Shown: in pieces, positions 1 to 64,000 of the stretch
Position numbering within the stretch: the first letter of the stretch is position 1
Layout: every line of letters starts with the position of its first letter
DNA from: Candidatus Villigracilaceae bacterium
GTDB lineage: Bacteria; Chloroflexota; Anaerolineae; Anaerolineales; Villigracilaceae
Length of the DNA: 64,000 bases
Direction of reading: 5' to 3'
NCBI GenBank assembly: GCA_026645935.1
Contig: JAPKMP010000001.1
Location: 62,001 to 126,000 of the forward strand
Notes under the pieces: model-generated
Database searches by the model: none
What the model was told of the DNA's origin: nothing
Seen by the model: the letters and a program-made list of their open reading frames with translations, nothing else
Made by a program: the position numbers and the translations under genes

Positions 1-2072
1 CCACATGCCGCGAATGCGCAGCTGGATGCGGTCTCGTCGTTCGCACGTATCAAGGGCGGGCCCTCAAGGTTGAAGGCAATGCCAGCCATCCCCTCAACCT
101 CGGAAAGACCTGCGCGCGGGGGCAAGCCACCCTGCAGGGTTTGTACAACCCAAATCGCATACAGGGTCCCATCAAACATGTGCGCGGAGATCGCCTGTAC
201 GACTCGTTTTCGAATCCCTTTCTGGACGATATCAATAATGCGCCTGCCAACATGACCTGGGATGAAGCCATCCAGGTAGTGGCGGATGCGCTGAAAAATT
301 ACAAACCGAATGAGATCGCCTTCTTGATGGGAATGGCTCCCGATCATCTCTTCGATCTTGTAACCGATCTTGCAAAAGCCACCGGCATGAATGCGCCCCT
401 CCGTTTTGGAGCGTTGAGCATGTTCGAAGCCCGCGCCACCTTGAGCAAGGCGGTCGAAAATCTTTTTGGTCAACCAGGCCTGCCCTTCTTCGATGTCGGC
501 GCCGCGCAAACGGTCTTCTCCTTCGGCGCGAATTTCCTGGAGACGTGGCTTTCACCTGTTTCTTACACGCGCGGTTTTGCCGGTTTGCGTGAGGCGGAAA
601 CCAAGATGCGCGGAAAATTCGTTCAATTCGAAACGCGGATGTCTTCTACCGGAGCCAAAGCGGACCATTGGGTCCCGCTTCGCCCCGGGACCGAAGGCTT
701 GGTTGCGCTTGCAATCGGTAAACTCGTCTCGGAGATGCGCGGCGGCGCTATTCCGCGCGCATTTTCCGGCGTGAACCCGGCTGAAGCCGCTGAAACAGCC
801 GGCGTCGAGTTGGTAGCGCTTGAAAACCTCGCAGGGATGTTTGCCACATCCAATGTGCTTGCCATCCCCGGCGGCGCGGCTCTCGGCCAATCGAATGGTT
901 TGGAGATCGCCGAAGCGATCCTCGCCTTGAACGCTCTCTCTGATAATTTCGGCCAGCCCGGCGGCGTGTATCTTTCGCCGCTTGCCCCCGATCAGACCGA
1001 GTACAGCCGACCGGCATCGGCTGAAGAAATGAGAACCTTTGTGGAGAAAATGGCTGGCGGCGCGATCAAGGTTTTGTTCGTTCATGGGGTCAATCCCGTC
1101 TTCGAGTTGCCCAAATCTCTTGGCTTCGAAGTCGCGCTTACTAGTGTGGAACAGGTCATTTCCTTTGCGACATTCCCCGATGACACTGCCACCGGCGCAG
1201 ACTACGTCTTTCCCGATCATCACTCCTTCGAATCCTGGGGCTACCAGCGAATCGCCACCGGCACATCGCAACCGGTGCTTTCCGGCGCGCAGCCCGTTGT
1301 GACCCCGTTCTTCGATACGCGCTCCACAGCCGATGTGTTGATCGCCGCGGCAGGCCTGGCTGGAGGGAAGTTTGCCTCCGCGTTGCCGTTTGCTGATGAG
1401 GTTGAATTTCTCCAGGCAAAGGTTGGTGCATTGCTTAGTCAGGCGGGCGGTTCCTTCGACGCGCCGGATGCGGCCACATTCATGGCTTATTTCCAGCAGT
1501 ATGGCGGCTGGTTCAGGAACGCCGATGCGCGCATTACGCCGGATGGTTCAGGTGTTCTCAACAGCAACCTCAGCGGTTCTGTGGCAGAATTTTCGGGCGA
1601 GGGCGAATTCTTCCTTGTCCCATTCGTTTCGCCAACCCTTGCCGAGGCGGGCGCGAACAAACCCTGGCTCCAGGAACTGCCGGACCCGACCACAACCGTG
1701 ATGTGGAATACATGGATCGAGATCAATCCCGAGACCGCGCATGAACTGGGTATCGAGAACGACGATGTGGTCAAGGTTGTCAGCGAACTGGGAGAAGTGC
1801 AGGCGTACGCTTATTTATATCCGGCGATCCGTCCCGATGCGGTTGCAATACCTTTCGGGCAGGGTCACAAAGCTTATGGGCGTTACGCCGAGAGCCGCGG
1901 AGCGAATCCTGCCGATTTGTTGGCCGCGCACTTCAACAAAGCCGGTGACCTGGCGTTCGGCGGTATGAAAGTCAAATTGGAAAAAGTCTCCAGCGCAGAG
2001 AGAGGCGTCGGTCTTTCCCGAATGGAAAGCCGCATGGGTGTGTACGGCGAATCGATGGGAGAGGAGCATTAA
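1..2072 (+). CDS. Molybdopterin-oxidoreductase-family subunit of an Act-like complex (5' truncated)
   Basis: The reading frame is open from base 3, so the gene starts outside the window. The first visible residues contain CRECAAGC and, about 27 residues later, another Cys (KTCARGQ), the C-x2-C-x3-C-x(n)-C pattern that binds the N-terminal [4Fe-4S] cluster of the DMSO-reductase family. The rest (about 690 visible residues) shows the usual molybdopterin-enzyme layout with a C-terminal dinucleotide-binding part (WIEINPETAHELGI). It is followed after 2 nt by an FeS subunit, then ActC, ActD and ActE. In typical alternative complex III these first two parts are one protein (ActB); here they are separate genes. 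Whether molybdenum is bound cannot be decided by eye, so it could be a catalytic subunit of an Act-related molybdoenzyme or a cofactor-free ActB1 scaffold. Confidence 0.85.
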   Translation, partial: TCRECAAGCGLVVRTYQGRALKVEGNASHPLNLGKTCARGQATLQGLYNPNRIQGPIKHVRGDRLYDSFSNPFLDDINNAPANMTWDEAIQVVADALKNYKPNEIAFLMGMAPDHLFDLVTDLAKATGMNAPLRFGALSMFEARATLSKAVENLFGQPGLPFFDVGAAQTVFSFGANFLETWLSPVSYTRGFAGLREAETKMRGKFVQFETRMSSTGAKADHWVPLRPGTEGLVALAIGKLVSEMRGGAIPRAFSGVNPAEAAETAGVELVALENLAGMFATSNVLAIPGGAALGQSNGLEIAEAILALNALSDNFGQPGGVYLSPLAPDQTEYSRPASAEEMRTFVEKMAGGAIKVLFVHGVNPVFELPKSLGFEVALTSVEQVISFATFPDDTATGADYVFPDHHSFESWGYQRIATGTSQPVLSGAQPVVTPFFDTRSTADVLIAAAGLAGGKFASALPFADEVEFLQAKVGALLSQAGGSFDAPDAATFMAYFQQYGGWFRNADARITPDGSGVLNSNLSGSVAEFSGEGEFFLVPFVSPTLAEAGANKPWLQELPDPTTTVMWNTWIEINPETAHELGIENDDVVKVVSELGEVQAYAYLYPAIRPDAVAIPFGQGHKAYGRYAESRGANPADLLAAHFNKAGDLAFGGMKVKLEKVSSAERGVGLSRMESRMGVYGESMGEEH

Positions 2073-2074
2073 TC

Positions 2075-2800
2075 ATGATCAGACCCGAAGAGATCAAAAT
2101 GAGCGAGGAAGAAACCGGCAAGTGGGGCATGGTCATCAATCAGGACCTATGCACGGGATGCCAGGCTTGTGTGGCTGCCTGCGCCATGGAAAACAATATC
2201 TCCTTTGTCGGCGAGGTCGATTCAGGTTATGGGCGATCCATGCACTGGATCCGAATCGAGCGATTTTGGGAGGGCGAATATCCTGAAGTGAAAATGACCC
2301 CGCAACAGCCCATGCTTTGCCAGCAATGCGGTCATGCCAACTGCGAGCCGGTTTGCCCGGCATACGCCACGGTGCATTCGCAGGCTGAAAAGTTGAATTT
2401 GCAGGTTTACAATCGCTGCGTCGGTACGCGCTACTGCGCGAACAACTGCCCGTATCAGGTGCGCGCGTTCAACTGGCGCGATTACAAACGCCCCGAACCG
2501 CTTCCGAATCAATTAAACCCTGATGTCACTGTCCGCCGCATGGGTGTGATGGAGAAATGCACGTTCTGCATCCAGCGCATTCACAAGGCTCAGGACGTGG
2601 CAAAATCGGAAGGCCGCGAAGTTTATGATGGCGAATTCACCACCGCCTGTGCGCAAGCCTGCCCGGCGAACGCCATTGTTTTCGGACGCGTCGATCACCC
2701 CGAGTCGCTGGTCTCACAACTGGCGCGCAAGGGCCATGGCATCAAACATCTTGAAGAGCTGGGCACGTATCCCCAGATTACCTACTTCAAGGAAGGGTAA
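2075..2800 (+). CDS. Four-cluster ferredoxin-type FeS subunit (ActB2-like)
   Basis: A 241-residue electron-transfer subunit with four cysteine groups: CTGCQACVAAC near residue 27, CQQCGHANCEPVCP near 83, CVGTRYCANNCP near 112, and CTFC plus CAQACP further on. In the third group the second Cys is replaced by Thr (C-V-G-T-R-Y-C). This is the arrangement known from ActB and fits a [3Fe-4S] cluster there with [4Fe-4S] at the other three sites. It should pass electrons between the molybdopterin-type subunit and the quinol-binding membrane subunit. It lies 2 nt after the previous stop and 2 nt before actC, clearly one operon. The N-terminus has no Tat signal; export would rely on the partner. Confidence 0.9.
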   Translation: MIRPEEIKMSEEETGKWGMVINQDLCTGCQACVAACAMENNISFVGEVDSGYGRSMHWIRIERFWEGEYPEVKMTPQQPMLCQQCGHANCEPVCPAYATVHSQAEKLNLQVYNRCVGTRYCANNCPYQVRAFNWRDYKRPEPLPNQLNPDVTVRRMGVMEKCTFCIQRIHKAQDVAKSEGREVYDGEFTTACAQACPANAIVFGRVDHPESLVSQLARKGHGIKHLEELGTYPQITYFKEG

Positions 2801-2802
2801 CC

Positions 2803-4236
2803 ATGTCAGATCTTAAACAACACAAGGATGCTGCGAAATCGCACGAAGAACACCTCCGCGAAAAGCACCTGATGCTCGACCCGCTCCCGCGCGGGAAGAT
2901 GAATGAAATGGTCATGGAGGCAATGATGGCGCCTCCCACCTGGAAGTGGTGGCTGGTTTTCACCCTGCTGGCCGGATTCGTTGTCTGGGGCTTGTTCTAT
3001 AAATGGGGCGTTCTGATCACCAAAGGTCAGGGCGAGGCGGGCGTGATGCGCCCGGATTACTGGGGCATCTTTCTTGTCAATACCGTGTTCTGGATCGGCA
3101 TCAGCCATGCAGGGACGTTCATCTCCGCGATTCTGCGCGTCTTCCGCTCCGAATTCCGCCGGCCCTTTACCCGCGCGGCGGAATTGATGACGACTTTCGG
3201 CCTGGTGCAGGCGGGGTTCAGCATCTTCATGCACATGGGGCGTGTCTGGCTTGCCTATTGGCTCATGCCTTATCCCAACCAGCGCATGTTGTGGCCCAAT
3301 CTGCATTCCCCGCTGACATGGGACCTGCTGGCGATCACGACCTATGTTTTGGGCAGTACGATGTACCTCTTCCTACCCCTCATCCCCGATATGGCAATGG
3401 CGCGCGACCGTTCCACAGGCTGGCGCAAGACATTTTATAAAATCCTTGCCCTGGGTTTCCGCGGAACCGAAGGCGAGTGGACCCATCTGCGCAACGCGAT
3501 GAATATCTTTGCATTCGCCATCATCCCGGTGATGTTCTCGGTCCATACCATCGTGTCCTGGGACTTTGCGGCGGCCACCCGTCCCGGTTGGAACTCGACC
3601 ATATTTGGTCCGTACTTCGTGATCGGAGCGCTCCATTCCGGAATGGGCGCGGCAATCGCAGTGCTTGCTGTCATTCGCGGCACCATGAAGAATATGAAGT
3701 ACTTCATCCGCCCGGAACATTTCGACGCCGTCGGCAAACTCATGCTCATCATCTCGATGGGCTGGACGTATTTCTTCTTCAACGATTACATGGTGCAGTG
3801 GTACGGCGGCGACAAGTGGACGCGGCAGCTGCTTCACTTCCACGAAGCCGGTCCGTTGGGATGGTTGTGGTTCGTCATGCTCATCTCCAACATCGCTATT
3901 CCCTGGGCAATCTTGTGGAATCAGAAATGGCGCTCCACCCCATGGCTTGTCGCCACGGTCGGCATCATCATCAACGTAGGCATGTGGATCGAGCGCTACG
4001 TGATCATTCCCATATCGGTCACCATCAACCGCATGCCCTTTACCTGGCGCATGTACACGCCCGGAATTGAAATCCCGATGGGACTGGGCACGGTTGCGCT
4101 CTTCATCCTTCTGTATATGATCGCATCCAAGTTGATCCCGCTCATTCCTGTATGGGAAGTCCAGGAGGGACAGATGGCGCATGCGTTCAAGAAATTCGGC
4201 CGTGAGACGGTTGTCACCGTCAGCGAGTTGGAGTAG
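2803..4236 (+). CDS. actC: NrfD/PsrC-family quinol-binding membrane subunit (ActC)
   Basis: A 477-residue polytopic membrane protein, about ten predicted helices from residue 48 on, belonging to the NrfD/PsrC family. It carries the family-typical stretch with ISHAGTFISAIL and the H-T-I-V-S-W-D segment of the ActC branch. These haem-free proteins bind quinol at the periplasmic side and pass electrons to the FeS subunit. The 477-residue length and the following DUF3341 gene point to ActC rather than to PsrC/NrfD of a respiratory reductase. No second NrfD-like gene (ActF) occurs downstream, unlike in several studied Act operons. The start ATG at 2803 directly follows the FeS gene. Confidence 0.9.
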   Translation: MSDLKQHKDAAKSHEEHLREKHLMLDPLPRGKMNEMVMEAMMAPPTWKWWLVFTLLAGFVVWGLFYKWGVLITKGQGEAGVMRPDYWGIFLVNTVFWIGISHAGTFISAILRVFRSEFRRPFTRAAELMTTFGLVQAGFSIFMHMGRVWLAYWLMPYPNQRMLWPNLHSPLTWDLLAITTYVLGSTMYLFLPLIPDMAMARDRSTGWRKTFYKILALGFRGTEGEWTHLRNAMNIFAFAIIPVMFSVHTIVSWDFAAATRPGWNSTIFGPYFVIGALHSGMGAAIAVLAVIRGTMKNMKYFIRPEHFDAVGKLMLIISMGWTYFFFNDYMVQWYGGDKWTRQLLHFHEAGPLGWLWFVMLISNIAIPWAILWNQKWRSTPWLVATVGIIINVGMWIERYVIIPISVTINRMPFTWRMYTPGIEIPMGLGTVALFILLYMIASKLIPLIPVWEVQEGQMAHAFKKFGRETVVTVSELE

Positions 4237-4245
4237 GAGGACGAG

Positions 4246-4794
4246 ATGACTGACACAAAAATAGACACCAAGATCGTCGACGTGCTTGCGGTCTTCCCGG
4301 ACCTCGAACCTGCGGCGAATGCCATCGAGCAATTGCGCACGTTGGGCGTTCACGACGATTGCATGAATGTCATCTCCGGCATCCCGGTTACTGAGGCGAT
4401 GTTGGGGCGGCCCCATCAATGGACAAACGTTCCCCGGATCGCAATGGGCGGCGCCATCCTTGGCTTCCTTGGCGCGGTGTTCCTGGCCTATATTGCGCCG
4501 TTCCTCTATCCATATCCCATCCAGGTGAGTACCCAATCCTTCATCCCTGGCCCGCCCACAGCTGTCGTCCTGTTCGAATTGACCATGCTGGGCATGTTAC
4601 TTTCAACCTTCCTCGGTGTGTTCCTCGATAGCCTGTTCCCCAACTACCGCCCGATGAAGTACGTCCCCGAGATCAGCGACGGCAAGATCGCCATCCTGGT
4701 CGAATGCCCGCATGCGGACGAAAAGAAAATCATGGACGCGCTGATGAAAACCGGTGCAGAGTCCGTGAGGCCTGCGGAGGCGCAACACCTATGA
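4246..4794 (+). CDS. actD: DUF3341 subunit ActD
   Basis: A 182-residue protein with an N-terminal soluble alpha/beta domain (DVLAVFPDLEPAANAIEQLR), two membrane helices between about residues 64 and 127, and a short C-terminal soluble part. This is the DUF3341 layout diagnostic for the ActD subunit of alternative complex III, a peripheral/membrane-anchoring subunit without redox centres. It starts 9 nt after actC with GGAGGACGAG in front of the ATG and its stop overlaps the actE start (ATGA), so translation of the two is coupled. Confidence 0.9.
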   Translation: MTDTKIDTKIVDVLAVFPDLEPAANAIEQLRTLGVHDDCMNVISGIPVTEAMLGRPHQWTNVPRIAMGGAILGFLGAVFLAYIAPFLYPYPIQVSTQSFIPGPPTAVVLFELTMLGMLLSTFLGVFLDSLFPNYRPMKYVPEISDGKIAILVECPHADEKKIMDALMKTGAESVRPAEAQHL

Positions 4795-5342
4795 GACTAT
4801 TAAGACAACTCCTCATTGTATTTGCCGTTCTGGCGGCGCTGCTCGGCCTTTTGATGGTCTTCGCCTATGACGTCATCAAATATGATTGGATCGTGTTCAT
4901 GGAGATCCAATCCGCGTTCGACGATCAGGAAGCGCCGCTTCCGGTCCCCGCAAGTTCCATTCCCGTTGAAGGAGCCGCTTATTTGCCCGGGATGGGTGAA
5001 CCGCTCAACCCGGTCCCTGCCGATGAAATATCCATTGCCCGAGGCGCGGAGCTATATCAGATCCACTGTCAGATGTGTCATGGAGAAACCGGGCAGGGCA
5101 ATGGGACGGTTGCGGCTTTCCTCGTCAAAAAGAAACCGGCCGATCTCTCAAGCGAAGTTGTGCAAGCCAAGTCCGACGGCAGCATGTTCCTGACCCTCAC
5201 CAACGGCATTTGGAATCCGACGAACACGCTCTTCCCGGAGGTGCAGTTCTCCGGACAAATGCCGCCGCTGAATGAGAACCTTTCCGTACGCGAACGTTGG
5301 GATGTGGTGAATTTCATCCGCACGCTCAAAGCCAGCCAGTAA
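4791..5342 (+). CDS. actE: Mono-haem cytochrome c subunit ActE
   Basis: The ATG at 4791 overlaps the actD stop by four bases, so I start here rather than at codons further upstream, giving 183 residues. An N-terminal membrane helix (about residues 8-25) anchors a periplasmic class I cytochrome c domain with one haem motif CQMCH and a likely axial Met in SGQMPPL. In Act complexes ActE is the monohaem cytochrome that hands electrons to an oxidase or a soluble carrier. The motif and gene order make the assignment firm; the electron acceptor is unknown. Confidence 0.88.
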   Translation: MRLLRQLLIVFAVLAALLGLLMVFAYDVIKYDWIVFMEIQSAFDDQEAPLPVPASSIPVEGAAYLPGMGEPLNPVPADEISIARGAELYQIHCQMCHGETGQGNGTVAAFLVKKKPADLSSEVVQAKSDGSMFLTLTNGIWNPTNTLFPEVQFSGQMPPLNENLSVRERWDVVNFIRTLKASQ

Positions 5343-5358
5343 AAGGGAGATGCCTGTA

Positions 5359-6009
5359 ATGAACGACGATGTTCGAAGATATATCTATGGCGCGTTGACG
5401 GTGTTCCTGGTGGGGGTGCTCGCCTGGGTGGGTTTTATTTATGTGAATGCCTGTGGATTTACGCTCACCTGTCATCGCGGCGATTTGACAGCGGCGCGTA
5501 CCCCCGTCCCGACATTGATTCCTGCCACGCTTCCGGCAATGCAGGCGGTTTCAGGTTCCGCCTCAACCCCGGACGAATGCTATGTTGCTGCGGCGGACCT
5601 GGTTGGAGCGTGGGTCGAAGCGGGAGCATCCAATACCGAAGCTTTCCAGTTCGAGGATGTCAATGGCCAGACTTGCGAATCGACATTCGAAGAGGTCGAA
5701 CCCCTCTTCGTCAATTCCAATTTGTGGTATTCCGGTTCGCTTGCCTGTAGTTCCTGTCATTCGGTGGATTTGGCGGTTTCCCCCGCCCAATTGGACTTGA
5801 GCACTTACGAAGGCATTCTTGCCGGTTCACGCCGCGCCGACGATGCACCCAAAGGCACCGACATCCTTGGCGGCGGGAATTGGAAATCATCCCTGTTGTA
5901 TCAATTCATTGCCGAGACGAAAGCGGATGTCCCCGGTCACGATGAGGCGCTTCATTCCGGACTGATGATTTATGCTGGTACGCCTCTTTCCGAGGATGCG
6001 AATCCATAG
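5359..6009 (+). CDS. Membrane-anchored protein with one CXXCH haem-binding motif
   Basis: Last gene of the Act-like operon, about 216 residues. The ATG at 5359 has GGGAG nine nt upstream and is preferred to the one at 5350, which overlaps that site. After an N-terminal helix (about residues 8-29) comes a periplasmic region with CSSCH around residue 134 and a spacer resembling the c-type cytochrome domains found beside haem-copper enzymes. A second group, C-G-F-T-L-T-C-H, lies just after the helix but is not a canonical haem motif. A role as an extra electron carrier or acceptor of the Act-like complex is inferred from position only. Confidence 0.7.
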   Translation: MNDDVRRYIYGALTVFLVGVLAWVGFIYVNACGFTLTCHRGDLTAARTPVPTLIPATLPAMQAVSGSASTPDECYVAAADLVGAWVEAGASNTEAFQFEDVNGQTCESTFEEVEPLFVNSNLWYSGSLACSSCHSVDLAVSPAQLDLSTYEGILAGSRRADDAPKGTDILGGGNWKSSLLYQFIAETKADVPGHDEALHSGLMIYAGTPLSEDANP

Positions 6010-6046
6010 CAAAGCGCAGCGGAAGTTCAATATTGGCACGGAATGA

Positions 6047-6074
6047 AAAGACCTGGTCGCATGATCAGGTCTTT
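6047..6074. terminator. Hairpin terminator ending the act-like operon
   Basis: Nine-base arms AAAGACCTG / CAGGTCTTT with a 10-nt loop, 38 bp after the last act-operon stop. The A- and T-ends are part of the stem, so it can work in either direction. Confidence 0.75.
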
Positions 6075-6234
6075 ATCTCGCCTGTTTCCCAAACCAGAGG
6101 ATTGGATAACCCATCAATGCGCCTGTGATGGTTTGCATGGATATCCAGCTTGGTATCGAAGTTGCCGGAGTGAAACTTGTACCTGGTATTTTGCGATCAG
6201 ATATGCAATGGGGTTGAACATGGTTTGATAAAGA

Positions 6235-6258
6235 AAAGCCCCTCATGCAAGGGGCTTT
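6235..6258 (-). terminator. Terminator downstream of the tRNA-Ser region
   Basis: Arms AAAGCCCCT / AGGGGCTTT around a six-base loop. On the minus strand the stem is followed by TTTTCTTT. It lies beyond the last copy of the 91-bp tRNA-tail repeat and would end transcription coming from tRNA-Ser. Confidence 0.75.
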
Positions 6259-6260
6259 GG

Positions 6261-6442
6261 TGGCGGAGAGGGCGGTATTCGAATATCATCTCCTCAATGG
6301 AGGCGCGCGAACCTCCAATAAAAAAACACCCCTTGTGGAGTGTTTTGCTTGTGGCGGAGAGGGCGGGATTCGAATATCATCTCCTCAACGGAGGCGCGCG
6401 AACCTCCAATAAAAAAACACCCCTTGCGGAGTGTTTTGCTTG
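6261..6442 (-). repeat. Two 91-bp tandem units, each carrying a copy of the tRNA-Ser 3' end plus a terminator
   Basis: Units begin at 6261 and 6352, and the tRNA gene's own 3' end begins at 6443, so the period is exactly 91 bp. Read on the minus strand each unit has a hairpin with a T-run (ACACTCC.. / ..GGGGTGT then T7), a GGAGG/CCTCC hairpin, and then about 22-23 nt matching the T-arm, 3' acceptor strand and CCA of tRNA-Ser (unit 2 exact, unit 1 with one change). The units lack the D-arm and anticodon arm, so they are not functional tRNAs. They differ from each other at only a few positions. Confidence 0.9.
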
Positions 6443-6532
6443 TGGCGGAGAGGGCGGGATTCGAACCCGCGAACCTTTGTGGGTTACACGCTTTCCAAGC
6501 GTGCGCGCTAAGCCAGACTACGCGACCTCTCC
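6443..6532 (-). tRNA. tRNA-Ser (anticodon GGA)
   Basis: A 90-nt gene including an encoded CCA. Acceptor strands GGAGAGG / CCTCTCC pair fully, discriminator G, anticodon stem ACGCT / AGCGT-like with loop TTGGAAA giving anticodon GGA, and a long variable arm as expected for serine. It is the complete member of the tandem array that continues downstream of its 3' end. Confidence 0.95.
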
Positions 6533-6580
6533 AAATCGAAAGCGACCGGGATTATACCATGTGTTTTCGAATGGCAACCC

Positions 6581-8488
6581 TTATGGCGGCCCCGCGGGAA
6601 TGACCTCTTCTGCGTTGAAGAAAACGTATGGGGTTCCAGGAGGTTCGACCCAGTCTCCGCATAAATGGATCAGCGAACCGGATTTTGGCAATTGGCTGGT
6701 CGGCAGGATGACGATCGCCGCATCGTTTGTCGCGAAGTCGAGCGCGTAATATAGGGTGTTCTCCGGGTCGATGGACCCCATCGCTGAAATCAGGTAAGAA
6801 TCGGGCAGGCTGTGAATATTTCGTCGAAAGACGCTGATGTGAAAATCCGGCATCCAATCGATAAATGTGCGGTTCTCGCGATGAAGATTGATCACCGTGC
6901 CTTCATCGAATCGCGTAAAGAAATCCTCCAATCCATCGGGGCAGGCGGCCTGCGGCGCGGGGGGAAGTTTCCCGTTCGTTTTTATCAGGATTGGCGCGAC
7001 GATCATCACGAGGATTAGGGCAAGAGAAAATATTGCAACTGGAGATTGATTTTGCGATGGTTCAAGTTGGGGCTTGAAAAATTGGGCAGGAATTTTATCA
7101 ATTAGATAAGCCAACCCCATTCCCGGCAGCAGGACGAAGAACGGAATCGTGGCGGCGTATAGGCGGACACGGTAAGCGTCTGTGGGCGGCACGAAAGGAA
7201 CCGATGCCAGCACGCCCAAAGCGGTCAACAGGGCAAGGCTGGTGTATGGGTTCTTGCGGTCCATGAACCATTTATAGATACCCAATCCGTTCAAGAGATA
7301 CATTCCCCAGCGCGCTGCAAGGTTTACCCAGTAATTATCTCCTGCCACAAAGGCATAAGCGTTGTACCAGGTGTTCGAAAAGAACATGCGCCAGTAAAAG
7401 AGAGCGCCTTTGACAATGAGTTCCGGCTGGGTACGGATAAGTTCAAAAGCCAGTTTGTAAATGGCTGGTGTGACTTCCTTGTCGTTGAGCAGCGCCAATT
7501 GGGGATTCGCTTCGAAGACGTACGTCCAGGAATTGCCGCCGGAAGCCAGCCCGTAGAACGCCCAGGCAAAATTTTCGAAGGCGACACCGCCCGAGTTGGA
7601 TACAAAGTCGATCATGCGGCTGTTTGCATAAAAGACGAGCAGAATGACTGCAGCGCCCAGCCCAAAGAGTTTAAATGAAAATTTTCCCTGACCACGAAAC
7701 GCCAATCCGCCCCATAAAAGCAGGGCTGGCAGGACGAACATCGCGCCGGGACGGATATTCAATGCAAGAGCGATCATTGCGATCCCGAATAAAACAGCGC
7801 GTTCCTTGTTCGCCGAAATTCCGCGCCACAACAAGGCAGTTCCAAGAAGACCGACGGGCAGACTCAGCGATTCGGACATGGTCGTGCCGCTGTGATGGCG
7901 ATAATACAGGAACATGAGCATGAGAAAGAAGACCGCGACCTCCGCGCCGTGAGTCCGCTGAATTTCTCGGCTGGCAAAGTAACAAGCGAAACCTGCCATC
8001 GCGGTGAAGATTCCCACAGCAGACATCAAGTTCCTTTCGGTGAGCCATAGGAAGAATGAAAGCAGCCCGGCGAAGAACGGACGCATCGCCGTGAAATTGG
8101 AGACGTCGATCCCGTACTGGAGGCGTGTTGCGTCGGTATAGTACCCAGCGGCATCGGTGAGCGGAATAAGACCGTTCAATACAACGGATTGCGTATCTCC
8201 GGATGCCCATAAACCCGCCAGCCCCAAAGCGAATAGGGACATGGTGGCAGCCGATGAGAGCAATTCGCCGATCCGGCCTGGGACGCGGAATGCCGCATAG
8301 ACGACCAGCGCTGCGAGCGGAATGACGATCCCAAAGCCGGTCCTCAACGCCATGCTGATGGGTCGCAGAAGATTCGGAGAACGGTTATTCAGGATCAGAA
8401 TGAAGATCAGAAGGGAGATTCCAAGGCAGACCGACTGCCATGCCAGCGGATGAATTCTTTTTTCGATTTGTCGATTCATTGCCGACAA
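6581..8488 (-). CDS. Polytopic membrane protein resembling GT-C glycosyltransferases
   Basis: About 635 residues with many predicted transmembrane helices in the first 480 residues and a final extracytoplasmic domain. The arrangement, with a long first loop after helix 3-4 (GLIPLTDAAGYYTDATRLQY) containing acidic residues, is like that of lipid-linked-sugar-dependent GT-C enzymes, but I see no decisive family motif. An alternative start is the Met three codons in. No obvious operon partner; the MFS gene upstream is separated by 115 bp and a palindrome. Function unknown beyond probable membrane glycosyl transfer. Confidence 0.65.
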   Translation of the reverse strand: MSAMNRQIEKRIHPLAWQSVCLGISLLIFILILNNRSPNLLRPISMALRTGFGIVIPLAALVVYAAFRVPGRIGELLSSAATMSLFALGLAGLWASGDTQSVVLNGLIPLTDAAGYYTDATRLQYGIDVSNFTAMRPFFAGLLSFFLWLTERNLMSAVGIFTAMAGFACYFASREIQRTHGAEVAVFFLMLMFLYYRHHSGTTMSESLSLPVGLLGTALLWRGISANKERAVLFGIAMIALALNIRPGAMFVLPALLLWGGLAFRGQGKFSFKLFGLGAAVILLVFYANSRMIDFVSNSGGVAFENFAWAFYGLASGGNSWTYVFEANPQLALLNDKEVTPAIYKLAFELIRTQPELIVKGALFYWRMFFSNTWYNAYAFVAGDNYWVNLAARWGMYLLNGLGIYKWFMDRKNPYTSLALLTALGVLASVPFVPPTDAYRVRLYAATIPFFVLLPGMGLAYLIDKIPAQFFKPQLEPSQNQSPVAIFSLALILVMIVAPILIKTNGKLPPAPQAACPDGLEDFFTRFDEGTVINLHRENRTFIDWMPDFHISVFRRNIHSLPDSYLISAMGSIDPENTLYYALDFATNDAAIVILPTSQLPKSGSLIHLCGDWVEPPGTPYVFFNAEEVIPAGPP

Positions 8489-8534
8489 TTATAAAATGGT
8501 TTCACTGCAACGGGCGGAATTGTCCATTAACGCA

Positions 8535-8560
8535 ACAGGTCACGCGCGAACGTGACCTGT
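8535..8560. repeat. Palindrome ACAGGTCACG-N6-CGTGACCTGT
   Basis: Perfect ten-base arms with a six-base loop between the MFS gene and the GT-C-like gene. Placed like a terminator or intergenic palindromic repeat; related GTCAC-type hairpins occur at 21164, 31939 and 54645. Confidence 0.6.
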
Positions 8561-8603
8561 GCTTGGAAAACGGCACTTCTTGGAGGAGATAGTGTTCCGT
8601 TTT

Positions 8604-9902
8604 TTACGAGATTTGCGCCTGCCTTGACGCGTCAGGATTTGTATTCACTTCAGCCCGGGTTTCCTTATGATTCTCTTCGATGTTGATGAGAGCGGGAACG
8701 AGGAAACCGCCAAGCCCGATCAACAGGTTGAGGATGCCCGCCACCCAGAACCAGGTTTGATAGCTGGTCGCATCGGTCACGGGACCTGCGATCAGGAAGC
8801 CGAGCGGCATCATCGCCTGCGCCACACTGCTGACCAGCGACATGACCCGTCCCTGCATACCCGGTTCGACCACTGATTGGAAGAGCGCGTGGAGGGGTCC
8901 GTTCGCCATCGGCATCATGAAACCGATGAAAAACATCGAGACGATCATGATCCAGAATTTATCGGCGGGAGCGGCGGCAATGGCGAGAATGGCGAAGCTG
9001 AACAGGACAATGCCCGTGAGCGAGGTGACGATCTTTTTCTTGAAGCCGCCCCACACGCTGAGCGTGATTCCGCCCGCGATCATTCCGACGCCGAAGAAGG
9101 AATCAAGGCTGCCCAATTCCAGCGCGCCCTTGCCGAAGTATTTTGTCACCAGCAGGGGAGTCAATGCCGATGTGGGGGCAAGCAGGAAGTTCAGCATCGC
9201 CGCCATCAAGCCGAGCATCAACAGACCTGGCCAGGATGCCATATATTTGAACCCTGCGCCCAGGTCCTGAAGAAATCCCGCCTTCGGTGCGGAGGGATGC
9301 ACATCTTTACGTTCAGGCTGGGGGATCGAATAGAATAACAGCGGGGTGACTCCCAAAATGGCGGTAAGCACGTCGATCATCAACACGTTTTGAGTGGGCA
9401 TAACCGCCACCAGCAGTGCGCCAACCGGAGGCGCGACGATGCTCACGAGTCCCTGCAGGGTCTGGTTTGCGCCTGAAACGCGCGCAAGGTGTTCCTTCGG
9501 CACCATCAATGTTGTGGAAGCCGACATGGCAGGATGATGGAACGCTCCGCCCGCAGATCGGACGGTCAAAGCCAGGTAGACATGCCAGACCTCCGCAGCG
9601 CCAGACCAGAATAAATAGGCGAGAAGAAGCGTCGAGACCGCGATCAGCGAATCCGAAACGATCATGATGATCCTCCGGTTGCCGCGATCCACGATCGTCC
9701 CCGCGATCGGACCCAAAAGAATCTGCGGGAGCATCCCAAAGAGGGAGGCGGTGGCAAGCACAGTTGCAGAACCGGTCTTCTGGGTGAGGTGCCAGATGAG
9801 CGCAAATTGAACGAGCGACGAGCCGAAGAGTGAAAGCGCCTGCCCGGTGAAAATGGTAAAAAAGCGCCTTGCCCAATTGTTCCCGATGGTTTCGTTTGTC
9901 AT
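8604..9902 (-). CDS. Major facilitator superfamily exporter
   Basis: A 432-residue protein with about twelve helices. The early FTGQALSLFGSSLVQFALIW and the loop GPIAGTIVDRGNRR (A-like MFS motif between helices 2 and 3) are typical of the EntS/macrolide-efflux type of drug or siderophore exporters. The start codon overlaps the stop of the ribbon-helix-helix regulator (ATGA), so the two are translationally coupled and the regulator very likely controls this pump. The substrate cannot be read from the sequence. Confidence 0.85.
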   Translation of the reverse strand: MTNETIGNNWARRFFTIFTGQALSLFGSSLVQFALIWHLTQKTGSATVLATASLFGMLPQILLGPIAGTIVDRGNRRIIMIVSDSLIAVSTLLLAYLFWSGAAEVWHVYLALTVRSAGGAFHHPAMSASTTLMVPKEHLARVSGANQTLQGLVSIVAPPVGALLVAVMPTQNVLMIDVLTAILGVTPLLFYSIPQPERKDVHPSAPKAGFLQDLGAGFKYMASWPGLLMLGLMAAMLNFLLAPTSALTPLLVTKYFGKGALELGSLDSFFGVGMIAGGITLSVWGGFKKKIVTSLTGIVLFSFAILAIAAAPADKFWIMIVSMFFIGFMMPMANGPLHALFQSVVEPGMQGRVMSLVSSVAQAMMPLGFLIAGPVTDATSYQTWFWVAGILNLLIGLGGFLVPALINIEENHKETRAEVNTNPDASRQAQIS

Positions 9903-10291
9903 AATAGTTTCCCTGAATTCTGGAGGGCGGACTTCACCTTGTCGCTTGCCTGAAAGATTCCGTATACTTTGATGGATTCGATCACTTCCTCTACGAGTGG
10001 AAGCGGCACATCGTTCGGGATTTGGTACAAGCCAATGATGCTGATCTTGATCTTTTCTCCCTTTGCCTTGTAGCGTTCGAAATCGGCAAGGCTGTGATAG
10101 AACGCGCCCACACCGTACGAATGGCGCGTTACGGATTGCTGGACCTCGAGGGTGTGCTTTTCCAACTGCGAACGGATGGCAGTGCGGATGAAATCGGTGC
10201 GGTTGGAGTAATGCCCCTGCTCCACCAGCAGGTCGATCTTTCCGAGGTCCACCGCCCCAAGATTAATTGTGATTTTCTCTGTATCGGTCAT
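9899..10291 (-). CDS. Ribbon-helix-helix (CopG/NikR-type) transcriptional regulator
   Basis: I start at the ATG at 10291 because AGAGGAGAA precedes it and the upstream extension would run through two palindromic operators; this gives 130 residues. The N-terminus (TEKITINLGAVDLGKIDLLV, then NRTDFIRTAIRSQLEKH) is a ribbon-helix-helix DNA-binding domain: a beta strand and two helices. The C-terminal 80 residues form a domain I do not recognise, possibly a sensor or a dimer platform. It heads an overlapping two-gene unit with the MFS exporter. Confidence 0.82.
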   Translation of the reverse strand: MTDTEKITINLGAVDLGKIDLLVEQGHYSNRTDFIRTAIRSQLEKHTLEVQQSVTRHSYGVGAFYHSLADFERYKAKGEKIKISIIGLYQIPNDVPLPLVEEVIESIKVYGIFQASDKVKSALQNSGKLL

Positions 10292-10302
10292 TTCTCCTCT
10301 GA

Positions 10303-10386
10303 AAACCATCCATACAGATGGTATATGGATGTATTTTACTAATTTATCGAGATTTGTCAAGGAAAAACCATCTATATGGATGGTTT
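10303..10386. promoter_or_regulatory. Paired palindromic operators for the RHH regulator
   Basis: Two 22-bp sites share the pattern AAACCATC-N6-GATGGTWT: 10303-10324 (centre CATACA; one mismatch in the arm) and 10365-10386 (centre TATATG; perfect arms). A further GGATGGT half-site follows at about 10389. They lie 12-95 bp upstream of the RHH start codon, the usual place for autoregulation. That the RHH protein is the binder is inferred. Confidence 0.72.
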
Positions 10387-10573
10387 AGGGATGGTCTTTT
10401 TCTCAAATTAATGTCGCAGGGAATTTTCAAGCTCTCGAAGAGATGTTCAAAGATTTTCGAAGAATATTCCTTGAAGTCCGCACAAAAATTAATCCCGGGC
10501 TGGTCGATTGACTTCCTGATAGGTTTTGAACGGTTTTTCCCATAAAATCCCGGCATCAACGATAGGAGTTTCC

Positions 10574-11488
10574 ATGAAAGCATTTAAACGCATCATTCTT
10601 CGACTTTTAGCTGGTCTGGCGATTCTGATTCTGTTCATCCCCCTGAGCATTTTCGTGGATGGGCTGATCGGCGGGGACCGGGTTGAAAAGTTGACGAACA
10701 CCACCATCCCTGGCACCAATGGCGGACCGATCGTCCGCGCATATGTGGCGGAGCCCGAAGGTGAGGGTCCATTTCCAACGGTGATCATGATCCATGAGTT
10801 CTTTGGCTTGAACGAGAGCATCATCTCCAAGGCAGATTTACTTGCGGAGGAAGGCTATCTGGTGGTTGCTCCCGATACCTTCCGCGGCGAGACCACTTCG
10901 TGGATACCGCGAGCTATTTATTTGGTCTCAACAACCGACCAGGCTGACGTCAATGTAGACCTGGATTCGGTCTACGAATGGCTGAAGACCCAGCCCGATG
11001 TGGACTCCAACCGCATCGGCATCGCGGGTTTTTGTTATGGAGGGCGCGTTTCGATGCTGTACAGCCTTCACAACAGCGGCATGGCAGTGACGGTGATTTT
11101 CTACGGTTCGTCTGAAACAGATCCGGAAATTTTGAAGAACCTCTCCGGTCCCGTTTTGGGGATTTTCGGCGGGGCGGACCAGTCGATTCCTCTCGAAGAA
11201 GTGAACGCGCTCGATAAGGGATTGGAAACCGCGGGCGTTCCGCACCAGGTCACCATCTATGACGGTCAGCCCCACGCCTTTGTGACGGATGCTGAGGGTA
11301 TTCAAACCGACCCGGCGCAAGCCGAAGCGTGGAACGAGATGCTGACATTCTTGGACGTAAACCTGAAATCCAAATCCGGTTCCGGACAGGATGGAAACAG
11401 CTTTTCTCACGAAGCGCCATTCCCCTGGCATTACTACATGATGCTTGTGTATGAACATGCCTTGGGTCCATTGGGACATCAGCACTAA
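10574..11488 (+). CDS. Dienelactone hydrolase family protein with N-terminal membrane anchor
   Basis: Start at 10574 with TAGGAG seven nt upstream; 304 residues. Residues 8-32 form a hydrophobic helix (signal anchor). The rest is an alpha/beta hydrolase of the dienelactone hydrolase family: nucleophile Cys in GIAGFCYGGR, Asp in GGADQSIP and His in GQPHAF form the expected C-D-H triad, and HEFFGLNE is the typical early motif. The enzyme would sit outside the membrane. Substrate unknown; chlorocatechol degradation is unlikely because no pathway genes are near. Confidence 0.82.
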   Translation: MKAFKRIILRLLAGLAILILFIPLSIFVDGLIGGDRVEKLTNTTIPGTNGGPIVRAYVAEPEGEGPFPTVIMIHEFFGLNESIISKADLLAEEGYLVVAPDTFRGETTSWIPRAIYLVSTTDQADVNVDLDSVYEWLKTQPDVDSNRIGIAGFCYGGRVSMLYSLHNSGMAVTVIFYGSSETDPEILKNLSGPVLGIFGGADQSIPLEEVNALDKGLETAGVPHQVTIYDGQPHAFVTDAEGIQTDPAQAEAWNEMLTFLDVNLKSKSGSGQDGNSFSHEAPFPWHYYMMLVYEHALGPLGHQH

Positions 11489-11545
11489 GACCAGCCTGCT
11501 CCCGCGTGAAAAATGACCGGGGGCGGGTTTGCTTATAATGGGTGC

Positions 11546-12082
11546 ATGTCCTTCATACCTCCGCCCACCAAAATCCCGTTCTTCCTAAAACTTGGAATTC
11601 TGTTTTCGGAACGAATCACCGGCAGGACGATGCTCCCGCCGCGCATCCTCGCCTGGTATCCAAAAGCCGCCGTGGGCTCGGGCATCATGGAAGCCTTGGT
11701 TGCCCACGAAGACGGGCGCATGGATAAGCGCATGTTAAAGTTGATTCGCATGGCGGCTTCCTACGCGATCGCCTGTCCCTTTTGCGTGGACATGAACTCG
11801 TACGAATACCGCAAACACGGTATCACCGACGAAGAAGCCCGATCGCTGCGCGGAGATTTTGAAAACATCGCTTCATTTTCCGAACGCGAAAAACTGGCAA
11901 TTACCTATACCCGTCTGATTTCTGCTACACCGCTAAAATTCCGCCCGGATGTTGTCGAAAAAGTAAAAGTCGCCTTTACCGAACGGGAATTTGTGATTCT
12001 CGTCAGCACAGCGGCTCAAGTTAATTTTTGGGCAAGGCTCATTCAGGGACTTGGCATCCCGCCTGCTGGGTTTGGGGAATAG
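11546..12082 (+). CDS. Carboxymuconolactone decarboxylase/AhpD-like protein
   Basis: The ATG at 11546 lies six nt after TATAAT, so the mRNA is probably leaderless; this gives 178 residues. A C-P-F-C pair sits in the helix expected for AhpD-like proteins, within IACPFCVDMNSYEYRKHG; the His found three residues after the second Cys in AhpD is Asn here. The family includes peroxidase-coupled disulfide reductases and decarboxylases. The CxxC suggests thiol redox activity, but the altered proton-relay residue makes the exact reaction uncertain. Confidence 0.75.
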   Translation: MSFIPPPTKIPFFLKLGILFSERITGRTMLPPRILAWYPKAAVGSGIMEALVAHEDGRMDKRMLKLIRMAASYAIACPFCVDMNSYEYRKHGITDEEARSLRGDFENIASFSEREKLAITYTRLISATPLKFRPDVVEKVKVAFTEREFVILVSTAAQVNFWARLIQGLGIPPAGFGE

Positions 12083-12088
12083 AAATAA

Positions 12089-12121
12089 AAACCTCCGAAG
12101 CCATATCAACCTCGGAGGTTT
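12089..12121. terminator. Bidirectional terminator between AhpD-like gene and etfA
   Basis: Arms AAACCTCCGA / TCGGAGGTTT with a 13-nt loop, located between two convergent genes. A short heptad repeat (period 7, GAATTAC/CTATTAC/TCGTTAC) follows up to 12158 and runs into the etfA stop codon. Confidence 0.8.
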
Positions 12122-12150
12122 GCGAATTACCTATTACTCGTTACTCACTC

Positions 12151-13164
12151 TCACTTCCCCAACTTCTTCTTCATCGCTTCCGTCAACGCCGGGACAATGG
12201 CGAACAGGTCGCCGACCACGCCATAGCGAGCTTGTTTGAAGATGGGCGCATCGGCGTCCTTGTTGATCGCGACGATGACTTTGGCGTTTCTCATGCCGAC
12301 CAGATGTTGAATCGCGCCGGAGATTCCGCAGGCAATGTACAGGTCAGGTGCGACGACTTTCCCTGTCTGCCCGACCTGGTGGGCATATGTAATGTAACCG
12401 CCGTCCACAGCCGCGCGCGATGCGCCGACGGCGCCGCCTAGCAATTGCGCTAGATCTGTGATGAGCGCGAAGCCTTGCTGGGCACGCCAGACTTCTGCTT
12501 GTTTTTCGTCCATGCCTGCGGGCGGAGTCAAAACCGGATTGTTCGAGACGCCGCGTCCGCCGGAGACGATGACGCTTGCATCGCCGAGATTGACCGCGCT
12601 TTCAGAAGCGGAGTAGCCTTCGACGGTGGATTTCGCCTCGCCTTTTGCTTCGACTTTTGTGATCTTGCCGCTTTTTCCAGCCTCGCGATCAGGTTTTGGA
12701 AAGGCGCGTCCGCGGATGGTTGCCATGACCGGCTTGGCGGAACAAGTGGTTTTTTCCAATACCTTGCCTTCGTAAATGGGACGAGTTGCGATGAAGGAAT
12801 CGCCGCTTGCTTCAAGTTGGATGAGATCGGTCAACACGCCGGTATTCAAATCCACGGCTGCCATTGCCGACATTTCGCGTGTGCGGGCGGTGGTGGGGAA
12901 CAGGATCAGGTCGGGGCTGTGAGAAGAGGCGAGCGCGGAGAGAGTGGAAGCATACGTCTCAGCGTGATAATCTGCGAGCGAAGAATCATCCGCGACGAGG
13001 ACTTCATCCGCGCCAAATTCAGCGGCGGCTTTCGCAACTTCATCCACACCCGAACCAAAGACGACTGCCACAGCCGTCCCAAAACTTTTTGCAAGACCGA
13101 GCGCCTCCCACGAAGCGGGCTGGACATCGCCCTTGAAGTGGTCGATATAAACCAGTGTTTTCAT
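12151..13164 (-). CDS. etfA: Electron transfer flavoprotein alpha subunit
   Basis: A 337-residue FAD-binding ETF alpha subunit. The C-terminal FAD domain shows the family signature in SGGRGVSN, GASRAAVD, HQVGQTGKVVAPDLYIACGISGA-type order and the final ATVAINKD-like segment (KVIVAINKDADAPIF). With EtfB it accepts electrons from acyl-CoA or related dehydrogenases. The start overlaps the etfB stop by four bases. No ETF:quinone oxidoreductase or dehydrogenase gene lies in the window, so the electron donor and acceptor are not shown. Confidence 0.95.
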   Translation of the reverse strand: MKTLVYIDHFKGDVQPASWEALGLAKSFGTAVAVVFGSGVDEVAKAAAEFGADEVLVADDSSLADYHAETYASTLSALASSHSPDLILFPTTARTREMSAMAAVDLNTGVLTDLIQLEASGDSFIATRPIYEGKVLEKTTCSAKPVMATIRGRAFPKPDREAGKSGKITKVEAKGEAKSTVEGYSASESAVNLGDASVIVSGGRGVSNNPVLTPPAGMDEKQAEVWRAQQGFALITDLAQLLGGAVGASRAAVDGGYITYAHQVGQTGKVVAPDLYIACGISGAIQHLVGMRNAKVIVAINKDADAPIFKQARYGVVGDLFAIVPALTEAMKKKLGK

Positions 13165-13931
13165 AGCACCTTCTCCGCGATGATTTTATCGGCGAGTTTT
13201 TCGGCGATCTCGGCGGGAGTTTCGCCGGTGATCATTTCGATGGCGGTTTCCTGCACAGGCGGATTTATCAATTCGCTGCGCGTCACAACTGCCGCCGGGG
13301 CAGGGATGCCCAAATCGCTCAATGACCATACTGGAATGTTCGCTTTCGATGCTTTGCGAATTCCCATGAACGACGGATAACGCGGCTCGCCGATGCTTTG
13401 CACCACGCTGAGCACGGCGGGCAGGTTCGCCTTGACGATCTGCCTGCCTTCTTCGAGGACTCGTTCAACCTGCACGCTTCCGCCATCGACTTTGATATTG
13501 CCCACCCACCCAAGCATGGGCCACGCGAGGACTCTGGCTGTCTGCGCCGGGGTGAGCCCTGCGCCATTGTCGAGGGTCTGCCGCCCGAAGGTGACCATAT
13601 CCGCGCCGCCGATCTTTTGGATCGCCGCCGCCAGAACCTTCGCCGCGCCAACGGTATCGATGTTTTCGAGCGCCGGGTCCGAAACAAGGACGGCTTCATC
13701 CGCGCCCATGGCGAGCGCATGCTTGAGCGCCTCTTTCGCGGATTCGGGTCCGATGCACAGGGCTGTGACCGTTGCATTATGGGCTTCCTTCTGCTGAAGC
13801 GCGCCTTCAACCGCATATTCGTCGAACGGGTTGATGACCAGCGGCGCGTCCCCCCATGAGACCTGCCCGCCCTCGGCTTTGACTTTCGCTTCCGAGTCGG
13901 GGACTTGCTTGATACATGCGATGATTTTCAA
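13161..13931 (-). CDS. etfB: Electron transfer flavoprotein beta subunit
   Basis: A 256-residue AMP-binding ETF beta subunit. It begins with the typical MKIIACIKQVPDSEAKVK and contains NPFDEYAVEGAL, DMVTFGRQTLDNGAG and the C-terminal recognition-loop region. The initiating codon appears to be TTG at 13931, preceded by AAGGAGCC at proper distance; no ATG is available nearby. First gene of the etfBA pair. Confidence 0.95.
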   Translation of the reverse strand: MKIIACIKQVPDSEAKVKAEGGQVSWGDAPLVINPFDEYAVEGALQQKEAHNATVTALCIGPESAKEALKHALAMGADEAVLVSDPALENIDTVGAAKVLAAAIQKIGGADMVTFGRQTLDNGAGLTPAQTARVLAWPMLGWVGNIKVDGGSVQVERVLEEGRQIVKANLPAVLSVVQSIGEPRYPSFMGIRKASKANIPVWSLSDLGIPAPAAVVTRSELINPPVQETAIEMITGETPAEIAEKLADKIIAEKVL

Positions 13932-13956
13932 AGTGGGCTCCTTGTAAAAATTCTTT

Positions 13957-14034
13957 TTTTACCACGAAGTTTCACGAAAGGTCACAAAGGTTGTACCTTT
14001 GCCTTTGTATTCCTTGGTGCCCCTTTGTGGTTTA
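13957..14034. repeat. Degenerate heptad repeat, CACGAAG/CTTTGTG type, in two opposed halves
   Basis: Upstream of etfB the sequence reads ACCACGA AGTTTCA CGAAAGG TCACAAA, then CCTTTGC CTTTGTA TTCCTTG ... TTTGTGG, a period of seven bases in each half with the halves roughly complementary. It has no coding capacity and could fold into a long imperfect hairpin. It belongs to the same style of short periodic repeat found within cydDC. Confidence 0.6.
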
Positions 14035-14039
14035 AATTT

Positions 14040-14318
14040 TCATCCCAAATACGCCAGCACCACCAACACATCCATGGACACAACCGCCGCGATCCCAAGC
14101 AGACTAAACGCCTTTTGCCAAAACAACCAATTCTGCTTATTTTCCAACCGCTTCAAAAAGAAGTTCTTGAACGGATAGGGTGTCTTTTCATTCGTGAGGC
14201 TGTTGTATAGGTCTTTGTAATACTCCTCGGTCTTGAACCAAAGTTTGTAGCTGTTCGAAAGAAAGATGAAACTGAATAAAAGGAAGACAAGAACGAAACC
14301 GAAAGGAGGTTTCTCCAT
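14040..14318 (-). CDS. Small membrane protein of unknown function
   Basis: 92 residues with two hydrophobic segments (about 7-22 and 71-91) joined by a charged loop rich in K, N and Y. It follows the aldolase gene after 3 nt on the same strand, so it is probably co-transcribed. The family is not recognised. Confidence 0.5.
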   Translation of the reverse strand: MEKPPFGFVLVFLLFSFIFLSNSYKLWFKTEEYYKDLYNSLTNEKTPYPFKNFFLKRLENKQNWLFWQKAFSLLGIAAVVSMDVLVVLAYLG

Positions 14319-14321
14319 GAG

Positions 14322-15089
14322 TTATTTCTTTTCGGGTAAAAATTCTTTCGAGCCAGCCAGGACCAGGGTCTGCGCAACGCCGAGGATCATGGTCATGCCG
14401 CGGCTGACCTCTTTTTCGGCAACTTCACGGGTTGTCGCAGTAATCCCTACTGCCACGTTCGCTTTTTTGCATACGGCAACCGCCCGTTCGATCATGGACT
14501 GAACTTCGGGGTGAGCGGGTCCGTCTTTGAAGCCCATGTTCAATGAAAGGTCACGCGGACCGACGATGACGGCGTCCAAGCCGGGCTGGGAGATCATCTC
14601 GTCGAAGCGGTCGACCAAAGTCGGGTCTTCGAATTGAGTGATGACCATCGTCTGTTCATTGGCAAAATCGATGTATTCGACCGCATTATCCCCGGTCGCG
14701 ACATAACCTGATGCGCGAGTGATTCCAAGCCCGCGCTTCCCGATGGGCGGGTACTTCACAGCATCGATCAGCATTTTCACATCGCTGCCGGATTCAAGTC
14801 CCGGCATCATAATGCCCATCATGCCTGCATCGAGATATTGCAGAACCAGCTTCGGGTCACGCGGACCGATGCGCACCATCGGGATCATCTTCACCGATTC
14901 GCAGGCGCGGATCACATTCACGACTTGGGCGGGGTCCAATAGTCCGTGCTCGGCGTCGAGCATGTAGTAATCAAACCCGGAAAGACCGAATAACTCGGCA
15001 AGTTGCGGATCGTCAGTCGTGGAGATCACGCCATAGACTGGCCGACCGGCTTTCAGATTCTTTTTTGTGTGGTTTTCTTGGATGAACAT
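14322..15089 (-). CDS. HpcH/HpaI family aldolase
   Basis: I start at the ATG at 15089 (255 residues); a longer version would overlap the next upstream gene. The TIM-barrel class II aldolase family is shown by YYMLDAEHGLLDP, MVRIGPRD, GIMMPGLESG and DAVIVGPRDLSLNMG, which contain the metal-binding Glu/Asp and substrate-binding Arg positions. Members cleave 4-hydroxy-2-oxo acids to pyruvate and an aldehyde, or act on macrophomate-like substrates. Specificity is not determinable here. Confidence 0.88.
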   Translation of the reverse strand: MFIQENHTKKNLKAGRPVYGVISTTDDPQLAELFGLSGFDYYMLDAEHGLLDPAQVVNVIRACESVKMIPMVRIGPRDPKLVLQYLDAGMMGIMMPGLESGSDVKMLIDAVKYPPIGKRGLGITRASGYVATGDNAVEYIDFANEQTMVITQFEDPTLVDRFDEMISQPGLDAVIVGPRDLSLNMGFKDGPAHPEVQSMIERAVAVCKKANVAVGITATTREVAEKEVSRGMTMILGVAQTLVLAGSKEFLPEKK

Positions 15090-15105
15090 TTGAAAAAATG
15101 AAGAT

Positions 15106-15399
15106 CTATCGAAAGTTCGAACTGCTGATGATCTTACCGGTTTCGGTGTCCAAATCACAAAATTGAGCGTCGCTGGTAAAGGTGGATATGCTCGAATCTT
15201 CGTTGAGTTTGACCTTGGTGAAAAGAGTGTTCGGCTTGGGCTTTTCCGCCTTCCAAAGAGTGTCTCCGTTCGCGGCAAGCATGTAGATGTTCGATTCCCC
15301 GACAGGGAACCCTTCGGGGCTTTCCATCACAACCGTCCCCTTTCGGAGTTCGATGCGTACCGCGATCTTGGTGTAAAGCGGGCTAATCTCAATCGGCAT
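15106..15399 (-). CDS. Small conserved-looking cytoplasmic protein
   Basis: The ATG at 15399 has GAGAGG eight nt upstream and a TATAAT about 20 nt further, placing the promoter inside the longer reading frame; hence 97 residues. It is predicted to be beta-strand rich (PLYTKIAVRIELRKGTVVM, TLFTKVKLNEDSSI) without membrane segments or cysteine motifs beyond one Cys. The sequence resembles no family I can name. It lies 16 nt before the aldolase gene and is probably in its operon. Confidence 0.6.
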   Translation of the reverse strand: MPIEISPLYTKIAVRIELRKGTVVMESPEGFPVGESNIYMLAANGDTLWKAEKPKPNTLFTKVKLNEDSSISTFTSDAQFCDLDTETGKIISSSNFR

Positions 15400-15421
15400 C
15401 CTGGCATCCTCTCGATTGTGT

Positions 15422-15460
15422 ATTATATCCCAATCCATGCCTCCCTACCGAACGGTAGGG
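15422..15460 (-). promoter_or_regulatory. Promoter with palindrome over the -35 position
   Basis: TATAAT on the minus strand at 15427-15422, with the perfect inverted repeat CCCTACCG-AA-CGGTAGGG at 15443-15460 covering the -35 region. This looks like an operator that controls the small-protein/aldolase operon; the regulator is unknown. Confidence 0.55.
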
Positions 15461-15471
15461 AAATTTGGCGA

Positions 15472-15509
15472 TAAAAAAGCCCGGCGCGTCTTCCCAGAGG
15501 CGTCGGGCT
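15472..15509 (-). terminator. Intrinsic terminator
   Basis: On the minus strand AGCCCGACGC ... GCGCCGGGCT forms the stem and is followed by TTTTTT. It ends transcription of the 38-codon gene at 15531-15647. Confidence 0.75.
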
Positions 15510-15530
15510 AGGGGGTGGGGTGGTCATTTG

Positions 15531-15647
15531 TCATTGTTCTTGAACTCCCATGTTGCTGAGTTCATCGGGGCTGTATTGCGCGATGAACAGGTCGGAACCT
15601 GCCAGGGCGAGCAAGAGCACAGTGACCACGGCGGCGAAAACGAACAT
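15531..15647 (-). CDS. 38-residue single-helix membrane protein
   Basis: ATG at 15647 with AAAGGAG eight nt upstream, and a terminator just after the stop. The product begins MFVFAAVVTVLLLALAG, one membrane helix, followed by a polar tail SDLFIAQYSPDELSNMG. The good ribosome site and terminator suggest a real small gene. It resembles no named family; a small subunit or stress peptide is possible. Confidence 0.55.
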   Translation of the reverse strand: MFVFAAVVTVLLLALAGSDLFIAQYSPDELSNMGVQEQ

Positions 15648-15927
15648 GGCATAACTCCTTTCTTTGTACTACATAAAATATAACTTTTTTGTTCAAGGAA
15701 AGATACTCCCCTTTCAGTACTGTAATGGTTCAACAATACATTTTTGAAAGGGCTGATATCATTAACGCATTTCGGCGGGGATTCGTTCCCATACCTGAGT
15801 GGGGTTTTTCCGCAAAAAGCCATCAAGGGATTCGTTCGACGAGCATTGTCCACTCCTGATCTTCGAAGGCGCTCATTGACATTCCACCCGAATGGGATAA
15901 AATACAAGCCGCCAACCAAAAGAATTT

Positions 15928-16011
<84 letters not shown>

Positions 16012-16026
16012 CAGGGTATTCGAACC

Positions 16027-16051
16027 AGACTCGCGGACGCGGGTCTTTTTT
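16027..16051 (+). terminator. Terminator of tRNA-Leu
   Basis: AGACTCGC / GCGGGTCT stem with a T6 run, 16 nt after the tRNA. Confidence 0.8.
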
Positions 16052-16158
16052 GATGGACGGAACCCGCCTCGGGCGGGGAGGAAGCGAAGATTCCCCTCTG
16101 AGCTTGAGATTCAGCCCGGAGTTGGTCAATCCGGAAGGCAAAAACCGGATAGGGGTGG

Positions 16159-16232
16159 TATAATTGCACTATAAAATTTCGCTTCCTTCATCTAATGGGA
16201 CACGAGGTTTTCCCCCGGCTTCGTGTCTTTTT
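16159..16232 (+). promoter_or_regulatory. gyrA promoter candidate with terminator-like leader hairpin
   Basis: In the 315-bp gap between tRNA-Leu and gyrA, TATAAT lies at 16159-16164 with no good -35 box. Downstream, GACACGA ... TCGTGTC (16199-16227) followed by T5 forms a terminator-like hairpin about 100 bp before the gyrA start. It may attenuate gyrA transcription or end a short leader RNA. The remaining gap shows nothing else. Confidence 0.4.
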
Positions 16233-16326
16233 ATGCCGGTTTTTCGTCAAATATTGCCATTTTTAAGCTGAAACGAGCCTGTTGCAGGGGCATAACCACC
16301 ACCCCCGAAATTCCAAAAGGATTTAT

Positions 16327-18843
16327 ATGGCTGAAGAGAATCTGATCGCAGGAAACATCGAATCGGTTGACATCGACGAACAGATGCGCTCGGCGTACCT
16401 CGATTACGCCATGAGCGTGATCGTGGCGCGCGCCCTGCCCGACGCGCGCGACGGCATGAAGCCGGTGCATCGGCGCATTCTATATGCGATGCATGAATTG
16501 GGTTTGCGCTCGAACTCGTCTTTTAAAAAGTCGGCGCGTATCGTCGGTGAAGTGTTGGGTAAATACCATCCGCACGGCGACTCGGCGGTGTATGAGTCGA
16601 TGGCGCGCATGGCGCAGGATTTCTCGATGCGCTATATGCTTGTGGACGGTCAGGGGAACTTTGGTTCGGTGGACGGCGACGCGCCCGCCGCGATGCGTTA
16701 TACCGAAGCGCGCCTGCAAAAGATGGCGGAGGAAATGCTGGCGGATCTCGACAAGGAGACTGTGGATTTTGGTCCCAACTTCGATGATTCTCTCCAGGAA
16801 CCGCTCGTTCTCCCGGCTCGACTCCCGAACCTGTTGTTGAACGGCGCTTCGGGCATTGCCGTCGGGATGGCGACAAACATCCCGCCGCAAAACCTGCGGG
16901 AACTGGCGGGGGCGATCACTCACTTGATCGACAATTACGATAAGATCGAAGATGTGACCGTCGAAGACCTGATGAAGTTCGTGCAAGGACCGGACTTCCC
17001 GACGGGTGGCATGATCGTGGGGACCGAGGGCATCAACTCGGCGTACAGCACCGGGCGCGGACGAATCGTCATGCGCGGCATCGCCCACATTGAGGAAGAA
17101 AAGGGCGGTAGGTATCAGATCAACATCACGGAAATCCCGTACCAGGTCAACAAATCCAGCCTGATCGAGCGAATCGCGGAATTGGTGCGTGAGGACAAGA
17201 TCGACCAGATCTCCGACCTGCGCGATGAATCTGATAAACGCGGCATGAGCATCGTGATCGAGCTCAAGCGCGGCGCGCAGCCGAAGAAGGTGTTGAACCA
17301 GCTTTATAAATACACAGCGCTACAGTCCACATTTGGTGTACAAATGCTGGCTCTGGTGGACGGCGAACCGCGCACTTTGCCATTGAAGCGCCTTCTGCAG
17401 ATCTTCATCGACCACCGCCAGACCGTCATCACTCGCCGTTCCAGGTTCGAACTGGACAAAGCGAAGGCGAGACTCCATATTCTGGATGGTTACCTCATTG
17501 CGTTGAACAACATCGACGCCATCATCAAGACCATCCGCAACGCGGAGGATGCCGATAAAGCCAAAACCGCGTTGATGACGAAATTCAAATTGAGTGAACT
17601 GCAAGCGCAGGCGATCCTCGATATGCAGCTGCGCCGCCTTGCCGCGCTCGAACGCTGGAAGATCGAAGAGGAGCACAAGCAAGTCCGCTCGACGATCGAT
17701 TACCTTGAAGACCTGCTTGCCAATCCGAAGAAGATCCTTGCATTGATCAAGGGTGATATGAACGAGGTCGCGGAAAAATACGGCGACGACCGGCGCACGC
17801 GCATCTCTGCTGAAGCAAAAGAGGATATTCATGACGAAGACCTCGTGCCCGATGAATCCGTGCTGATCAGCCTGACCGAGCGCGGATACGTCAAACGCGT
17901 TGCGGCATCGGCATTCCGCCAACAGAGCAGAGGCGGGCGCGGTGTGAAAGGCCACACCACGAAAGAAGAAGACGAAGTCGTGATGCTCATCCCGGCGCGC
18001 AGCCTCGACACGATGCTGTTCTTTACCGATAAGGGCAAAGTCTATTCCGAAAAGGTTTATCAAATCCCGGACCTTGATCGCTCCACGAAGGGAATCCCGT
18101 TGGTGAATATCCTGGCGCTGGGGGCGAATGAGAAAGTGACCGCCGCGATGTCCATCCGCGATTTCTCGCCCAAACAATTTTGCATGATGATGACCGCGAG
18201 GGGACGAGCCAAGCGCGTCTCGATGGAGGAATTCGAGTCGGTGCGCCCATCAGGTTTAATTGCAGTAAATCTCGATGAGGGCGACACGCTGGGTTGGGCG
18301 CGGCTGACATCCGGCAAGGACGAAATCATCATCGTCACCGAGAACGGGCAGGCTTTGAGATTCAGCGAGGAAAAAGTCCGCGCGATGGGCCGGCAGGCGG
18401 CAGGCGTACAGGGTATCCGGCTGAAAAAAGGCGACGTGGTGACAAGCATGGATGTGGTAAACAAGGATGGCGCATTGCTTGTGGTCACGACGGGCGGTTT
18501 CGGCAAACAAACTCCATTGAAGGAATATGCACCGAAGGGCCGCGCTACTGGAGGCATTGCGACGATCGATCAGAAAGCGCTGAAAGAGATCGGCAAGATC
18601 GCCGCAGCGCGTGTCGTTCAAAAGGAAGACGACCTGACGATCATGACCGCCAATGGCGTGGTGATTCGGTTGAAAGTGAAGGATGTGAAGCAGTCGGGGC
18701 GGGCCACCAAGGGCGTGCACCTCATCAAGCCGCAGGATGGCGACAGCGTGGCTTCTGTGGCGCGCATCTCGGCGGATGACCTGAAGAAGGCGGGCGCTCC
18801 GATGGAAGATAAAGAAGCGGAGCCTCAACCCAAGCTGGTATAA
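16327..18843 (+). CDS. gyrA: DNA gyrase subunit A
   Basis: Start at 16327 (AAAAGGAT upstream), 838 residues, the normal length. The breakage-reunion domain shows [22 protein letters not shown]-type N-terminus, [10 protein letters not shown] and the catalytic Tyr in [10 protein letters not shown]. The C-terminal beta-pinwheel starts with the GyrA-box-like [11 protein letters not shown], which marks it as gyrase rather than topoisomerase IV ParC. With GyrB it introduces negative supercoils. gyrB is not adjacent. Confidence 0.96.
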
Positions 18844-18848
18844 AACGG

Positions 18849-18884
18849 AAGCGGGCGAAGGATTTTCCTTCGCCCGCTTTTTTT
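18849..18884 (+). terminator. gyrA terminator
   Basis: Arms AAGCGGGCGAAGGA / TCCTTCGCCCGCTT followed by a T-run, six bases after the gyrA stop. Confidence 0.9.
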
Positions 18885-18894
18885 GTTCGATCCT

Positions 18895-19113
18895 TTAGAA
18901 GCCGATCCGCCCGGTGGCGAACAGGCAGAGGAAGCCGAGCCCGCAAGTTGCAAACATGAGCATGAATACGATGACGAAACGCTGGAAGGACGTCATGCCC
19001 AGAATCCGTTTCGAGCGTCTGCGGGAAGCCAGCGTATTCGCCGCGGGCTTATAAAGCGCCTGCGACTCTTCCTCATATTGTTTTGCGGCATCATTTCGAA
19101 GATCGTCTAACAT
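18895..19113 (-). CDS. Small single-pass membrane protein
   Basis: 72 residues: a charged N-terminal region (MLDDLRNDAAKQYEEESQAL) with a cluster SRRRSKR, then a hydrophobic C-terminal part (about 45-70). The basic cluster before the helix predicts the N-terminus inside. It lies between the gyrA terminator and birA, with 27 bp to birA. No family recognised. Confidence 0.5.
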   Translation of the reverse strand: MLDDLRNDAAKQYEEESQALYKPAANTLASRRRSKRILGMTSFQRFVIVFMLMFATCGLGFLCLFATGRIGF

Positions 19114-19140
19114 GGGGACCTCGGCTTTTTGCGTAGTATA

Positions 19141-19920
19141 TCACGCGGAGGGGCGCAGGCTGACATCCCCGAATCGGATGCTTACGATTTTGTCATGTTC
19201 GTCCCGCAACCTTAAACTTCCGTCAGATTCCAAGCCTTCCAAGATGCCGGGAACGATTTCTTCGTTTCCCGAATGGATTTGAACCGCCTCGCCGCGAAAT
19301 GCCAGCCGATCCTCCCAGGCTGTAATGATTTCCCCGGTCTCGATTTTTTTGCGCCATCGAATCATGGGATCCAGTACAAGCGAGATCACTTCTTCGCGTT
19401 TGGGCATCACGGCCAGGTGATCTTCCAGACTTGTTGCGGGGAATTGGAGTGAATCCGCAGGCGGTACGGATTCTCTATTGACGTTGATTCCCATGCCGAT
19501 CACCAGCGAATCTGCCTCTTCGCCGGACCACACGGTTTCGACCAAAATCCCCGCAACTTTTTTTCCATCCAGAAGAATATCGTTGGGCCATTTGATCGCG
19601 GGTGAAAGTCCCAGCGCAAGGCAGGCATCCGATAACGAGAGAGCTGCCAGTCCCACGGTCCGCGAAAGATGCGGGCGCATGGACGCATCCGGGCGCAGGA
19701 TTAAACTCATCGCAATGGCGCTTCCCATGGGTGTATGCCATTTGCGACTCAACCGCCCCCGCCCCTGCGTTTGTTCGTCGGCAACAACAAGTGAGAAATC
19801 TTTAGCGCCTTTTGCTGCCCATGCCAGAGCTTCATCGTTCGTTGAGCCGATGGAATCAAACCAGCGCAAGCCGCCGAGCTCGAATTTCGAAAGATGTTTT
19901 TTAAGGGAGGATTCGTTCAT
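19141..19920 (-). CDS. birA: Biotin--[acetyl-CoA-carboxylase] ligase
   Basis: 259 residues, catalytic-type BirA without the N-terminal winged-helix repressor domain. It has STNDEALAWA, the biotin-binding EQTQGRGRLSRKWHTP-like loop, KWPNDILLDGKKVAGIL and a C-terminal SH3-like domain (WEDRLAFRGEAVQI). It attaches biotin to the carboxylase carrier protein. The absence of the DNA-binding domain means it does not regulate biotin synthesis. Confidence 0.95.
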   Translation of the reverse strand: MNESSLKKHLSKFELGGLRWFDSIGSTNDEALAWAAKGAKDFSLVVADEQTQGRGRLSRKWHTPMGSAIAMSLILRPDASMRPHLSRTVGLAALSLSDACLALGLSPAIKWPNDILLDGKKVAGILVETVWSGEEADSLVIGMGINVNRESVPPADSLQFPATSLEDHLAVMPKREEVISLVLDPMIRWRKKIETGEIITAWEDRLAFRGEAVQIHSGNEEIVPGILEGLESDGSLRLRDEHDKIVSIRFGDVSLRPSA

Positions 19921-19926
19921 TGAGTA

Positions 19927-19961
19927 AAACCCTGACAGGTCTCGAAGACCCGCCAGGGTTT
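19927..19961. repeat. Palindrome AAACCCTG ... CAGGGTTT between birA and the peptidase gene
   Basis: Outer arms of eight bases with further pairing GGTC/GACC inside. It sits between two genes on the same strand and can end transcription of the peptidase gene. Confidence 0.6.
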
Positions 19962-19965
19962 ATTT

Positions 19966-21141
19966 CTATTGAACAATATCGTACGGGTTGATGTTCGAAC
20001 CGCCGACGCGGATCTCGAAATGCAAATGCGCGCCGAAGGAATTCCCCGTATTGCCCGAAAGACCGATGACGGCGCCCTGCCCGACGGTCTGGCATTGCGT
20101 GACAAGAATTGTGCTCAAGTGGGCATAAACTGTTACATAATTATTGCCGTGGTCGATCTGGATCACATTGCCGTACCCGTAATTCCACCCGCCCGCCGCC
20201 ATGGTGACAACGCCTGTGCCAGCCGCATACACATTCGAACCTTCGGGCGCGCTGATATCGATGCCGAGATGACCCGGCCCATATGCGTTGCCCGACACTG
20301 TGTGATCATCCGCGGGCCAGCCAAAGCCTGCGCCCACCGGTCCGCCGCCGCAGACGTTCGCGGCGTTCGTTCCGCCTGTTCCGGTATTCGCGCCGCGCGC
20401 CGCAGTCGCAAGGTCAGCGGCCCAGTTGCGAAGTTCCCTTGAACCGCCGGGGATCAGGATGGTCGCCCCCGGTTCGATCTTTGGATCGGTCAGATCGATC
20501 TGATTGCCCGGAAAGTCAATAATATCCTCGGGTTCGGCAAAATATTTTTTCGCCACCTGCTCGAATGTGTCACCTTCTTTCCATTCGTAATACAGCCCAT
20601 CCATCGGCGGGATGGTCAACTCCATGCCGGGGCGCAGGCTGTGCGGATTGTCATCCAACTGCGGGTTGACGTACAGAATCGTTTCGGATTTCAGTTTGAA
20701 CAGTTCCGCAATGCGGTACATCGAATCGCCGCGGACCACGCGATAGATCTCAGGTTCATACCGCGGACGTTCGGGGATGTTGGTCTTCACCTGCAATTTG
20801 CGAAAGATGGTGGGGAAGAATCCGGCTCCATCCCCGCCCGCACCGGGTTGCACCACCAGGGGCGATGTCCCCGCTGAAGACTCTTCCGTTGCTGCAGGGA
20901 CATTGACGATGACCGGCGGCAGGGTGCTTTTGTAATATAGTGTCCCTCCAAGCAGACCAACGACCAGCGCAAGGGTCGCTGCCCAACTGACAACAGTAAA
21001 ACGGTCCAGCCCTTTTTTATCCTTGCGCGGGGCCGTACCGGGTTCGTTCACTGCGGACAAGGGCTGGGATTGTTCACCAGATTCTTCCTTCTGTTTTCGC
21101 GCAGGAATCAACGATTTGAGTTTATCGAGAAATGGTTTCAT
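19966..21141 (-). CDS. LysM-containing M23 family metallopeptidase
   Basis: 391 residues. A cytoplasmic basic N-terminus (about 1-48), one membrane helix (about 49-68), then two LysM-like segments (YRVVRGDSMYRIAELFKL and YEWKEGDTFEQVAKKYF) that bind peptidoglycan. The C-terminal M23/LytM domain carries HLGIDIS (H-x3-D zinc site) and HLHFEIR (H-x-H), so it should be an active endopeptidase on cell-wall peptides. It lies downstream of rho on the same strand, separated by 45 bp and a hairpin. Confidence 0.92.
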   Translation of the reverse strand: MKPFLDKLKSLIPARKQKEESGEQSQPLSAVNEPGTAPRKDKKGLDRFTVVSWAATLALVVGLLGGTLYYKSTLPPVIVNVPAATEESSAGTSPLVVQPGAGGDGAGFFPTIFRKLQVKTNIPERPRYEPEIYRVVRGDSMYRIAELFKLKSETILYVNPQLDDNPHSLRPGMELTIPPMDGLYYEWKEGDTFEQVAKKYFAEPEDIIDFPGNQIDLTDPKIEPGATILIPGGSRELRNWAADLATAARGANTGTGGTNAANVCGGGPVGAGFGWPADDHTVSGNAYGPGHLGIDISAPEGSNVYAAGTGVVTMAAGGWNYGYGNVIQIDHGNNYVTVYAHLSTILVTQCQTVGQGAVIGLSGNTGNSFGAHLHFEIRVGGSNINPYDIVQ

Positions 21142-21163
21142 TTAAAATAAAAGTGAAGTGACC

Positions 21164-21180
21164 GTCACGCTGCACGTGAC
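21164..21180. repeat. GTCACG-N5-CGTGAC hairpin downstream of rho
   Basis: A six-base perfect inverted repeat just after the rho stop, embedded in further GTGAC-like sequence. Related palindromes occur at 8535, 31939 and 54645. Confidence 0.5.
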
Positions 21181-21186
21181 CTGCAA

Positions 21187-22464
21187 TTACGCATCTTTGG
21201 TGAGGTTTTCCAAAAATTCAATATTGTTCTTTGATCTTTCCAATCGCGTCAAAATGGCTTCGGTTGCAACGGACGGGTCCATGCCTGCGCCGGTGGGTTG
21301 TGGGGAAGTCATTTGCACGAACATGCGTCGCAATAACCAAACGCGCTGCAGCAGGTCGGGTCCGAGCAGCAAATCCTCGCGGCGGGTGGACGAACGTTCG
21401 ATATCCACGGCGGGGAAGGTGCGGCGTTCCTGCAGTTTTCGCGAGAGGTGCAATTCCATATTGCCGGTGCCTTTGAATTCTTCGTAAACCACATCGTCGA
21501 GGCGGGAACCGGTGTCCACGAGGCAGGTGGCGATGATGGTCAGCGAGCCGCCTTCTTCCACGTTGCGAGCCGCGCCGAAGAATCGTTTGGGCGGGTAGAG
21601 CGCGGAGGGATCCATACCGCCGGAGAGGGTCCGCCCAGACGGATTGACGACCAGGTTATAGGCGCGGGCGAGGCGGGTGATCGAATCCATCAAGATGACT
21701 ACGTGACGTCCGATCTCCACGAGCCGTTTGGCTCGGTCGAGGGCAAGCTCTGCCGTGCGGACGTGAGAGGTGACCGGTTCATCGAAGGTGGAGGCGACCA
21801 CTTCGGCTTCCACCGAGCGGTCCATGTCTGTGACTTCCTCGGGCCGCTCGCCGATAAGGGCAATGATCAGATGAACGTCTGGGTATTTCGTTGAAATCGA
21901 ATTTGCTATTTGTTTAAGAATTGTGGTTTTCCCCGTCTTGGGCGGCGAAACGATCAAGCCGCGTTGTCCCCTGCCGATGGGTGCAATCAGATTAATCAAA
22001 CGAGGCGCTAAAGTCTTGGAGTCGGCTTCAAGGTCGAAACGTTTATCAGGAAAAATGGGGGTGAGGTTTTCGAAGACCACTCTTCGGGAGGCTTCGTCGG
22101 GATCCAGCCCGTTGATGGATTCGACTTTTAGAAGACCAAAATGCCGTTCGCTTTCGCGCGGCGGGCGGACCTGCCCGATGACCAGATCCCCTGCGCGAAG
22201 GTCATACCGCCTTAATTGCGCCTGCGAAACGTAAACATCCTGGTCGCTGATCCTATAGTTTGTGGCCCGCAGAAAGCCGATGCCCTCGCTCATTATTTCC
22301 AGGATACCGCCGCGGAGTTCTATGCCCTCCTTCTGCGCCTCTGTCTCGCGGATCATCATGGCGAGGGTCTCTTTTTTCAAGCGATTGGCATTGGGGATAT
22401 TGAGGTTCTTCCCCATGATGCGCAGTTTTGAGAGGGGTTCGTTCTCAAGTTCGAGTATTTTCAT
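21187..22464 (-). CDS. rho: Transcription termination factor Rho
   Basis: 425 residues, normal for Rho. N-terminal helical domain, an RNA-binding cold-shock-like domain ([18 protein letters not shown]), Walker [14 protein letters not shown], Walker [17 protein letters not shown] and the Q/R-loop region with [21 protein letters not shown]. It forms a hexameric RNA translocase ending transcription. The start ATG is at 22464. The 230-bp region upstream, up to cydDC, holds a GC-rich short hairpin and a T-rich stretch but no gene. Confidence 0.97.
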
Positions 22465-22693
22465 GTTGTTCTCTTTTAGGATTGAAATGGAATGCGAAAA
22501 GACCAGTCCCCGCTTTGGGCTGGTGGTTTCCTCAGGATGTTGCCGGTGAAGTTGGGGTTTCGATCAAGGGTTTCGATTTCAACGGACAGACGCAACTAAA
22601 CCGTTACTTTTATTGAACGATTCGATTTTAAAGCGTCTGGGGAGATGGCAGGATTATAGCACTTATGTAGGGGGGGCGCAAGCGGTGGAAATA

Positions 22694-25600
22694 TTAAAAT
22701 TCATCTTTGAGTATACGGTTTTGTAAATCGAGCAGACGGCGATAAAACGTGTCTTTGCCCGAAAGCTCGGCATGGGTGCCGCGCTCGATGACCTGTCCGT
22801 GGTTCATGACGAGGATTTCGTCCACATTTTCAAGCCCAATGAGGCGATGTGTGATGAGCAGCGAGGTTTTTTGCTTCATTACATTGAAAAATGTTTCCAA
22901 AACCTGTCCCTCGGTCAGCGGGTCGAGGTTGGCAGTCGGCTCGTCGAGGATCAGGATCGGCGCATCTTTGATCAACGCGCGCGCAATCGCCAGCCGCTGT
23001 CGTTCGCCGCCGGAGAGGCGCAGTCCCTGCTCGCCGATCATGGTGTCATAGCCTTTTGGCAGGCTCATGATGAAATCATGAATCTGTGCGGACTTGCAAG
23101 CCGCTTCTACTTCTTCTCTTGTGACCTTTCTGCGGGCGAAGCGCAGATTTTCATAAATGGATGTGTTGAAGAAGTAGGTGTTCTGGGATACAACCCCGCA
23201 TCTCGCGCGGACCTCGTCCTGATTCAGCGCTTTGAGCGACTCTCCGCCGAGAGCGATTTCTCCTATTTGATAGTCCCAGAAGCGGAGCAACAGATTGGCA
23301 ATGATGCTCTTGCCCGCTCCGCTCGGACCGACAATAGCGAGTGAGGTTTCAGGTTGAAGGTTGAAGGTTACATGTTGCAGGGCAGGGGTGGATTGGGTGG
23401 GGTAGGTGAAAGATAAACCCGTAATTCGTAATTCGTGATTTGTATTTGGTGACTGGTCACTGGTTACTGATACCTGGTCACTGATCTCTGGCTCTGTATC
23501 CACCACCTCGAACAAACGCCTTGCCGCTTCACGGGCGGAGTTCCACATTTGGGCGGCGAGGGGCAGGGGTAAAACAGCTTCAAACGAAGCGAGGGTGAGC
23601 AGGGTCAACGAAGCCAGCATGGGACCGGCGATCTCGCCGTTGATGATCTGCGGAATGGTCAGGAAGAGGATCGTCCACATGCCAAGGTTGGTGAGCAGAG
23701 TTCCCAACGCGGAGTGGATACCCGTCACACGCGCCATGCGGCGTTGGGCATTGCCATACTCGTCTGCGTTGGATGCAATTTGTTTGAGGCGTTCGTCGGC
23801 GCGACCATAGGCGATGAGATCTGCCATGCCTTGAATGCCGTCCACGAGATGGGTTTGCAATTCGGCGCGGAGAGTGATGGTCTGTTCGGCGGACTTGCGG
23901 CTGGTCGTCTGCGCGAGGATGGGGAGGAATAAGCCGAGGCTGAGATAAAAGGTCAAATAGACGGGAGCAAGCAGGGGGTAGAAAGAAGCGAGGAAGATGG
24001 CGGTGAACGTCCCGACGACGATGGCTGTCAGTGGGGGCGAAACAACACGGACGTAGAAATTTTCCAATGTTTCCACATCACCGATGACGCGGGCAAGCAG
24101 GTCACCTGAGCTGAAGTTCATCAGGCGGGCGGGGGCGAGGGGTTCGAGTTTTTCGTAGAACCAGGCGCGCAGTTTGGCGAGCAGGCGGAAGGTGACGTCG
24201 TGCGAGACGAGGCGTTCGAGGTAGCGGAAGACGGCGCGGGTGATGCCGAAAAAGCGCGTGCCGACGGTGGAGACGCCGAGGTCTGCGACGGATACGGCGA
24301 TGGCGGCGGTGGAGATAAGCCACGCCGAAGTGCCCATGAGCGCGACGCTGGCGAGGATGGTGATGGAGCTGAGCAGAACAGAGAGGGCGACGCGATGCCA
24401 GTTTCCGCGCAGGAATTGCAGGAGGCGGGGAAGGATGGGCGGTTGGTGGTTGGTAATTGGTGATGGATGTGATACGTGATGCGTGATACGTGATGCGTAA
24501 TTTGATTCACTCGTTACGTATTCCGCATTACGAATTGCGTTACGACTCTTTCCTCTTTCTTCTTTCACTTTATACGTTTTCACCATACTCGCATACATGC
24601 CGTTCTGTGCAAGCAGTTCGCGGTGTGTGCCTTGTTCGATGATTCTGCCTTCGTCAAGGACGATGATGGTATCGGCTTGGAAGATGGTGTTGAGGCGGTG
24701 GGCGATGGTGATGACGGTTCGTCCCTGCATGAGTTCGCGGGTGGATTCTTCGAGCAGGGATTCAGTTTCGGGGTCGAGCGCGGAGGTGGGTTCGTCGAGA
24801 ATCAGAATTGGTGCGTCTTTGAGGAAGGCGCGGGCGAGGGCGAGGCGTTGGGCTTGTCCGCTGGAGAGACGGGCTCCGCTTTCGCCGACGAGGGTTTCAT
24901 ATTTTTCGGGCAGCGAGTCGATGAAGTCATGCAGGCGCGCAGCTTTGGCAGCGCGGACAATTTCTTCATGGGTCGCATCCGCTTTGCCGAGGCGGATGTT
25001 TTCGGCGATGGTGGCGTGGAAGAGGTGCGGGCGTTGGGGAACCCAGGCGATGGAATGATGAGTGATGATTGATGAGTGAAACGTGATGTTGCCTTGTGTG
25101 GGTTGAATGAAGCCAAGAAGGAGTTGCGCCAATGTGGATTTGCCTGCGCCGGTTTTGCCGACTAATGCGATTTGCTGACCTTTGTTAATTTTTAAATTGA
25201 TGCTTTGTAAAGCAGGCGTTGATTCACCTGGATAAGTAAATGCAACATCTTTTAATAACACCACTGCACTGAGCTCACCAAACTGTTCACTGGTTACTGG
25301 CAACTGTTCACTGGTGACTGGCGTATCCAAAATCTCATAGATCCTCTTCGCCGCCGTCGTGCCATTCATACCCGCATGGAATCTCGCTCCGAGGGCGCGC
25401 AGGGGCATGTAGAACTCAGGCGCGAGGACGAGCAGGAAGAGCGCGGGTTGGAAGTCCATGCCTTTGTAAAGCAGGCGGAAACCGATCTCCACGGCGACGA
25501 TGGCGGTGCTAATGGTGGCAAGCATTTCCAGCGCAAGGGCAGAGAGGAAGGTGATACGTAGAACGCTAAGCGTCGTGTCGCGATATTGCTCTGAGATTTT

Positions 25601-26263
25601 GGCGATGTTTTTCGCTTGTCCCTTTGATTGACCAAAGAGCTTGAGTGTGGTCAGCCCTTGAAGGCTATCGAGGAAGTGGGCACTGAGCAGGCGTAGCGTT
25701 TCGAATTGGCGTTTGGTGACCGCCTCCGCACCCTTGCCGATGATGATCATGAAAAATGGAATTAACGGGGCAGTGATGAGGAAGACGAAGCCGGTGAGCA
25801 GGTCAATGGGGAAGACGAAAAATAAAATGGAAATAGGGATAAGTGCAGTAACAACAAGTTGCGGCAGGTATTGGCTGAAGTACGCATCCAGCGCTTCAAT
25901 GCCTTCGATGGCGGCAGTGGTCAGTTCGCCTGTGCGTTGTCCACGCGAGTAGGCGGGTCCAAGTTTTAGGATGTGGGCGAAGAGCTGCTCGCGTAAATCT
26001 GTTTTGATTTTGACGGCTACTGCGTTGGCAGCAACTTCATTGAGCCAGGTCAGGAAGGCACGTCCACTGATGGCGAGGAGGATGAAGATGAGGGGAGAGG
26101 TGACTTGTGCGAGAGTCTGCTTTTGGAGAAAGACTCCGTCGATCACGCGGCTGAGGAGCCAGGATTGCCAAATGGTCAGGAATCCTGCCAAAAGTCCAGC
26201 AAGAACCGTTAAAGTCAGGGAGAGGCGGGTGTCGCGGGTGAGGGATAAAAGTCGGCGGTGCAT
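22694..26263 (-). CDS. cydDC: Fused CydD-CydC thiol ABC exporter
   Basis: 1189 residues joining two complete ABC half-transporters, CydD first and CydC second. Each has six helices and an ATPase: Walker [13 protein letters not shown] with [14 protein letters not shown], and [12 protein letters not shown] with [15 protein letters not shown]. CydDC exports glutathione/cysteine or haem and is needed for assembling cytochrome bd; it lies just after cydA-cydB, supporting this. The fusion linker and several loops (about 325-335, 395-405, 580-625 and 915-935) are low-complexity segments such as [12 protein letters not shown] and ITNHQPP, encoded by DNA with a seven-base period. These look like repeat insertions tolerated in loops. 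Confidence 0.93.
23344..23493. repeat. Heptad repeat arrays inside cydDC (CydC half)
   Basis: Positions 23344-23378 read GGTTTCA GGTTGAA GGTTGAA GGTTACA, and 23420-23493 read CGTAATT CGTAATT CGTGATT, then GGTGACT GGTCACT GGTTACT. Both have a seven-base period although they lie in coding sequence. The second encodes the loop between the CydC membrane and ATPase domains. Confidence 0.8.
24441..24545. repeat. Heptad repeat array at the CydD/CydC junction
   Basis: About 105 bp of degenerate seven-base units such as GATACGT GATGCGT GATACGT GATGCGT and CGTATTC CGCATTA CGAATTG. It encodes the variable linker joining the two fused half-transporters. Confidence 0.8.
25054..25088. repeat. Heptad repeat array in the CydD ATPase domain
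   Basis: AATGATG AGTGATG ATTGATG AGTGAAA CGTGATG, five units, encoding [15 protein letters not shown]-like sequence just before the Q-loop strand of the ATPase. Confidence 0.75.
25283..25323. repeat. Heptad repeat array between CydD membrane and ATPase domains
   Basis: CTGTTCA CTGGTTA CTGGCAA CTGTTCA CTGGTGA, encoding the repeated peptide [12 protein letters not shown] on the minus strand. Confidence 0.8.
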
Positions 26264-26265
26264 GA

Positions 26266-26366
26266 GTAAAGTGTCAGGTGCGAAGTGTCAAGTTCCAAGT
26301 TAAAAAGTTTGAAGGTTGAGCGAAGTATACACTCGTCAACCTTCAAACTTGTAACATTCAAACGTG
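26266..26366. repeat. Intergenic heptad repeats and long inverted repeat between cydB and cydDC
   Basis: The 110-bp gap carries heptads on the minus strand (AACTTGG AACTTGA CACTTCG CACCTGA) and on the plus strand (CAACCTT CAAACTT GTAACAT). Between them is a perfect inverted repeat with 15-base arms, 26305-26319 and 26336-26350. The hairpin may reduce or process the transcript between cydB and cydDC. Confidence 0.75.
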
Positions 26367-26373
26367 TAACTGA

Positions 26374-27399
26374 TTAATAAACGAGGCTGTTCTTGTCGGT
26401 CTTGATGCGTTCGCGGAACATGTAGTACGTCCAGCCTTGGTAGACGAGCACGATCGGGACGAAGACCAACGCCACAATGGACATGACCGTCAGCGTGTAT
26501 TGCGAAGACGAGGCGTTGTAGATAGTCAGCGACCAAGCGGGATTGGTGCTGGAGATCATCACGCGCGGGAACATCAACGTGAAGAACGCGACCTGTGTCA
26601 GCACGATGTGAAGCGCGACTGTGACGAACGCCCAGCCTTCCATCTTGCGGTTGATAAAGAAGATGACCACGAGCATCGCAACCACAGACGCAACGGGGAT
26701 GAAGCCCGGGTCAACGCCGATCTTGGTGGTGATGTCCGTTTCGATGTAGGTGAAGACCGCCAGCAGGATGACCACGACTGCCGAGGCAATGTAAAGTTTT
26801 TTCGAAAGCTCGCGGGCGCGTTCGCGCATTTCGCCTTCGAGTTTGAGGGTGAGGAAGGTCGCGCCGTAAAGCAGGAAGACCGTCACCATCGTCAGCCCGC
26901 CGAGCAGACCGAAGGGATTGAGCAGGGTGAAGAGATTGCCCGTGTACATCATGTCCGCATTGATGGGCACGCCGCGCGCAAGGTTTGCAAACGCCGTGCC
27001 GAGCAAGAGCGAGGCGAGGAACGACCCGATGGCGATCATCCAGTCGAAACGATTGCGCCACTTCGGGTTGGCGTCCTTCGAACGATACTCGAAGGAAATG
27101 CCGCGGATGATCAACCCGACCAGCAGAAAGAAAAGCGCGAGGTAAAAGCCGCTGAACATGGTGGCATACCAGTGAGGGAATGCCGCGAACATCGCGCCGC
27201 CAGCCGTCAACAACCAGACTTCGTTGCCATCCCAGGTGGGACCAATCGCGTTGATGATGGCGCGGCGCTCTTCGTCCTTTTTGCCGAGGAAGGGCAGCAG
27301 CATGCCCACGCCGAAATCGAAACCTTCGAGGAAGAAGAAGCCGATCCACAATACGGCGATCAAGATAAACCAAAGGATTTGAAGAAATTCGTAAGACAT
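26374..27399 (-). CDS. cydB: Cytochrome bd quinol oxidase subunit II
   Basis: 341 residues, about nine helices. It begins with the CydB-typical sequence containing WFILIAVLWIGFFFLEGFDFGVG and has GPTWDGNEVWLLTAGGAMFAAFP-type family motif. It forms the heterodimer with CydA that oxidises quinol and reduces oxygen to water. AGGAGAT precedes the ATG; the gap to cydA is 10 nt. Confidence 0.95.
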   Translation of the reverse strand: MSYEFLQILWFILIAVLWIGFFFLEGFDFGVGMLLPFLGKKDEERRAIINAIGPTWDGNEVWLLTAGGAMFAAFPHWYATMFSGFYLALFFLLVGLIIRGISFEYRSKDANPKWRNRFDWMIAIGSFLASLLLGTAFANLARGVPINADMMYTGNLFTLLNPFGLLGGLTMVTVFLLYGATFLTLKLEGEMRERARELSKKLYIASAVVVILLAVFTYIETDITTKIGVDPGFIPVASVVAMLVVIFFINRKMEGWAFVTVALHIVLTQVAFFTLMFPRVMISSTNPAWSLTIYNASSSQYTLTVMSIVALVFVPIVLVYQGWTYYMFRERIKTDKNSLVY

Positions 27400-27409
27400 G
27401 TTTTATCTC

Positions 27410-28810
27410 CTAGTCATCCGCGCCGACGAGGGCAGGCGCGACGTCCACCGATTCGTGCATGGCGGCTTCAGGTCCGGCAGTGGCGTATTTTTTCATCAGG
27501 TACACCATGGCGACCGCCAGAGTCCCGTACACAACGGTGTAACCGATCAATGAGATGAGCAGGTCAACAGTGGTCAGGTTGGGTGAAACTGCATCTTCCA
27601 CCTTCAGCAAGCCTTGCACGATCCACGGCTGGCGTCCCATTTCGGTCAATACCCAGCCGCTCATGTTGGCAATGTAGGGCAGGGCAATCGTCCAGGGCAC
27701 CCACTTCATCCATTTTGAGTTTTCATACTTGCCGCGCGTTGCGAGCAGGAAGAGGAACGCGAGAATCATCATCAATAAACCGATGGTCATCATGAAGCGG
27801 AACGTCCAATAGGTAACGACCATGAGCGGGATGTAATCTCCGGGACCGTACAACGCTTCATACTCTGCCTGGATGTCGTTCACGCCTCGCACTTTGCACT
27901 CGAAGTTGTTACAAGCCAGGAAGCTTAAGACTCCGGGCATGCCGATCTGACTGGTGCGAAACGACCACACCTCGCGCTTTCCGCTCAGGTCGCCGATGGT
28001 GAGGATGGAGAAATCGGCGGGCGCGGAGGTTTCCCAATGCGCTTCGATAGCAGAGAATTTCATCGGCTGGGTCTCGAACATGAACTGACCGTTGGTATGA
28101 CCGCCGAAGAAGACCAGCGTGCTGGAGATCAAACCGACAATGGCTGCGGGAAGGAATGAGCGCTTGAACAAATCCACGTTTTGCCTGCGGGCGATGTGAT
28201 ATGCGCTGATGCCGATGATGAAGAAACTGGCGGTGGCAAGTCCTGCGGCGATGGTGTGCCAAAAGAACAACCAGCCTTTGGGATTCGCGACCAGCGCAAA
28301 GAAGTTCACCAGTTCGGCGCGTCCCGTGACTTCGTTGATCACATAACCGACGGGATGCTGCATCCAGCCGTTGGCGAGCAGTATCCAGAGGGCAGAAAGG
28401 TTCGAGCCGATGGCGACAAGCCAGATCGAGGCAAGATGCGCTTTCTCCGATACTTTTCGCTCACCGAAGATCCACACACCGAGGAAAGTCGATTCGAGGA
28501 AGAATGCCAACAAGGCTTCGATGGCGAGCGGGGCGCCGAAGATATCGCCGACGTAGCGGGAATATTCAGACCAGTTCATACCGAACTGAAATTCCTGCAC
28601 GATGCCGGTGACAACACCAATGGCGAAGTTGATGAGGAATAGTTTTCCCCAGAATTTCGCCATTTTTCGGAAAGCCTCATCCCTGGTCTGGTAGTAGCGG
28701 GTTTGGAAGTAGGCTACGAACCAGGAAAGCCCGAGGGTAAGGGGGACGAAGAGAAAGTGGTAAACGGTCGTGAGACCGAACTGCCACCTTGAGAGAGTGA
28801 TTGGATCCAT
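27410..28810 (-). CDS. cydA: Cytochrome bd quinol oxidase subunit I
   Basis: I start at the ATG at 28810 (MDPITLSRWQFGLT), with TTGGAG nine nt upstream; 466 residues. The high- and low-spin haem ligands are visible: His in TTVYHFLFVP, His in LFFWHTIAAG, and Met in the region before the conserved EMGRQPW. The Q-loop is of the short type, as in most non-enteric bd oxidases, including cyanide-insensitive ones. First gene of cydA-cydB-cydDC. A CRP/FNR-like site lies about 100 bp upstream. Confidence 0.96.
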   Translation of the reverse strand: MDPITLSRWQFGLTTVYHFLFVPLTLGLSWFVAYFQTRYYQTRDEAFRKMAKFWGKLFLINFAIGVVTGIVQEFQFGMNWSEYSRYVGDIFGAPLAIEALLAFFLESTFLGVWIFGERKVSEKAHLASIWLVAIGSNLSALWILLANGWMQHPVGYVINEVTGRAELVNFFALVANPKGWLFFWHTIAAGLATASFFIIGISAYHIARRQNVDLFKRSFLPAAIVGLISSTLVFFGGHTNGQFMFETQPMKFSAIEAHWETSAPADFSILTIGDLSGKREVWSFRTSQIGMPGVLSFLACNNFECKVRGVNDIQAEYEALYGPGDYIPLMVVTYWTFRFMMTIGLLMMILAFLFLLATRGKYENSKWMKWVPWTIALPYIANMSGWVLTEMGRQPWIVQGLLKVEDAVSPNLTTVDLLISLIGYTVVYGTLAVAMVYLMKKYATAGPEAAMHESVDVAPALVGADD

Positions 28811-28918
28811 GTATGTATTCTCCAAAAAATAACCGGCTAACCTTATCCAATTGGTCTAAACCTTGATAATTTTGATAGTCGATTGCTGGTATTGTAAACA
28901 TTCCGATTCTCGTAAAGA

Positions 28919-28958
28919 TGTGAATAATGTCACGGCTTGTTATGTAGATTGTAATCTA
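28919..28958 (-). promoter_or_regulatory. CRP/FNR-type site and second palindrome upstream of cydA
   Basis: TGTGA-ATAATG-TCACG at 28919-28934 is a CRP/FNR-family palindrome (five-base arms, N6), nearly the same as the one before nirS. TAGATT-GT-AATCTA at 28945-28958 is a second, perfect palindrome. Both lie in the 243-bp gap before cydA. Binding proteins are inferred, not shown. Confidence 0.6.
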
Positions 28959-29008
28959 TATATTTCGATACGTAATTTATTTATTTCATTATGCGACAAG
29001 GGATCATA

Positions 29009-29036
29009 AGCATCGGACCGTTCCCCGATGCTTTTT
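29009..29036. terminator. Terminator hairpin downstream of the ba3 operon lipoprotein gene
   Basis: AGCATCGG ... CCGATGCT with T5 on the plus strand and an A-run on the other side. It ends the minus-strand operon read from 29054 and separates it from the cyd promoter. Confidence 0.7.
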
Positions 29037-29053
29037 GGTGCGTGTTTCCCGTC

Positions 29054-29482
29054 TTACTTCGAATTTGGGTACGCCGATTCGATCCCCGGTCCTTCCACAC
29101 CATCAATAAAGCGTTCACCATATAACTCGCCATTGACGGTGACGGTGTAAACCCCATGGCCCGAGAGATATTGATCGGTGCCGGAGACGCTACGCCATGT
29201 GAAGGTCAGTTGGTTGCCTTCGAGCGTCCCTTCGCCTTCCTGAATATCGCCGGAGACCAGCCATTGCAATTTGTATTCGCCTAGAGCATCACCCGCGAAG
29301 ACCGTCAGCGTCCCGCCGTATCGTTCGCCCATGTTGTCGGTGGCGTTCAAGGCAAATGAACCGGTGATGTCCGGCACGTTGTCGGCGGGAGCCTCCGCGC
29401 CGAGGGGGGCGGGCTTGCGGCGCGGAAAGCAGGCAGTAAGTGTGAAGGCAAGCAGTAAAGCGAGGAGGGTAAGTTTCTTCAT
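29054..29482 (-). CDS. Putative lipoprotein at the end of the ba3 operon
   Basis: ATG at 29482 with AAAGGAACTC upstream; 142 residues. Signal peptide with lipobox LTAC (Cys at residue 18), then a beta-rich domain (GGTLTVFAGDALGEYKLQW ... GTLEGNQLTFTWRS) of calycin-like appearance. No redox motif. It follows the fusion oxidoreductase gene and a pair of REP-like hairpins, so co-transcription is possible. Function unknown. Confidence 0.7.
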   Translation of the reverse strand: MKKLTLLALLLAFTLTACFPRRKPAPLGAEAPADNVPDITGSFALNATDNMGERYGGTLTVFAGDALGEYKLQWLVSGDIQEGEGTLEGNQLTFTWRSVSGTDQYLSGHGVYTVTVNGELYGERFIDGVEGPGIESAYPNSK

Positions 29483-29503
29483 GAGTTCCTTTTGTTGGGC
29501 GGG

Positions 29504-29548
29504 CTTCAAGCCTGCCATTTGCTCGTCCGGCTAAAAGCCGGACCTACA
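29504..29548. repeat. REP-like pair of hairpins
   Basis: GGCGGGCTT-AAGCCTGCC-like and GTCCGGCT-AAA-AGCCGGAC followed by CTACAAA. The same design (stem ending in GGCT/AGCC, then CTACRA) recurs at 52228-52290. Intergenic. Confidence 0.6.
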
Positions 29549-29550
29549 AA

Positions 29551-31923
29551 TTATTCTTCTTCAAGCGTCATCAAGAACGCGATCAAATCCTGGATCTGCT
29601 CCCCGGTCAGGATATCGCCAAAGTTTTGGATCATCTGCCCTTCAGGATAACCCGGTACGACGAAAGCATTCGGCTCGAGGATGGACTGACGCAAATATTC
29701 CTCGGCGGTCATGCCGGGGACGCGTTCCGCGGCACGGTCTGCGATTCCATAAAAGGACGGACCGATGATGCGTTCATCTTTTTCAAGCGAGTGACAGATG
29801 CGGCAGCCCGCGTTCACGCCGGGGGCATGTTCGTAATAGATTCGTTCGCCCGCCGCCGGGTCGGGGATGTGCATGTCGCGGAAGTTGATCGTCAACGCCT
29901 GGCGCGGTTCGAGCGTGATGGTGTCGTCGAACAGGATTTGTTCGTAAGAGCCATCGGGGCGGTCGTACATTTTGATGACGACGTGATGTTTGCCCGGAGG
30001 CAGGAAGACCTGCTCGAATATCCGCGCACCCTGGTTGATGTGATTATCAATGGCAGTATACGTCTCATCGAAGAGGATGGCAGAATCAACCTCCAGCGTA
30101 ATGCGGATCGGCTGGTCAAGATCAGGCTCGATGGAAGCGGGAGGCGGGACGTCGTGAATCGCGTATCCGCTGTGGTGAGTCATCTGAACTGCGAACGAAG
30201 CGGAATCCTCGCCGTAAAAATTTACCGGGCGGTCGCTCAGCCAGATTTGAATAGCAGTGACGATCGCCATCACGCCGAGCAGGGGCAGGATGAATTTCAA
30301 GTGGTTTTGATTCGGTTTGAACCTGAACGTATCCGCTTCAGACTTGACCTGAGACTTGAGCGCTCGACCGAAATCTGTGGGCGCCGCCCAGGCTGTGTGG
30401 ACGAGCGGAATGAAATTCGGTTTGAGTTTCGGCAGTCGTTCGCCGTTGACGCGGTCATTGAGCCAGACGTTTCCTTCGCGATTGGCGCAATCTTCGGGCG
30501 GACAGCCAATGAACTGCACATTGCCTGCGCCCGCTTCGATTGTCTGGGTGGCGAGGTTTGGGTTTGCCATGGCGACGCAGGTTAGTGGAACGATATGAAC
30601 ATTCGGGTCGTTGAATTGATCGTCGACGCCATGCATGGCGTGACGTTCGCAGGTGAACACGACTTTGATTTTGTGATTGCTCCCGCTGCGGTCCTCGGCG
30701 GCGGGGACGCCGCCTTGAGCAATATGGCTTAGAGTTGTCTTCCACATTGGGTCGAGCGGAAAGTCGCCAAAGGTCAGCGCGTTATCGGGGCAGCTGCCGA
30801 TGCACACGCCGCATGAAACGCATAAGTTCGGGTCGATATCCGCCTGGAATTTGGGACGCGCCCCGTCGGTGCGGGGAATCATTTTGATGGCTAGATACGG
30901 ACAATCTCGTTCGCACAACGTACAGCCGTCACAGTTGTCTAAATCCACACGGACGGGTTGGAGGGCTTTCGATTGGGGCATGATCCACGGCAGAGCTGTG
31001 ACAATGCCAACGATGAAAAAAAGAACACTCCAAAACAAGGTTTGCGGTCCGCGCAGGAAAGTTGGGAGATAGAATAGATAGAAAAGGTCAATGGGGGCTT
31101 GTGCAGTCAGTTGCGCGTCATTGAGGGCGGGCAGCATGCCAAGCGGGAAGAGAACGGATGCAATAAGCAGGACGAAAATGGAGATCGCCATCCAATAACG
31201 CGGCGGCATCCATTTGGCGCGGCTCATGCGTTTGAGATGCAGCCAGAGGAAGTACGCCGTCAACGCGGATAAACCGAGGTGCAGTACGACCACGATCATC
31301 ATAAAGACCCAGCCCGTGCCGGCCGCATCGCCGACGAGATAATCGACAATAAAAGTTTGACCGGACTTGAATCCACCGAAGACTTTGAACAAACTTTGGT
31401 TCAACAGCGCGGCTCGCTGGTCCCAGATCAGCCAATATCCGGTGATGCCAATGAACCAGACAACGACCGCCATACCTACGCCGCTGACCCACGCCAGCCA
31501 GCGTGGACCGCGGAACCGGTCTTGAAAGAATGTGCGCCACCCATGAAGTAAGGCAAAGATGACGGCGGCATCGGAGGCGTAGCGGTGCATGGCGCGGATG
31601 ATGCGGCTGATCGCATTTGCTTCCATGCTTGCAACCGCTTTGTAGGAAATGGTAAACCCGAATGGGTAGAACATGGTCAAGTAAATGCCGGTGAGCAGGA
31701 TGATGACGAGTAAAAAGATGGTGATCGTCCCGGAGTGATAGAGGGGATTGAAGCGCGGATCGCGGATCAGCCGATTCAGCGGAGACTCAAGGCGCAGGGA
31801 AATGGCCTCGAAAGAACCGATCAACTTCCGGTTGGGAGAATCGAGGCGGGTTTTCCAATCCACGCTGGGATTGCGTTCGGAAAGGATGTCTATCAGTTGT
31901 TTTTTGTTGGGGGGAGTGGTCAT
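29551..31923 (-). CDS. Cytochrome b / 2x[4Fe-4S] / MvhD (FlpD) / cytochrome c fusion oxidoreductase
   Basis: About 790 residues (ATG at 31923; a TTG at 31935 is possible). Order: cytochrome b6-like domain with two His pairs spaced 14 apart, H113/H127 and H215/H229, for two b haems; more helices to about 320; a bacterial ferredoxin domain, C331-x2-C334-x2-C337-x3-C341P and C368-x2-C371-x2-C374-x3-C378P; an MvhD/FlpD-like domain with C425, C449, C474 and C479 (FIGCPPEDC); one helix near 542-562; an extracytoplasmic beta region; and a final cytochrome c with CRICH at 707-711. It follows the ba3 oxidase genes. I infer a quinol- or ferredoxin-linked cytochrome c reductase that replaces a bc1 complex; no Rieske protein is nearby. 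Confidence 0.85.
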   Translation of the reverse strand: MTTPPNKKQLIDILSERNPSVDWKTRLDSPNRKLIGSFEAISLRLESPLNRLIRDPRFNPLYHSGTITIFLLVIILLTGIYLTMFYPFGFTISYKAVASMEANAISRIIRAMHRYASDAAVIFALLHGWRTFFQDRFRGPRWLAWVSGVGMAVVVWFIGITGYWLIWDQRAALLNQSLFKVFGGFKSGQTFIVDYLVGDAAGTGWVFMMIVVVLHLGLSALTAYFLWLHLKRMSRAKWMPPRYWMAISIFVLLIASVLFPLGMLPALNDAQLTAQAPIDLFYLFYLPTFLRGPQTLFWSVLFFIVGIVTALPWIMPQSKALQPVRVDLDNCDGCTLCERDCPYLAIKMIPRTDGARPKFQADIDPNLCVSCGVCIGSCPDNALTFGDFPLDPMWKTTLSHIAQGGVPAAEDRSGSNHKIKVVFTCERHAMHGVDDQFNDPNVHIVPLTCVAMANPNLATQTIEAGAGNVQFIGCPPEDCANREGNVWLNDRVNGERLPKLKPNFIPLVHTAWAAPTDFGRALKSQVKSEADTFRFKPNQNHLKFILPLLGVMAIVTAIQIWLSDRPVNFYGEDSASFAVQMTHHSGYAIHDVPPPASIEPDLDQPIRITLEVDSAILFDETYTAIDNHINQGARIFEQVFLPPGKHHVVIKMYDRPDGSYEQILFDDTITLEPRQALTINFRDMHIPDPAAGERIYYEHAPGVNAGCRICHSLEKDERIIGPSFYGIADRAAERVPGMTAEEYLRQSILEPNAFVVPGYPEGQMIQNFGDILTGEQIQDLIAFLMTLEEE

Positions 31924-31938
31924 TTGTTGCGACAAGCA

Positions 31939-31978
31939 AAGTGACAGTCATGGCGCCAAGACGCCATGACTGTCACTT
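31939..31978. repeat. Long hairpin between oxidase subunit I and the fusion gene
   Basis: Perfect 17-base arms AAGTGACAGTCATGGCG and its complement with a six-base loop, entirely in the 65-bp space between the two genes. It may be an internal terminator, a transcript-stabilising end for the oxidase mRNA, or one of the dispersed GTGAC-type palindromes. Confidence 0.75.
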
Positions 31979-31988
31979 GATTTACCTG

Positions 31989-33638
31989 CTACCAAACCCG
32001 GAAGCCGGGGGAGGTGAGCGCCATGGTTCGGATCATTTCGAACAACACGGGTCCGTACATGAGGACGATGAGCGCGAGCGCGCCATAGATCCACGGAGCC
32101 CAACGATCGAGCCAGGCGGGTCCAAGGGCGGGGTCTTGCATGGGTTCGGCACTGGGAACTTCCACTTCGCTTTCGACTCTCTCTTTATTCGTGGCGGTCT
32201 TGTACATGACGACAAGATAGATCAGGCCGCTGACGAAGAGGATCGCGCCTCCCAACCCGACCTGGAAGAGACGACCGCTCCATTCAGCGGGCACATATGG
32301 AGCCAAACCGAGCGGAACGCGGCGAGGAGCGCCGAGCAGACCGAGTACATGCATCGAGTTGGAGAAGATGATCATGCCCACGAACCACACCCATGCCTGG
32401 ATGGTCGCCCATTTCGGCTGCCAGAGTTTGCGCCCGGTGAGATACGGCACGAGCCAGTAGGAGATGCCGATGAAGCTCAATGTGACTGCGGTTGCAACAG
32501 TGAGGTGGAAGTGACCCGGAATGAAGGCGGTGTTATGCAGCACTAGGTTGACGTTGTAGGAGGCATTCGCCAGACCGCCGATGCCGCCAAAGAAGAACAG
32601 GATGCCCGCGAGCAGTTGAGAAGCCACGGAGGGGTCGCTCCAGTTCAGTTTGCCGATCCAGCCCAGTGCGCCTTTGCCGCCATTCTTCCGCGCGCCGTGT
32701 TCGAGCGAGGCAATGACCGTGAAGGCGGTCATCATGGAGGGGAAGAACACTCCGAAGGTGAACATCGAGTGCAGGAACTTCCAGGTGGGGGGCACGCCGG
32801 GGTCCACATATTGGTGGTGGATGCCGATGGGGGTGGAGAGCACCAGGAAAAGCCAGAAGGAGAGGCGGGCGAGCGAGTCGCTGAACATCTTGCCGTTACC
32901 AGCCTGTTTGGGGAGCATGGCATACCATGAGATGTAGGCGGGCAAAAGCCAGAAGTAGACGAGCGGATGGCCTGTGAACCAGAAATAGGTGCGCGCCAGC
33001 TGCGGGTCCACGCCGTCGATCAAGCCGAGAGACCAGGGCAGCAGCATGGTGAGGATTTCAACTGCAACGCCGAGGGTACAGATCTGCCAGAGCAGTGCGG
33101 TGACGAGAGAACCAAAGGCGACGAACGGTGTGCGTTCGTTCTTGTTCTCTTTGCGCCAGTCGTTGTAGGTCATGAAGAGACCCCAGCCTTCCACCCAACT
33201 GCCGACCACGACGAGGGTCAGACCAACATAGAAGAACGGATTGGCTTTGAGCGGCGGGTAGAAGGTGAACAACACGGTGGCTTGGTTGGCAAGAATCGGA
33301 ATCGCCGCGGCGAGGACGCCCACGACCATCATCCAGAAGCCGACTTTGTTGAGGACGATGTTCTTGAGCGGGCGTTTGAGACCGAATACCACATTGAAGG
33401 TCAGGAAGCCCATGATAAAGAAGGTCGTCCACACCAGGGCGTTCAAAACGCCGTGAACGGTGAGACCTTGATAATAAGACTTGATGAGCGGCTTGAGGTA
33501 GGTGTAGAAATCCCAGCCTGCATGTTCGAAGGCTTGCAATGGACCAAACAGACTGCCCACCGCAAGCGCGAGGATGGCGACCAGGATGTGCGAGCCGATG
33601 AATTTCTTCTCGGCAACGGGTACTTGATATTGTGTCAT
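31989..33638 (-). CDS. B-family (ba3-type) cytochrome c oxidase subunit I
   Basis: 549 residues with about 13 helices. All metal ligands of the family are present: low-spin haem His62 (LTVHGVLNAL) and His378, CuB ligands His224, His274 and His275 (GIHHQ), high-spin haem His376 (IPGHFHLT). The cross-linked Tyr228 in GHPLVYFW is kept, so this is an oxygen reductase rather than one of the NO reductases that evolved from this family. It pumps protons and takes electrons from cytochrome c. GGAGAG precedes the ATG. Order in the operon: IIa, II, I. Confidence 0.95.
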   Translation of the reverse strand: MTQYQVPVAEKKFIGSHILVAILALAVGSLFGPLQAFEHAGWDFYTYLKPLIKSYYQGLTVHGVLNALVWTTFFIMGFLTFNVVFGLKRPLKNIVLNKVGFWMMVVGVLAAAIPILANQATVLFTFYPPLKANPFFYVGLTLVVVGSWVEGWGLFMTYNDWRKENKNERTPFVAFGSLVTALLWQICTLGVAVEILTMLLPWSLGLIDGVDPQLARTYFWFTGHPLVYFWLLPAYISWYAMLPKQAGNGKMFSDSLARLSFWLFLVLSTPIGIHHQYVDPGVPPTWKFLHSMFTFGVFFPSMMTAFTVIASLEHGARKNGGKGALGWIGKLNWSDPSVASQLLAGILFFFGGIGGLANASYNVNLVLHNTAFIPGHFHLTVATAVTLSFIGISYWLVPYLTGRKLWQPKWATIQAWVWFVGMIIFSNSMHVLGLLGAPRRVPLGLAPYVPAEWSGRLFQVGLGGAILFVSGLIYLVVMYKTATNKERVESEVEVPSAEPMQDPALGPAWLDRWAPWIYGALALIVLMYGPVLFEMIRTMALTSPGFRVW

Positions 33639-33654
33639 GATGTCTCTCCTTGCG

Positions 33655-34155
33655 CTACGGCGTCACAATGATCGCGCCGTACATTACGCCGTGTCCTGCG
33701 CCGCAGAATTCCGTGCAGATGAAGTTGTAGGTGCCTTCGTTTTTAAAGGTCACGGCCAGTTTCGAGACCTGCCCGGGAAGCACCATGAAATTGGCGTTAG
33801 TATTCTGGATCATGAAGCCGTGCTGCACATCGGGCGAGGTGACGTAGAAGGTCACCCTGGATCCGACGGGAACTGTGATTTCCCTCGGCAGGTATTCCCA
33901 TTGGGGAACCGCACGCGCAAGAATGTAGGCATCGTATTTTCCAGGCGCGATCTCGCGCAAACCGGGGTTCGACCACGGGCTGTTCGGATCGGTCGCCACG
34001 GTGCGCGGGTCCACGCGCTCTTCGGGCGCGGGCACTTGAATTCCCATCCCGAACGCCGCTACAGCGACGGCGGAGGCGAATAAAACCAGCAGGATGAAAC
34101 TGAAGATCATCCAGTTCCGCTCGTAGGAATCGATGTGCATTTTTTGAGCGCTCAT
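33655..34155 (-). CDS. ba3-type cytochrome c oxidase subunit II (CuA)
   Basis: 166 residues: one N-terminal helix (about 15-36) and a periplasmic cupredoxin domain. CuA ligands are visible: His in SPDVQHGFMI, and CTEFCGAGHGVMYG with both Cys, His and Met. The short single-helix form is normal for the ba3 family. Its start overlaps the stop of the 45-residue IIa gene (ATGA). Confidence 0.94.
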   Translation of the reverse strand: MSAQKMHIDSYERNWMIFSFILLVLFASAVAVAAFGMGIQVPAPEERVDPRTVATDPNSPWSNPGLREIAPGKYDAYILARAVPQWEYLPREITVPVGSRVTFYVTSPDVQHGFMIQNTNANFMVLPGQVSKLAVTFKNEGTYNFICTEFCGAGHGVMYGAIIVTP

Positions 34156-34289
34156 AGTGTGCCTCCACGCCCCACAAGGATCATATAGATCGTTGCCCAG
34201 ATCGCAATGAGTGTGATTACAAAGATCACAAGAACCGTAATGGTGCCGGTCGGGCGAAACTCATCGTCTTCCTTATCTTTTTTCGCCAT
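34152..34289 (-). CDS. ba3 oxidase subunit IIa (45-residue membrane peptide)
   Basis: ATG at 34289 with AAAAGGAG seven nt upstream; the stop overlaps the subunit II start. The product MAKKDKEDDEFRPTGTITVL continues into one helix and ends in VGRGGTL. The pattern F/K-P-x-G-T/A, one helix, then R-G matches the small subunit IIa of Thermus-type ba3 oxidases, which fills the helix missing from subunit II. Easily missed because of its size. Confidence 0.85.
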   Translation of the reverse strand: MAKKDKEDDEFRPTGTITVLVIFVITLIAIWATIYMILVGRGGTL

Positions 34290-34400
34290 GGTACATTCTC
34301 CTTTTGAATAATGAAATCAAGATGACTGCCGCTTCTAACGGCGCCGCAACCTGCGGAATGGAAATGGGCTTTTACCTTCGCTGGTACAGTTTCCACCTCC

Positions 34401-34988
34401 CTATTGCCGCAGCATGTACTTCAGATCATCGGCGATCTCCTTTGCGGTCACGCCGAATGGAAATACCATTTTCAAAAAACCCTCGCGGTCGAGGACGAGC
34501 AGGGTGGCTGTGTGGTCGATCAGATACCCGGTTGCACTGCTGCCTTCCGTCTTTTGGTAAAAGATACCGTATAACGAGGCGACTTCGTCCAATTGTTCCT
34601 TCGAGCCGGTCACACCGATAAAGGACGGATGGAAGTGCTTCATATACTCCGCCAGTTTTTCGGGCGTGTCGCGTTCGGGGTCGAGCGAGACCATGATAAG
34701 TTGCACCTCATCGGCTTTTGCGCCCATATCGCGCAGTGCCTGCGCCACATTGCCGAGGGTTCCCGGGCAGATATCGGGGCAAAAGGTGTAACCGAAATAA
34801 AGAAGAACGATCTTGCCGCGGAAGTCGCTTGGGGACACATCGCCTTGCGCGCCGGTCAAAGTGAAATCGAACGACCTCTCCGGCGATTGGATGACCGTGC
34901 CATGAAAGGTATGCGGACGAAAAAAATAGAATCCCGCCGCAAGACCCAAAACGACGACAATAACTGAAAGAAAAACTTTTAATCTCAT
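34401..34988 (-). CDS. SCO1/SenC family copper chaperone
   Basis: 195 residues with an N-terminal signal anchor (about 4-22) and a thioredoxin-fold domain. Copper ligands are CPDICP (C-x3-C) after YFGYTF, and His in YLIDHTATLLVLD. It should deliver copper to the CuA site of subunit II in the same operon, and possibly support copper nitrite reductase maturation. Separated by 34 bp from the second SCO gene. Confidence 0.92.
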   Translation of the reverse strand: MRLKVFLSVIVVVLGLAAGFYFFRPHTFHGTVIQSPERSFDFTLTGAQGDVSPSDFRGKIVLLYFGYTFCPDICPGTLGNVAQALRDMGAKADEVQLIMVSLDPERDTPEKLAEYMKHFHPSFIGVTGSKEQLDEVASLYGIFYQKTEGSSATGYLIDHTATLLVLDREGFLKMVFPFGVTAKEIADDLKYMLRQ

Positions 34989-35022
34989 ATCTGTTTATTT
35001 ATCCACTTCCTACTTTCCATTC

Positions 35023-35697
35023 TTACGGCGCATAACACAGGAACAAATGCGCGGCTTCATATGCCAGTTTGGAAGAGCCAGTGCTGTTCCGCACTTCTTC
35101 TGCCAGTACGCCGAGGTGGCGGAGGATGCGATCCGCGTCGGAGACTTCGGTGGTATAGCGATATTCCGAGCGGATGATGCCCCAGCCATCCACAAGGACA
35201 TAACCGGGATCGAAGGTGATGTTCCCGCCGCCTTTGTCTTCGTAATACGTTTCAAACCCAGCGCCGACGACGGTCTTCAATAAGTCTTTATTCGTTGTGG
35301 TCGCAAACTTCCAATGATCGAAATCAGCGTCGATCGATTCACCGTACGCTCTCAAGACTTCGGGCGTGTCGCGGTCGGGGTCGATGGAAATGGTGACGAA
35401 CGAAACGGGAATGCCGCCCAGGTCCACTTCGCCGAGGCGGGCTTGAATCTCCCGGATTGTTTCTGTCATGTTGTAGCAGGGTTCGGGGCAATGTGTGTAG
35501 GTGAAGGAGTAAAGCGCGAACTGTCCGCGCAGGGTTTCGCTGGTGAGGGGTTGGTTGTCCTGGTCGATAAAGTTGTAGGCGGGTGAGAGCCGCATTCGCG
35601 GCAGGACCTGGATGGGTTGGATTACCTTGAATGCAAAGGCGGAAATCACAAGAAATGCAGCGAAGGCGTAGATGCCGTTGAAATAATGCTTGCTCAT
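35023..35697 (-). CDS. SCO family protein lacking the His ligand
   Basis: 224 residues, N-terminal helix (about 8-27), SCO-type thioredoxin fold with CPEPC (C-x3-C) in YSFTYTHCPEPCYNM. At the place of the third copper ligand the sequence reads GYVLVDGWGIIR, with Asp where other SCO proteins have His. It may act as a thiol-disulfide reductase for CuA cysteines rather than as a copper donor. Overlaps the rrf2 stop by four bases. Confidence 0.85.
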   Translation of the reverse strand: MSKHYFNGIYAFAAFLVISAFAFKVIQPIQVLPRMRLSPAYNFIDQDNQPLTSETLRGQFALYSFTYTHCPEPCYNMTETIREIQARLGEVDLGGIPVSFVTISIDPDRDTPEVLRAYGESIDADFDHWKFATTTNKDLLKTVVGAGFETYYEDKGGGNITFDPGYVLVDGWGIIRSEYRYTTEVSDADRILRHLGVLAEEVRNSTGSSKLAYEAAHLFLCYAP

Positions 35698-36197
35698 GCG
35701 GGAACGTGATCGGTGGAGGAATGTGTCCCGGTTGGTGAAACAACATCCAGCGGGATCGAGGCGGTGTGCATCAATGTGGATTCGATTTGAATGCTGTCTT
35801 CCACCAGCTGCTGAAAGGTGACGCGGCTCATTTCATCCCGAAGCAGGTCGTTGAGGCGTTTCCACTGGCAGCTCACCGGGCATTTGTTCTCGAAAGGGCA
35901 GTCGCCCTCTTTGAGAACGCAGGCGGATATGACAAGATCGCCTTCAAAGTGCTCCACGATCTGCAGGAGGGTGATCTGGCGGGGAAGGTGTGCCAGGCTG
36001 ATGCCGCCATCGCGCCCTGGTTGGGTTTTGATGAAACCGCCGTTGGCCAATCCCGCAACGATGCGTTGCAGCAGGGCGGGGGGAATCAACATTTCCCGGC
36101 CGATTTCTGCGGTGGAGATGCGCGTACCCTCGGGCTTTTTGGAGAGAGCCAGCACCACACGGACGGCATAATCGGTTTGTCGGTTTACGCGGAACAT
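35694..36197 (-). CDS. Rrf2-family Fe-S transcriptional regulator
   Basis: ATG at 36197 (MFRVNRQTDYAVRV), 167 residues. The winged-helix N-terminus (ISTAEIGREMLIPPALLQRI) and the three-to-four cysteine loop C93, C100, C106 and C110 (CVLKEGDCPFENKCPVSC) are typical of Rrf2 proteins holding a [2Fe-2S] or [4Fe-4S] cluster, such as NsrR (NO) and IscR. With nitrite reductases in the same region an NO sensor is plausible. It heads the ba3 operon and has a perfect palindrome just upstream. A possible TTG start at 36230 lies inside that palindrome and is rejected. Confidence 0.88.
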   Translation of the reverse strand: MFRVNRQTDYAVRVVLALSKKPEGTRISTAEIGREMLIPPALLQRIVAGLANGGFIKTQPGRDGGISLAHLPRQITLLQIVEHFEGDLVISACVLKEGDCPFENKCPVSCQWKRLNDLLRDEMSRVTFQQLVEDSIQIESTLMHTASIPLDVVSPTGTHSSTDHVPA

Positions 36198-36210
36198 ATT
36201 TTTGAGTCGA

Positions 36211-36233
36211 ACGTTGACTCCAAGTGTCAACGT
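36211..36233. promoter_or_regulatory. Perfect palindrome upstream of rrf2
   Basis: ACGTTGAC-N7-GTCAACGT, eight-base arms, 14 bp before the rrf2 start codon. Its minus-strand copy contains TTGACA. Probably the operator for autoregulation of the rrf2-sco-ba3 operon. Confidence 0.65.
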
Positions 36234-36506
36234 TTACAGGGATTGTAAGGATTTTCCCCATTCTGTTGATGTGTTATTCATCACGTAGTTCTGTGACAAA
36301 TTTCCTTTTTATTATTCGCAATGAAGCAATCGGGTAAAGAAATCGAATACCCTTCCGGTCTCATGATATGCCTGGTTGAATCCTTCGTCTGCCATTGAAA
36401 AATCGCCATGCCTGTTGCTTTGTACATCGGTAAATAACATCCTGAAATAAACTATGAGGATTTGAAAGATTATTTCGACTGGATTTGATCCCGCATCTTT
36501 ACTAGT
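36234..36506. other. Intergenic region without recognised gene
   Basis: Part of a 309-bp gap between the permease-propeller fusion and rrf2. Apart from the operator it shows a weak inverted repeat TGATG-N7-CATCA near 36264 and AT-rich stretches that could hold the operon promoter. I see no coding sequence or terminator. Confidence 0.5.
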
Positions 36507-39437
36507 CTATGGCACAGGCGTGATAGTGGATGTAACTGCAAGCGGGGACACCGGAATCTCAGTTACCATGGGCGCCGGGACTTCTGTGGAGGAGGGAGCA
36601 GGCTCTGGACACCCCATGATACGAGGATTTATCCAAGCTGCCCTGTTTTCATTAGATATGTTAAGGGTATCCATCTGTAAAACAAGCGAGCCCGTTCTCC
36701 CGGCGATGGAAGAAAGGGAAAAATCAATCTCTGTGATCCTGCCGTCGAAGAATTCACCTATTACCCATAACTCGATGATTTCGTTATCCTCCCCTGCAAA
36801 GTAGATTCTAAACAGGATTGAACATCCGTGTGCATTTCCCAGACAGCCTGCATATCCTTCGAGCGTGTCGTAGGCGGAAAATTTGATTGCGGATGTCCGA
36901 AGGACAACTCTCGAAATCAGCCTGTCTTCTGAAAGCCGGATAGAAATGATCTTCCCAAAGAACGTACCTGTTTCGAAAAGTCCGATTTCTTCCCGCGCGA
37001 TGATATCATTGTCTTGGCATGTGATTTGATCTCCGTCGATTCTGATCTCGAGATTGCAGTAATTATCAAAAAAATCGAAGATCACCGTCTTCTCGGGAAC
37101 CACTGTCACAGCGGGGATCGATGATTCTATTTGGTTCGCTGACTGAGTGAAACTTGGATTGGGGGAGGGGCTGGTTGGTGATATGGCAGCCGTACGAGCA
37201 GGTTCAATGCTTGCGATCTCCGTTTTGGTTGGAGTCTGCATGGACGTGTTGGAAGGCATGACCGTTGAGGTTTGATCCCCAATCGCATATAACATCCCCT
37301 CTTCCGAAGCAACGTACAACTGTCCGGGAATTAACGCCACACCGGAAATACCGACGGATCCTTCGAGCGGCAGGGACCATTTCGATTCGCGCGCCCCTTT
37401 TTCCACAGCCGAGCATTCGGCATGGTCGCCCCGCGTTCCGCAAATGTAAAAGACAAAGTTCTCATCCATGCCGCCGATCACACTCGGGCGGTACGGGAAT
37501 TGCGCGCGGTTGAGCATGTTACCCTTTTTATCGAGCCAGAGCAGGCTGCTGTCCTCCGTTCCCTCGCCGGAGTAATGAAGCCACATGCCGCCGTCGACAA
37601 AAACACCCGCCATGCCGGGGAAACCAAAGAATGCTGTGCGCGACCATTCCATGTAACTGCGCTGTTCGGCTTTCCCGTCGATATATTCCCAGCCGGTCAT
37701 TTTGTTCTCTATCCTGGCATAAAGCAAACCGCTCTGCCCAACCAGGAACTGCTCGGTGGGCGGCAGGCTTTCGAATTCGAGGATCTCGCCCGATGTTGCA
37801 TCGATCACTGCATTTCGCAAAAAGATGAACGATTCATCGGGGCTGAGGATGGGTGTAAAAGTGACTCGGCGGGAAAAAGCGGCAGTATCCCAAAGGAGAG
37901 TCCCGGTCGAAGAGGCCGCGCGGATGTTGCCGGTTACCATGTAATATGCCACTTTATTGTTACCGATCACAGGTCCGGATGTGGCTTCGAAACTATCTGG
38001 AATCTCAAGATACCAGCGCTCTTCGCCGGTTGACGTGAAGGAGGTCAGCCCGCCGCGCATGTCTGTGACATAGATATTGCCTTCGGCGTCCAATCCGGGC
38101 GCGCCGACTCCGCCAGCACGGATGGAGGATGTCCACTTGAGCGAGCCATCCGGATTCAGAGCATGCAGGGAGCCGTTCATGGTGAGGACATACACGCTTC
38201 CATCCGCGGCGACGGCGGGTCCGCCTGAGAAGCCTTGGGCCTCGCTGAAAGCCCACATTACTTTCGGTGACTCGATCCCCGGCGCATTGACAAATAGCGT
38301 GGCTGACGGCGACCCGTACTGACTCGACCATAAATGCCCGCCCGGTGATTGCGCCGGTTTCACCTGAGTTTCAGTCAAAGTCTTTACCTGATTGAATATT
38401 CCAATAATGACGGCCAATAAACCAATGACCAGTACGGTAAAAGCAAATGGAGATGCTTTCGCCGATTTCTTAACCGGTAATATCAACCATTCTTCCAATC
38501 CCCAACGCAAACGAAGGAATAAGTCAAAGAAACGCGGCGAAGGCGAGCCGGAACTGGCAACACGGCGCAAGCCTTCACCCAATAAATTGAATCCAAGCAC
38601 GGTGATGAAGACGAAAGTTCCCGACGCGAACAACTTCCACGGGCTGACGTAAATATCCTCATTCACGCCCGAAAGCAATTGCCCGAGCTCCGGCATCCCG
38701 CGCAGGCGTGTGGCGGTCGTATCGCTGATCCAAACCCACACTTCGCCGCCCACGTAATAACCCAGGAATCCCAGCCCGGCCGTGAGCAGAATCGTGGAAC
38801 TGATCTCCAGCGCAAGCAACATCCAAACATATGGGAGCACGAGCCGTAAAATATGATTGAAAACAATCGCCCAATTGCTTTGCCCCAATGATCGGCTGGC
38901 TTCTATGAACGATTGTTCCCGCGCCACCCGGGTCTGTTCGCGGACGAGCCGGGCCGAATCCGCCCAGCCGGTGATCGATAACCCGAGGACGAATCCCCAG
39001 GGCTGCCATATATCTCCCGTCAGGGCAACGACCGCCAACGCAACCAGCAAGGTTGGAATGGAGAGGGCGGCGCCGATGAGCCCGTTCAAGAACGACCCGA
39101 ACGCGTTCTTGTTCCATCCGGCCAGTAGTCCGATCACCGTCCCAATCAGCAAGCGAAGAGCGGCTACATAACCAGTCAGGATCAACGTCGGGCGTAACGC
39201 CCAAAGCACTTGACTCAGCACGTCGCGCCCCCAACCGTCTGTGCCCAATGGATATTCGGGATATGTGAAAGGCGGGAAAGGCGCGGAGACGAATTTGCCG
39301 TCCACCTGCATGACTCGGGTTTCTTCGAGGGGATTGCGCGGAGCGAGGCTGGGTCCGGCAAAGGCAAGGGTGAGGGAAAAGCCCACGATGAACAAACCCA
39401 AAACCAATGGAAGGTTGAGGCGGGGTTTAGTCCGCAT
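36507..39437 (-). CDS. DppC-type ABC permease fused to an extracytoplasmic PQQ-like beta-propeller
   Basis: 976 residues. Residues 1-290 are an oligopeptide-type permease: long periplasmic loop after helix 1, and the ATPase-coupling motif EASRSLGQSNWAIVF near 179. An extra helix at about 329-348 is followed by a beta-propeller of PQQ/WD-type repeats (about 365-735: AVAADGSVYVLTMNGSLHAL, GLDAEGNIYVTD), a T/P-rich spacer, and a beta-rich domain (790-950) with a T/P-rich tail. Normal DppC ends near residue 300. It overlaps the DppB-like gene by 11 bp. No ATPase or binding protein is adjacent; the propeller may serve as a built-in ligand-binding or sensing part. Confidence 0.85.
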   Translation of the reverse strand: MRTKPRLNLPLVLGLFIVGFSLTLAFAGPSLAPRNPLEETRVMQVDGKFVSAPFPPFTYPEYPLGTDGWGRDVLSQVLWALRPTLILTGYVAALRLLIGTVIGLLAGWNKNAFGSFLNGLIGAALSIPTLLVALAVVALTGDIWQPWGFVLGLSITGWADSARLVREQTRVAREQSFIEASRSLGQSNWAIVFNHILRLVLPYVWMLLALEISSTILLTAGLGFLGYYVGGEVWVWISDTTATRLRGMPELGQLLSGVNEDIYVSPWKLFASGTFVFITVLGFNLLGEGLRRVASSGSPSPRFFDLFLRLRWGLEEWLILPVKKSAKASPFAFTVLVIGLLAVIIGIFNQVKTLTETQVKPAQSPGGHLWSSQYGSPSATLFVNAPGIESPKVMWAFSEAQGFSGGPAVAADGSVYVLTMNGSLHALNPDGSLKWTSSIRAGGVGAPGLDAEGNIYVTDMRGGLTSFTSTGEERWYLEIPDSFEATSGPVIGNNKVAYYMVTGNIRAASSTGTLLWDTAAFSRRVTFTPILSPDESFIFLRNAVIDATSGEILEFESLPPTEQFLVGQSGLLYARIENKMTGWEYIDGKAEQRSYMEWSRTAFFGFPGMAGVFVDGGMWLHYSGEGTEDSSLLWLDKKGNMLNRAQFPYRPSVIGGMDENFVFYICGTRGDHAECSAVEKGARESKWSLPLEGSVGISGVALIPGQLYVASEEGMLYAIGDQTSTVMPSNTSMQTPTKTEIASIEPARTAAISPTSPSPNPSFTQSANQIESSIPAVTVVPEKTVIFDFFDNYCNLEIRIDGDQITCQDNDIIAREEIGLFETGTFFGKIISIRLSEDRLISRVVLRTSAIKFSAYDTLEGYAGCLGNAHGCSILFRIYFAGEDNEIIELWVIGEFFDGRITEIDFSLSSIAGRTGSLVLQMDTLNISNENRAAWINPRIMGCPEPAPSSTEVPAPMVTEIPVSPLAVTSTITPVP

Positions 39438-40413
39438 TTACACCTCCATGCGGATGGGTCCTCAATCGCGGGTCGGAGAAATATGTCAGAATTCCAGCGG
39501 CTGTATTCGAGATGATCAAGATCGCGCCCAATACGGTGACCACGGTCGCGACGGTTGGCGCGTGCAGATATGCTGAAGGTAGGACGCCGCCCGCAATGGT
39601 GGCCGTTTGCGGCGGCTGGATGGAAAGCGCCAACTGCCTGCCAAGCCCGGGCCAGCCGAACAGCCATTCGACAAGGATGAGCTCGCCGATCATCAGACTC
39701 ATGGAAGAAGCGATGACCTGGAACATCGGCACATAAATATTCCGCAGGGCTGTTTTTATCTTTACCAGCCGCCACGAGTGACCGAGCCCGCGCGCGACCG
39801 TGACGTAGGTTTTATGGAATTCGTCGCTCAATAACGAAGCGGTCATTTGCGCGATCTGCAAAGTCGGGCGGAAGGAAAGGGCGATGACCGGGAATACAAG
39901 ATGTGAATCCCAGCCGAATCCTCCAAGCGGGAAAGGAAGGTCGCCTTTACTGGATGGCGTCAGAAACAAATAAAGGACGGAGAGGGTGATCAACACAGCC
40001 CCCACATAAAAACCCGGCATCGCCAGGCTCATCGTGGAGATGGGAATCAACCAGCGGCTGACGCGCGGTGGATTCGTCTTCGCGGCTCGCATGCCGAGAA
40101 ACACCCCAAAAAGAAGGCTGGCTGAGAAGGCGATGCCCAGCAAGCCAAAACTGGCATTTGCAGCCGAATCCACGACATCGAGGACGGTCATGCCTGCGGC
40201 ATTGGGCACAGGCGGAGGCTCGCCATTGCGAAAGGCGTTTATGTATTCCAGATAAAAGGGGAGGACGGGAGGTGTTTCTTCTTGCCGCGCAAAGATGGGA
40301 TTGTTTTCCATCTGCGCATATCGTCCGTAATGTGCGTAGGAGAATGCCAGGAAATTCACCCCGGCAATGAGAATCGCCATTCCCGCAATTCTTTTTACGA
40401 TGAAAGCAAGCAT
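39427..40413 (-). CDS. DppB-type ABC transporter permease
   Basis: Start at 40413 (MLAFIVKRIAGMAI); 328 residues, six helices. The N-terminal helix with basic residues, the long periplasmic loop and the coupling loop ARGLGHSWRLVKIKTALRN are typical of the first permease of peptide/nickel transporters. Paired with the fusion permease; genes for ATPases or a substrate-binding protein are absent from the window. Confidence 0.85.
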   Translation of the reverse strand: MLAFIVKRIAGMAILIAGVNFLAFSYAHYGRYAQMENNPIFARQEETPPVLPFYLEYINAFRNGEPPPVPNAAGMTVLDVVDSAANASFGLLGIAFSASLLFGVFLGMRAAKTNPPRVSRWLIPISTMSLAMPGFYVGAVLITLSVLYLFLTPSSKGDLPFPLGGFGWDSHLVFPVIALSFRPTLQIAQMTASLLSDEFHKTYVTVARGLGHSWRLVKIKTALRNIYVPMFQVIASSMSLMIGELILVEWLFGWPGLGRQLALSIQPPQTATIAGGVLPSAYLHAPTVATVVTVLGAILIISNTAAGILTYFSDPRLRTHPHGGVNAD

Positions 40414-40511
40414 GTCGGTGGGATAATAACATGAATCCGGCGGACTTCCTTCGTTCAAGTCTTCGACGTGCGCGGGTGATATAATCTTCGAAAATCAACT
40501 CTGAGGTAACG

Positions 40512-41564
40512 ATGATAGACCCTGTCATTTTCAGTTTCAAACTATTCAATTTGCAAATCGACCTGACCTGGTACGGTTTGATCGTCATGTCGAGCGTCCT
40601 GATCGGCGGCTGGCTTGCCGAACGCGAAGTACGCCGTCGCGGCGAGAACAGCGAAGCCCTGATCGATGCGATGGTCTGGGCGGTGGTGGCCGGCATCCTC
40701 GGCGCGCGTTTATGGTACGTGATGAATGCGATCATCGGAGGCAATCGTTCCTATATCGAAGACCCCGTGTCCATCATCCGCCCGCCGATCGCGGGGTTGC
40801 ACATCTTCGGCGGCCTGCTCTTCGGCGCGATCGTGCTGATCATCTATCTAAAGAAAAACGGATACGACACCTGGCTCTTCCTCGACTCTGTCGCCCCGGT
40901 GGCTTTGATTGGTCAGGCGATCGGTCGTTTGGGTAATTTCATCAACCAGGAACTTTACGGTCCGCCGACGACCCTACCCTGGGGCATTTCCATCCCCGCA
41001 GATCACCGCCTGATTCAATTCGCGGACCTGGCGAAATATCCCGTCGAGACTACTCGCTTCCATCCCACATTCGCCTACGAAATGATCCTAAACGTACTCG
41101 CGTATCTTTTCATCATCTGGTATTCCCGCCAAAATGATGAGGAGCTCAAACCCGGCGCGGTCTTCAGTCTTTGGCTGATCTTTGCAGGGTTCAATCGAAC
41201 AGTCATCGAATTCTTCCGTCCCGATCAGCCCAGACTCGGCGATACATTCATCACTACCTCGATGCTGATTGCATTTTTGATGGGTGTTGCGGGCGTGGTC
41301 ATGTTCCTTGTGCGGAACGGAAGACTTCAACTCTCTTTTGCGGAAGGCTGGGAGGAAGAATACTTCATCAAAAAAGTGGAGAAGAAACCCGCCTCTCTCC
41401 GCGCCCGGAGCGGAAGCGCTGGTCCGAGCCTCGTTTCCGCCGGGAGCGAGGAGGACCAGGAAGAGCCGGTAGTAAAACGCAAACTTCCTGCGCGGACGAA
41501 GACCCCGGTTAAGAAGACAGCGGTGAAGAAAACGACTTCAACAAGAAAGAAGCCGTCGAAATAG
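40512..41564 (+). CDS. lgt: Prolipoprotein diacylglyceryl transferase
   Basis: 350 residues. Seven helices with the Lgt signature GRLGNFINQELYG (near 138), the early segment ending TWYGLIV, and HPTFAYE. It transfers diacylglycerol to the lipobox Cys of prolipoproteins, consistent with the many lipoproteins in the window. The C-terminal 60 residues are a Lys/Thr/Arg-rich tail not needed for activity and probably cytoplasmic. TATAAT lies about 27 nt before the start. Confidence 0.95.
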   Translation: MIDPVIFSFKLFNLQIDLTWYGLIVMSSVLIGGWLAEREVRRRGENSEALIDAMVWAVVAGILGARLWYVMNAIIGGNRSYIEDPVSIIRPPIAGLHIFGGLLFGAIVLIIYLKKNGYDTWLFLDSVAPVALIGQAIGRLGNFINQELYGPPTTLPWGISIPADHRLIQFADLAKYPVETTRFHPTFAYEMILNVLAYLFIIWYSRQNDEELKPGAVFSLWLIFAGFNRTVIEFFRPDQPRLGDTFITTSMLIAFLMGVAGVVMFLVRNGRLQLSFAEGWEEEYFIKKVEKKPASLRARSGSAGPSLVSAGSEEDQEEPVVKRKLPARTKTPVKKTAVKKTTSTRKKPSK

Positions 41565-41568
41565 TATG

Positions 41569-41599
41569 AAAAAAGAGCATCTGCAAGATGCTCTTTTTT
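41569..41599. terminator. Bidirectional terminator between lgt and the sulfotransferase gene
   Basis: AAAAAAGAGCATCT / AGATGCTCTTTTTT with a tiny loop, between convergent genes. Confidence 0.9.
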
Positions 41600-41601
41600 G
41601 T

Positions 41602-42789
41602 TCAGTGTTCCAATTCCAGCCGTTTGACGGGAATCATTTCTTCTCGGGTTTCGAATTTGAACCGCTCGAAGATGTCTTTGTATTGCTCAACAATTCCCTC
41701 CCGGGTGAAGCCCATCTTCTCATATGAATAGGTGTGATCGCTGTTATACGAAAGTGTTTCTTTCACAGCCTGGTCGATGATGATCGGCAAGCCAGGTTTA
41801 TCCGGATAGCCGAACTGCTCGTAGAACCCGCGAATGACCGCTTCGGGGCGCTGGATCAGGTCTTCGTAATTGACGATCAGGTGGCGGGGAGAGGGATGCG
41901 AGTCCAGATATTGAAGCGGATGGCGGTACCAGTGCTGGGTCAACTCAAGGATCTCATCTGTGTAGAGATATCCGTCATGAGGTCCTGTGAACTGCCCGCG
42001 GGCGTAGTTGATCCAAGAGACGGTGGAGGGGAGCATGTCGAGCGGATTTCGGGCAATATAAAGGATGCGCGCATCAGGGAAGAATTCCACCAGCGTTTCG
42101 ATCTTAGCGCTGAACGCCGGGTTCTTCGCCACGAAATGTTTATTGCCGTTCGCATACAAATGCCGTTGCAGCATCGAACGGTAGAAGGTCATGATGCGTT
42201 TTTTGCGTTCTGGGCTGAGCGCTTCGTCGAAGTGGATGTAATCGGGAAACTCGTCCATGAAGGGGAAGAGGAAGGTGACGAAGAAACCATCCCAGATGTG
42301 CATGTGGATGTTCTCGTCCTCTTCAGGCTGGAAGAAGGAGATGGGGTGGATCTTGATCTTGCCTAGCGTGGCGCGGTCGAAGGCGAACAATGCGCGGTGC
42401 AGGATACGTCCAAAGAACTTGTTATCGAGGCTCGCAATGAATTGAGTGATCTTTTTTTGCGTCACCGAGGGCGTGAGGTAAATATCCCAGGTTGTGAGGC
42501 TGGTAAAGGTTTCCGAATCGCGCGAGAGCAGGCGGTGAAGAAAGGTCGAACCGCTGCGGAAGTTGCCAAGGATGAACAGCGGCTTTTCGATGGGATGGTT
42601 TTTATAATTGGGGAAGAGGATGTCGTCGAGCGCAAAACATATCCAGTGGACCAGGCTGCCGAGGGGCCAGACAAGATAGAAAAGGATGAGGAAAATAAAG
42701 CGTTTTTTGGTGAGGCGGGCGGGTGTGTTTTTAAAGGCAAAGAACGAGCGGTAGAAGGTTCGCCAGAACAGGCGGAAATTATATTTCAT
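41602..42789 (-). CDS. Sulfotransferase family protein
   Basis: 395 residues. The PAPS-binding 5'-phosphosulfate loop is FILGNFRSGSTFLHRLLSRD (near 71), the 3'-phosphate-binding part is ILYIARNPLDMLPS, and an N-terminal region holds hydrophobic helices. Members sulfate lipids, sugars or proteins using PAPS. Substrate not evident from context. Confidence 0.88.
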   Translation of the reverse strand: MKYNFRLFWRTFYRSFFAFKNTPARLTKKRFIFLILFYLVWPLGSLVHWICFALDDILFPNYKNHPIEKPLFILGNFRSGSTFLHRLLSRDSETFTSLTTWDIYLTPSVTQKKITQFIASLDNKFFGRILHRALFAFDRATLGKIKIHPISFFQPEEDENIHMHIWDGFFVTFLFPFMDEFPDYIHFDEALSPERKKRIMTFYRSMLQRHLYANGNKHFVAKNPAFSAKIETLVEFFPDARILYIARNPLDMLPSTVSWINYARGQFTGPHDGYLYTDEILELTQHWYRHPLQYLDSHPSPRHLIVNYEDLIQRPEAVIRGFYEQFGYPDKPGLPIIIDQAVKETLSYNSDHTYSYEKMGFTREGIVEQYKDIFERFKFETREEMIPVKRLELEH

Positions 42790-42932
42790 TCAAGCCGGGA
42801 TCCTTGAGGATTGCATATGGGGTCATGCCCCAACAGTCAATTCTATCAGCAATTGAGATTTCGGGCTGAGCCGTTTTGTCTCTTCCGCCGATTTCGAAAG
42901 GATGTACAATTTGCAGGACTTTGGAGGCATCC

Positions 42933-43577
42933 ATGAGTGATGATTTACTGATCTACTCCGCCGCGCAGGATTACGTGAATTCGCTGGTCCCGCCGCGTGA
43001 AGCGGAATTGATGGAGATGGAAAATTATGCCGAAGCGAACGGTTTTCCCATCATCGGTCCCGCCTGCGGTTACTACTGTTACCAGCTGGCGCGGATGATA
43101 AAGGCGACATCCGTTTTTGAATTGGGGTCGGGGTATGGGTATTCGACGGCGTGGTTTGCCAGGGCGGTCAGGGAAAATGGCGGCGGAGTCGTGCATCACA
43201 CAGTCTGGGAGGAAAAACTCTCCGAAAGGGCACGCAGGCATCTCGTCAAATTGGGAAGCGCGGAGTGGGTTAGGTTCCATGTGTCAGAGGCTGTCGAGGC
43301 ATTGAAGAAAACAGATGGTCCCTTCGACATCATCTTCAACGACATCGACAAGGAGGCGTACCCGGCGTCGCTGCCGGTTATCAAGGAAAAATTGAGGAGC
43401 GGCGGCCTGCTCATCATTGACAACATGCTCTGGCATGGACGCATCTTCGATCCAAATGACAAGACTCCGGCAACGCTGGGTGTGAAGGAATTTACCAGGC
43501 AGATCGCCACCGACTCCGACTGGATCGTCTCGCTTGTGCCGATGCGCGATGGGATGATCGTCGCGTATAAAAAATAA
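42933..43577 (+). CDS. O-methyltransferase, class I SAM-dependent
   Basis: The ATG at 42933 is preceded by TTTGGAGG; 214 residues. The SAM-binding motif is FELGSGYGYSTAWFAR (motif I), followed by FDIIFNDIDKEAYPASLPVI, the catechol O-methyltransferase-like metal-binding Asp region, and DNMLWHGRI. The next gene starts one base after the stop. Confidence 0.88.
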   Translation: MSDDLLIYSAAQDYVNSLVPPREAELMEMENYAEANGFPIIGPACGYYCYQLARMIKATSVFELGSGYGYSTAWFARAVRENGGGVVHHTVWEEKLSERARRHLVKLGSAEWVRFHVSEAVEALKKTDGPFDIIFNDIDKEAYPASLPVIKEKLRSGGLLIIDNMLWHGRIFDPNDKTPATLGVKEFTRQIATDSDWIVSLVPMRDGMIVAYKK

Positions 43578-43578
43578 T

Positions 43579-44739
43579 ATGACCAACTTCAACAACATAC
43601 CCGATCGTCGCAAAACCCTTAGTATCAAATGGACTCTATACGATTTGGACATCCTGCCCATGTGGCTGGCGGATATGGACTTCCCCGCGCCGAAAGTTAT
43701 TTTGAATGCGCTTCATCGGCATGTGGATCACGGCGTGCTCGGGTACGAAATTCCGGAACGCGCATACTATGAAGTCGTTTCCCGCCGAATGGATGAACTG
43801 TACGGCTGGAAGGTGGACCCGGACTGGATCATTTACACGCCCGGTGTCAATAACGGATATAACATCGCGGCGCGAGTCTTGTGCTCGTCCAGAAAGGGAT
43901 ACGTAATCCAGACACCGGTGTATAACGAGTTCCACGATGCCGAGAAAAAAGTGGGTATTCCCAAGCGGGTTGCGCCACTGGCGATGTTGGCGAAGGTGGA
44001 TCGTATCCGCTATGAAGTGGATTACGACGCATTGAAGAAAGCGGTCAGAGGTGCGGGCATGTTCCTGCTTTGCCACCCGCATAACCCGGTGGGAAAGATT
44101 TTTTCGCGGGCTGAGTTGATGATGATGGCAAAGATCTGCATCGAAAACAAAGTAACAATTGTTTCAGACGAAATCCATGCTGAGATTTTACTGGATGGCG
44201 CAAAATTCAAGCCGCTGGCGAGTCTTTCGAAAGAAATCGCAGAGAATACAATCACACTCATTTCCGCATCGAAAGCCTGCAACGTGCCCGGGCTTTCCGC
44301 CGCATTTGCGATCGTTCCGAATGCAGAATTGCGAAAAAAATATTTCGCCTCCGCACTTGGAATGTCTTATGAAGTTTCCTCTCTGGGGCTTACCGCCTCA
44401 CGCGTGGCTTTTTCCGGCAAAGCGGATCCCTGGTTGAAGGAGTTGCGTCGTTACCTCACCGCCAACCGCGATTTTCTCGTGGATTACGTTACCAAGTACA
44501 TGCCGGGTGTCCGCACCACACTCCCCGATGCGACCTTTCTCGGCTGGCTGGACTTTACCCAAACAAATATTCATGGCTCACCCTTCGATTTTTTCAAAGA
44601 GAAGGCAAAGGTTGCGCTTAGCAATGGAAAGCTATTTGGCAAAGAGGGGGAAGGATATTTGCGGATTAACTTCGGTACTTCACGCGCAATCCTGAAAGAG
44701 GGGCTGGTTCGCATGCGGAAGGCAATGGAGCATGCATAA
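43579..44739 (+). CDS. MalY/PatB-type PLP-dependent C-S lyase (aminotransferase class I/II fold)
   Basis: 386 residues. The PLP Lys is in SASKACNVPGL (near 232), with MDFPAP, YTPGVNNGYN and LCHPHNPVGKIFS marking the MalY/PatB branch, which cleaves cystathionine or cysteine to pyruvate, ammonia and a thiol. Tandem with the O-methyltransferase, separated by 1 nt, so a shared role in sulfur amino acid or natural-product metabolism is possible. Confidence 0.88.
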   Translation: MTNFNNIPDRRKTLSIKWTLYDLDILPMWLADMDFPAPKVILNALHRHVDHGVLGYEIPERAYYEVVSRRMDELYGWKVDPDWIIYTPGVNNGYNIAARVLCSSRKGYVIQTPVYNEFHDAEKKVGIPKRVAPLAMLAKVDRIRYEVDYDALKKAVRGAGMFLLCHPHNPVGKIFSRAELMMMAKICIENKVTIVSDEIHAEILLDGAKFKPLASLSKEIAENTITLISASKACNVPGLSAAFAIVPNAELRKKYFASALGMSYEVSSLGLTASRVAFSGKADPWLKELRRYLTANRDFLVDYVTKYMPGVRTTLPDATFLGWLDFTQTNIHGSPFDFFKEKAKVALSNGKLFGKEGEGYLRINFGTSRAILKEGLVRMRKAMEHA

Positions 44740-44931
44740 AAAAAGACGGATGGGAGTTTACCCATCCGTCGAACGAACTGTACCGGGGAAGGTGGCGATG
44801 CTAGCAGCCTTCCTATCGTTAGGGGAACGTCTGGTACTAAAGCGGGGCTTCGACCAGCTTATGGCGTATCGCCCTTCCCTTCATCGAACGTTTTAGGTGG
44901 TGACTCTATCGCAACCTCCTTTCTTGTTCTT
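44738..44931 (-). ncRNA. Candidate structured small RNA, about 190 nt
   Basis: On the minus strand a TATTAT box (44938-44943) precedes a 190-nt non-coding stretch that ends in a strong terminator, GACGGATGGG / CCCATCCGTC (44745-44770) with seven T. Inside, helices can form: AGGTGGTG/CGCAACCT (44895-44917), GGCG/CGCC (44863-44873), GTACC/GGTAC (44780-44784 with 44833-44837) enclosing GGAAGG/CCTTCC (44787-44813). It matches no riboswitch I can name, lies convergent to the C-S lyase gene and does not precede a gene, so a stand-alone RNA such as a 6S-like RNA is possible. Confidence 0.5.
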
Positions 44932-44990
44932 GCCAACATAATACAACAAATGAAACGTTTTTACATTAAAAAAACTTTGTAATTTTGAAA

Positions 44991-45518
44991 TTAGATGTCA
45001 TCGTATGGTTTGCGTGTAATCGAATGCATCAGTTCTTTATGGATGGGATACAGGGGCAGCATCCATGCCAGATACCAAAAGCCCGCAAACTTTGTCATCA
45101 ATCGTTGCGCGCGTCTGAGAGTCGTGCGTTCGTAACTCAATGGCAGGGCGAGCAATTCCTCCAATTCCGGTTTGAGAGTCTTCCCCGTCAGTTTTTTATA
45201 TAGACGAAATTCGTATTGCCAAGCTTCCATCTCGCCATAAATGGACATGGCTGTAAGAATTCCCTGCTGCAAGTGACGCACTTCATGCACAAAAAGGGTA
45301 ACAGCGCGTAGATTTTCAAGCGCGGACTCCTTCGTGTAGTGGACCTTGTTCAAATAGAAGGACCTACCAAGCGTCCAGAACGCCCCTACGCTCTTCCGCG
45401 CCCGCTTCATCCCGACCCGAATCCGATTTTCCCTTACAAAGCGCACCGCCTCCGCGCCTTCGTCCGAGGACTCGCTCACTATTTGAAAATATCGTTCCAG
45501 CCACTCAGCCTGGTTCAT
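44991..45518 (-). CDS. Uncharacterised protein with HExxH motif
   Basis: About 175 residues (ATG at 45518; a GTG at 45524 would overlap the upstream stop). It contains FVHEVRHLQQG, the zinc-binding H-E-x-x-H of metallopeptidases, within a helix-rich sequence, and a C-terminal hydrophobic stretch (GFWYLAWMLPLYPI). The third ligand is not identified. Follows the lipoprotein gene in the same direction with overlap. Confidence 0.6.
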   Translation of the reverse strand: MNQAEWLERYFQIVSESSDEGAEAVRFVRENRIRVGMKRARKSVGAFWTLGRSFYLNKVHYTKESALENLRAVTLFVHEVRHLQQGILTAMSIYGEMEAWQYEFRLYKKLTGKTLKPELEELLALPLSYERTTLRRAQRLMTKFAGFWYLAWMLPLYPIHKELMHSITRKPYDDI

Positions 45519-45520
45519 GG

Positions 45521-45970
45521 TCACTTCAATGCGGCATCCATCAAGCCGCGCAGGAATTCCACCAGCTCCCCAACACCCGAATCGTTCAATGACATATCGT
45601 CGACGCTGAAGAGCAATTTCCGGCTGCCGCTCACGATCTCCACATCATAGTTAAAGCAATCCGCGCAGACGCTGGGAATTTTGGGAGCGGTGAATTCGAC
45701 CGTGGATATCATCCCTTCCAATTGCTTTAGTTGATTTTCGTTCAGCGTGCCATTGTATGTGTGATTTACCTTTTCATCCGCCACCGTGTAGTTTCCATCC
45801 GAATATACACGGATATTTCGTCGCAGCCCGGCAAAGCCGCCCGATAAGGTCATTTTGACCGACCAGTCTTCTTCCAGCGGCGGAGGCGTATATGTCGCAA
45901 TCGATTCTTTCGCGCACCCTGTGAGCAATACAACCAGGGTCAGAAAAGCGAAATATTTATGCTTGGCCAT
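45521..45970 (-). CDS. Putative lipoprotein
   Basis: Start at 45970 (MAKHKYFAF); 149 residues, lipobox LLTGC with Cys at residue 18, then a beta-rich extracytoplasmic domain with one C-x2-C pair (SVCADCFNYDVEI). The reading frame overlaps the downstream HExxH gene. Function unknown. Confidence 0.7.
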   Translation of the reverse strand: MAKHKYFAFLTLVVLLTGCAKESIATYTPPPLEEDWSVKMTLSGGFAGLRRNIRVYSDGNYTVADEKVNHTYNGTLNENQLKQLEGMISTVEFTAPKIPSVCADCFNYDVEIVSGSRKLLFSVDDMSLNDSGVGELVEFLRGLMDAALK

Positions 45971-46139
45971 AGGGTCTCCTTTGCGGATTAAGGATAGCAA
46001 GAAACGCGCGAACCCGCAATCGTTTTATCGGCATGGGAAAGGACTTGTCTTCCGTGTTGGGCGCCTGGCACACCGTCTTGGATTTTGATTCTTGATTGTT
46101 CCTGAGAGGGGGATGAGATAGAATCAGATCCGAGGCGAT

Positions 46140-47288
46140 ATGAGAAAAGTAGCGATACTTGGAATTGGTCAAACTAAAGTTGATGAACATTGGGAGAAAT
46201 CCCTGCGCGAGGTCGGCGGGGAGGCGGCATTTCTCGCCATGCAAGACGCGGGAGTGGACAGGGTCGAGGCGCTCTTTGTGGGCAATATGTTGTCACCTCT
46301 AATCAGCAGGCAGAATCAATTGGGGACCTTCTTCAGCGATTGGGTCGGGTTGTGGAAACAGGAAGCGGTCAAGATCGAGGCGGCGTGTGGCTCCGGCGCG
46401 GCGGCATTTCGATCCGCGCTGATGGCGGTTGCGTCAGGGGATGTCGACTCAGCGCTGGTGCTCGGCGTGGAAAAGATGACTGATAAACCGGGCGGCGAGG
46501 TAACAGCGGCGCTGGCGACCGCGGCGGACGCAGATTATGAAGTGGAGCAGGGCGTTTCGTTCGTGGGCATCAATGCGTTGGTGATGCGGCGCTATATGCA
46601 TGAGTACGGTTGGAAGCACGCGGATTTCGCCCCGTTCTCTATCAATGCGCACGCCAACGCGATGCATAATCCGTTTGCGCGCCTGCATGATACGGTAACG
46701 GTTGAAAAATACGAGAAGTCGTCGATGGTGGCGACGCCCATCAACCTGATGGACGCATCTCCGGTGGGGGACGGCGCAGCGGCGGCTGTGATCGTTCCCG
46801 CTGAGAAGGTGCTGCGCCAGCCCAGAGTGGTTGTGGCAGCCTCCGCTGCTGCGACAGATACGATCTCCGTCCACTCGCGCAAAGACCCTTTATTTCTAAA
46901 TGCCGCCTATCTTTCTTCGAAGCAGGCGTATCAAATGGCGGGCGTTAAGCCGGTTGAAGTCTCCGTATTTGAGTTGCACGATGCATTCACCATCATGGCG
47001 GCGCTTTCGCTTGAGGCAACCGGCTTTGCGGAGCGCGGTAAGGGGGTGAGGCTTGGGCTGGAGAATCAGATCGGGATTGAGGGAAAGATTCCCGTCTGCA
47101 CGAGAGGCGGGTTAAAGGCGAGAGGTCATCCTGTGGGAGCGACTGGCATGTATCAAATCGTCGAAGTCGTCCAACAATTGAGAGGCGAATGCGGCGCGAC
47201 CCAGGTCGAGGATGCCAACATCGGCATGACTCAGAATATTGGCGGTTCCGGGGCGACGATCTTGACTCATATTCTGAGGCGCGAGTAA
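46140..47288 (+). CDS. Thiolase family acetyl-CoA acetyltransferase
   Basis: 382 residues. Catalytic Cys in EAACGSGAAAF (near 86), His in ELHDAF and the GGLKARGHPVGATGMYQ loop with the second His and the end NIGGSGA. This is the SCP-x/archaeal type of thiolase, which often sits beside HMG-CoA synthase and a DUF35 protein; neither is present here. It should condense or cleave acyl-CoA; direction unknown. Confidence 0.9.
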   Translation: MRKVAILGIGQTKVDEHWEKSLREVGGEAAFLAMQDAGVDRVEALFVGNMLSPLISRQNQLGTFFSDWVGLWKQEAVKIEAACGSGAAAFRSALMAVASGDVDSALVLGVEKMTDKPGGEVTAALATAADADYEVEQGVSFVGINALVMRRYMHEYGWKHADFAPFSINAHANAMHNPFARLHDTVTVEKYEKSSMVATPINLMDASPVGDGAAAAVIVPAEKVLRQPRVVVAASAAATDTISVHSRKDPLFLNAAYLSSKQAYQMAGVKPVEVSVFELHDAFTIMAALSLEATGFAERGKGVRLGLENQIGIEGKIPVCTRGGLKARGHPVGATGMYQIVEVVQQLRGECGATQVEDANIGMTQNIGGSGATILTHILRRE

Positions 47289-47384
47289 GCATTGCAATTT
47301 CATGATAATCAATCCTCCGGTTCTTCGCCGGGATTGGATTGCACTAGAATCAAACCGCCTGTCCTTTAGTGTAAGGAGGTTGGT

Positions 47385-47774
47385 ATGGCAAACAATAAGC
47401 GAAAACTACCGCGCAGAAACTTCTCCTATTACATGCGGGTGTTGGACAAACACACCGGTGACTTGATCGGCCAGATCTCGGATATGAGCACGGGTGGTTT
47501 TAAACTCGAATCGAGCACGCCGGTCGCCGTCGGCTTGACGATGGAATTGTGCATCGACCAACTCAGCGAGATTTCCGGTAAAAGTTTCATCATCTTTACC
47601 GCGCGCACGCGCTGGTGCGAACGCGACCCCTACGATCCCACGATCTATAACGTCGGTTTCCAGCTCGTGGATATGACCCCTGCAGATTATGATATCTTTG
47701 TAAAGATGTTCAATTCCTACGGCGAGCAGAAACAGGCTCATCATAAAACCAATACGGATTACATCTGGGGCTGA
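47385..47774 (+). CDS. PilZ-domain protein
   Basis: 129 residues, TAAGGAGG before the ATG. The c-di-GMP motifs are visible: basic RR in KLPRRNFSYY and DMSTGGFKL (D-x-S-x-x-G). A stand-alone PilZ protein would act as a c-di-GMP receptor on a partner protein. No partner is evident nearby. Confidence 0.88.
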   Translation: MANNKRKLPRRNFSYYMRVLDKHTGDLIGQISDMSTGGFKLESSTPVAVGLTMELCIDQLSEISGKSFIIFTARTRWCERDPYDPTIYNVGFQLVDMTPADYDIFVKMFNSYGEQKQAHHKTNTDYIWG

Positions 47775-47793
47775 GAAACCATCGAACCATGCC

Positions 47794-47826
47794 GCGCTCC
47801 GTCTGAATGGACGGGGCGCTTTTTTT
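47794..47826 (+). terminator. Terminator of the PilZ gene
   Basis: GCGCTCCGTC / GACGGGGCGC with T7. Confidence 0.88.
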
Positions 47827-47904
47827 GTGAAAGAGCTATTCGCCTGAATATGGGGGAAAGTTGGTCACGCTGTCGCGTAAATAAAACCGTGTAAAATTGC
47901 AGAC

Positions 47905-48573
47905 ATGAAGAAGTTCATCGTCACGCTGATTCGGGTCATCATCAGACTCATTGCGAAGGTGGAAACCCAAGGGTACGATTACCTGCCGGATAAAGGTGGA
48001 TTTGTCATCGCAGTGAACCATCTGGGTTTTCTGGATGCGCCCATGGCATATTACGCGCTCGACAATTGGAGCCTGTTCATTCCCGTCGCTGAAAAATGGG
48101 AGGAGATTCCCATCCTGCGCTGGCTTGGCAAACATCTCAACGCCATTTTCGTCGACCGCTTCAACCCTGACCTGAAAGCCATGCGCGAAATGATCAAACG
48201 CATGGGGGAGGGGCAGACTCTCGTCATCGCACCCGAAGGCACGCGCGCCCGCGACGAAAAGATGGCGCAGGGAAAACCCGGCGTGGCCTATCTCGCCTCG
48301 AAGATGGGCTGGACCATCGTGCCGGTTGCCATCAGCGGCTCGGAAGACCGCATCGTGCTCGGCAATCTCAAACGATTCAAACGCTCGACCATCCGACTCA
48401 CTGCGGGAAAAGCTTTCACGCTGCCGCCTTTTCCCAAAGAGAATCGCGATGAAAGATTACAGGAATACACCGATGAAATCATGTGCCGCATCGCAGCGCT
48501 GCTCCCCGAACGTAACCGCGGATATTATGCGGATCATCCGCGTTTGAAGGAATTGCTTGCCGAGAATTCATGA
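47905..48573 (+). CDS. 1-acyl-sn-glycerol-3-phosphate acyltransferase-like (PlsC family), first copy
   Basis: 222 residues. HxxxxD motif in NHLGFLDAP and the glycerol-phosphate-binding motif APEGTRARD. TAAAAT lies seven nt before the ATG, so the mRNA is probably leaderless. Tandem and overlapping (ATGA) with a second PlsC-like gene. The family makes phosphatidic acid; specialisation between the two copies is unknown. Confidence 0.9.
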   Translation: MKKFIVTLIRVIIRLIAKVETQGYDYLPDKGGFVIAVNHLGFLDAPMAYYALDNWSLFIPVAEKWEEIPILRWLGKHLNAIFVDRFNPDLKAMREMIKRMGEGQTLVIAPEGTRARDEKMAQGKPGVAYLASKMGWTIVPVAISGSEDRIVLGNLKRFKRSTIRLTAGKAFTLPPFPKENRDERLQEYTDEIMCRIAALLPERNRGYYADHPRLKELLAENS

Positions 48574-49259
48574 GCGCACTTCTCCGTTTTTGCGCCAGAA
48601 GAATTTTGCCCCTTATCGCGGACATTGAAGTCCGCGGTGATCTGAGCAGGCTTCCCAAAGGCGGGTATATGTTCGCCTCGAACCATCTTGGCAGGTTGGA
48701 TTCGCTCGTTGTGTATTACGTCATCGATAACGACGACCTCATCCACCCGCTGACGGATAAATATAAAAAATACTGGTGGGGAAGGCTGGCGGGGAAAATC
48801 TTCAACGTCACCTGGCTGACGCGCGGCGAAGCGGACTTGAGTGCGATGAAGGAATTTATTTCACGGCTGAAGGGCGGCGCGATCATGATCATCGCTCCCG
48901 AAGGCACGCGTTCGAAGACGGCGAGTTTGTTGAAAGCCGAGCCCGGCGCGATCTACATCGCCAGCACTGCCAATGTGGGAATTATCCCCGTCGCTCTCAC
49001 CGGCACCGAGGATGCTGACGTTGTGGCGCGCTTGAAAAAATTCAAACGCTTGAAGATTACCATTTCAACGGACGGAGAGATATATCAACCGCCGAAAATC
49101 AAAGCCGTCAAAGGCGCAGAGCGGGATAAGTTGTTGCAAGACTCCATCGATGAAGTTTTTTGCCGAATTGCGGCGCTGCTGCCGGAGAGTTACCGCGGCT
49201 ATTACAAGAATTTTCCGCGCACCATGGAATTACTGACTCAAAATTTCCCGCAGAATTGA
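48570..49259 (+). CDS. PlsC-family acyltransferase, second copy
   Basis: 229 residues. NHLGRLDS (HxxxxD) and APEGTRSKT motifs. About one-third identical in appearance to the upstream copy, with the same C-terminal ending (RIAALLPE..RGYY), so the pair is likely a tandem duplication that has diverged. Its end overlaps the 3' end of the SulP gene on the opposite strand. Confidence 0.9.
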   Translation: MSALLRFCARRILPLIADIEVRGDLSRLPKGGYMFASNHLGRLDSLVVYYVIDNDDLIHPLTDKYKKYWWGRLAGKIFNVTWLTRGEADLSAMKEFISRLKGGAIMIIAPEGTRSKTASLLKAEPGAIYIASTANVGIIPVALTGTEDADVVARLKKFKRLKITISTDGEIYQPPKIKAVKGAERDKLLQDSIDEVFCRIAALLPESYRGYYKNFPRTMELLTQNFPQN

Positions 49260-50899
49260 CATCCCCGCCTCTCCGCCTCGACGATGGCCTGGTCGCTTGA
49301 CCAGAAAAAATTTTCTTCGCCGACGGATTGTACGAGTCCGCCGCGTTCGAGCATTTGTTTTGCGTTGTCGTGAATACCCGCGAACATCAACACCCCGCCC
49401 TGTTTGTGGAGCTTTTCATGAAGTTTGTGAAGAGCTTCGACCCCGGCGGTGTCTATCAATGAAACGCCGCGCATGGAGAGGATCAGAGCGTGAGTCTCCT
49501 TCAAATTCGCAAACGCCTCGTTGAATTGACCTGTCGCCGCGAAGAACAATGGACCGGTCAAAAATGCCACGCGGACGTGTTTGCAATTCCCTTCGGTTTC
49601 GATTCCCCTTTGCTTTAGCCGCTCGATATCCACTTCCTGAACGGTGATGTCGATGCTGGCGATCTTGTTAAGGAAGACCGCACCTGCAAGGAACGAGCCG
49701 ATCAAAATGGCTTGAGTCAAATCGAGGACAATAGTGGCGAGCATGGTCACGGTGAAGGCGATCATGTCGGTCTTGAAGACCTTGCCGAAGATGAACTTGA
49801 TCGAGTCCCATTCGCTCATTCTTACCGCGGTGACCATCAGCACGCCCGCAAGCGCCGCGAGCGGAATCTTCTCCATCAACGGCGTGAGCAGGAACATGGA
49901 GAGGAGCAATCCGACCGCATGAATGATGCTGACCATGCGAGTCTGCCCGCCGGATTTGATTCCCACGCTGGAGCGGGCAATGGCGGCAGTCGCAGGGACT
50001 CCGCCGAAGAACGGAATGATCATGTTGCCGAGTCCCTGCGCGATTAATTCCTGGTTCGCCTGCATCCGCACGCCGGTCATGTTCGAGCCGACTGCGCCGC
50101 ATAGCAATGATTCAACTGCTCCAAGCGCGGTAATGGTCAGTGTCGGCGCGATGAACTCAGAGAGATTCGCCCAAGGGACGTTGCCCAGGCTCAGGCGGTC
50201 ACCCAGGATCAAGGTTTGAGGGATGTCCCCGATCACTTGGGTGGACCAATTCAAAGTCGAAGAGAGAAGCGTGGCGAGGATGAGGCCGAGAAGGGACGAG
50301 GGTAATCTCAAACTCCATTTTGGGGGCCACAAAAGCATCGTCAAGATAACGACCGAGCCGATTATTATCGAATGCCAGTCTGGGGTGAATCCGCCTTTGA
50401 GGTAGCCAAGGAATTTGAGCGCGGCGGTTTCGACGGCTTCGGTTTTCACGCCGAGGAAGTTGTCCATTTGACCGATGAAGATGATGAGCGCGATGCCGGA
50501 TGTGAAGCCGCTGATGACGGCGGAGGGGATGAATGCGATGAAGCGCCCGAGCCGCATGATGCCGATGATGAGCAGGAGCAAGCCAGAAAGCAGACCCGCG
50601 ACCCAGATGCCTTCAAGACCATAGCGTTGCACGAGCGCAATCAACACGGCGGACATCGCACCGGTGGGACCGCTGATCTGATATGGCGCGCCACCAAGCA
50701 TGCCGATGAGCACACCGGCGAGAATGGCAGTGACCAATCCTGCCGCGGCCGTCGCGCCGGAAGCGACGCCGAACGCCAACGCAAGCGGCAATGCCACTGC
50801 GGCGACGGTTAGACCTGCCAGCAAGTCCTGTTGGAACCTGGCAAGTGAATAGGTTGAGAACTCGTCCTTGTAAAGACGAGCCAGGGAACGTCTTGGCAT
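49238..50899 (-). CDS. SulP-family anion permease with STAS domain
   Basis: 553 residues. N-terminal LTVAAVALPLALAFGVASG-type start of the SulP core (about 12 helices), SGPTGAMSAV near 93, then a C-terminal STAS domain (about 430-540: LILSMRGVSLIDTAGVEALH). SulP proteins carry sulfate, bicarbonate or other anions; the STAS domain regulates transport. RBS GGAG precedes the ATG. Confidence 0.9.
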   Translation of the reverse strand: MPRRSLARLYKDEFSTYSLARFQQDLLAGLTVAAVALPLALAFGVASGATAAAGLVTAILAGVLIGMLGGAPYQISGPTGAMSAVLIALVQRYGLEGIWVAGLLSGLLLLIIGIMRLGRFIAFIPSAVISGFTSGIALIIFIGQMDNFLGVKTEAVETAALKFLGYLKGGFTPDWHSIIIGSVVILTMLLWPPKWSLRLPSSLLGLILATLLSSTLNWSTQVIGDIPQTLILGDRLSLGNVPWANLSEFIAPTLTITALGAVESLLCGAVGSNMTGVRMQANQELIAQGLGNMIIPFFGGVPATAAIARSSVGIKSGGQTRMVSIIHAVGLLLSMFLLTPLMEKIPLAALAGVLMVTAVRMSEWDSIKFIFGKVFKTDMIAFTVTMLATIVLDLTQAILIGSFLAGAVFLNKIASIDITVQEVDIERLKQRGIETEGNCKHVRVAFLTGPLFFAATGQFNEAFANLKETHALILSMRGVSLIDTAGVEALHKLHEKLHKQGGVLMFAGIHDNAKQMLERGGLVQSVGEENFFWSSDQAIVEAERRGCQFCGKF

Positions 50900-50924
50900 T
50901 TTGTTTCTCCGATAATGGTTTTAC

Positions 50925-50960
50925 ACCAAAGGCTCGTGCTCCCCCAGGGCGTCCTTTGGT
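50925..50960 (-). promoter_or_regulatory. Leader hairpin of the SulP gene
   Basis: Arms ACCAAAGG / CCTTTGGT enclosing about 20 nt that can fold further (GCCC/GGGC-like), 26 bp upstream of the start codon. A TAAAAT box lies upstream on the minus strand. It could be a cis-acting RNA; I cannot assign it to a known riboswitch. Confidence 0.4.
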
Positions 50961-50985
50961 TATAACGGGCGATATTTTAGCACAA

Positions 50986-51020
50986 AAGAACTTGGAGGTC
51001 TGCCAGACCTCCAAGTTCTT
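50986..51020. terminator. Long palindromic terminator
   Basis: Perfect palindrome, 17-base arms (AAGAACTTGGAGGTCTG and complement) around one base, directly after the stop of the lipoprotein gene on the minus strand. Confidence 0.85.
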
Positions 51021-51023
51021 CGT

Positions 51024-51806
51024 TTAGAACATAATCCCGCAATCGTACGGCACGAGATTTTCCCCTAGCGAATCGATGATCTCATGCGGGAAGCTACGGT
51101 CGATGGTGTATGTCATTCGGTAAAAGCCACCCCATTTGGTGAAGGTGACGATCTCCACGATGGCGGTCGTATCGGTCAATTTGACCAGCGGTTCGATGTT
51201 CGTCATTGCGCGGATTTTCGCTTTTTGCTCCGTGTCGAATTCCAGCCCAAAACCGCCGGAGTTGATTTGCTCTGAAATTTCATCCACAGCATCACGGTTG
51301 CAGACGATTTCCGTGTCGTTGTAGTTGGCGTGCCAGACGAGATAGAACTGGTTTGCCATGATGTAGAGGGAAATGAATTCGAAGTATCCCTGCTCATTGT
51401 CTTCGATCTCGACATAATCGAGGTATTCGGTCAAGCCTGAATCGGAGGGGAGGTCTTCCGGAGACACATAAGGCGGCAGGTCGACGGGACGTGCGGCAAG
51501 GATCGGGAACGAGCCGAGAAAATCAACGGGATAGATGTAGTCGAGAATGTATCCTTCCTGCATGGAGAGATTCGGCAGTACGGTGAAATACTCATTCGCG
51601 TCGAACTCGCCTCCCTGCTTGATGCCCGTATCAGTGAGTTCCTCCGGGAAGTCCACCGGTTGGATGCCCCGAACGGCTTCGACAAGATCCGGGCAGGTCG
51701 TGACGACAACCCCATCGCGAGGCGGCGGTGCGGCGGGAAAAAGAGTCTGGCAGGAGAGGGAAAGGGCCAGGATTGCGATCAAAGCGGGAACAACCCGATT
51801 CTTCAT
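51024..51806 (-). CDS. Putative lipoprotein of unknown function
   Basis: 260 residues with lipobox LSLSC (Cys at 19) and TCGGAGGC before the ATG. The mature part is mixed alpha/beta with many acidic residues and no recognised motif. Likely attached to the outer face of the membrane. Confidence 0.65.
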   Translation of the reverse strand: MKNRVVPALIAILALSLSCQTLFPAAPPPRDGVVVTTCPDLVEAVRGIQPVDFPEELTDTGIKQGGEFDANEYFTVLPNLSMQEGYILDYIYPVDFLGSFPILAARPVDLPPYVSPEDLPSDSGLTEYLDYVEIEDNEQGYFEFISLYIMANQFYLVWHANYNDTEIVCNRDAVDEISEQINSGGFGLEFDTEQKAKIRAMTNIEPLVKLTDTTAIVEIVTFTKWGGFYRMTYTIDRSFPHEIIDSLGENLVPYDCGIMF

Positions 51807-51824
51807 GTATGCCTCCGACGGTTT

Positions 51825-52202
51825 TCACGAAATGAGTTCGAACGTCCCGTCCAGGTGCAGGTAAAAGGTTTCGACTTTGAGATGGGGGAAGAGTGCCTGG
51901 ATTTTCTTTTGCGCATCGATCAAGTCGTGCTTATGGCGTTTATACGTGCCTTCGCGCCCGTAAGCGCGGCAATCTTCATGATTGATCAGGCAGACGGTCT
52001 CGATGGTGTGAATTTGCACTGCAAGCTGCACATACTTCAAGACCATCTCGTAATCATGCACGCTCCCGGCAAGCGAAATGATGTCGAAGTTGTCGTAGCC
52101 GAAGCGGACCGTGATCCACGGTTGGATGAATTTTTGCAGGCGATAATCCATGCAGTGAACGACGAGCGCGTCGCAGTGGATGACGGGTTTTTTGGGCGGC
52201 AT
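51825..52202 (-). CDS. Short beta-carbonic-anhydrase-like protein
   Basis: 125 residues. The zinc-site motifs of beta carbonic anhydrase are present in order: C-x-D-x-R in VVHCMDYRLQ and H-x-x-C in INHEDCRAYG. Normal enzymes are about 200 residues; this version lacks the extended N- and C-terminal parts. It could be an active minimal enzyme or a zinc-binding relative. The lipoprotein gene follows 18 nt downstream on the same strand, which is near enough for co-transcription. Confidence 0.72.
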   Translation of the reverse strand: MPPKKPVIHCDALVVHCMDYRLQKFIQPWITVRFGYDNFDIISLAGSVHDYEMVLKYVQLAVQIHTIETVCLINHEDCRAYGREGTYKRHKHDLIDAQKKIQALFPHLKVETFYLHLDGTFELIS

Positions 52203-52227
52203 GTGTGACCTCTAAGGATTTCTATAG

Positions 52228-52290
52228 GTCGGGCTTGCAGCCCGACAAATATTATGAAAGATTGCATGGCGGGTATTTAGCCCGCCCTAC
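52228..52290. repeat. REP-like hairpin pair
   Basis: GTCGGGCT-TGC-AGCCCGAC (52228-52246) and GGCGGG-N7-CCCGCC (52268-52286) followed by CTACGAG. Same design as the pair at 29504-29548. Confidence 0.65.
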
Positions 52291-52296
52291 GAGTTG

Positions 52297-53745
52297 CTAC
52301 AATACTTGCCCTTCACTTCTCTTCAAAAACTTTCCACCCCCGCTTTTTCCCTTCCATTCATCGCCGTCCACGATCAATTTGCCGCGCAGGAAGATCTTTT
52401 CGGGGTAACCGGTCAACTCCCAGCCTTCATAAAGGTTGTAATCGGTGCGTTGATGCGAATGGATGACACCGTATTTGACCTGTTTCTCCGGGTCCCAGAT
52501 CACGATGTCCGCGTCTGCGCCGGGGACGAGCGCTCCCTTGCGCGGATACAAGCCGAAGATTTTCGCCGGGTTCGTGGACATATACGCAACGAACTGATTC
52601 GGTGTGATGTACCCGGCGTTGACTCCGTACGTCCAAAGAATCGGCATTCGATCCTGTATGCCTGGCAAACCGTTGGGAATTTTGGTGAAGTCGTCGCGTC
52701 CCAGTTCCTTGCCGGGGATGGCGACTTCGCTTCCTTCGTAGAGGATGGGCTTGGTACCGTTATAGAAAAATGGGCAATGATCCGTGCCGACGGTTTGCAA
52801 AATGTTCTGGTTCAATCCTTCCCATAATCGGGCATTGTCTGCTTCGGTTCGCATGGGAGGAGAGCAGATCCATTTTGCGCCGTCAGGTCGGGCGAGATGA
52901 TCCATGGTGAAAAAGAGATACTGTGGACAGGTCTCGCCCATTACCTTCACGCCGTGTTCGCGCGCGTATTCCAGCATATCCACCTCGCCGCCTGCATTCA
53001 TGTGGACGATATAGACGGGCGAATCGGCTTGTTCCGCCATTGCTGCCATTCGGAGAGTCGCCTCCACCGCGCCCCAGGCGGGGCGAGTCAATGCGTGCCA
53101 GATGGGAGAAGTCCGTTTTTCAGCGAGGGCTTGATTTGTGAGTGTCTCAATGACGTCGCCGTTTTCGCAATGCGCCATGACCAGCATCCCATTATCCCGC
53201 GCGATTTGCAGGGCTTTGAAAATGCTTCCATCGTCGATGCGCAGGCGTCTGTTATAGGCGGTGAAGACCTTCAACGTCTGGATTCCCATCTTCATCAAGG
53301 AAGGGATTTCCTTGGCGAGTTTCTCATCGAACTTCGTCAAATTCATGTGGAAGGAAAAGTCAATGGCGGCTTTTTCAGCCATCTTCATCCATTTGTCCAC
53401 AGAATAGTGAAAGTCGACTTCCCTCACCACCGCCCTCTCTCCCTCAGGGAGAGGGGAGTCAAGGACGACAAAATCCATCACCGTCGTCGTCCCGCCGAAA
53501 GCCGCGGCTTTGTGGCCGGTGTAATGGTCGTCTGAAGAGACAGTATCGAACATGGGAAGATCGAGATGGACATGGGGGTCGATTCCGCCGGGCAGGACCA
53601 GCTTCCCTGTGACGTCGATTTGCTGGTCAGGATCAACTTCGAGATTAAGTCCGATGCGGGTGATCTTTTCGTCCTCGATCAGGATGTCGGAGCGAAAGGT
53701 ATCCGACGCGGTCACCAACGTTCCGTTCTTTATCAATGTCTTCAT
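52297..53745 (-). CDS. Dihydropyrimidinase (hydantoinase)
   Basis: 482 residues from the ATG at 53745. Amidohydrolase fold with GGIDPHVHLDLP (metal ligands), the Lys near 150 (LKVFTAYN) that becomes carboxylated, VMAHCENGDVI, YIVHMNAGGEVD and TVGTDHCPF. It opens dihydropyrimidines or hydantoins. Dihydroorotase is less likely, given the length and the TDHCPF motif. Confidence 0.92.
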   Translation of the reverse strand: MKTLIKNGTLVTASDTFRSDILIEDEKITRIGLNLEVDPDQQIDVTGKLVLPGGIDPHVHLDLPMFDTVSSDDHYTGHKAAAFGGTTTVMDFVVLDSPLPEGERAVVREVDFHYSVDKWMKMAEKAAIDFSFHMNLTKFDEKLAKEIPSLMKMGIQTLKVFTAYNRRLRIDDGSIFKALQIARDNGMLVMAHCENGDVIETLTNQALAEKRTSPIWHALTRPAWGAVEATLRMAAMAEQADSPVYIVHMNAGGEVDMLEYAREHGVKVMGETCPQYLFFTMDHLARPDGAKWICSPPMRTEADNARLWEGLNQNILQTVGTDHCPFFYNGTKPILYEGSEVAIPGKELGRDDFTKIPNGLPGIQDRMPILWTYGVNAGYITPNQFVAYMSTNPAKIFGLYPRKGALVPGADADIVIWDPEKQVKYGVIHSHQRTDYNLYEGWELTGYPEKIFLRGKLIVDGDEWKGKSGGGKFLKRSEGQVL

Positions 53746-53801
53746 GGCGTCTCTTTTCACCCTTATTTTATACCAAATTGAATCTGTTATAATTTTTCCC
53801 G

Positions 53802-54638
53802 ATGAATCCGAAGCGGTTTTTTATTTTATTGACTCTCGTTTGTCTGCTCTTATTCGGGTTGTGGCTGCCTGCGGGAGCGTCGCCTGAAGCGCAGCAATAT
53901 GTCACACCCACCCCCGGCACGGACGGGCGCATCATATACGTGGTTCAACCTGGCGATAATTGCTTTCGCGTGGCGGCTTTGCATGGGATCACGGTGGATC
54001 AATTGCGTCAATTGAATTCAAGGTTGGATGAGAATTGCACATTGGTGGAGGGACAGGAACTATTGATCGGCGTTTCCGCGGCGGCTACTTCCACGCCTCC
54101 CGCGGACCTGGCACCCGGAACGCCGACCGTCACGCCCACCCCGCTCTCAGGTTTGACGGAAGTCTGCGTGTTGTTGTTCAACGATATAAACGGGAATGCC
54201 ATGCGCGAAGAGACTGAACCTGCCATCGAAGGCGGTGCGGTGAGCGTGACGGAGATCAACGGGGAATATTCCGGCTCATTGGATACGGTCATCCCCCCGG
54301 ACCCGGAAGCGTATCAGGGCGTTTGTTTTATCGACATTCCCGAAGGGACGTATAACATTACGATGGCAATCCCCGACAGCTACAACCCGACCATGGCGTT
54401 GAGTTATACGTTGAAAGTAAACGCGGGCGACAGGGCGTTCGTCGATTTTGGCGCGCAGTCGCAGGATGTGGTGGTGGATCCCGGCGCGGAGGAAAATGGA
54501 AACGAGGGCGGCGGCTCGACGGCGCTTGGCATTTTTGGAGCGTTATTATTGCTCGGCGGCGCAGGACTTGGATATTATGCCTGGCGTTCGGGAAGGCCGG
54601 AGAGCAGGCTTTCCGGCGGTGGGATTCTAAAGAGATAA
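53802..54638 (+). CDS. LysM-domain surface protein with C-terminal membrane anchor
   Basis: 278 residues. Signal peptide (about 5-26), LysM domain (IIYVVQPGDNCFRVAALHGI near 46), a T/P-rich spacer, a SdrD/Cna-B-like domain beginning VCVLLFNDINGNAMREETEP (about 120-210), then a C-terminal helix (GIFGALLLLGGAGLGYYAW) and a basic tail. The helix plus RSGRPESR tail is like a cell-surface anchor but there is no LPXTG. TATAAT lies 8 nt before the ATG (leaderless). Confidence 0.7.
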   Translation: MNPKRFFILLTLVCLLLFGLWLPAGASPEAQQYVTPTPGTDGRIIYVVQPGDNCFRVAALHGITVDQLRQLNSRLDENCTLVEGQELLIGVSAAATSTPPADLAPGTPTVTPTPLSGLTEVCVLLFNDINGNAMREETEPAIEGGAVSVTEINGEYSGSLDTVIPPDPEAYQGVCFIDIPEGTYNITMAIPDSYNPTMALSYTLKVNAGDRAFVDFGAQSQDVVVDPGAEENGNEGGGSTALGIFGALLLLGGAGLGYYAWRSGRPESRLSGGGILKR

Positions 54639-54644
54639 ATACAC

Positions 54645-54679
54645 GTGACGGTCCCTTCAAAAAGAGACCGTCACTTTTT
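54645..54679. terminator. Terminator between the LysM gene and rnhB
   Basis: GTGACGGTC ... GACCGTCAC followed by T5; overlaps the end of rnhB on the other strand. Confidence 0.85.
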
Positions 54680-55288
54680 AAGTTTGAATGATTTTCGATG
54701 GATGGGGGAGTGACCGAGTGCCCGGATCATGTTTCGATGCTGGGATGTGCCGTACCCTTTGTGCCTGGAAAAATCATATTCAGGATACTCGCTGCTCAAT
54801 CCGCACATCCACTCGTCGCGGGCGGTCTTGGCGAGGACCGAGGCGCAGGCAATGGTTAACGAAATTGCGTCCCCCTTGACGATGGCGGTTTGGTGGATGT
54901 CCACTTCGGGGATCTCGAGTCGGAAATCGGTCAATAGATAGTCCGGAAAAATATGCAGCGACTCAAGAGCGCGGCTCGCGGCGAGACGGGTGGCTGGGAC
55001 GATTCCCATTCGGTCTATTTCTTCGGTGGAGGCGAATCCGACTCCGCTGGCGAGGGCGGCTTGTCTGATTTGAGGAACAAGCGCGGACCGCCGACGGGGG
55101 GTCAACTGCTTGGAATCGCGCACTCCGCTCAAGGTCCGTGCAAGATGCGGATGATCATGGGGGAGAATCACCGTCCCGACGCAAACGGGTCCGGCAAGCG
55201 CGCCGCGTCCGGCTTCGTCCAATCCTGCGATGAATCGATACGCAGGCCAGAGTTCATTTTCGAATGACAGGTCAGGGTTTTGATTCAT
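54671..55288 (-). CDS. rnhB: Ribonuclease HII
   Basis: 205 residues from ATG 55288 (an upstream ATG at 55306 adds six). Acidic active site in AGLDEAGRGALAGPV (D-E-x-G-R-G) and further Asp residues. It removes ribonucleotides from DNA. The start overlaps the end of the glycosyltransferase gene. Confidence 0.93.
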   Translation of the reverse strand: MNQNPDLSFENELWPAYRFIAGLDEAGRGALAGPVCVGTVILPHDHPHLARTLSGVRDSKQLTPRRRSALVPQIRQAALASGVGFASTEEIDRMGIVPATRLAASRALESLHIFPDYLLTDFRLEIPEVDIHQTAIVKGDAISLTIACASVLAKTARDEWMCGLSSEYPEYDFSRHKGYGTSQHRNMIRALGHSPIHRKSFKLKK

Positions 55289-56003
55289 ATGCGCCGCGCA
55301 GTGCATTGAGATGAATCCGAAAGATGTCGCCGATCATGCGCAGGGCATCGCGTACCGCGCTGACTTTGCTGTCGGGATCGAAATACCAGCGGATGGGTAT
55401 TTCACGGATGCGGAGTTTTTTTCGGCGGGCAAGATAAAGCAGTTCGATGTCGAATGACCAGCCGGTGAGTGTCTGGAGGCGGAAAATATCTTCAGTGGCT
55501 GAGGCGCGGAAGCATTTGAATCCGCATTGGGTGTCGTTCAAACCCGGCAGGATCAGACTGCGGATGGCGAGGTTGATGGCGCGCCCGCCGATGTGACGAT
55601 AAGGCGGTTCGTTGTAGCGGATCGAACCCGGCGCTTCGCGCGAGCCGATTGCAATGTCGAAATCGATTATATCGGGCGGAAGGAAATGCGGCAGGTCTTC
55701 GATGGGCATGGACAGGTCGGCGTCGCAGATGAAGCGGTATTCCCCGCGTGCTTCCAGCATGCCGCGCCGCACGGCGTTTCCCTTGCCGTTGCGGTCTTCG
55801 TGGATGACGACCAGACCGGGATGTTCTTTTGCGAAGTCGTTTGCGATTGACAGGGTTTCATCAGTGCTGCCGTTTTCCACGACGATCACTTCGCTCGGGT
55901 AGCTTTGTCCTTTTAGGAATGAAAAAATCTCTTCCAGCGTGCGCGGCAGACGGTTTTCCTCGTTATGAGCGGGGATGATGATGGAGAGGAAGAATTTGTT
56001 CAA
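55272..56003 (-). CDS. Family 2 glycosyltransferase (polyprenyl-phosphate type)
   Basis: 243 residues; the likely start is TTG at 56003, with no clear Shine-Dalgarno site. Typical GT-A: IIIPAHNEENRLPRTLEEI, CDADLSMPIEDLPHF (DxD-like), and the C-terminal RIREIPIRWYFDPDSKV of the Alg5/dolichyl-phosphate glucosyltransferase type. It likely transfers a sugar to a polyprenyl phosphate. Confidence 0.87.
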   Translation of the reverse strand: MNKFFLSIIIPAHNEENRLPRTLEEIFSFLKGQSYPSEVIVVENGSTDETLSIANDFAKEHPGLVVIHEDRNGKGNAVRRGMLEARGEYRFICDADLSMPIEDLPHFLPPDIIDFDIAIGSREAPGSIRYNEPPYRHIGGRAINLAIRSLILPGLNDTQCGFKCFRASATEDIFRLQTLTGWSFDIELLYLARRKKLRIREIPIRWYFDPDSKVSAVRDALRMIGDIFRIHLNALRGAYESKP

Positions 56004-56012
56004 TGCTGTCTA

Positions 56013-56882
56013 TCAACTGAGGAAGAAAAGATAGTAGGCAAGCCCGCCGATGATGCAGCAACCCAGCAAACCCATCCCCGCCAGAATGAGGATTTGCACG
56101 ACCGACAGTCCGGCTCGTTTGCGCGGAGCAGGCTGCACAGCCGGTTTTGGCGGGTTGGCTTTGGGGAGTGATTGAAGAGTCTGAGGTTGGTTGGCTTTTT
56201 CCGCCGCTTTGAAGATCGCCTGCGCGCGGGAGATGGGCCGCTCCACCTGCGGCGGAAGGGACTCTGCCTGATTTTTTTCAGAGTGCAGATGGGGTTCGAG
56301 GATCAAGTCTGCCAGAACCAGCACCTGTTCGGCGCGGAGGGTCGGAGCGGACGTGTTGAGCGTCTTCGCAAATGTTGAGATGGCGTCGCTGCGCACGATT
56401 CTCACGGCAGGTTCCGCTGATTCGATATTCGCCCCCGGATCGCTGGCGATCAACACCGGCTCGATCTTCATCGGCACGTTGATATTGTGGATCTGCAGGT
56501 ATTTTTGGACAGCCCGCGATAGTTTCACGAGCAGGTCTATCGGATTTCTCCTGGCGGGAGAGATATTGCCCTTGTTGTCGACCGTGTTCCACTCCATGCC
56601 CTTTGCCTGGAAGTGTCCCTTCAGCGGGGTGACGAAGATGACATTAAAGGAACCGGGTCCGATCAGGATGATAGGGATCGTGATCTCACTTTCCGGTAGG
56701 AGAAAGTTTTGGATCAAAACATAACCCTTATCCAAAAGGCGGTTAAACTGGACAATGACCTTCTTCTGCGCATCCAATTCCGGCGCCCAGTCCAGCCCAT
56801 GGGTGAGAGTACCTTGAACGCGGGAGATAAGGGTAATGTTGCCTTGCCGGTCCCGGTGGGGGGTTCTATCGATAACCTTCAT
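56013..56882 (-). CDS. NERD-like protein with C-terminal tail anchor
   Basis: 289 residues. The N-terminal 130 contains a pattern like the nuclease-related domain (NVIFVTPLKGHFQAKGMEW, then NPIDLLVKLSRAVQKYLQ); the middle is P/Q/K-rich, and the last 25 residues form one membrane helix. The domain call is tentative. It starts 10 nt after the small upstream gene. Confidence 0.55.
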   Translation of the reverse strand: MKVIDRTPHRDRQGNITLISRVQGTLTHGLDWAPELDAQKKVIVQFNRLLDKGYVLIQNFLLPESEITIPIILIGPGSFNVIFVTPLKGHFQAKGMEWNTVDNKGNISPARRNPIDLLVKLSRAVQKYLQIHNINVPMKIEPVLIASDPGANIESAEPAVRIVRSDAISTFAKTLNTSAPTLRAEQVLVLADLILEPHLHSEKNQAESLPPQVERPISRAQAIFKAAEKANQPQTLQSLPKANPPKPAVQPAPRKRAGLSVVQILILAGMGLLGCCIIGGLAYYLFFLS

Positions 56883-56891
56883 GCCGGCCGC

Positions 56892-57194
56892 CTAGAATAG
56901 CGGAACTCCTTCCAATTCATCTCGTGCGGCATTTTCATGCGTTGCGATGAACTCATGTCTATCCGATTTGACGAGCAGGATGGGCTTGGAAAGTGTGAAT
57001 GTGCTGGCCATCAATTCCTCGCGAGAGCCGGAGACGAATTTCATCCCTTTTTGCATACGATCAAGCAGGGTCTTACGGTCGAGCAGGAGCCGGTCCGAGA
57101 ACGTGGCGCCGCGTCGTTCGTAAGCGCGGACGGCAGCGATCTGCCCGTTCTTGTAACGCACTGATTCAATGACGCCGTCGATCCTTTTTGTCAT
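56892..57194 (-). CDS. Small protein of unknown function
   Basis: ATG at 57194 (MTKRIDGVIESVRYKNGQIA); 100 residues, mostly beta strands and a helical middle, no motifs. The longer reading frame would run through the tRNA-Pro gene, so the internal start is chosen. Confidence 0.6.
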   Translation of the reverse strand: MTKRIDGVIESVRYKNGQIAAVRAYERRGATFSDRLLLDRKTLLDRMQKGMKFVSGSREELMASTFTLSKPILLVKSDRHEFIATHENAARDELEGVPLF

Positions 57195-57237
57195 GGGAAT
57201 TCCTTTGAAATTAATTTTAACACACCTTAAATCAAGA

Positions 57238-57281
57238 GAGGCACGCATCACACACTTGTAATGGATGTGACTCCGTGCCTC
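57238..57281. terminator. Hairpin downstream of tRNA-Pro
   Basis: GAGGCACG ... CGTGCCTC with inner pairing CATC/GATG; on the minus strand followed by TCTTGATTT. Probably ends tRNA transcription. Confidence 0.55.
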
Positions 57282-57291
57282 TGAGGATGTG

Positions 57292-57366
57292 TCGGGGCGC
57301 CGGGATTCGAACCCGGGACCTCTTGCTCCCAAAGCAAGCGCGCTAGCCGGACTGCGCCACGCCCCG
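57292..57366 (-). tRNA. tRNA-Pro (anticodon TGG)
   Basis: Acceptor CGGGGCG / CGCCCCG, discriminator A, anticodon stem CTTGC / GCAAG with loop TTTGGGA (anticodon TGG), T-arm CCCGG GTTCGAAT CCGGG. CCA is not encoded. Confidence 0.95.
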
Positions 57367-57398
57367 ATACGATAAGCCTGCCGAGTATAATGCGAAGG

Positions 57399-58289
57399 AT
57401 GAATCCCCGTCAAGCAAACCACATTCTGATAATTTTCACGCTTCTTCTCGGCCTTTCAGCCTGTTCCTCCACTACAAACGATATCCCAACTGTCACATCT
57501 ACCTTCCCTTCGCCTACCGAGACTTCGACCCCAACCCCGATCCCTCCCACATCAACACCAACACCGTTGACATGCCTTACTCAACCGGGCAGGGTCGAGG
57601 AGGGCGTGGTGAATGCCACTATTCCGCCGCAGGAATACCTTATCTATTTGCCGCCATGTTATTACGAACAGACCGGTAAGCGCTATCCCGTTCTTTACCT
57701 GCTTCATGGACAGACCTTCACCGAGGATCAATGGGTAAGACTTGGCATTCCGCAGATCGCCGATGGGATGATTATTGCCGGAGAGAGCGTTCCCTTTATT
57801 GTCGTCTTTCCCGATGACCGCTTTTGGAATACCAAGTACGGTCCCGGCTTTGGCGACCGCCTGATCGGCGCGCTCATTCCGCATATCGATGCCAACTATC
57901 GAACCATTCCAAACCGCGAACATCGCGCACTGGGCGGTCTCTCGCGCGGAGGCGGCTGGACAGCCGAGCTCGGTTTCAAAAACCCGAATCTGTTCGGTTC
58001 GCTCGGTTTCCATTCGCCAGCCATCTTCACCGGGGATGGATTCGTTGTGGAGCAATTGGCGGTGGGGATTCCCGAGAATTTGCGACCCCGCATCTGGGTG
58101 GATGCCGGCGACAATGACCGCGAATTGAAAAGCATCATCGAGTTCGAGAGGATGCTTACCCATAACGGCATACCGCATGAATATCATTTCTTTTCAGGCG
58201 ATCATTCCGAGGTCTATTGGGGGGCGCATGTCTCTTATTACCTGCGCTGGTATGCAAAAGCATGGAAGGAAAAACCGCCGGGTGAATAA
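57399..58289 (+). CDS. Lipoprotein esterase of the Fes/esterase D family
   Basis: About 296 residues (ATG 57399, seven nt after TATAAT). Lipobox LSAC near residue 22, T/P-rich spacer, then an alpha/beta-hydrolase: RYPVLYLLHGQTFTEDQW, GGLSRGGGW (nucleophile Ser), DAGDNDRE and SGDHSEVYW (His). Such secreted esterases hydrolyse enterobactin-like or feruloyl esters; the substrate is unknown. Confidence 0.8.
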   Translation: MNPRQANHILIIFTLLLGLSACSSTTNDIPTVTSTFPSPTETSTPTPIPPTSTPTPLTCLTQPGRVEEGVVNATIPPQEYLIYLPPCYYEQTGKRYPVLYLLHGQTFTEDQWVRLGIPQIADGMIIAGESVPFIVVFPDDRFWNTKYGPGFGDRLIGALIPHIDANYRTIPNREHRALGGLSRGGGWTAELGFKNPNLFGSLGFHSPAIFTGDGFVVEQLAVGIPENLRPRIWVDAGDNDRELKSIIEFERMLTHNGIPHEYHFFSGDHSEVYWGAHVSYYLRWYAKAWKEKPPGE

Positions 58290-58328
58290 GATATAATCTT
58301 CGCCCGATCAACCATTTCAGGAGCATCG

Positions 58329-59306
58329 ATGAAAATTTTTGTCACAGGCGGGGCGGGATATATCGGTTCAGCGACGGCGGAGGCGCTGATCCGCGCGGGG
58401 CACGAAGTTACAGTCTACGACTCCCTTGTCACCGGGCATCGTGCGGCGGTCCCGGCGGAGGCGAATTTCATTCATGCTTCGCTGGATGACAGTCACGCGC
58501 TCGCCGAAGCCTTGACCTCGAACCAATTCGACGCGGTCATGCATTTTGCCGCCTTCATCGAAGCCGGTGAAAGCATGAAAGACCCCGGTAGATTCTTCCG
58601 CAACAACTTTACGAATTCGCTTGCCTTGATGGAAACCGCTGTCAAGACCGGCGTGAAACGTTTTGTTTTTTCTTCGACGGCGGCCGTGTACCAATCCAGC
58701 GATGAGCCTCTCACGGAAGAATCGCCGCTCGGACCGACCAATGTATATGGTCATACAAAACTGATGACCGAGCAGGCGCTCGAATGGTATCGATCCATTT
58801 TCGGATTACATTTTGCAGCGTTGCGTTATTTCAATGCATGCGGCGCGCTTCCCGGCCGCGGCGAGGCGCACCAGCCTGAGTCGCATTTGATCCCCCGTGT
58901 ACTCCAGATCGCCCTCGGTCAGACGGAAAAAGCGATGATCTTTGGCGACGATTATCCAACGCCGGACGGCACCTGCATCCGCGATTACATTCACATAGCA
59001 GACCTTGTATCGGCTCACATCCTTGCGTTGGACGCGTTGGATTCTCGCGACCGGTTGATCTATAACGTGGGAAGCGGCAATGGTTTTTCGGTCAAAGAAG
59101 TGATCGATACGGCGCGAAAGGTCACCGGGCATCCCATTCCCGCAGATGTCATGCCGCGCCGGACAGGTGACTCAGCGAGACTGGTTGCTTCGCCGGAGAA
59201 GATAAAAAATGAGTTAGGTTGGGCTCCAAAACACACCAACATGCGGGATATTCTTTCCAGCGCATGGGAATGGCATAAGTCTCATCCACACGGATATGTA
59301 AAATGA
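58329..59306 (+). CDS. galE: UDP-glucose 4-epimerase
   Basis: 325 residues. NAD-binding TGGAGYIGS near the N-terminus, active-site SSTAAVYQSS and Y-x-x-x-K (VYGHTKLM). RYFNACGA and the C-terminal GWAPKHTNMRDI complete the GalE pattern. It interconverts UDP-glucose and UDP-galactose. Start with GGAGCATCG upstream. Confidence 0.94.
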   Translation: MKIFVTGGAGYIGSATAEALIRAGHEVTVYDSLVTGHRAAVPAEANFIHASLDDSHALAEALTSNQFDAVMHFAAFIEAGESMKDPGRFFRNNFTNSLALMETAVKTGVKRFVFSSTAAVYQSSDEPLTEESPLGPTNVYGHTKLMTEQALEWYRSIFGLHFAALRYFNACGALPGRGEAHQPESHLIPRVLQIALGQTEKAMIFGDDYPTPDGTCIRDYIHIADLVSAHILALDALDSRDRLIYNVGSGNGFSVKEVIDTARKVTGHPIPADVMPRRTGDSARLVASPEKIKNELGWAPKHTNMRDILSSAWEWHKSHPHGYVK

Positions 59307-59398
59307 CCCTTTCTTATGAGCACAAGGTTCGAGTGTAAATTGTGCAATCTCATTTGCCATCGAGCCTTTCAAGACAGGACATGCGCGGTATTCATAAA

Positions 59399-59641
59399 TT
59401 ACAAACCGGCTTCGATGTGATCGATCACGCCTTTGGCTTCCGCCAGACCGGTATTGGTCATTTCACGATACAGTTTGATCGCTCCGATTTTATTTCCACT
59501 CCGGATCAAATCGATGATGCGCGGGTCTTTATAAGCGGGGCTCTGGTTGTACGATAAACCGAAATGTGTATAAATGTAATTCAGACGATCTTCCAATTCG
59601 ACAACGCGGGCTTTCAACGAGTTGTAATCGTGTTCGTCCAT
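59399..59641 (-). CDS. Small protein with ribosomal L7/L12 C-terminal-like end
   Basis: ATG at 59641 with AGGAGAAACC upstream; 80 residues. The first half is a coiled-coil-like helix (YNSLKARVVELEDRLNYI); the second half, GNKIGAIKLYREMTNTGLAEAKGVIDHIE, follows the L7/L12 C-terminal pattern (K-I-x-x-I-K-x-x-R-x-x-T-x-x-x-L-x-E-A-K). Role unknown. Confidence 0.65.
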   Translation of the reverse strand: MDEHDYNSLKARVVELEDRLNYIYTHFGLSYNQSPAYKDPRIIDLIRSGNKIGAIKLYREMTNTGLAEAKGVIDHIEAGL

Positions 59642-59684
59642 GGTTTCTCCTAGAGATATTGGTAATCGATGGGAAGAGGCACGC

Positions 59685-60341
59685 CTATTCACCACAAGTA
59701 AAGCGGGCAAGCGCTTCATCGAACAGTGGGCGCGGAGTTTCAGCCTGAGGGGTGTACACCTTCCATGCAAAGGCGCGGTCACCGCAGGTCCATGCGCCTG
59801 CACCGCCGAAGGGCAGGGTCGAAGCGGCGGTCGTTGTGATGTTTTCATAAACGACATTCATGCCGCGGATCAGGAATACGTCGGGATTGTTAGTGGGGAT
59901 ATCGAGGGCGTCGTCGAGCAGGGTATCGAGAAGGAATTTCGGGTCGGATGTGCCCGGGGCAATCTGCCATATGACCTGGATGAACAGGCTGGTGTTGAAG
60001 GCGGCGAGCAATCCCTGGCTGTATGTTGATGGTGCGGTTGGATTCTGCTGTGCGATCACGTCGACGAAGGATACATCCACGGGATGGCCGATGCAGAAAC
60101 GGTATTCACAAAACAGGCCGGCGAGGCTAAAGGGCGTGGGTGAAGGATATGGTGTGGGAGACGGAGCCTGGGTGGCAGTGGGAATTGCGGCTAGAGTGGC
60201 TGCTACAGCTTGTTGAATGACAATATTCGGATTGGGGGTGACAGGTTTGGGCGAACAGGCAACTGTCAGAAATAGAAGCAAGCTCAAAGTACCGCCCTGA
60301 GCGAGTCGAAGGGTCCGGAAAAGAGGCGCGGTTTTTTTCAT
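59685..60341 (-). CDS. Lipoprotein with T/P-rich linker
   Basis: ATG at 60341, seven nt after TATAAT; 218 residues. Signal peptide and lipobox TVAC, then T/P-rich linker (ATQAPSPTPYPSPTP), and a soluble domain with four Cys (C-x4-C and two single). Part of the signal peptide is encoded by a CCCTTCGACTCGCTCAGGG-type sequence that resembles a widespread REP-like repeat. Located downstream of nirS on the same strand. Confidence 0.7.
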   Translation of the reverse strand: MKKTAPLFRTLRLAQGGTLSLLLFLTVACSPKPVTPNPNIVIQQAVAATLAAIPTATQAPSPTPYPSPTPFSLAGLFCEYRFCIGHPVDVSFVDVIAQQNPTAPSTYSQGLLAAFNTSLFIQVIWQIAPGTSDPKFLLDTLLDDALDIPTNNPDVFLIRGMNVVYENITTTAASTLPFGGAGAWTCGDRAFAWKVYTPQAETPRPLFDEALARFTCGE

Positions 60342-60348
60342 CCCGAAG

Positions 60349-60380
60349 ATTATAAAGTATAACAAGTATACAGACTTGTT
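60349..60380 (-). promoter_or_regulatory. Promoter with inverted repeat for the lipoprotein gene
   Basis: TATAAT (minus) at 60354-60349 and the inverted repeat AACAAGT-N6-ACTTGTT at 60361-60380, which covers the -35 area. Confidence 0.5.
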
Positions 60381-60388
60381 ACACATCA

Positions 60389-60418
60389 AAAGCCCCGTCC
60401 ATTTCTGAACGGGGCTTT
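60389..60418 (-). terminator. nirS terminator
   Basis: AAAGCCCCGT / ACGGGGCTTT, T-run on the minus strand, 41 bp after the nirS stop. Confidence 0.85.
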
Positions 60419-60458
60419 GGCAATGCTGGCATTTAAGAGCGCGGGCCTTCCGCAGGAG

Positions 60459-62492
60459 TTAGTAAATATCGTGAACGGTGTTGAATACGTTGAACTTGCC
60501 GGTCGGTGTGATGAGGTCTTTGATGCGCGCGATCTCTTCGAGCGTTCCGTCGTTGTAGATGACGATCTCACCGGTCTCGCCGGGTTGATCGGCGGCGCCC
60601 CAAACGCTGACCCAGACTTCGGTGCCGTCCTGGTTGTATTCGAAGTGGACAGCGCGTCCGTAGTCGGCGACTTCCCAGCATTTGTGGGTTTTGGTCGGGT
60701 TTTCCTTGGCGATCACGCAAACCGTGCGCTGAAGTTTTTCGTCGGAGTTTAGCACAAAATCCACCCAGACCCATTTGCTCTTGGGATGAGTCTTGATAAA
60801 AAGGCTGCCTGCGCCGGGGAGTTCGATGTCCCGAACGACTTTCCATGCGCTGTCGGGATTTCCTTCGGGGTCAGTACCGATGGCGATCAGGGATGGCGCA
60901 CTCAGGTGAGGCGTGCTCCATACGGGACCGAATTCGGGATCGATCCAGTTTGCGCCGCGTCCAGGATGCGGGACTTCGGGCGTGTCCACCATGGCCTCGA
61001 GATCGCCTTCGAGCGCGTCGATGACCACGATCTTGTTCGATTGATTCGCGGCGACGAGGAAGTAGCGTTGAGTCGATTCCCATCCGCCGTCGTGCAGATA
61101 GAGCGCGGAGTTGATGGTTTTGATGGTGAGATTGATCGGGTCTTGATAATTGACGAGCCAGACCTGGCCGGTCTCTTTGACATTGACGATCCATTCAGGT
61201 TTGTATTCGGAGGCGATGATGGCTGCCACGCGCGGGTCACCGACATAGGTGTTCGTATCGGCAGTATAACCGCGCACACTGGTGACCTTGAGCGGCTCGA
61301 GGGTCAGACCATCGAGGATGGTGAAGTGCGAGGGCCAGTAACAGCCGACGATCGCGTATTTATCGGTGAAGTCGCCGAGCTCGCCTTCGTATTTGCTCAC
61401 TTCAACCGAGCGGGCGTCGTAACAGGTTTGCACTTCGGCGACCTTATCGGGGATCTCCATCCACAGGTCGACCAGGGCGAGTTTGCCGTCGCGCCCGATG
61501 ACGTAGACGTAACGCCCGGTGGCGGAAAATCGAGAGATATGAACGGCGTAGCCGGTATCCACCCTGGTGACGACTTCGTAAGTGTCGCCATCAATGATGG
61601 CGATCTGACCCGCATCACGCAGAGTGACGGAGAAGTAATTTTCCCAGTTGCGTGTGGTTTGCGGCTCAGTGGGACGATCTTCCGGCGCGACGAAAACTTT
61701 CCACGTGGCTTTCATCTGCTCCATCGACATTTCGGGTGGGGCGGGCGGCTCGTTTTGCAGGTACTTTGCCATGATGTCGGTCTGTTCCTGCGTAAAGAAG
61801 CCTTGTTTACCCCAGTCGGGCATGCCTTTGAGCGTCCCGTTGTAAATGATCGAGGAGAGAGCCAATGTTCCCTTCTGCAGGGTCAGGTCCGTGGTTAGGG
61901 CAGGACCCGTTGCGCCGAGACGCATGGTTCCATGACAGCCCGCACAACGTTCGAAAAAGGTCTGCTTTGCCCAGGCGAAATCTTCATCGGATAGTGAGAC
62001 GTCGGCGGTGGAAGCGTCAACTGCGACATCCGTGCCCTCCATCAATGATGCGCCATCGGGCAGGGTTGCAAGATAGCCGACGATGGTGCGAATTTCATTT
62101 CCGGTCAGTAGGTCTGCGAGATTGGCGGGCATGAGACCGGGCTGGCATATGCCGGTGGGGCAGTCACTGGTAACGAAGGCTTCCGGATCAATGACTGATT
62201 CAAGGATATAGTCTTCTGCGGTTTTCGCCTTGCCGGTGTAGGCGCTGTCCGCGATATGGGTTTCAGCAACGGAGGGAATTTCGGAAAGATCGGGTCCGAT
62301 GACGCCGACCGCTCCGGGGATGCCGGGGATGGCATGACAGGCGCCGCATCCGCCTTTGGTGAAGGCATCTGCCACCGCCTGCGGCTCAAGCGTGACTTGT
62401 TGGGCGGATTGCTGTTCCTCAGCCGGGGCGCACGCCCAGGCAAGAACTGCCAGCCCTAATGCAATTAGGGCAACGGGTATTCTGGATTTCAT
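60459..62492 (-). CDS. nirS: Cytochrome cd1 nitrite reductase with an extra N-terminal cytochrome c module
   Basis: 677 residues. Lipobox-like end of the signal (AWAC, Cys21); cytochrome c module 1 with CGACH at 49-53; module 2 with CAGCH at 183-187; then the haem d1 beta-propeller (about 275-677). Candidate d1 ligand His318 (GYAVHISRF) and the two active-site His467 and His509 are present with a 42-residue spacing, the same as His327/His369 of Pseudomonas aeruginosa NirS. This supports a reducing enzyme rather than NirN. It reduces nitrite to NO in the periplasm. Module 1 resembles the one on the adjacent nirK. No d1-biosynthesis genes are in the window. Confidence 0.92.
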   Translation of the reverse strand: MKSRIPVALIALGLAVLAWACAPAEEQQSAQQVTLEPQAVADAFTKGGCGACHAIPGIPGAVGVIGPDLSEIPSVAETHIADSAYTGKAKTAEDYILESVIDPEAFVTSDCPTGICQPGLMPANLADLLTGNEIRTIVGYLATLPDGASLMEGTDVAVDASTADVSLSDEDFAWAKQTFFERCAGCHGTMRLGATGPALTTDLTLQKGTLALSSIIYNGTLKGMPDWGKQGFFTQEQTDIMAKYLQNEPPAPPEMSMEQMKATWKVFVAPEDRPTEPQTTRNWENYFSVTLRDAGQIAIIDGDTYEVVTRVDTGYAVHISRFSATGRYVYVIGRDGKLALVDLWMEIPDKVAEVQTCYDARSVEVSKYEGELGDFTDKYAIVGCYWPSHFTILDGLTLEPLKVTSVRGYTADTNTYVGDPRVAAIIASEYKPEWIVNVKETGQVWLVNYQDPINLTIKTINSALYLHDGGWESTQRYFLVAANQSNKIVVIDALEGDLEAMVDTPEVPHPGRGANWIDPEFGPVWSTPHLSAPSLIAIGTDPEGNPDSAWKVVRDIELPGAGSLFIKTHPKSKWVWVDFVLNSDEKLQRTVCVIAKENPTKTHKCWEVADYGRAVHFEYNQDGTEVWVSVWGAADQPGETGEIVIYNDGTLEEIARIKDLITPTGKFNVFNTVHDIY

Positions 62493-62552
62493 GAGATTCT
62501 CCTAGTGAGTTGGTAAAGCAATATCATGATAAGTGAAAAAAAAGACAAATTC

Positions 62553-62568
62553 CGTGATAAAAGTCACA
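62553..62568 (-). promoter_or_regulatory. CRP/FNR-type palindrome upstream of nirS
   Basis: CGTGA-TAAAAG-TCACA, centre about 68 bp before the start codon. It has the same pattern as the site before cydA. Probable binding site for a CRP/FNR/DNR-family activator. Confidence 0.65.
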
Positions 62569-62637
62569 TGTTGTCACTTACAAAACTCATAGGCAGGAAT
62601 AAATAGGTTCGGAGTATTCCTTCCCGTGAAATAGAAA

Positions 62638-62667
62638 CAAAAAGCCCCATCCAATTTGGATGGGGCT
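62638..62667 (-). terminator. nirK terminator
   Basis: AGCCCCATCC / GGATGGGGCT with T5 on the minus strand, between nirK and nirS. nirS is thus transcribed from its own promoter. Confidence 0.88.
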
Positions 62668-62684
62668 GCTTCGAGGGTCTTCGA

Positions 62685-64000
62685 TTAATGTCCGCTTCCT
62701 TCAGCCGGAGTTCCGTTGATAATTTCCGGGTTGGGATCGCCTTCCACCACAAGGTAACCCGCGAGGCCGCGTTGTAACCTGGAGAGGGCATGGTCTACAA
62801 GGATGAAGTTACCGGGTACTTCGAGATCGAATTCGACCATGGTTGCGCCGCCAGGGGGGACGAGCGTGGTTTGCACATCGGTGAGCGGAGCGCCGGTGAG
62901 CGAGGCTTGGTCGTATACGCGATCGAAGATCTCGCCGATAACGTGGAAGGACGAAGTGAAATTCGGCCCGCCGACGCCGAAAAAGATGCGCACACTTTCG
63001 CCGACATTGGCTTTGAGCGGTTTTTTATCCACCAGGGCGTTGACCGCGCCGTTGAAGACGAAATACTCGGGATTCTCGTCAAGAAGCTTGGTGATGTCGG
63101 ACATTTGATGCCCGTGCTCGCCGAATGCGCCGGCTGTATATAACTCGCCTTGCATTACATAGAACTCGCGGTCCACGGGGGGGAGTCCGCCCTCAGGCTC
63201 GACGAGGATCAAACCGTACATTCCGTTTGCAATGTGGTCGGCAACCATCGGCGTTGCGCAGTGGTAAACATACAAGCCTGGATTAAGCGCCTTGGCGGTG
63301 AACATGGTCTCTTCGCCGGGTTTGGTCTGGGTCATCACCGCGCCTCCGCCGGGACCTGTGACTGCGTGGAAGTCAACCGAGTGATTCATCGTGCTCGAGC
63401 CGCTGTTCTTCATGTGGACTTCGATGGTATCTCCCACGCGCACCCGGAAGAATGGACCGGGAACCTGGTCGTTGAAGGTCCAGTACGTGTAAGTGGTGCC
63501 GTCGGCGAGTTGACCAATAACTTCTGTCGCCTCAAGGTCGATGCGGACAACCTCCGGTTCGCGGTTACCCACGGGTCCCGGCAGGTCGGTGGGGTCACGC
63601 ACGATGTCGTTGCCGCTGTTATCTGATTCTTGAGGCGGGGCGGCTGATTCGCCCGTTGTGGTCGATTCGGTGTATGCGCCATCGGGCAATCCACTCAGGT
63701 AGTTGACAATGGCGTTGATCTCATCGGTCGTCAAAGTTTCCGAGAGATTCGCTGGCATTACGTTCGGGGCGCAAGCTCCGGTTGGGCAGGAGGGCGAGAT
63801 GAACAGGTTTGGGTCGACAAGTGATTCGTGCAGATAGTCTTCAATATTCGTTGCCGCGCCTGTATAACCTTCGCTGAGCATGTGTTCTTCCGCCAACATG
63901 CTCGCATCAGAGAGATCAGGACCCACCACGCCAACAGCGTTCGGAATTCCGGCGATTTTGTGGCAACTGCCGCACGCCCCCTTTTGGAAGGCGGCAATCA
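62685..64000 (-). CDS. nirK: Copper nitrite reductase with N-terminal cytochrome c module (5' truncated)
   Basis: The frame is open to the window edge; a haem motif CGSCH is encoded near 63970, upstream of the first ATG, so the gene begins outside. After the cytochrome c module come two cupredoxin domains. All copper ligands are visible: MNHSVDFHA (type 1 His, type 2 His and Asp), YHCATPMVADHIANGM (Cys, His, Met), FHVIGEIF (type 2 His) and LVDHAL (type 2 His). It reduces nitrite to NO. The fused cytochrome can pass electrons directly to type 1 copper. The module is homologous to that at the front of NirS. Confidence 0.93.
   Translation of the reverse strand, partial: IAAFQKGACGSCHKIAGIPNAVGVVGPDLSDASMLAEEHMLSEGYTGAATNIEDYLHESLVDPNLFISPSCPTGACAPNVMPANLSETLTTDEINAIVNYLSGLPDGAYTESTTTGESAAPPQESDNSGNDIVRDPTDLPGPVGNREPEVVRIDLEATEVIGQLADGTTYTYWTFNDQVPGPFFRVRVGDTIEVHMKNSGSSTMNHSVDFHAVTGPGGGAVMTQTKPGEETMFTAKALNPGLYVYHCATPMVADHIANGMYGLILVEPEGGLPPVDREFYVMQGELYTAGAFGEHGHQMSDITKLLDENPEYFVFNGAVNALVDKKPLKANVGESVRIFFGVGGPNFTSSFHVIGEIFDRVYDQASLTGAPLTDVQTTLVPPGGATMVEFDLEVPGNFILVDHALSRLQRGLAGYLVVEGDPNPEIINGTPAEGSGH

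Follow-up and report, generated by a model that had tools for sequence, protein, structure and literature searches.

In the window analysed here (the whole stretch of 64,000 nucleotides), an OppB-type permease is paired with an OppC-type permease that continues into a BamB/YxaL-like propeller within one chain, and the two belong to the Opp/Dpp-type permeases. The pair may represent an importer free of a binding protein (SBP), with the tethered propeller in the binding protein's role and the ATPases encoded elsewhere, a reading that we consider possible at a little less than an even chance.

Architecture of the gene pair

The OppC-propeller reading frame spans positions 36507-39437 and encodes 976 residues, and the frame of its OppB partner spans 39427-40413 (328 residues). 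Both are open, both lie on the reverse strand, as do all features of the pair given below, and they overlap by 11 bases, in keeping with the overlapping partner permease of an earlier sequence-only reading. An in-frame TTG at 40458 offers an alternative OppB start with 15 extra residues.

The transmembrane domain of OppC (residues 1-300; 38538-39437) matches BPD_transp_1 with 61.4 bits at residues 99-237, and OppB matches the same family with 72.2 bits, both above the Pfam cut-off of 26.4. In the VIA comparison, OppC matches E. coli DppC (8z1v_B) with Z 27.4 and an rmsd of 1.8 over 266 residues at 32% identity, while the best solved relative of OppB by sequence is DppB (8z1v_A, E 2.2e-12). OppC_N (PF12911) scores 9.8 bits in the window, below its cut-off of 23.9, and 32.7 in the relative L084; among NCBIfam equivalogs for OppC none was reached, the best being Opp2C with 133.6 bits of the 300 needed. 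Read from the sequence, both subunits retain the EAA coupling loop. That of OppC (EASRSLG...LP, at about residues 176-203; 38829-38912) contains E179 and G185, which are invariant in alignment A2, where L141, L143, L151, L159 and L161, which carry extra domains, were trimmed behind the propeller, and the start was trimmed in L141, L150, L152 and L165.

The AlphaFold model of the 976-residue chain has helices to residue 295, a seventh transmembrane helix at residues 330-354 (38376-38450) and propeller strands to residue 720. A basic stretch precedes the seventh helix, with six K/R against three D/E in residues 296-330, and the helix would lead the chain to the outside. The propeller (residues 360-722; 37272-38360) is followed by a T/P/S-rich linker (residues 723-790; 37068-37271) and a C-terminal domain with a T/P-rich tail (residues 791-976 and the stop; 36507-37067). 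Values of pLDDT are 80-96 in most blocks of residues 360-722 and below 50 for residues 724-976, including the linker. These parts bear out the DppC-type permease, extra helix, propeller and T/P-rich spacer of the sequence-only reading. Its final beta domain fared less well. The C-terminal domain is a recurring unit, about 44% identical over some 200 residues to the L102 and L104 proteins by BLAST and shared with the C-terminal ends of further large, T/P-rich proteins from the same order, but a Pfam search returned no family and AlphaFold no confident model. Among the BLAST-tagged OppC loci it occurs in the window and in L074 (genome G032) only, and is therefore treated as an addition peculiar to these two close relatives.

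The propeller matches PQQ_2/BamB in two stretches (54.7 bits; Pfam cut-off 27.6). VIA matches, which span mainly residues 384-722 and may be joined by other folds beyond those listed, place Rv3035 closest (9p3g_A, Z 32.0), followed by YxaL (7dxn_B, Z 30.6) and the BamB structures (Z about 27-28); the match to the PQQ-dependent dehydrogenase 4mh1_B (Z 27.0) is a similarity at fold level only. The BamB equivalog TIGR03300 was not reached (40 bits; cut-off 285.2). Two cysteines, C666 and C675, are kept in all 28 rows with a letter at these positions, among 29 rows in total. The sequence-only reading had proposed structure prediction as a check on packing of the propeller against the permease; the propeller itself is modelled well, but its placing on the permease is not fixed at a pTM of 0.48.

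Distribution and conservation of the fusion

Permease and propeller were matched in one chain in 14 of 61 genomes searched, the window's own included; one of these copies (G034) begins at residue 98, at a contig end. Across 396 genomes of the class the fusion is present in at least 14, again with its own genome counted, a lower bound since two candidates per genome were scored at E <= 1e-50. This survey yielded 97 further places, of which 68 were taken in, and the best 80 of the 203 stretches confirmed were retained, likewise a lower bound. Proteins of the same architecture, which the sequence-only reading had suggested looking for, therefore do exist. The 38 propeller permease rows form a single clade with a support of 99, in a tree flagged for long branches.

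Mean identity to the window is 50% for the permease, 31% for the propeller, 11% for the seventh helix and 14% for the linker; the poor conservation of helix and linker gives no sign of fine tuning at the joint. Codon changes were compared in a single close pair, window and G032: silent and replacing changes number 20 and 2 in the permease (NG86 dN/dS 0.033), 11 and 2 in the propeller (0.082), and 2 and 3 in the joint region, residues 301-359. A frame joining error near residue 350, named in the sequence-only reading as what would refute the fusion, is excluded in practice by the fused frames that stand open in many other assemblies, and the few replacing changes in this pair also speak against it.

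Genomic context

Neighbours were counted by BLAST against references from the window's own genome, seven SBPs and seven Opp ATPases, so that distant SBPs could escape the counts; loci are those with OppC matches of at least 100 bits, and the three locus sets overlap (same contigs under two naming schemes) and are not additive. Within 4 kb, none of the 29 named propeller loci has an SBP-like gene (0/17 among loci flanked by 3.5 kb or more each way), and none of the 29 has an OppD/F-like gene. The corresponding SBP count for plain OppC loci is 15 of 31 (13/18 with flanks of that length). The window's contig, C11, gave no match to SBP_bac_5, while the seven other Opp-matching pairs in the ten stretches of the genome covered have SBP_bac_5 close by. 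The earlier statement that no binding protein or ATPase is nearby holds for Opp-type genes, but a self-contained ABC exporter of 1189 residues is encoded at 22697-26263.

A search for OppD/F elsewhere in the genome, as had been proposed, found eight oligo_HPY matches. The 20-kb stretches of three among the other seven pairs (C44, C70 and C22 at 200 kb) likewise contain no Opp-type ATPase genes. Together with the kept EAA loops, these observations suggest that the pair may share ATPases with other systems.

In L084, the gene after OppC-propeller overlaps it by 4 bases and encodes a dihydropyrimidinase (508.8 bits; cut-off 393.25). Its presence in one sub-clade, where two proteins were tested, is a hint, for that sub-clade but not for this genome, that small nutrients may be the ligands, whether hydantoin-like, dihydropyrimidine-like or other.

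The OppB scoop and the OppC mouth loop

In E. coli, DppB pushes a scoop motif into the binding protein DppA, according to PMC12136057. The corresponding region of the window's OppB (residues 29-52, 24 residues; 40258-40329) contains neither a PGxP-type nor an LGLDxP-type motif. Among OppB proteins of 250-420 residues, a segment of at least 33 residues between the first transmembrane helix and the next anchor is found in 32 of 34 canonical proteins and in 0 of 31 propeller partners; the PGxP-type motif occurs in 23/34 and 0/31, and the LGLDxP-type motif in 10/34 and 0/31, respectively. The B parts of B-C-M28 chains were counted in addition, and a loose LGLDxP pattern is matched by 4 of 27 such rows. 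The outside mouth loop of OppC, which precedes the last permease helix, has 22 residues in the window (residues 227-248; 38694-38759), 21-25 in the 38 propeller rows and a median of 7 (range 7-20) in 36 plain rows. Rows gapped at the anchors are omitted from both the scoop and the loop counts.

Related permeases with other outside domains

Related OppC permeases of Chloroflexota and Firmicutes bear M28-peptidase domains at the place of the propeller. They share a long mouth loop and hardly ever have an SBP gene nearby. Among 59 fused M28 rows, 55 had enough aligned motif columns, and in none of these are all six catalytic and metal positions intact, compared with 14 of 16 free-standing M28 neighbours; degenerate rows may be misaligned, and the counts exclude the copies named L1xx, L214 and the OppB-fused L215. 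The loss of catalytic residues speaks for binding over cutting. In the OppB-fused M28 of L215 the catalytic positions are intact.

In some M28-fused systems B is joined to C in one chain, in others the ATPase is included as well; one chain of the wider group has a LolD-like ATPase ahead of B-C-M28. LolD/FtsE-type ATPases serve mechanotransmission systems. OppD and OppF adjoin the M28-fused permeases of the Firmicutes loci L189, from Fusibacter paucivorans, and L215, and three M28 loci (L249, L271 and L275) have an OppB with the long segment beside a second, unfused OppC. The AlphaFold model of a natural B-C-M28 chain (mean pLDDT 53.6, pTM 0.39) was set aside. A search of open-licence PMC texts, which is weak evidence of absence, found no published description of a propeller- or M28-fused permease, and this wide group of permeases with their own outside domains is apparently undescribed so far.

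The nearest unfused relatives of the propeller clade are 13 plain Chloroflexota OppC rows, which form its sister clade in a tree built after random thinning to 76 rows with a short search, where the outgroup does not fall on one side of a branch; the plain rows L174 and L175 sit inside the wider group. An SBP-like neighbour was found for 0/7 sister rows in the 4-kb count, none was tagged in six stretches around these rows, and the sister-clade OppB has the PGxP motif in 0 of 13 rows and the long segment in 6 of 13. As both SBP neighbours and the scoop motif are missing in these unfused rows too, the loss of the SBP seems to predate the propeller, and a fused domain is unnecessary for the SBP-less state. 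Neighbours of 758-860 residues beside plain relatives (four tested) are UvrD-type helicases and were taken as chance; a 403-residue neighbour in L230 matched no Pfam family.

Proposed mechanism and alternatives

OppB and OppC-propeller would together make up the membrane-embedded portion of an Opp/Dpp-fold type I ABC importer that has ceased to work with a free binding protein of the DppA type. The chain would exit the cytoplasm via the seventh helix, and the short tether would hold the propeller above the outer mouth. There the propeller may take over the binding protein's role, either by presenting ligand or by capping the mouth and triggering the cycle, with ATP supplied through Opp-type ATPases encoded elsewhere in the genome. 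Replacement of the binding protein, already raised in the sequence-only reading, fits the absent SBP genes and scoop, the longer loop and the dead M28 domains. The unfused sisters are equally SBP-less, however, and no ligand site was identified in the propeller, which counts against capture. More broadly, and at a chance appreciably below even, these permeases may constitute an Opp-fold importer lineage of Chloroflexota, and partly of Firmicutes, without free SBP or scoop, with an enlarged OppC mouth and with a tethered non-SBP capture domain gained more than once, as a BamB-like propeller in one clade and as a dead M28 peptidase in another.

Alternatively, the propeller could be a tethered docking platform that keeps the product of another gene close to the permease on the outside; this partner, either a lipoprotein, a secreted hydrolase or a protein with the SBP fold, would supply the substrate. 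BamB-type propellers are protein-binding folds. The closest solved relative also points this way: in PMC12802301, the M. marinum ortholog of Rv3035, a predicted eight-bladed propeller, co-purifies with FecB, an SBP-fold lipoprotein, an association that weighs against outright replacement of the binding protein. In one propeller relative, the chain goes on past the propeller into a DUF885 domain, and in L238, of the M28 branch, genes for a PD40 propeller and a free M28 protein lie downstream of the one for OppC-M28. Yet no partner gene is prominent across the clade on visual inspection of tags and gene lengths, and the OppB scoop that serves SBPs is absent, which leaves docking possible but on the doubtful side.

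It is unlikely that the propeller senses rather than captures, as a transceptor or envelope sensor with the ABC module relaying its state through the membrane. An OppC bearing LysM (L274), the LolD-like ATPase joined to B-C-M28 and the Rrf2-type regulator encoded next downstream in the window, where L074 and L075 have genes of similar length, would suit such a role, and the LysM domain is the one side hint for the earlier suggestion that the propeller reports on the cell wall. The permease, including its EAA loop, is nevertheless the best conserved part, as expected of a working transporter.

Export instead of import, or use of an unrelated ATPase, with the propeller guiding a product outside, appears improbable. 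An exporter would also show neither SBP nor scoop, and NCBIfam holds export-annotated members of this fold under SapB/SapC names, whereas the dihydropyrimidinase of the sub-clade is catabolic and the listed solved DppC/OppC-type structures are importers. An artefact of assembly or a decaying gene, to which the split or partial copies in G058 and G052 might point if these are not assembly gaps, has a negligible chance given the open fused frames and the close pair described above.

Comparison with known systems

The window pair shares its permease fold, coupling loops and B/C pairing with E. coli DppBC (8z1v-8z1z). It differs from DppBC of the DppABCDF system in having neither the scoop motif nor an adjoining SBP or ATPase gene, and in adding a seventh helix and the propeller to the six helices of DppC; its mouth loop is longer than in plain OppC rows, a comparison in which E. 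coli DppC was not included. To our knowledge, type I ABC importers are considered to depend on SBPs. The E. coli DppBCDF translocator alone is inactive without DppA (PMC12136057).

Covalent receptors have precedents of a different fold. The fused domain of GlnPQ and OpuA has the SBP fold, whereas that of the window is a propeller and that of related permeases a dead M28 fold. These two type I importers likewise have an outside receptor, their substrate-binding domains, covalently joined to the permease (PMC8025302 and PMC11065425). In the M28-fused Opp permeases, as in the window, the outside domain follows the OppC part, with the M28 fold replacing the propeller.

BamB and YxaL share with the window's propeller the fold (VIA Z about 27-31) and Pfam PQQ_2; BamB is a lipoprotein in the outer-membrane BAM complex. 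The closest structural match comes from Rv3035-FecB-AftB (9p3f/9p3g), where an outside propeller stands beside an SBP-fold protein, but there the components are separate polypeptides of an arabinosyltransferase complex that contains no ABC permease. AftB is placed in this complex by PMC12802301 and the title of PDB 9p3f.

New here are the lack of SBP and OppD/F neighbours within 4 kb, the absent scoop with the longer mouth loop, and the fused M28 domains that have lost catalytic residues. The scoop-less clade with tethered non-SBP domains provides a natural sequence set for asking how the cycle can start when no free binding protein takes part. It also gives a candidate function to many permeases that are unassigned in the hard-to-grow Anaerolineae. 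If the proposed importer is real, it would amount to type I import through a home-made receptor, taken to its extreme where ATPase and both permeases form one chain. The dead M28 domains provide a parallel, testable case of an enzyme fold turned transporter part.

Architecture and reality of the fusion

The OppC-propeller gene (36507-39437, minus strand, 976 aa) overlaps by 11 bases an OppB-type gene (39427-40413, minus strand), the partner permease of the sequence-only reading. In Pfam searches both chains match the type I importer permease domain, the 976-aa chain also matches a BamB-type propeller, and the cytoplasmic EAA loops of the pair are retained. No NCBIfam equivalog was reached for the window's permease (best Opp2C, 133.6 bits versus 300). 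An AlphaFold model built from a 29-row alignment (mean pLDDT 69.9, pTM 0.48) shows permease helices to residue 295, a helix at 301-328, an additional helix at 330-354 and the propeller at 360-722 (pLDDT 80-96 in most blocks), with 724-976 unresolved. Structurally, the permease part aligns with E. coli DppC over 266 residues (Z 27.4, rmsd 1.8), and the propeller matches YxaL, BamB and, at Z 32.0, Rv3035 of mycobacteria; these matches bear out the earlier description of a PQQ/WD-like propeller reached through an extra helix from a DppC-type permease.

E. coli DppC has six helices, according to the available part of PMC12136057, and here a seventh follows a basic stretch (6 K/R, 3 D/E); from this we infer that the propeller lies outside. 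C666 and C675 of the propeller, conserved in 28/28 rows having a letter there, form the pattern that an outside disulphide would show.

The fusion is real. Permease and propeller are matched together in 14 of the 61 genomes searched, the window's own included (11/37 of the genus, 3/24 from other families of the order), and in at least 14 of 396 in the class, again with its own. In genome G058 permease and propeller matched separately, and G052 gave a partial match. A phylum sample yielded 2/400, both already known; across the order, class and phylum searches, genomes with the fusion carry ten family codes in total. Among the best 80 of 203 confirmed stretches in genome_contigs, every full-length propeller locus (L139-L166) bears a title of Chloroflexota or one of its groups, 15 of 28 being Anaerolineales; the window lies closest to L139 and L140, both from Anaerolineales MAGs. 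The 38 propeller rows form one clade (support 99) in a first tree, and 19 of them do so again (96) in a second with a better model.

Codon changes relative to the close relative G032 (99% identical) were 20 silent and 2 replacing of 300 in the permease, 11 and 2 of 363 in the propeller, 2 and 3 of 59 in the joint region, none in the linker and C-terminal domain, and 1 and 4 of 46 in the tail. The C-terminal domain also ends large T/P-rich proteins of the order at L102:1-1140, L104:3115-8661, L105:4968-10049, L106:7538-11662 and L107:2828-7531, the last three of which contain an N_BRCA1_IG domain.

Receptors of GlnPQ and OpuA are SBP folds. Covalently joined receptors are known in those systems, as the available parts of PMC8025302 and PMC11065425 describe. 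No description of an ABC permease fused to a propeller or M28 domain was found in the open-licence literature.

Surroundings and docking parts

No OppD/F-like or SBP gene adjoins the pair, in agreement with the earlier reading. Elsewhere in the window's genome, which comprises 4.33 Mb in 70 contigs, there are 8 matches to oligo_HPY and 15 to SBP_bac_5, 12 of the latter above cut-off and none on the window's contig. Seven other pairs matching Opp references lie in the stretches fetched (contigs C44, C70, C22 twice, C16, C66 and C2). Each has an SBP_bac_5 match nearby; ATPases stand beside four and are absent beside three, so ATPases encoded at a distance seem usual in this genome. Among these eight pairs, the missing SBP gene is peculiar to the OppC-propeller pair. 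The genome also encodes OppC and an oligo_HPY ATPase in one open 642-aa frame (L099:7818; contig C16, ~17.8-19.8 kb), and the window a single-chain ABC exporter of 1189 aa in which membrane and ATPase parts each occur twice (22697-26263).

Across named loci, in sets that overlap, an SBP-like gene occurs within 4 kb of 0/29 propeller, 0/13 M28-fused and 15/31 plain permeases, and an OppD/F-like gene near 0/29, 0/13 and 17/31. Where at least 3.5 kb is present on both sides, the SBP counts are 0/17, 0/3 and 13/18. In the class set, 2/52 M28-fused loci have an SBP-like gene nearby.

The docking parts are altered relative to canonical Opp. The scoop of E. coli DppB, located between TM1 and TM2, inserts into the DppA cleft in the DppABCDF system; without it about a quarter of ATPase activity remains, from which the authors infer poor transport (PMC12136057, available part). 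At least 33 residues separate TM1 from the next anchor in 32/34 canonical OppB rows, and 23/34 carry a PGxP-type motif; neither feature occurs in any of 31 partners of propeller permeases, whose longest segment is 28 residues (24 in the window). The outside mouth loop of OppC, which precedes the last permease helix, is 7-20 residues long (median 7) in 36 plain rows; its length is 21-25 in the 38 propeller rows, 21-28 in M28-fused rows and 27-28 in plain Chloroflexota sisters.

Other domains fused to related permeases

The class search gave 97 further places, 85 on open frames of 601-1501 aa, the permease alone being matched. In the 68 fetched, 52 OppC frames also match an M28 domain and 7 are plain. 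Fusions take the forms OppC-M28, one-chain OppB-OppC-M28 and one-chain ABC_tran-OppB-OppC-M28, the last at L246:6353-10678 (1442 aa), L256:206-4663 (1486 aa) and L260:64-4464 (1466 aa; Pfam was run on L246 and L256). The L246 ATPase is LolD-like and reads SLSLAEKQ, not LSGGQ, in its signature region. Downstream of one OppC-M28 gene, L238:205-6385 encodes a 410-aa PD40 propeller and a protein of 1649 aa that contains a PA domain and two M28 stretches.

Other chains join OppC to TPR and a C-terminal LysM (L274:6321-8414), to a propeller and complete DUF885 (L076:2417-6418; 474 bits) or, in the same genome and behind another propeller gene, to three PQQ_2 stretches (L077:7369-12108). In two Firmicutes loci, L189:3467-8019 (Fusibacter paucivorans) and L215:3296-8139 (Anaerosolibacter MAG), OppB has an N-terminal M28 part (19.2 bits, below the Pfam cut-off, and 134 bits, respectively). 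Both have an extended OppC by BLAST (that of L215 without Pfam match) and OppD and OppF alongside; neither has an SBP-like gene within 4 kb of the fused permeases.

Six M28 positions, which we take to be catalytic or metal-binding, were defined from the intact OppB-fused domain of L215. All six are intact in 0/55 OppC-fused domains and in 14/16 free-standing M28 neighbours; the fused domains have probably lost catalysis. A domain kept in this state would most easily be a binding or gating part, and the propeller occupies in a related permease the place held by M28.

Role of the propeller and its substrate

In the second tree, the closest relatives of the propeller clade are 13 plain OppC of Chloroflexota, its sister group (union 99). 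No SBP-like gene lies near these sisters, and their OppB partners lack the PGxP motif (0/13), 6/13 retaining the long segment; loss of the SBP link and remodelling of the mouth thus seem older than the propeller, which may then have been added as receptor, dock or regulator. OppD/F genes stand beside 4/7 named sister loci; six other sister stretches (13-14 kb) had no strong OppD/F tag, with a weak 53-bit ATPase match in L302. At L239:2902-8128, a sister OppBC pair follows genes resembling, by eye, a proline racemase family protein, an amino-acid oxidase and a DapA-type aldolase, possibly a hydroxyproline-type catabolic set.

The proposal that the propeller substitutes for the binding protein thus stands in part: the absence of SBP genes and scoop speaks for it, the lack of an SBP neighbour in unfused sisters against it. 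That the propeller itself captures or gates is a tentative reading, somewhat short of an even chance. That it is a dock is a somewhat less likely reading, with a precedent in the Rv3035-FecB-AftB complex, where a propeller of this type can hold an SBP-fold protein (PMC12802301, available part, and PDB titles).

In one sub-clade an amidohydrolase gene follows OppC-propeller; both proteins tested (508.8 and 503.1 bits) exceed the dihydropyrimidinase cut-off of 393.25, and at L084 there is a 4-base overlap between its gene and OppC-propeller. Genes of 470-485 aa hold this place at L142, L144, L146, L149, L150, L154, L156, L163 and L164 (L142 alone profile-tested). The window has an Rrf2 regulator and respiratory genes downstream instead; peptide as cargo of its pair is accordingly an assumption drawn from the family name. 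At 29554-31935, the window also encodes an unusual electron-transfer fusion of 794 aa that combines cytochrome b, 4Fe-4S motifs and an FlpD-like stretch and terminates in a cytochrome c part; a COX1 gene (31992-33638) adjoins it.
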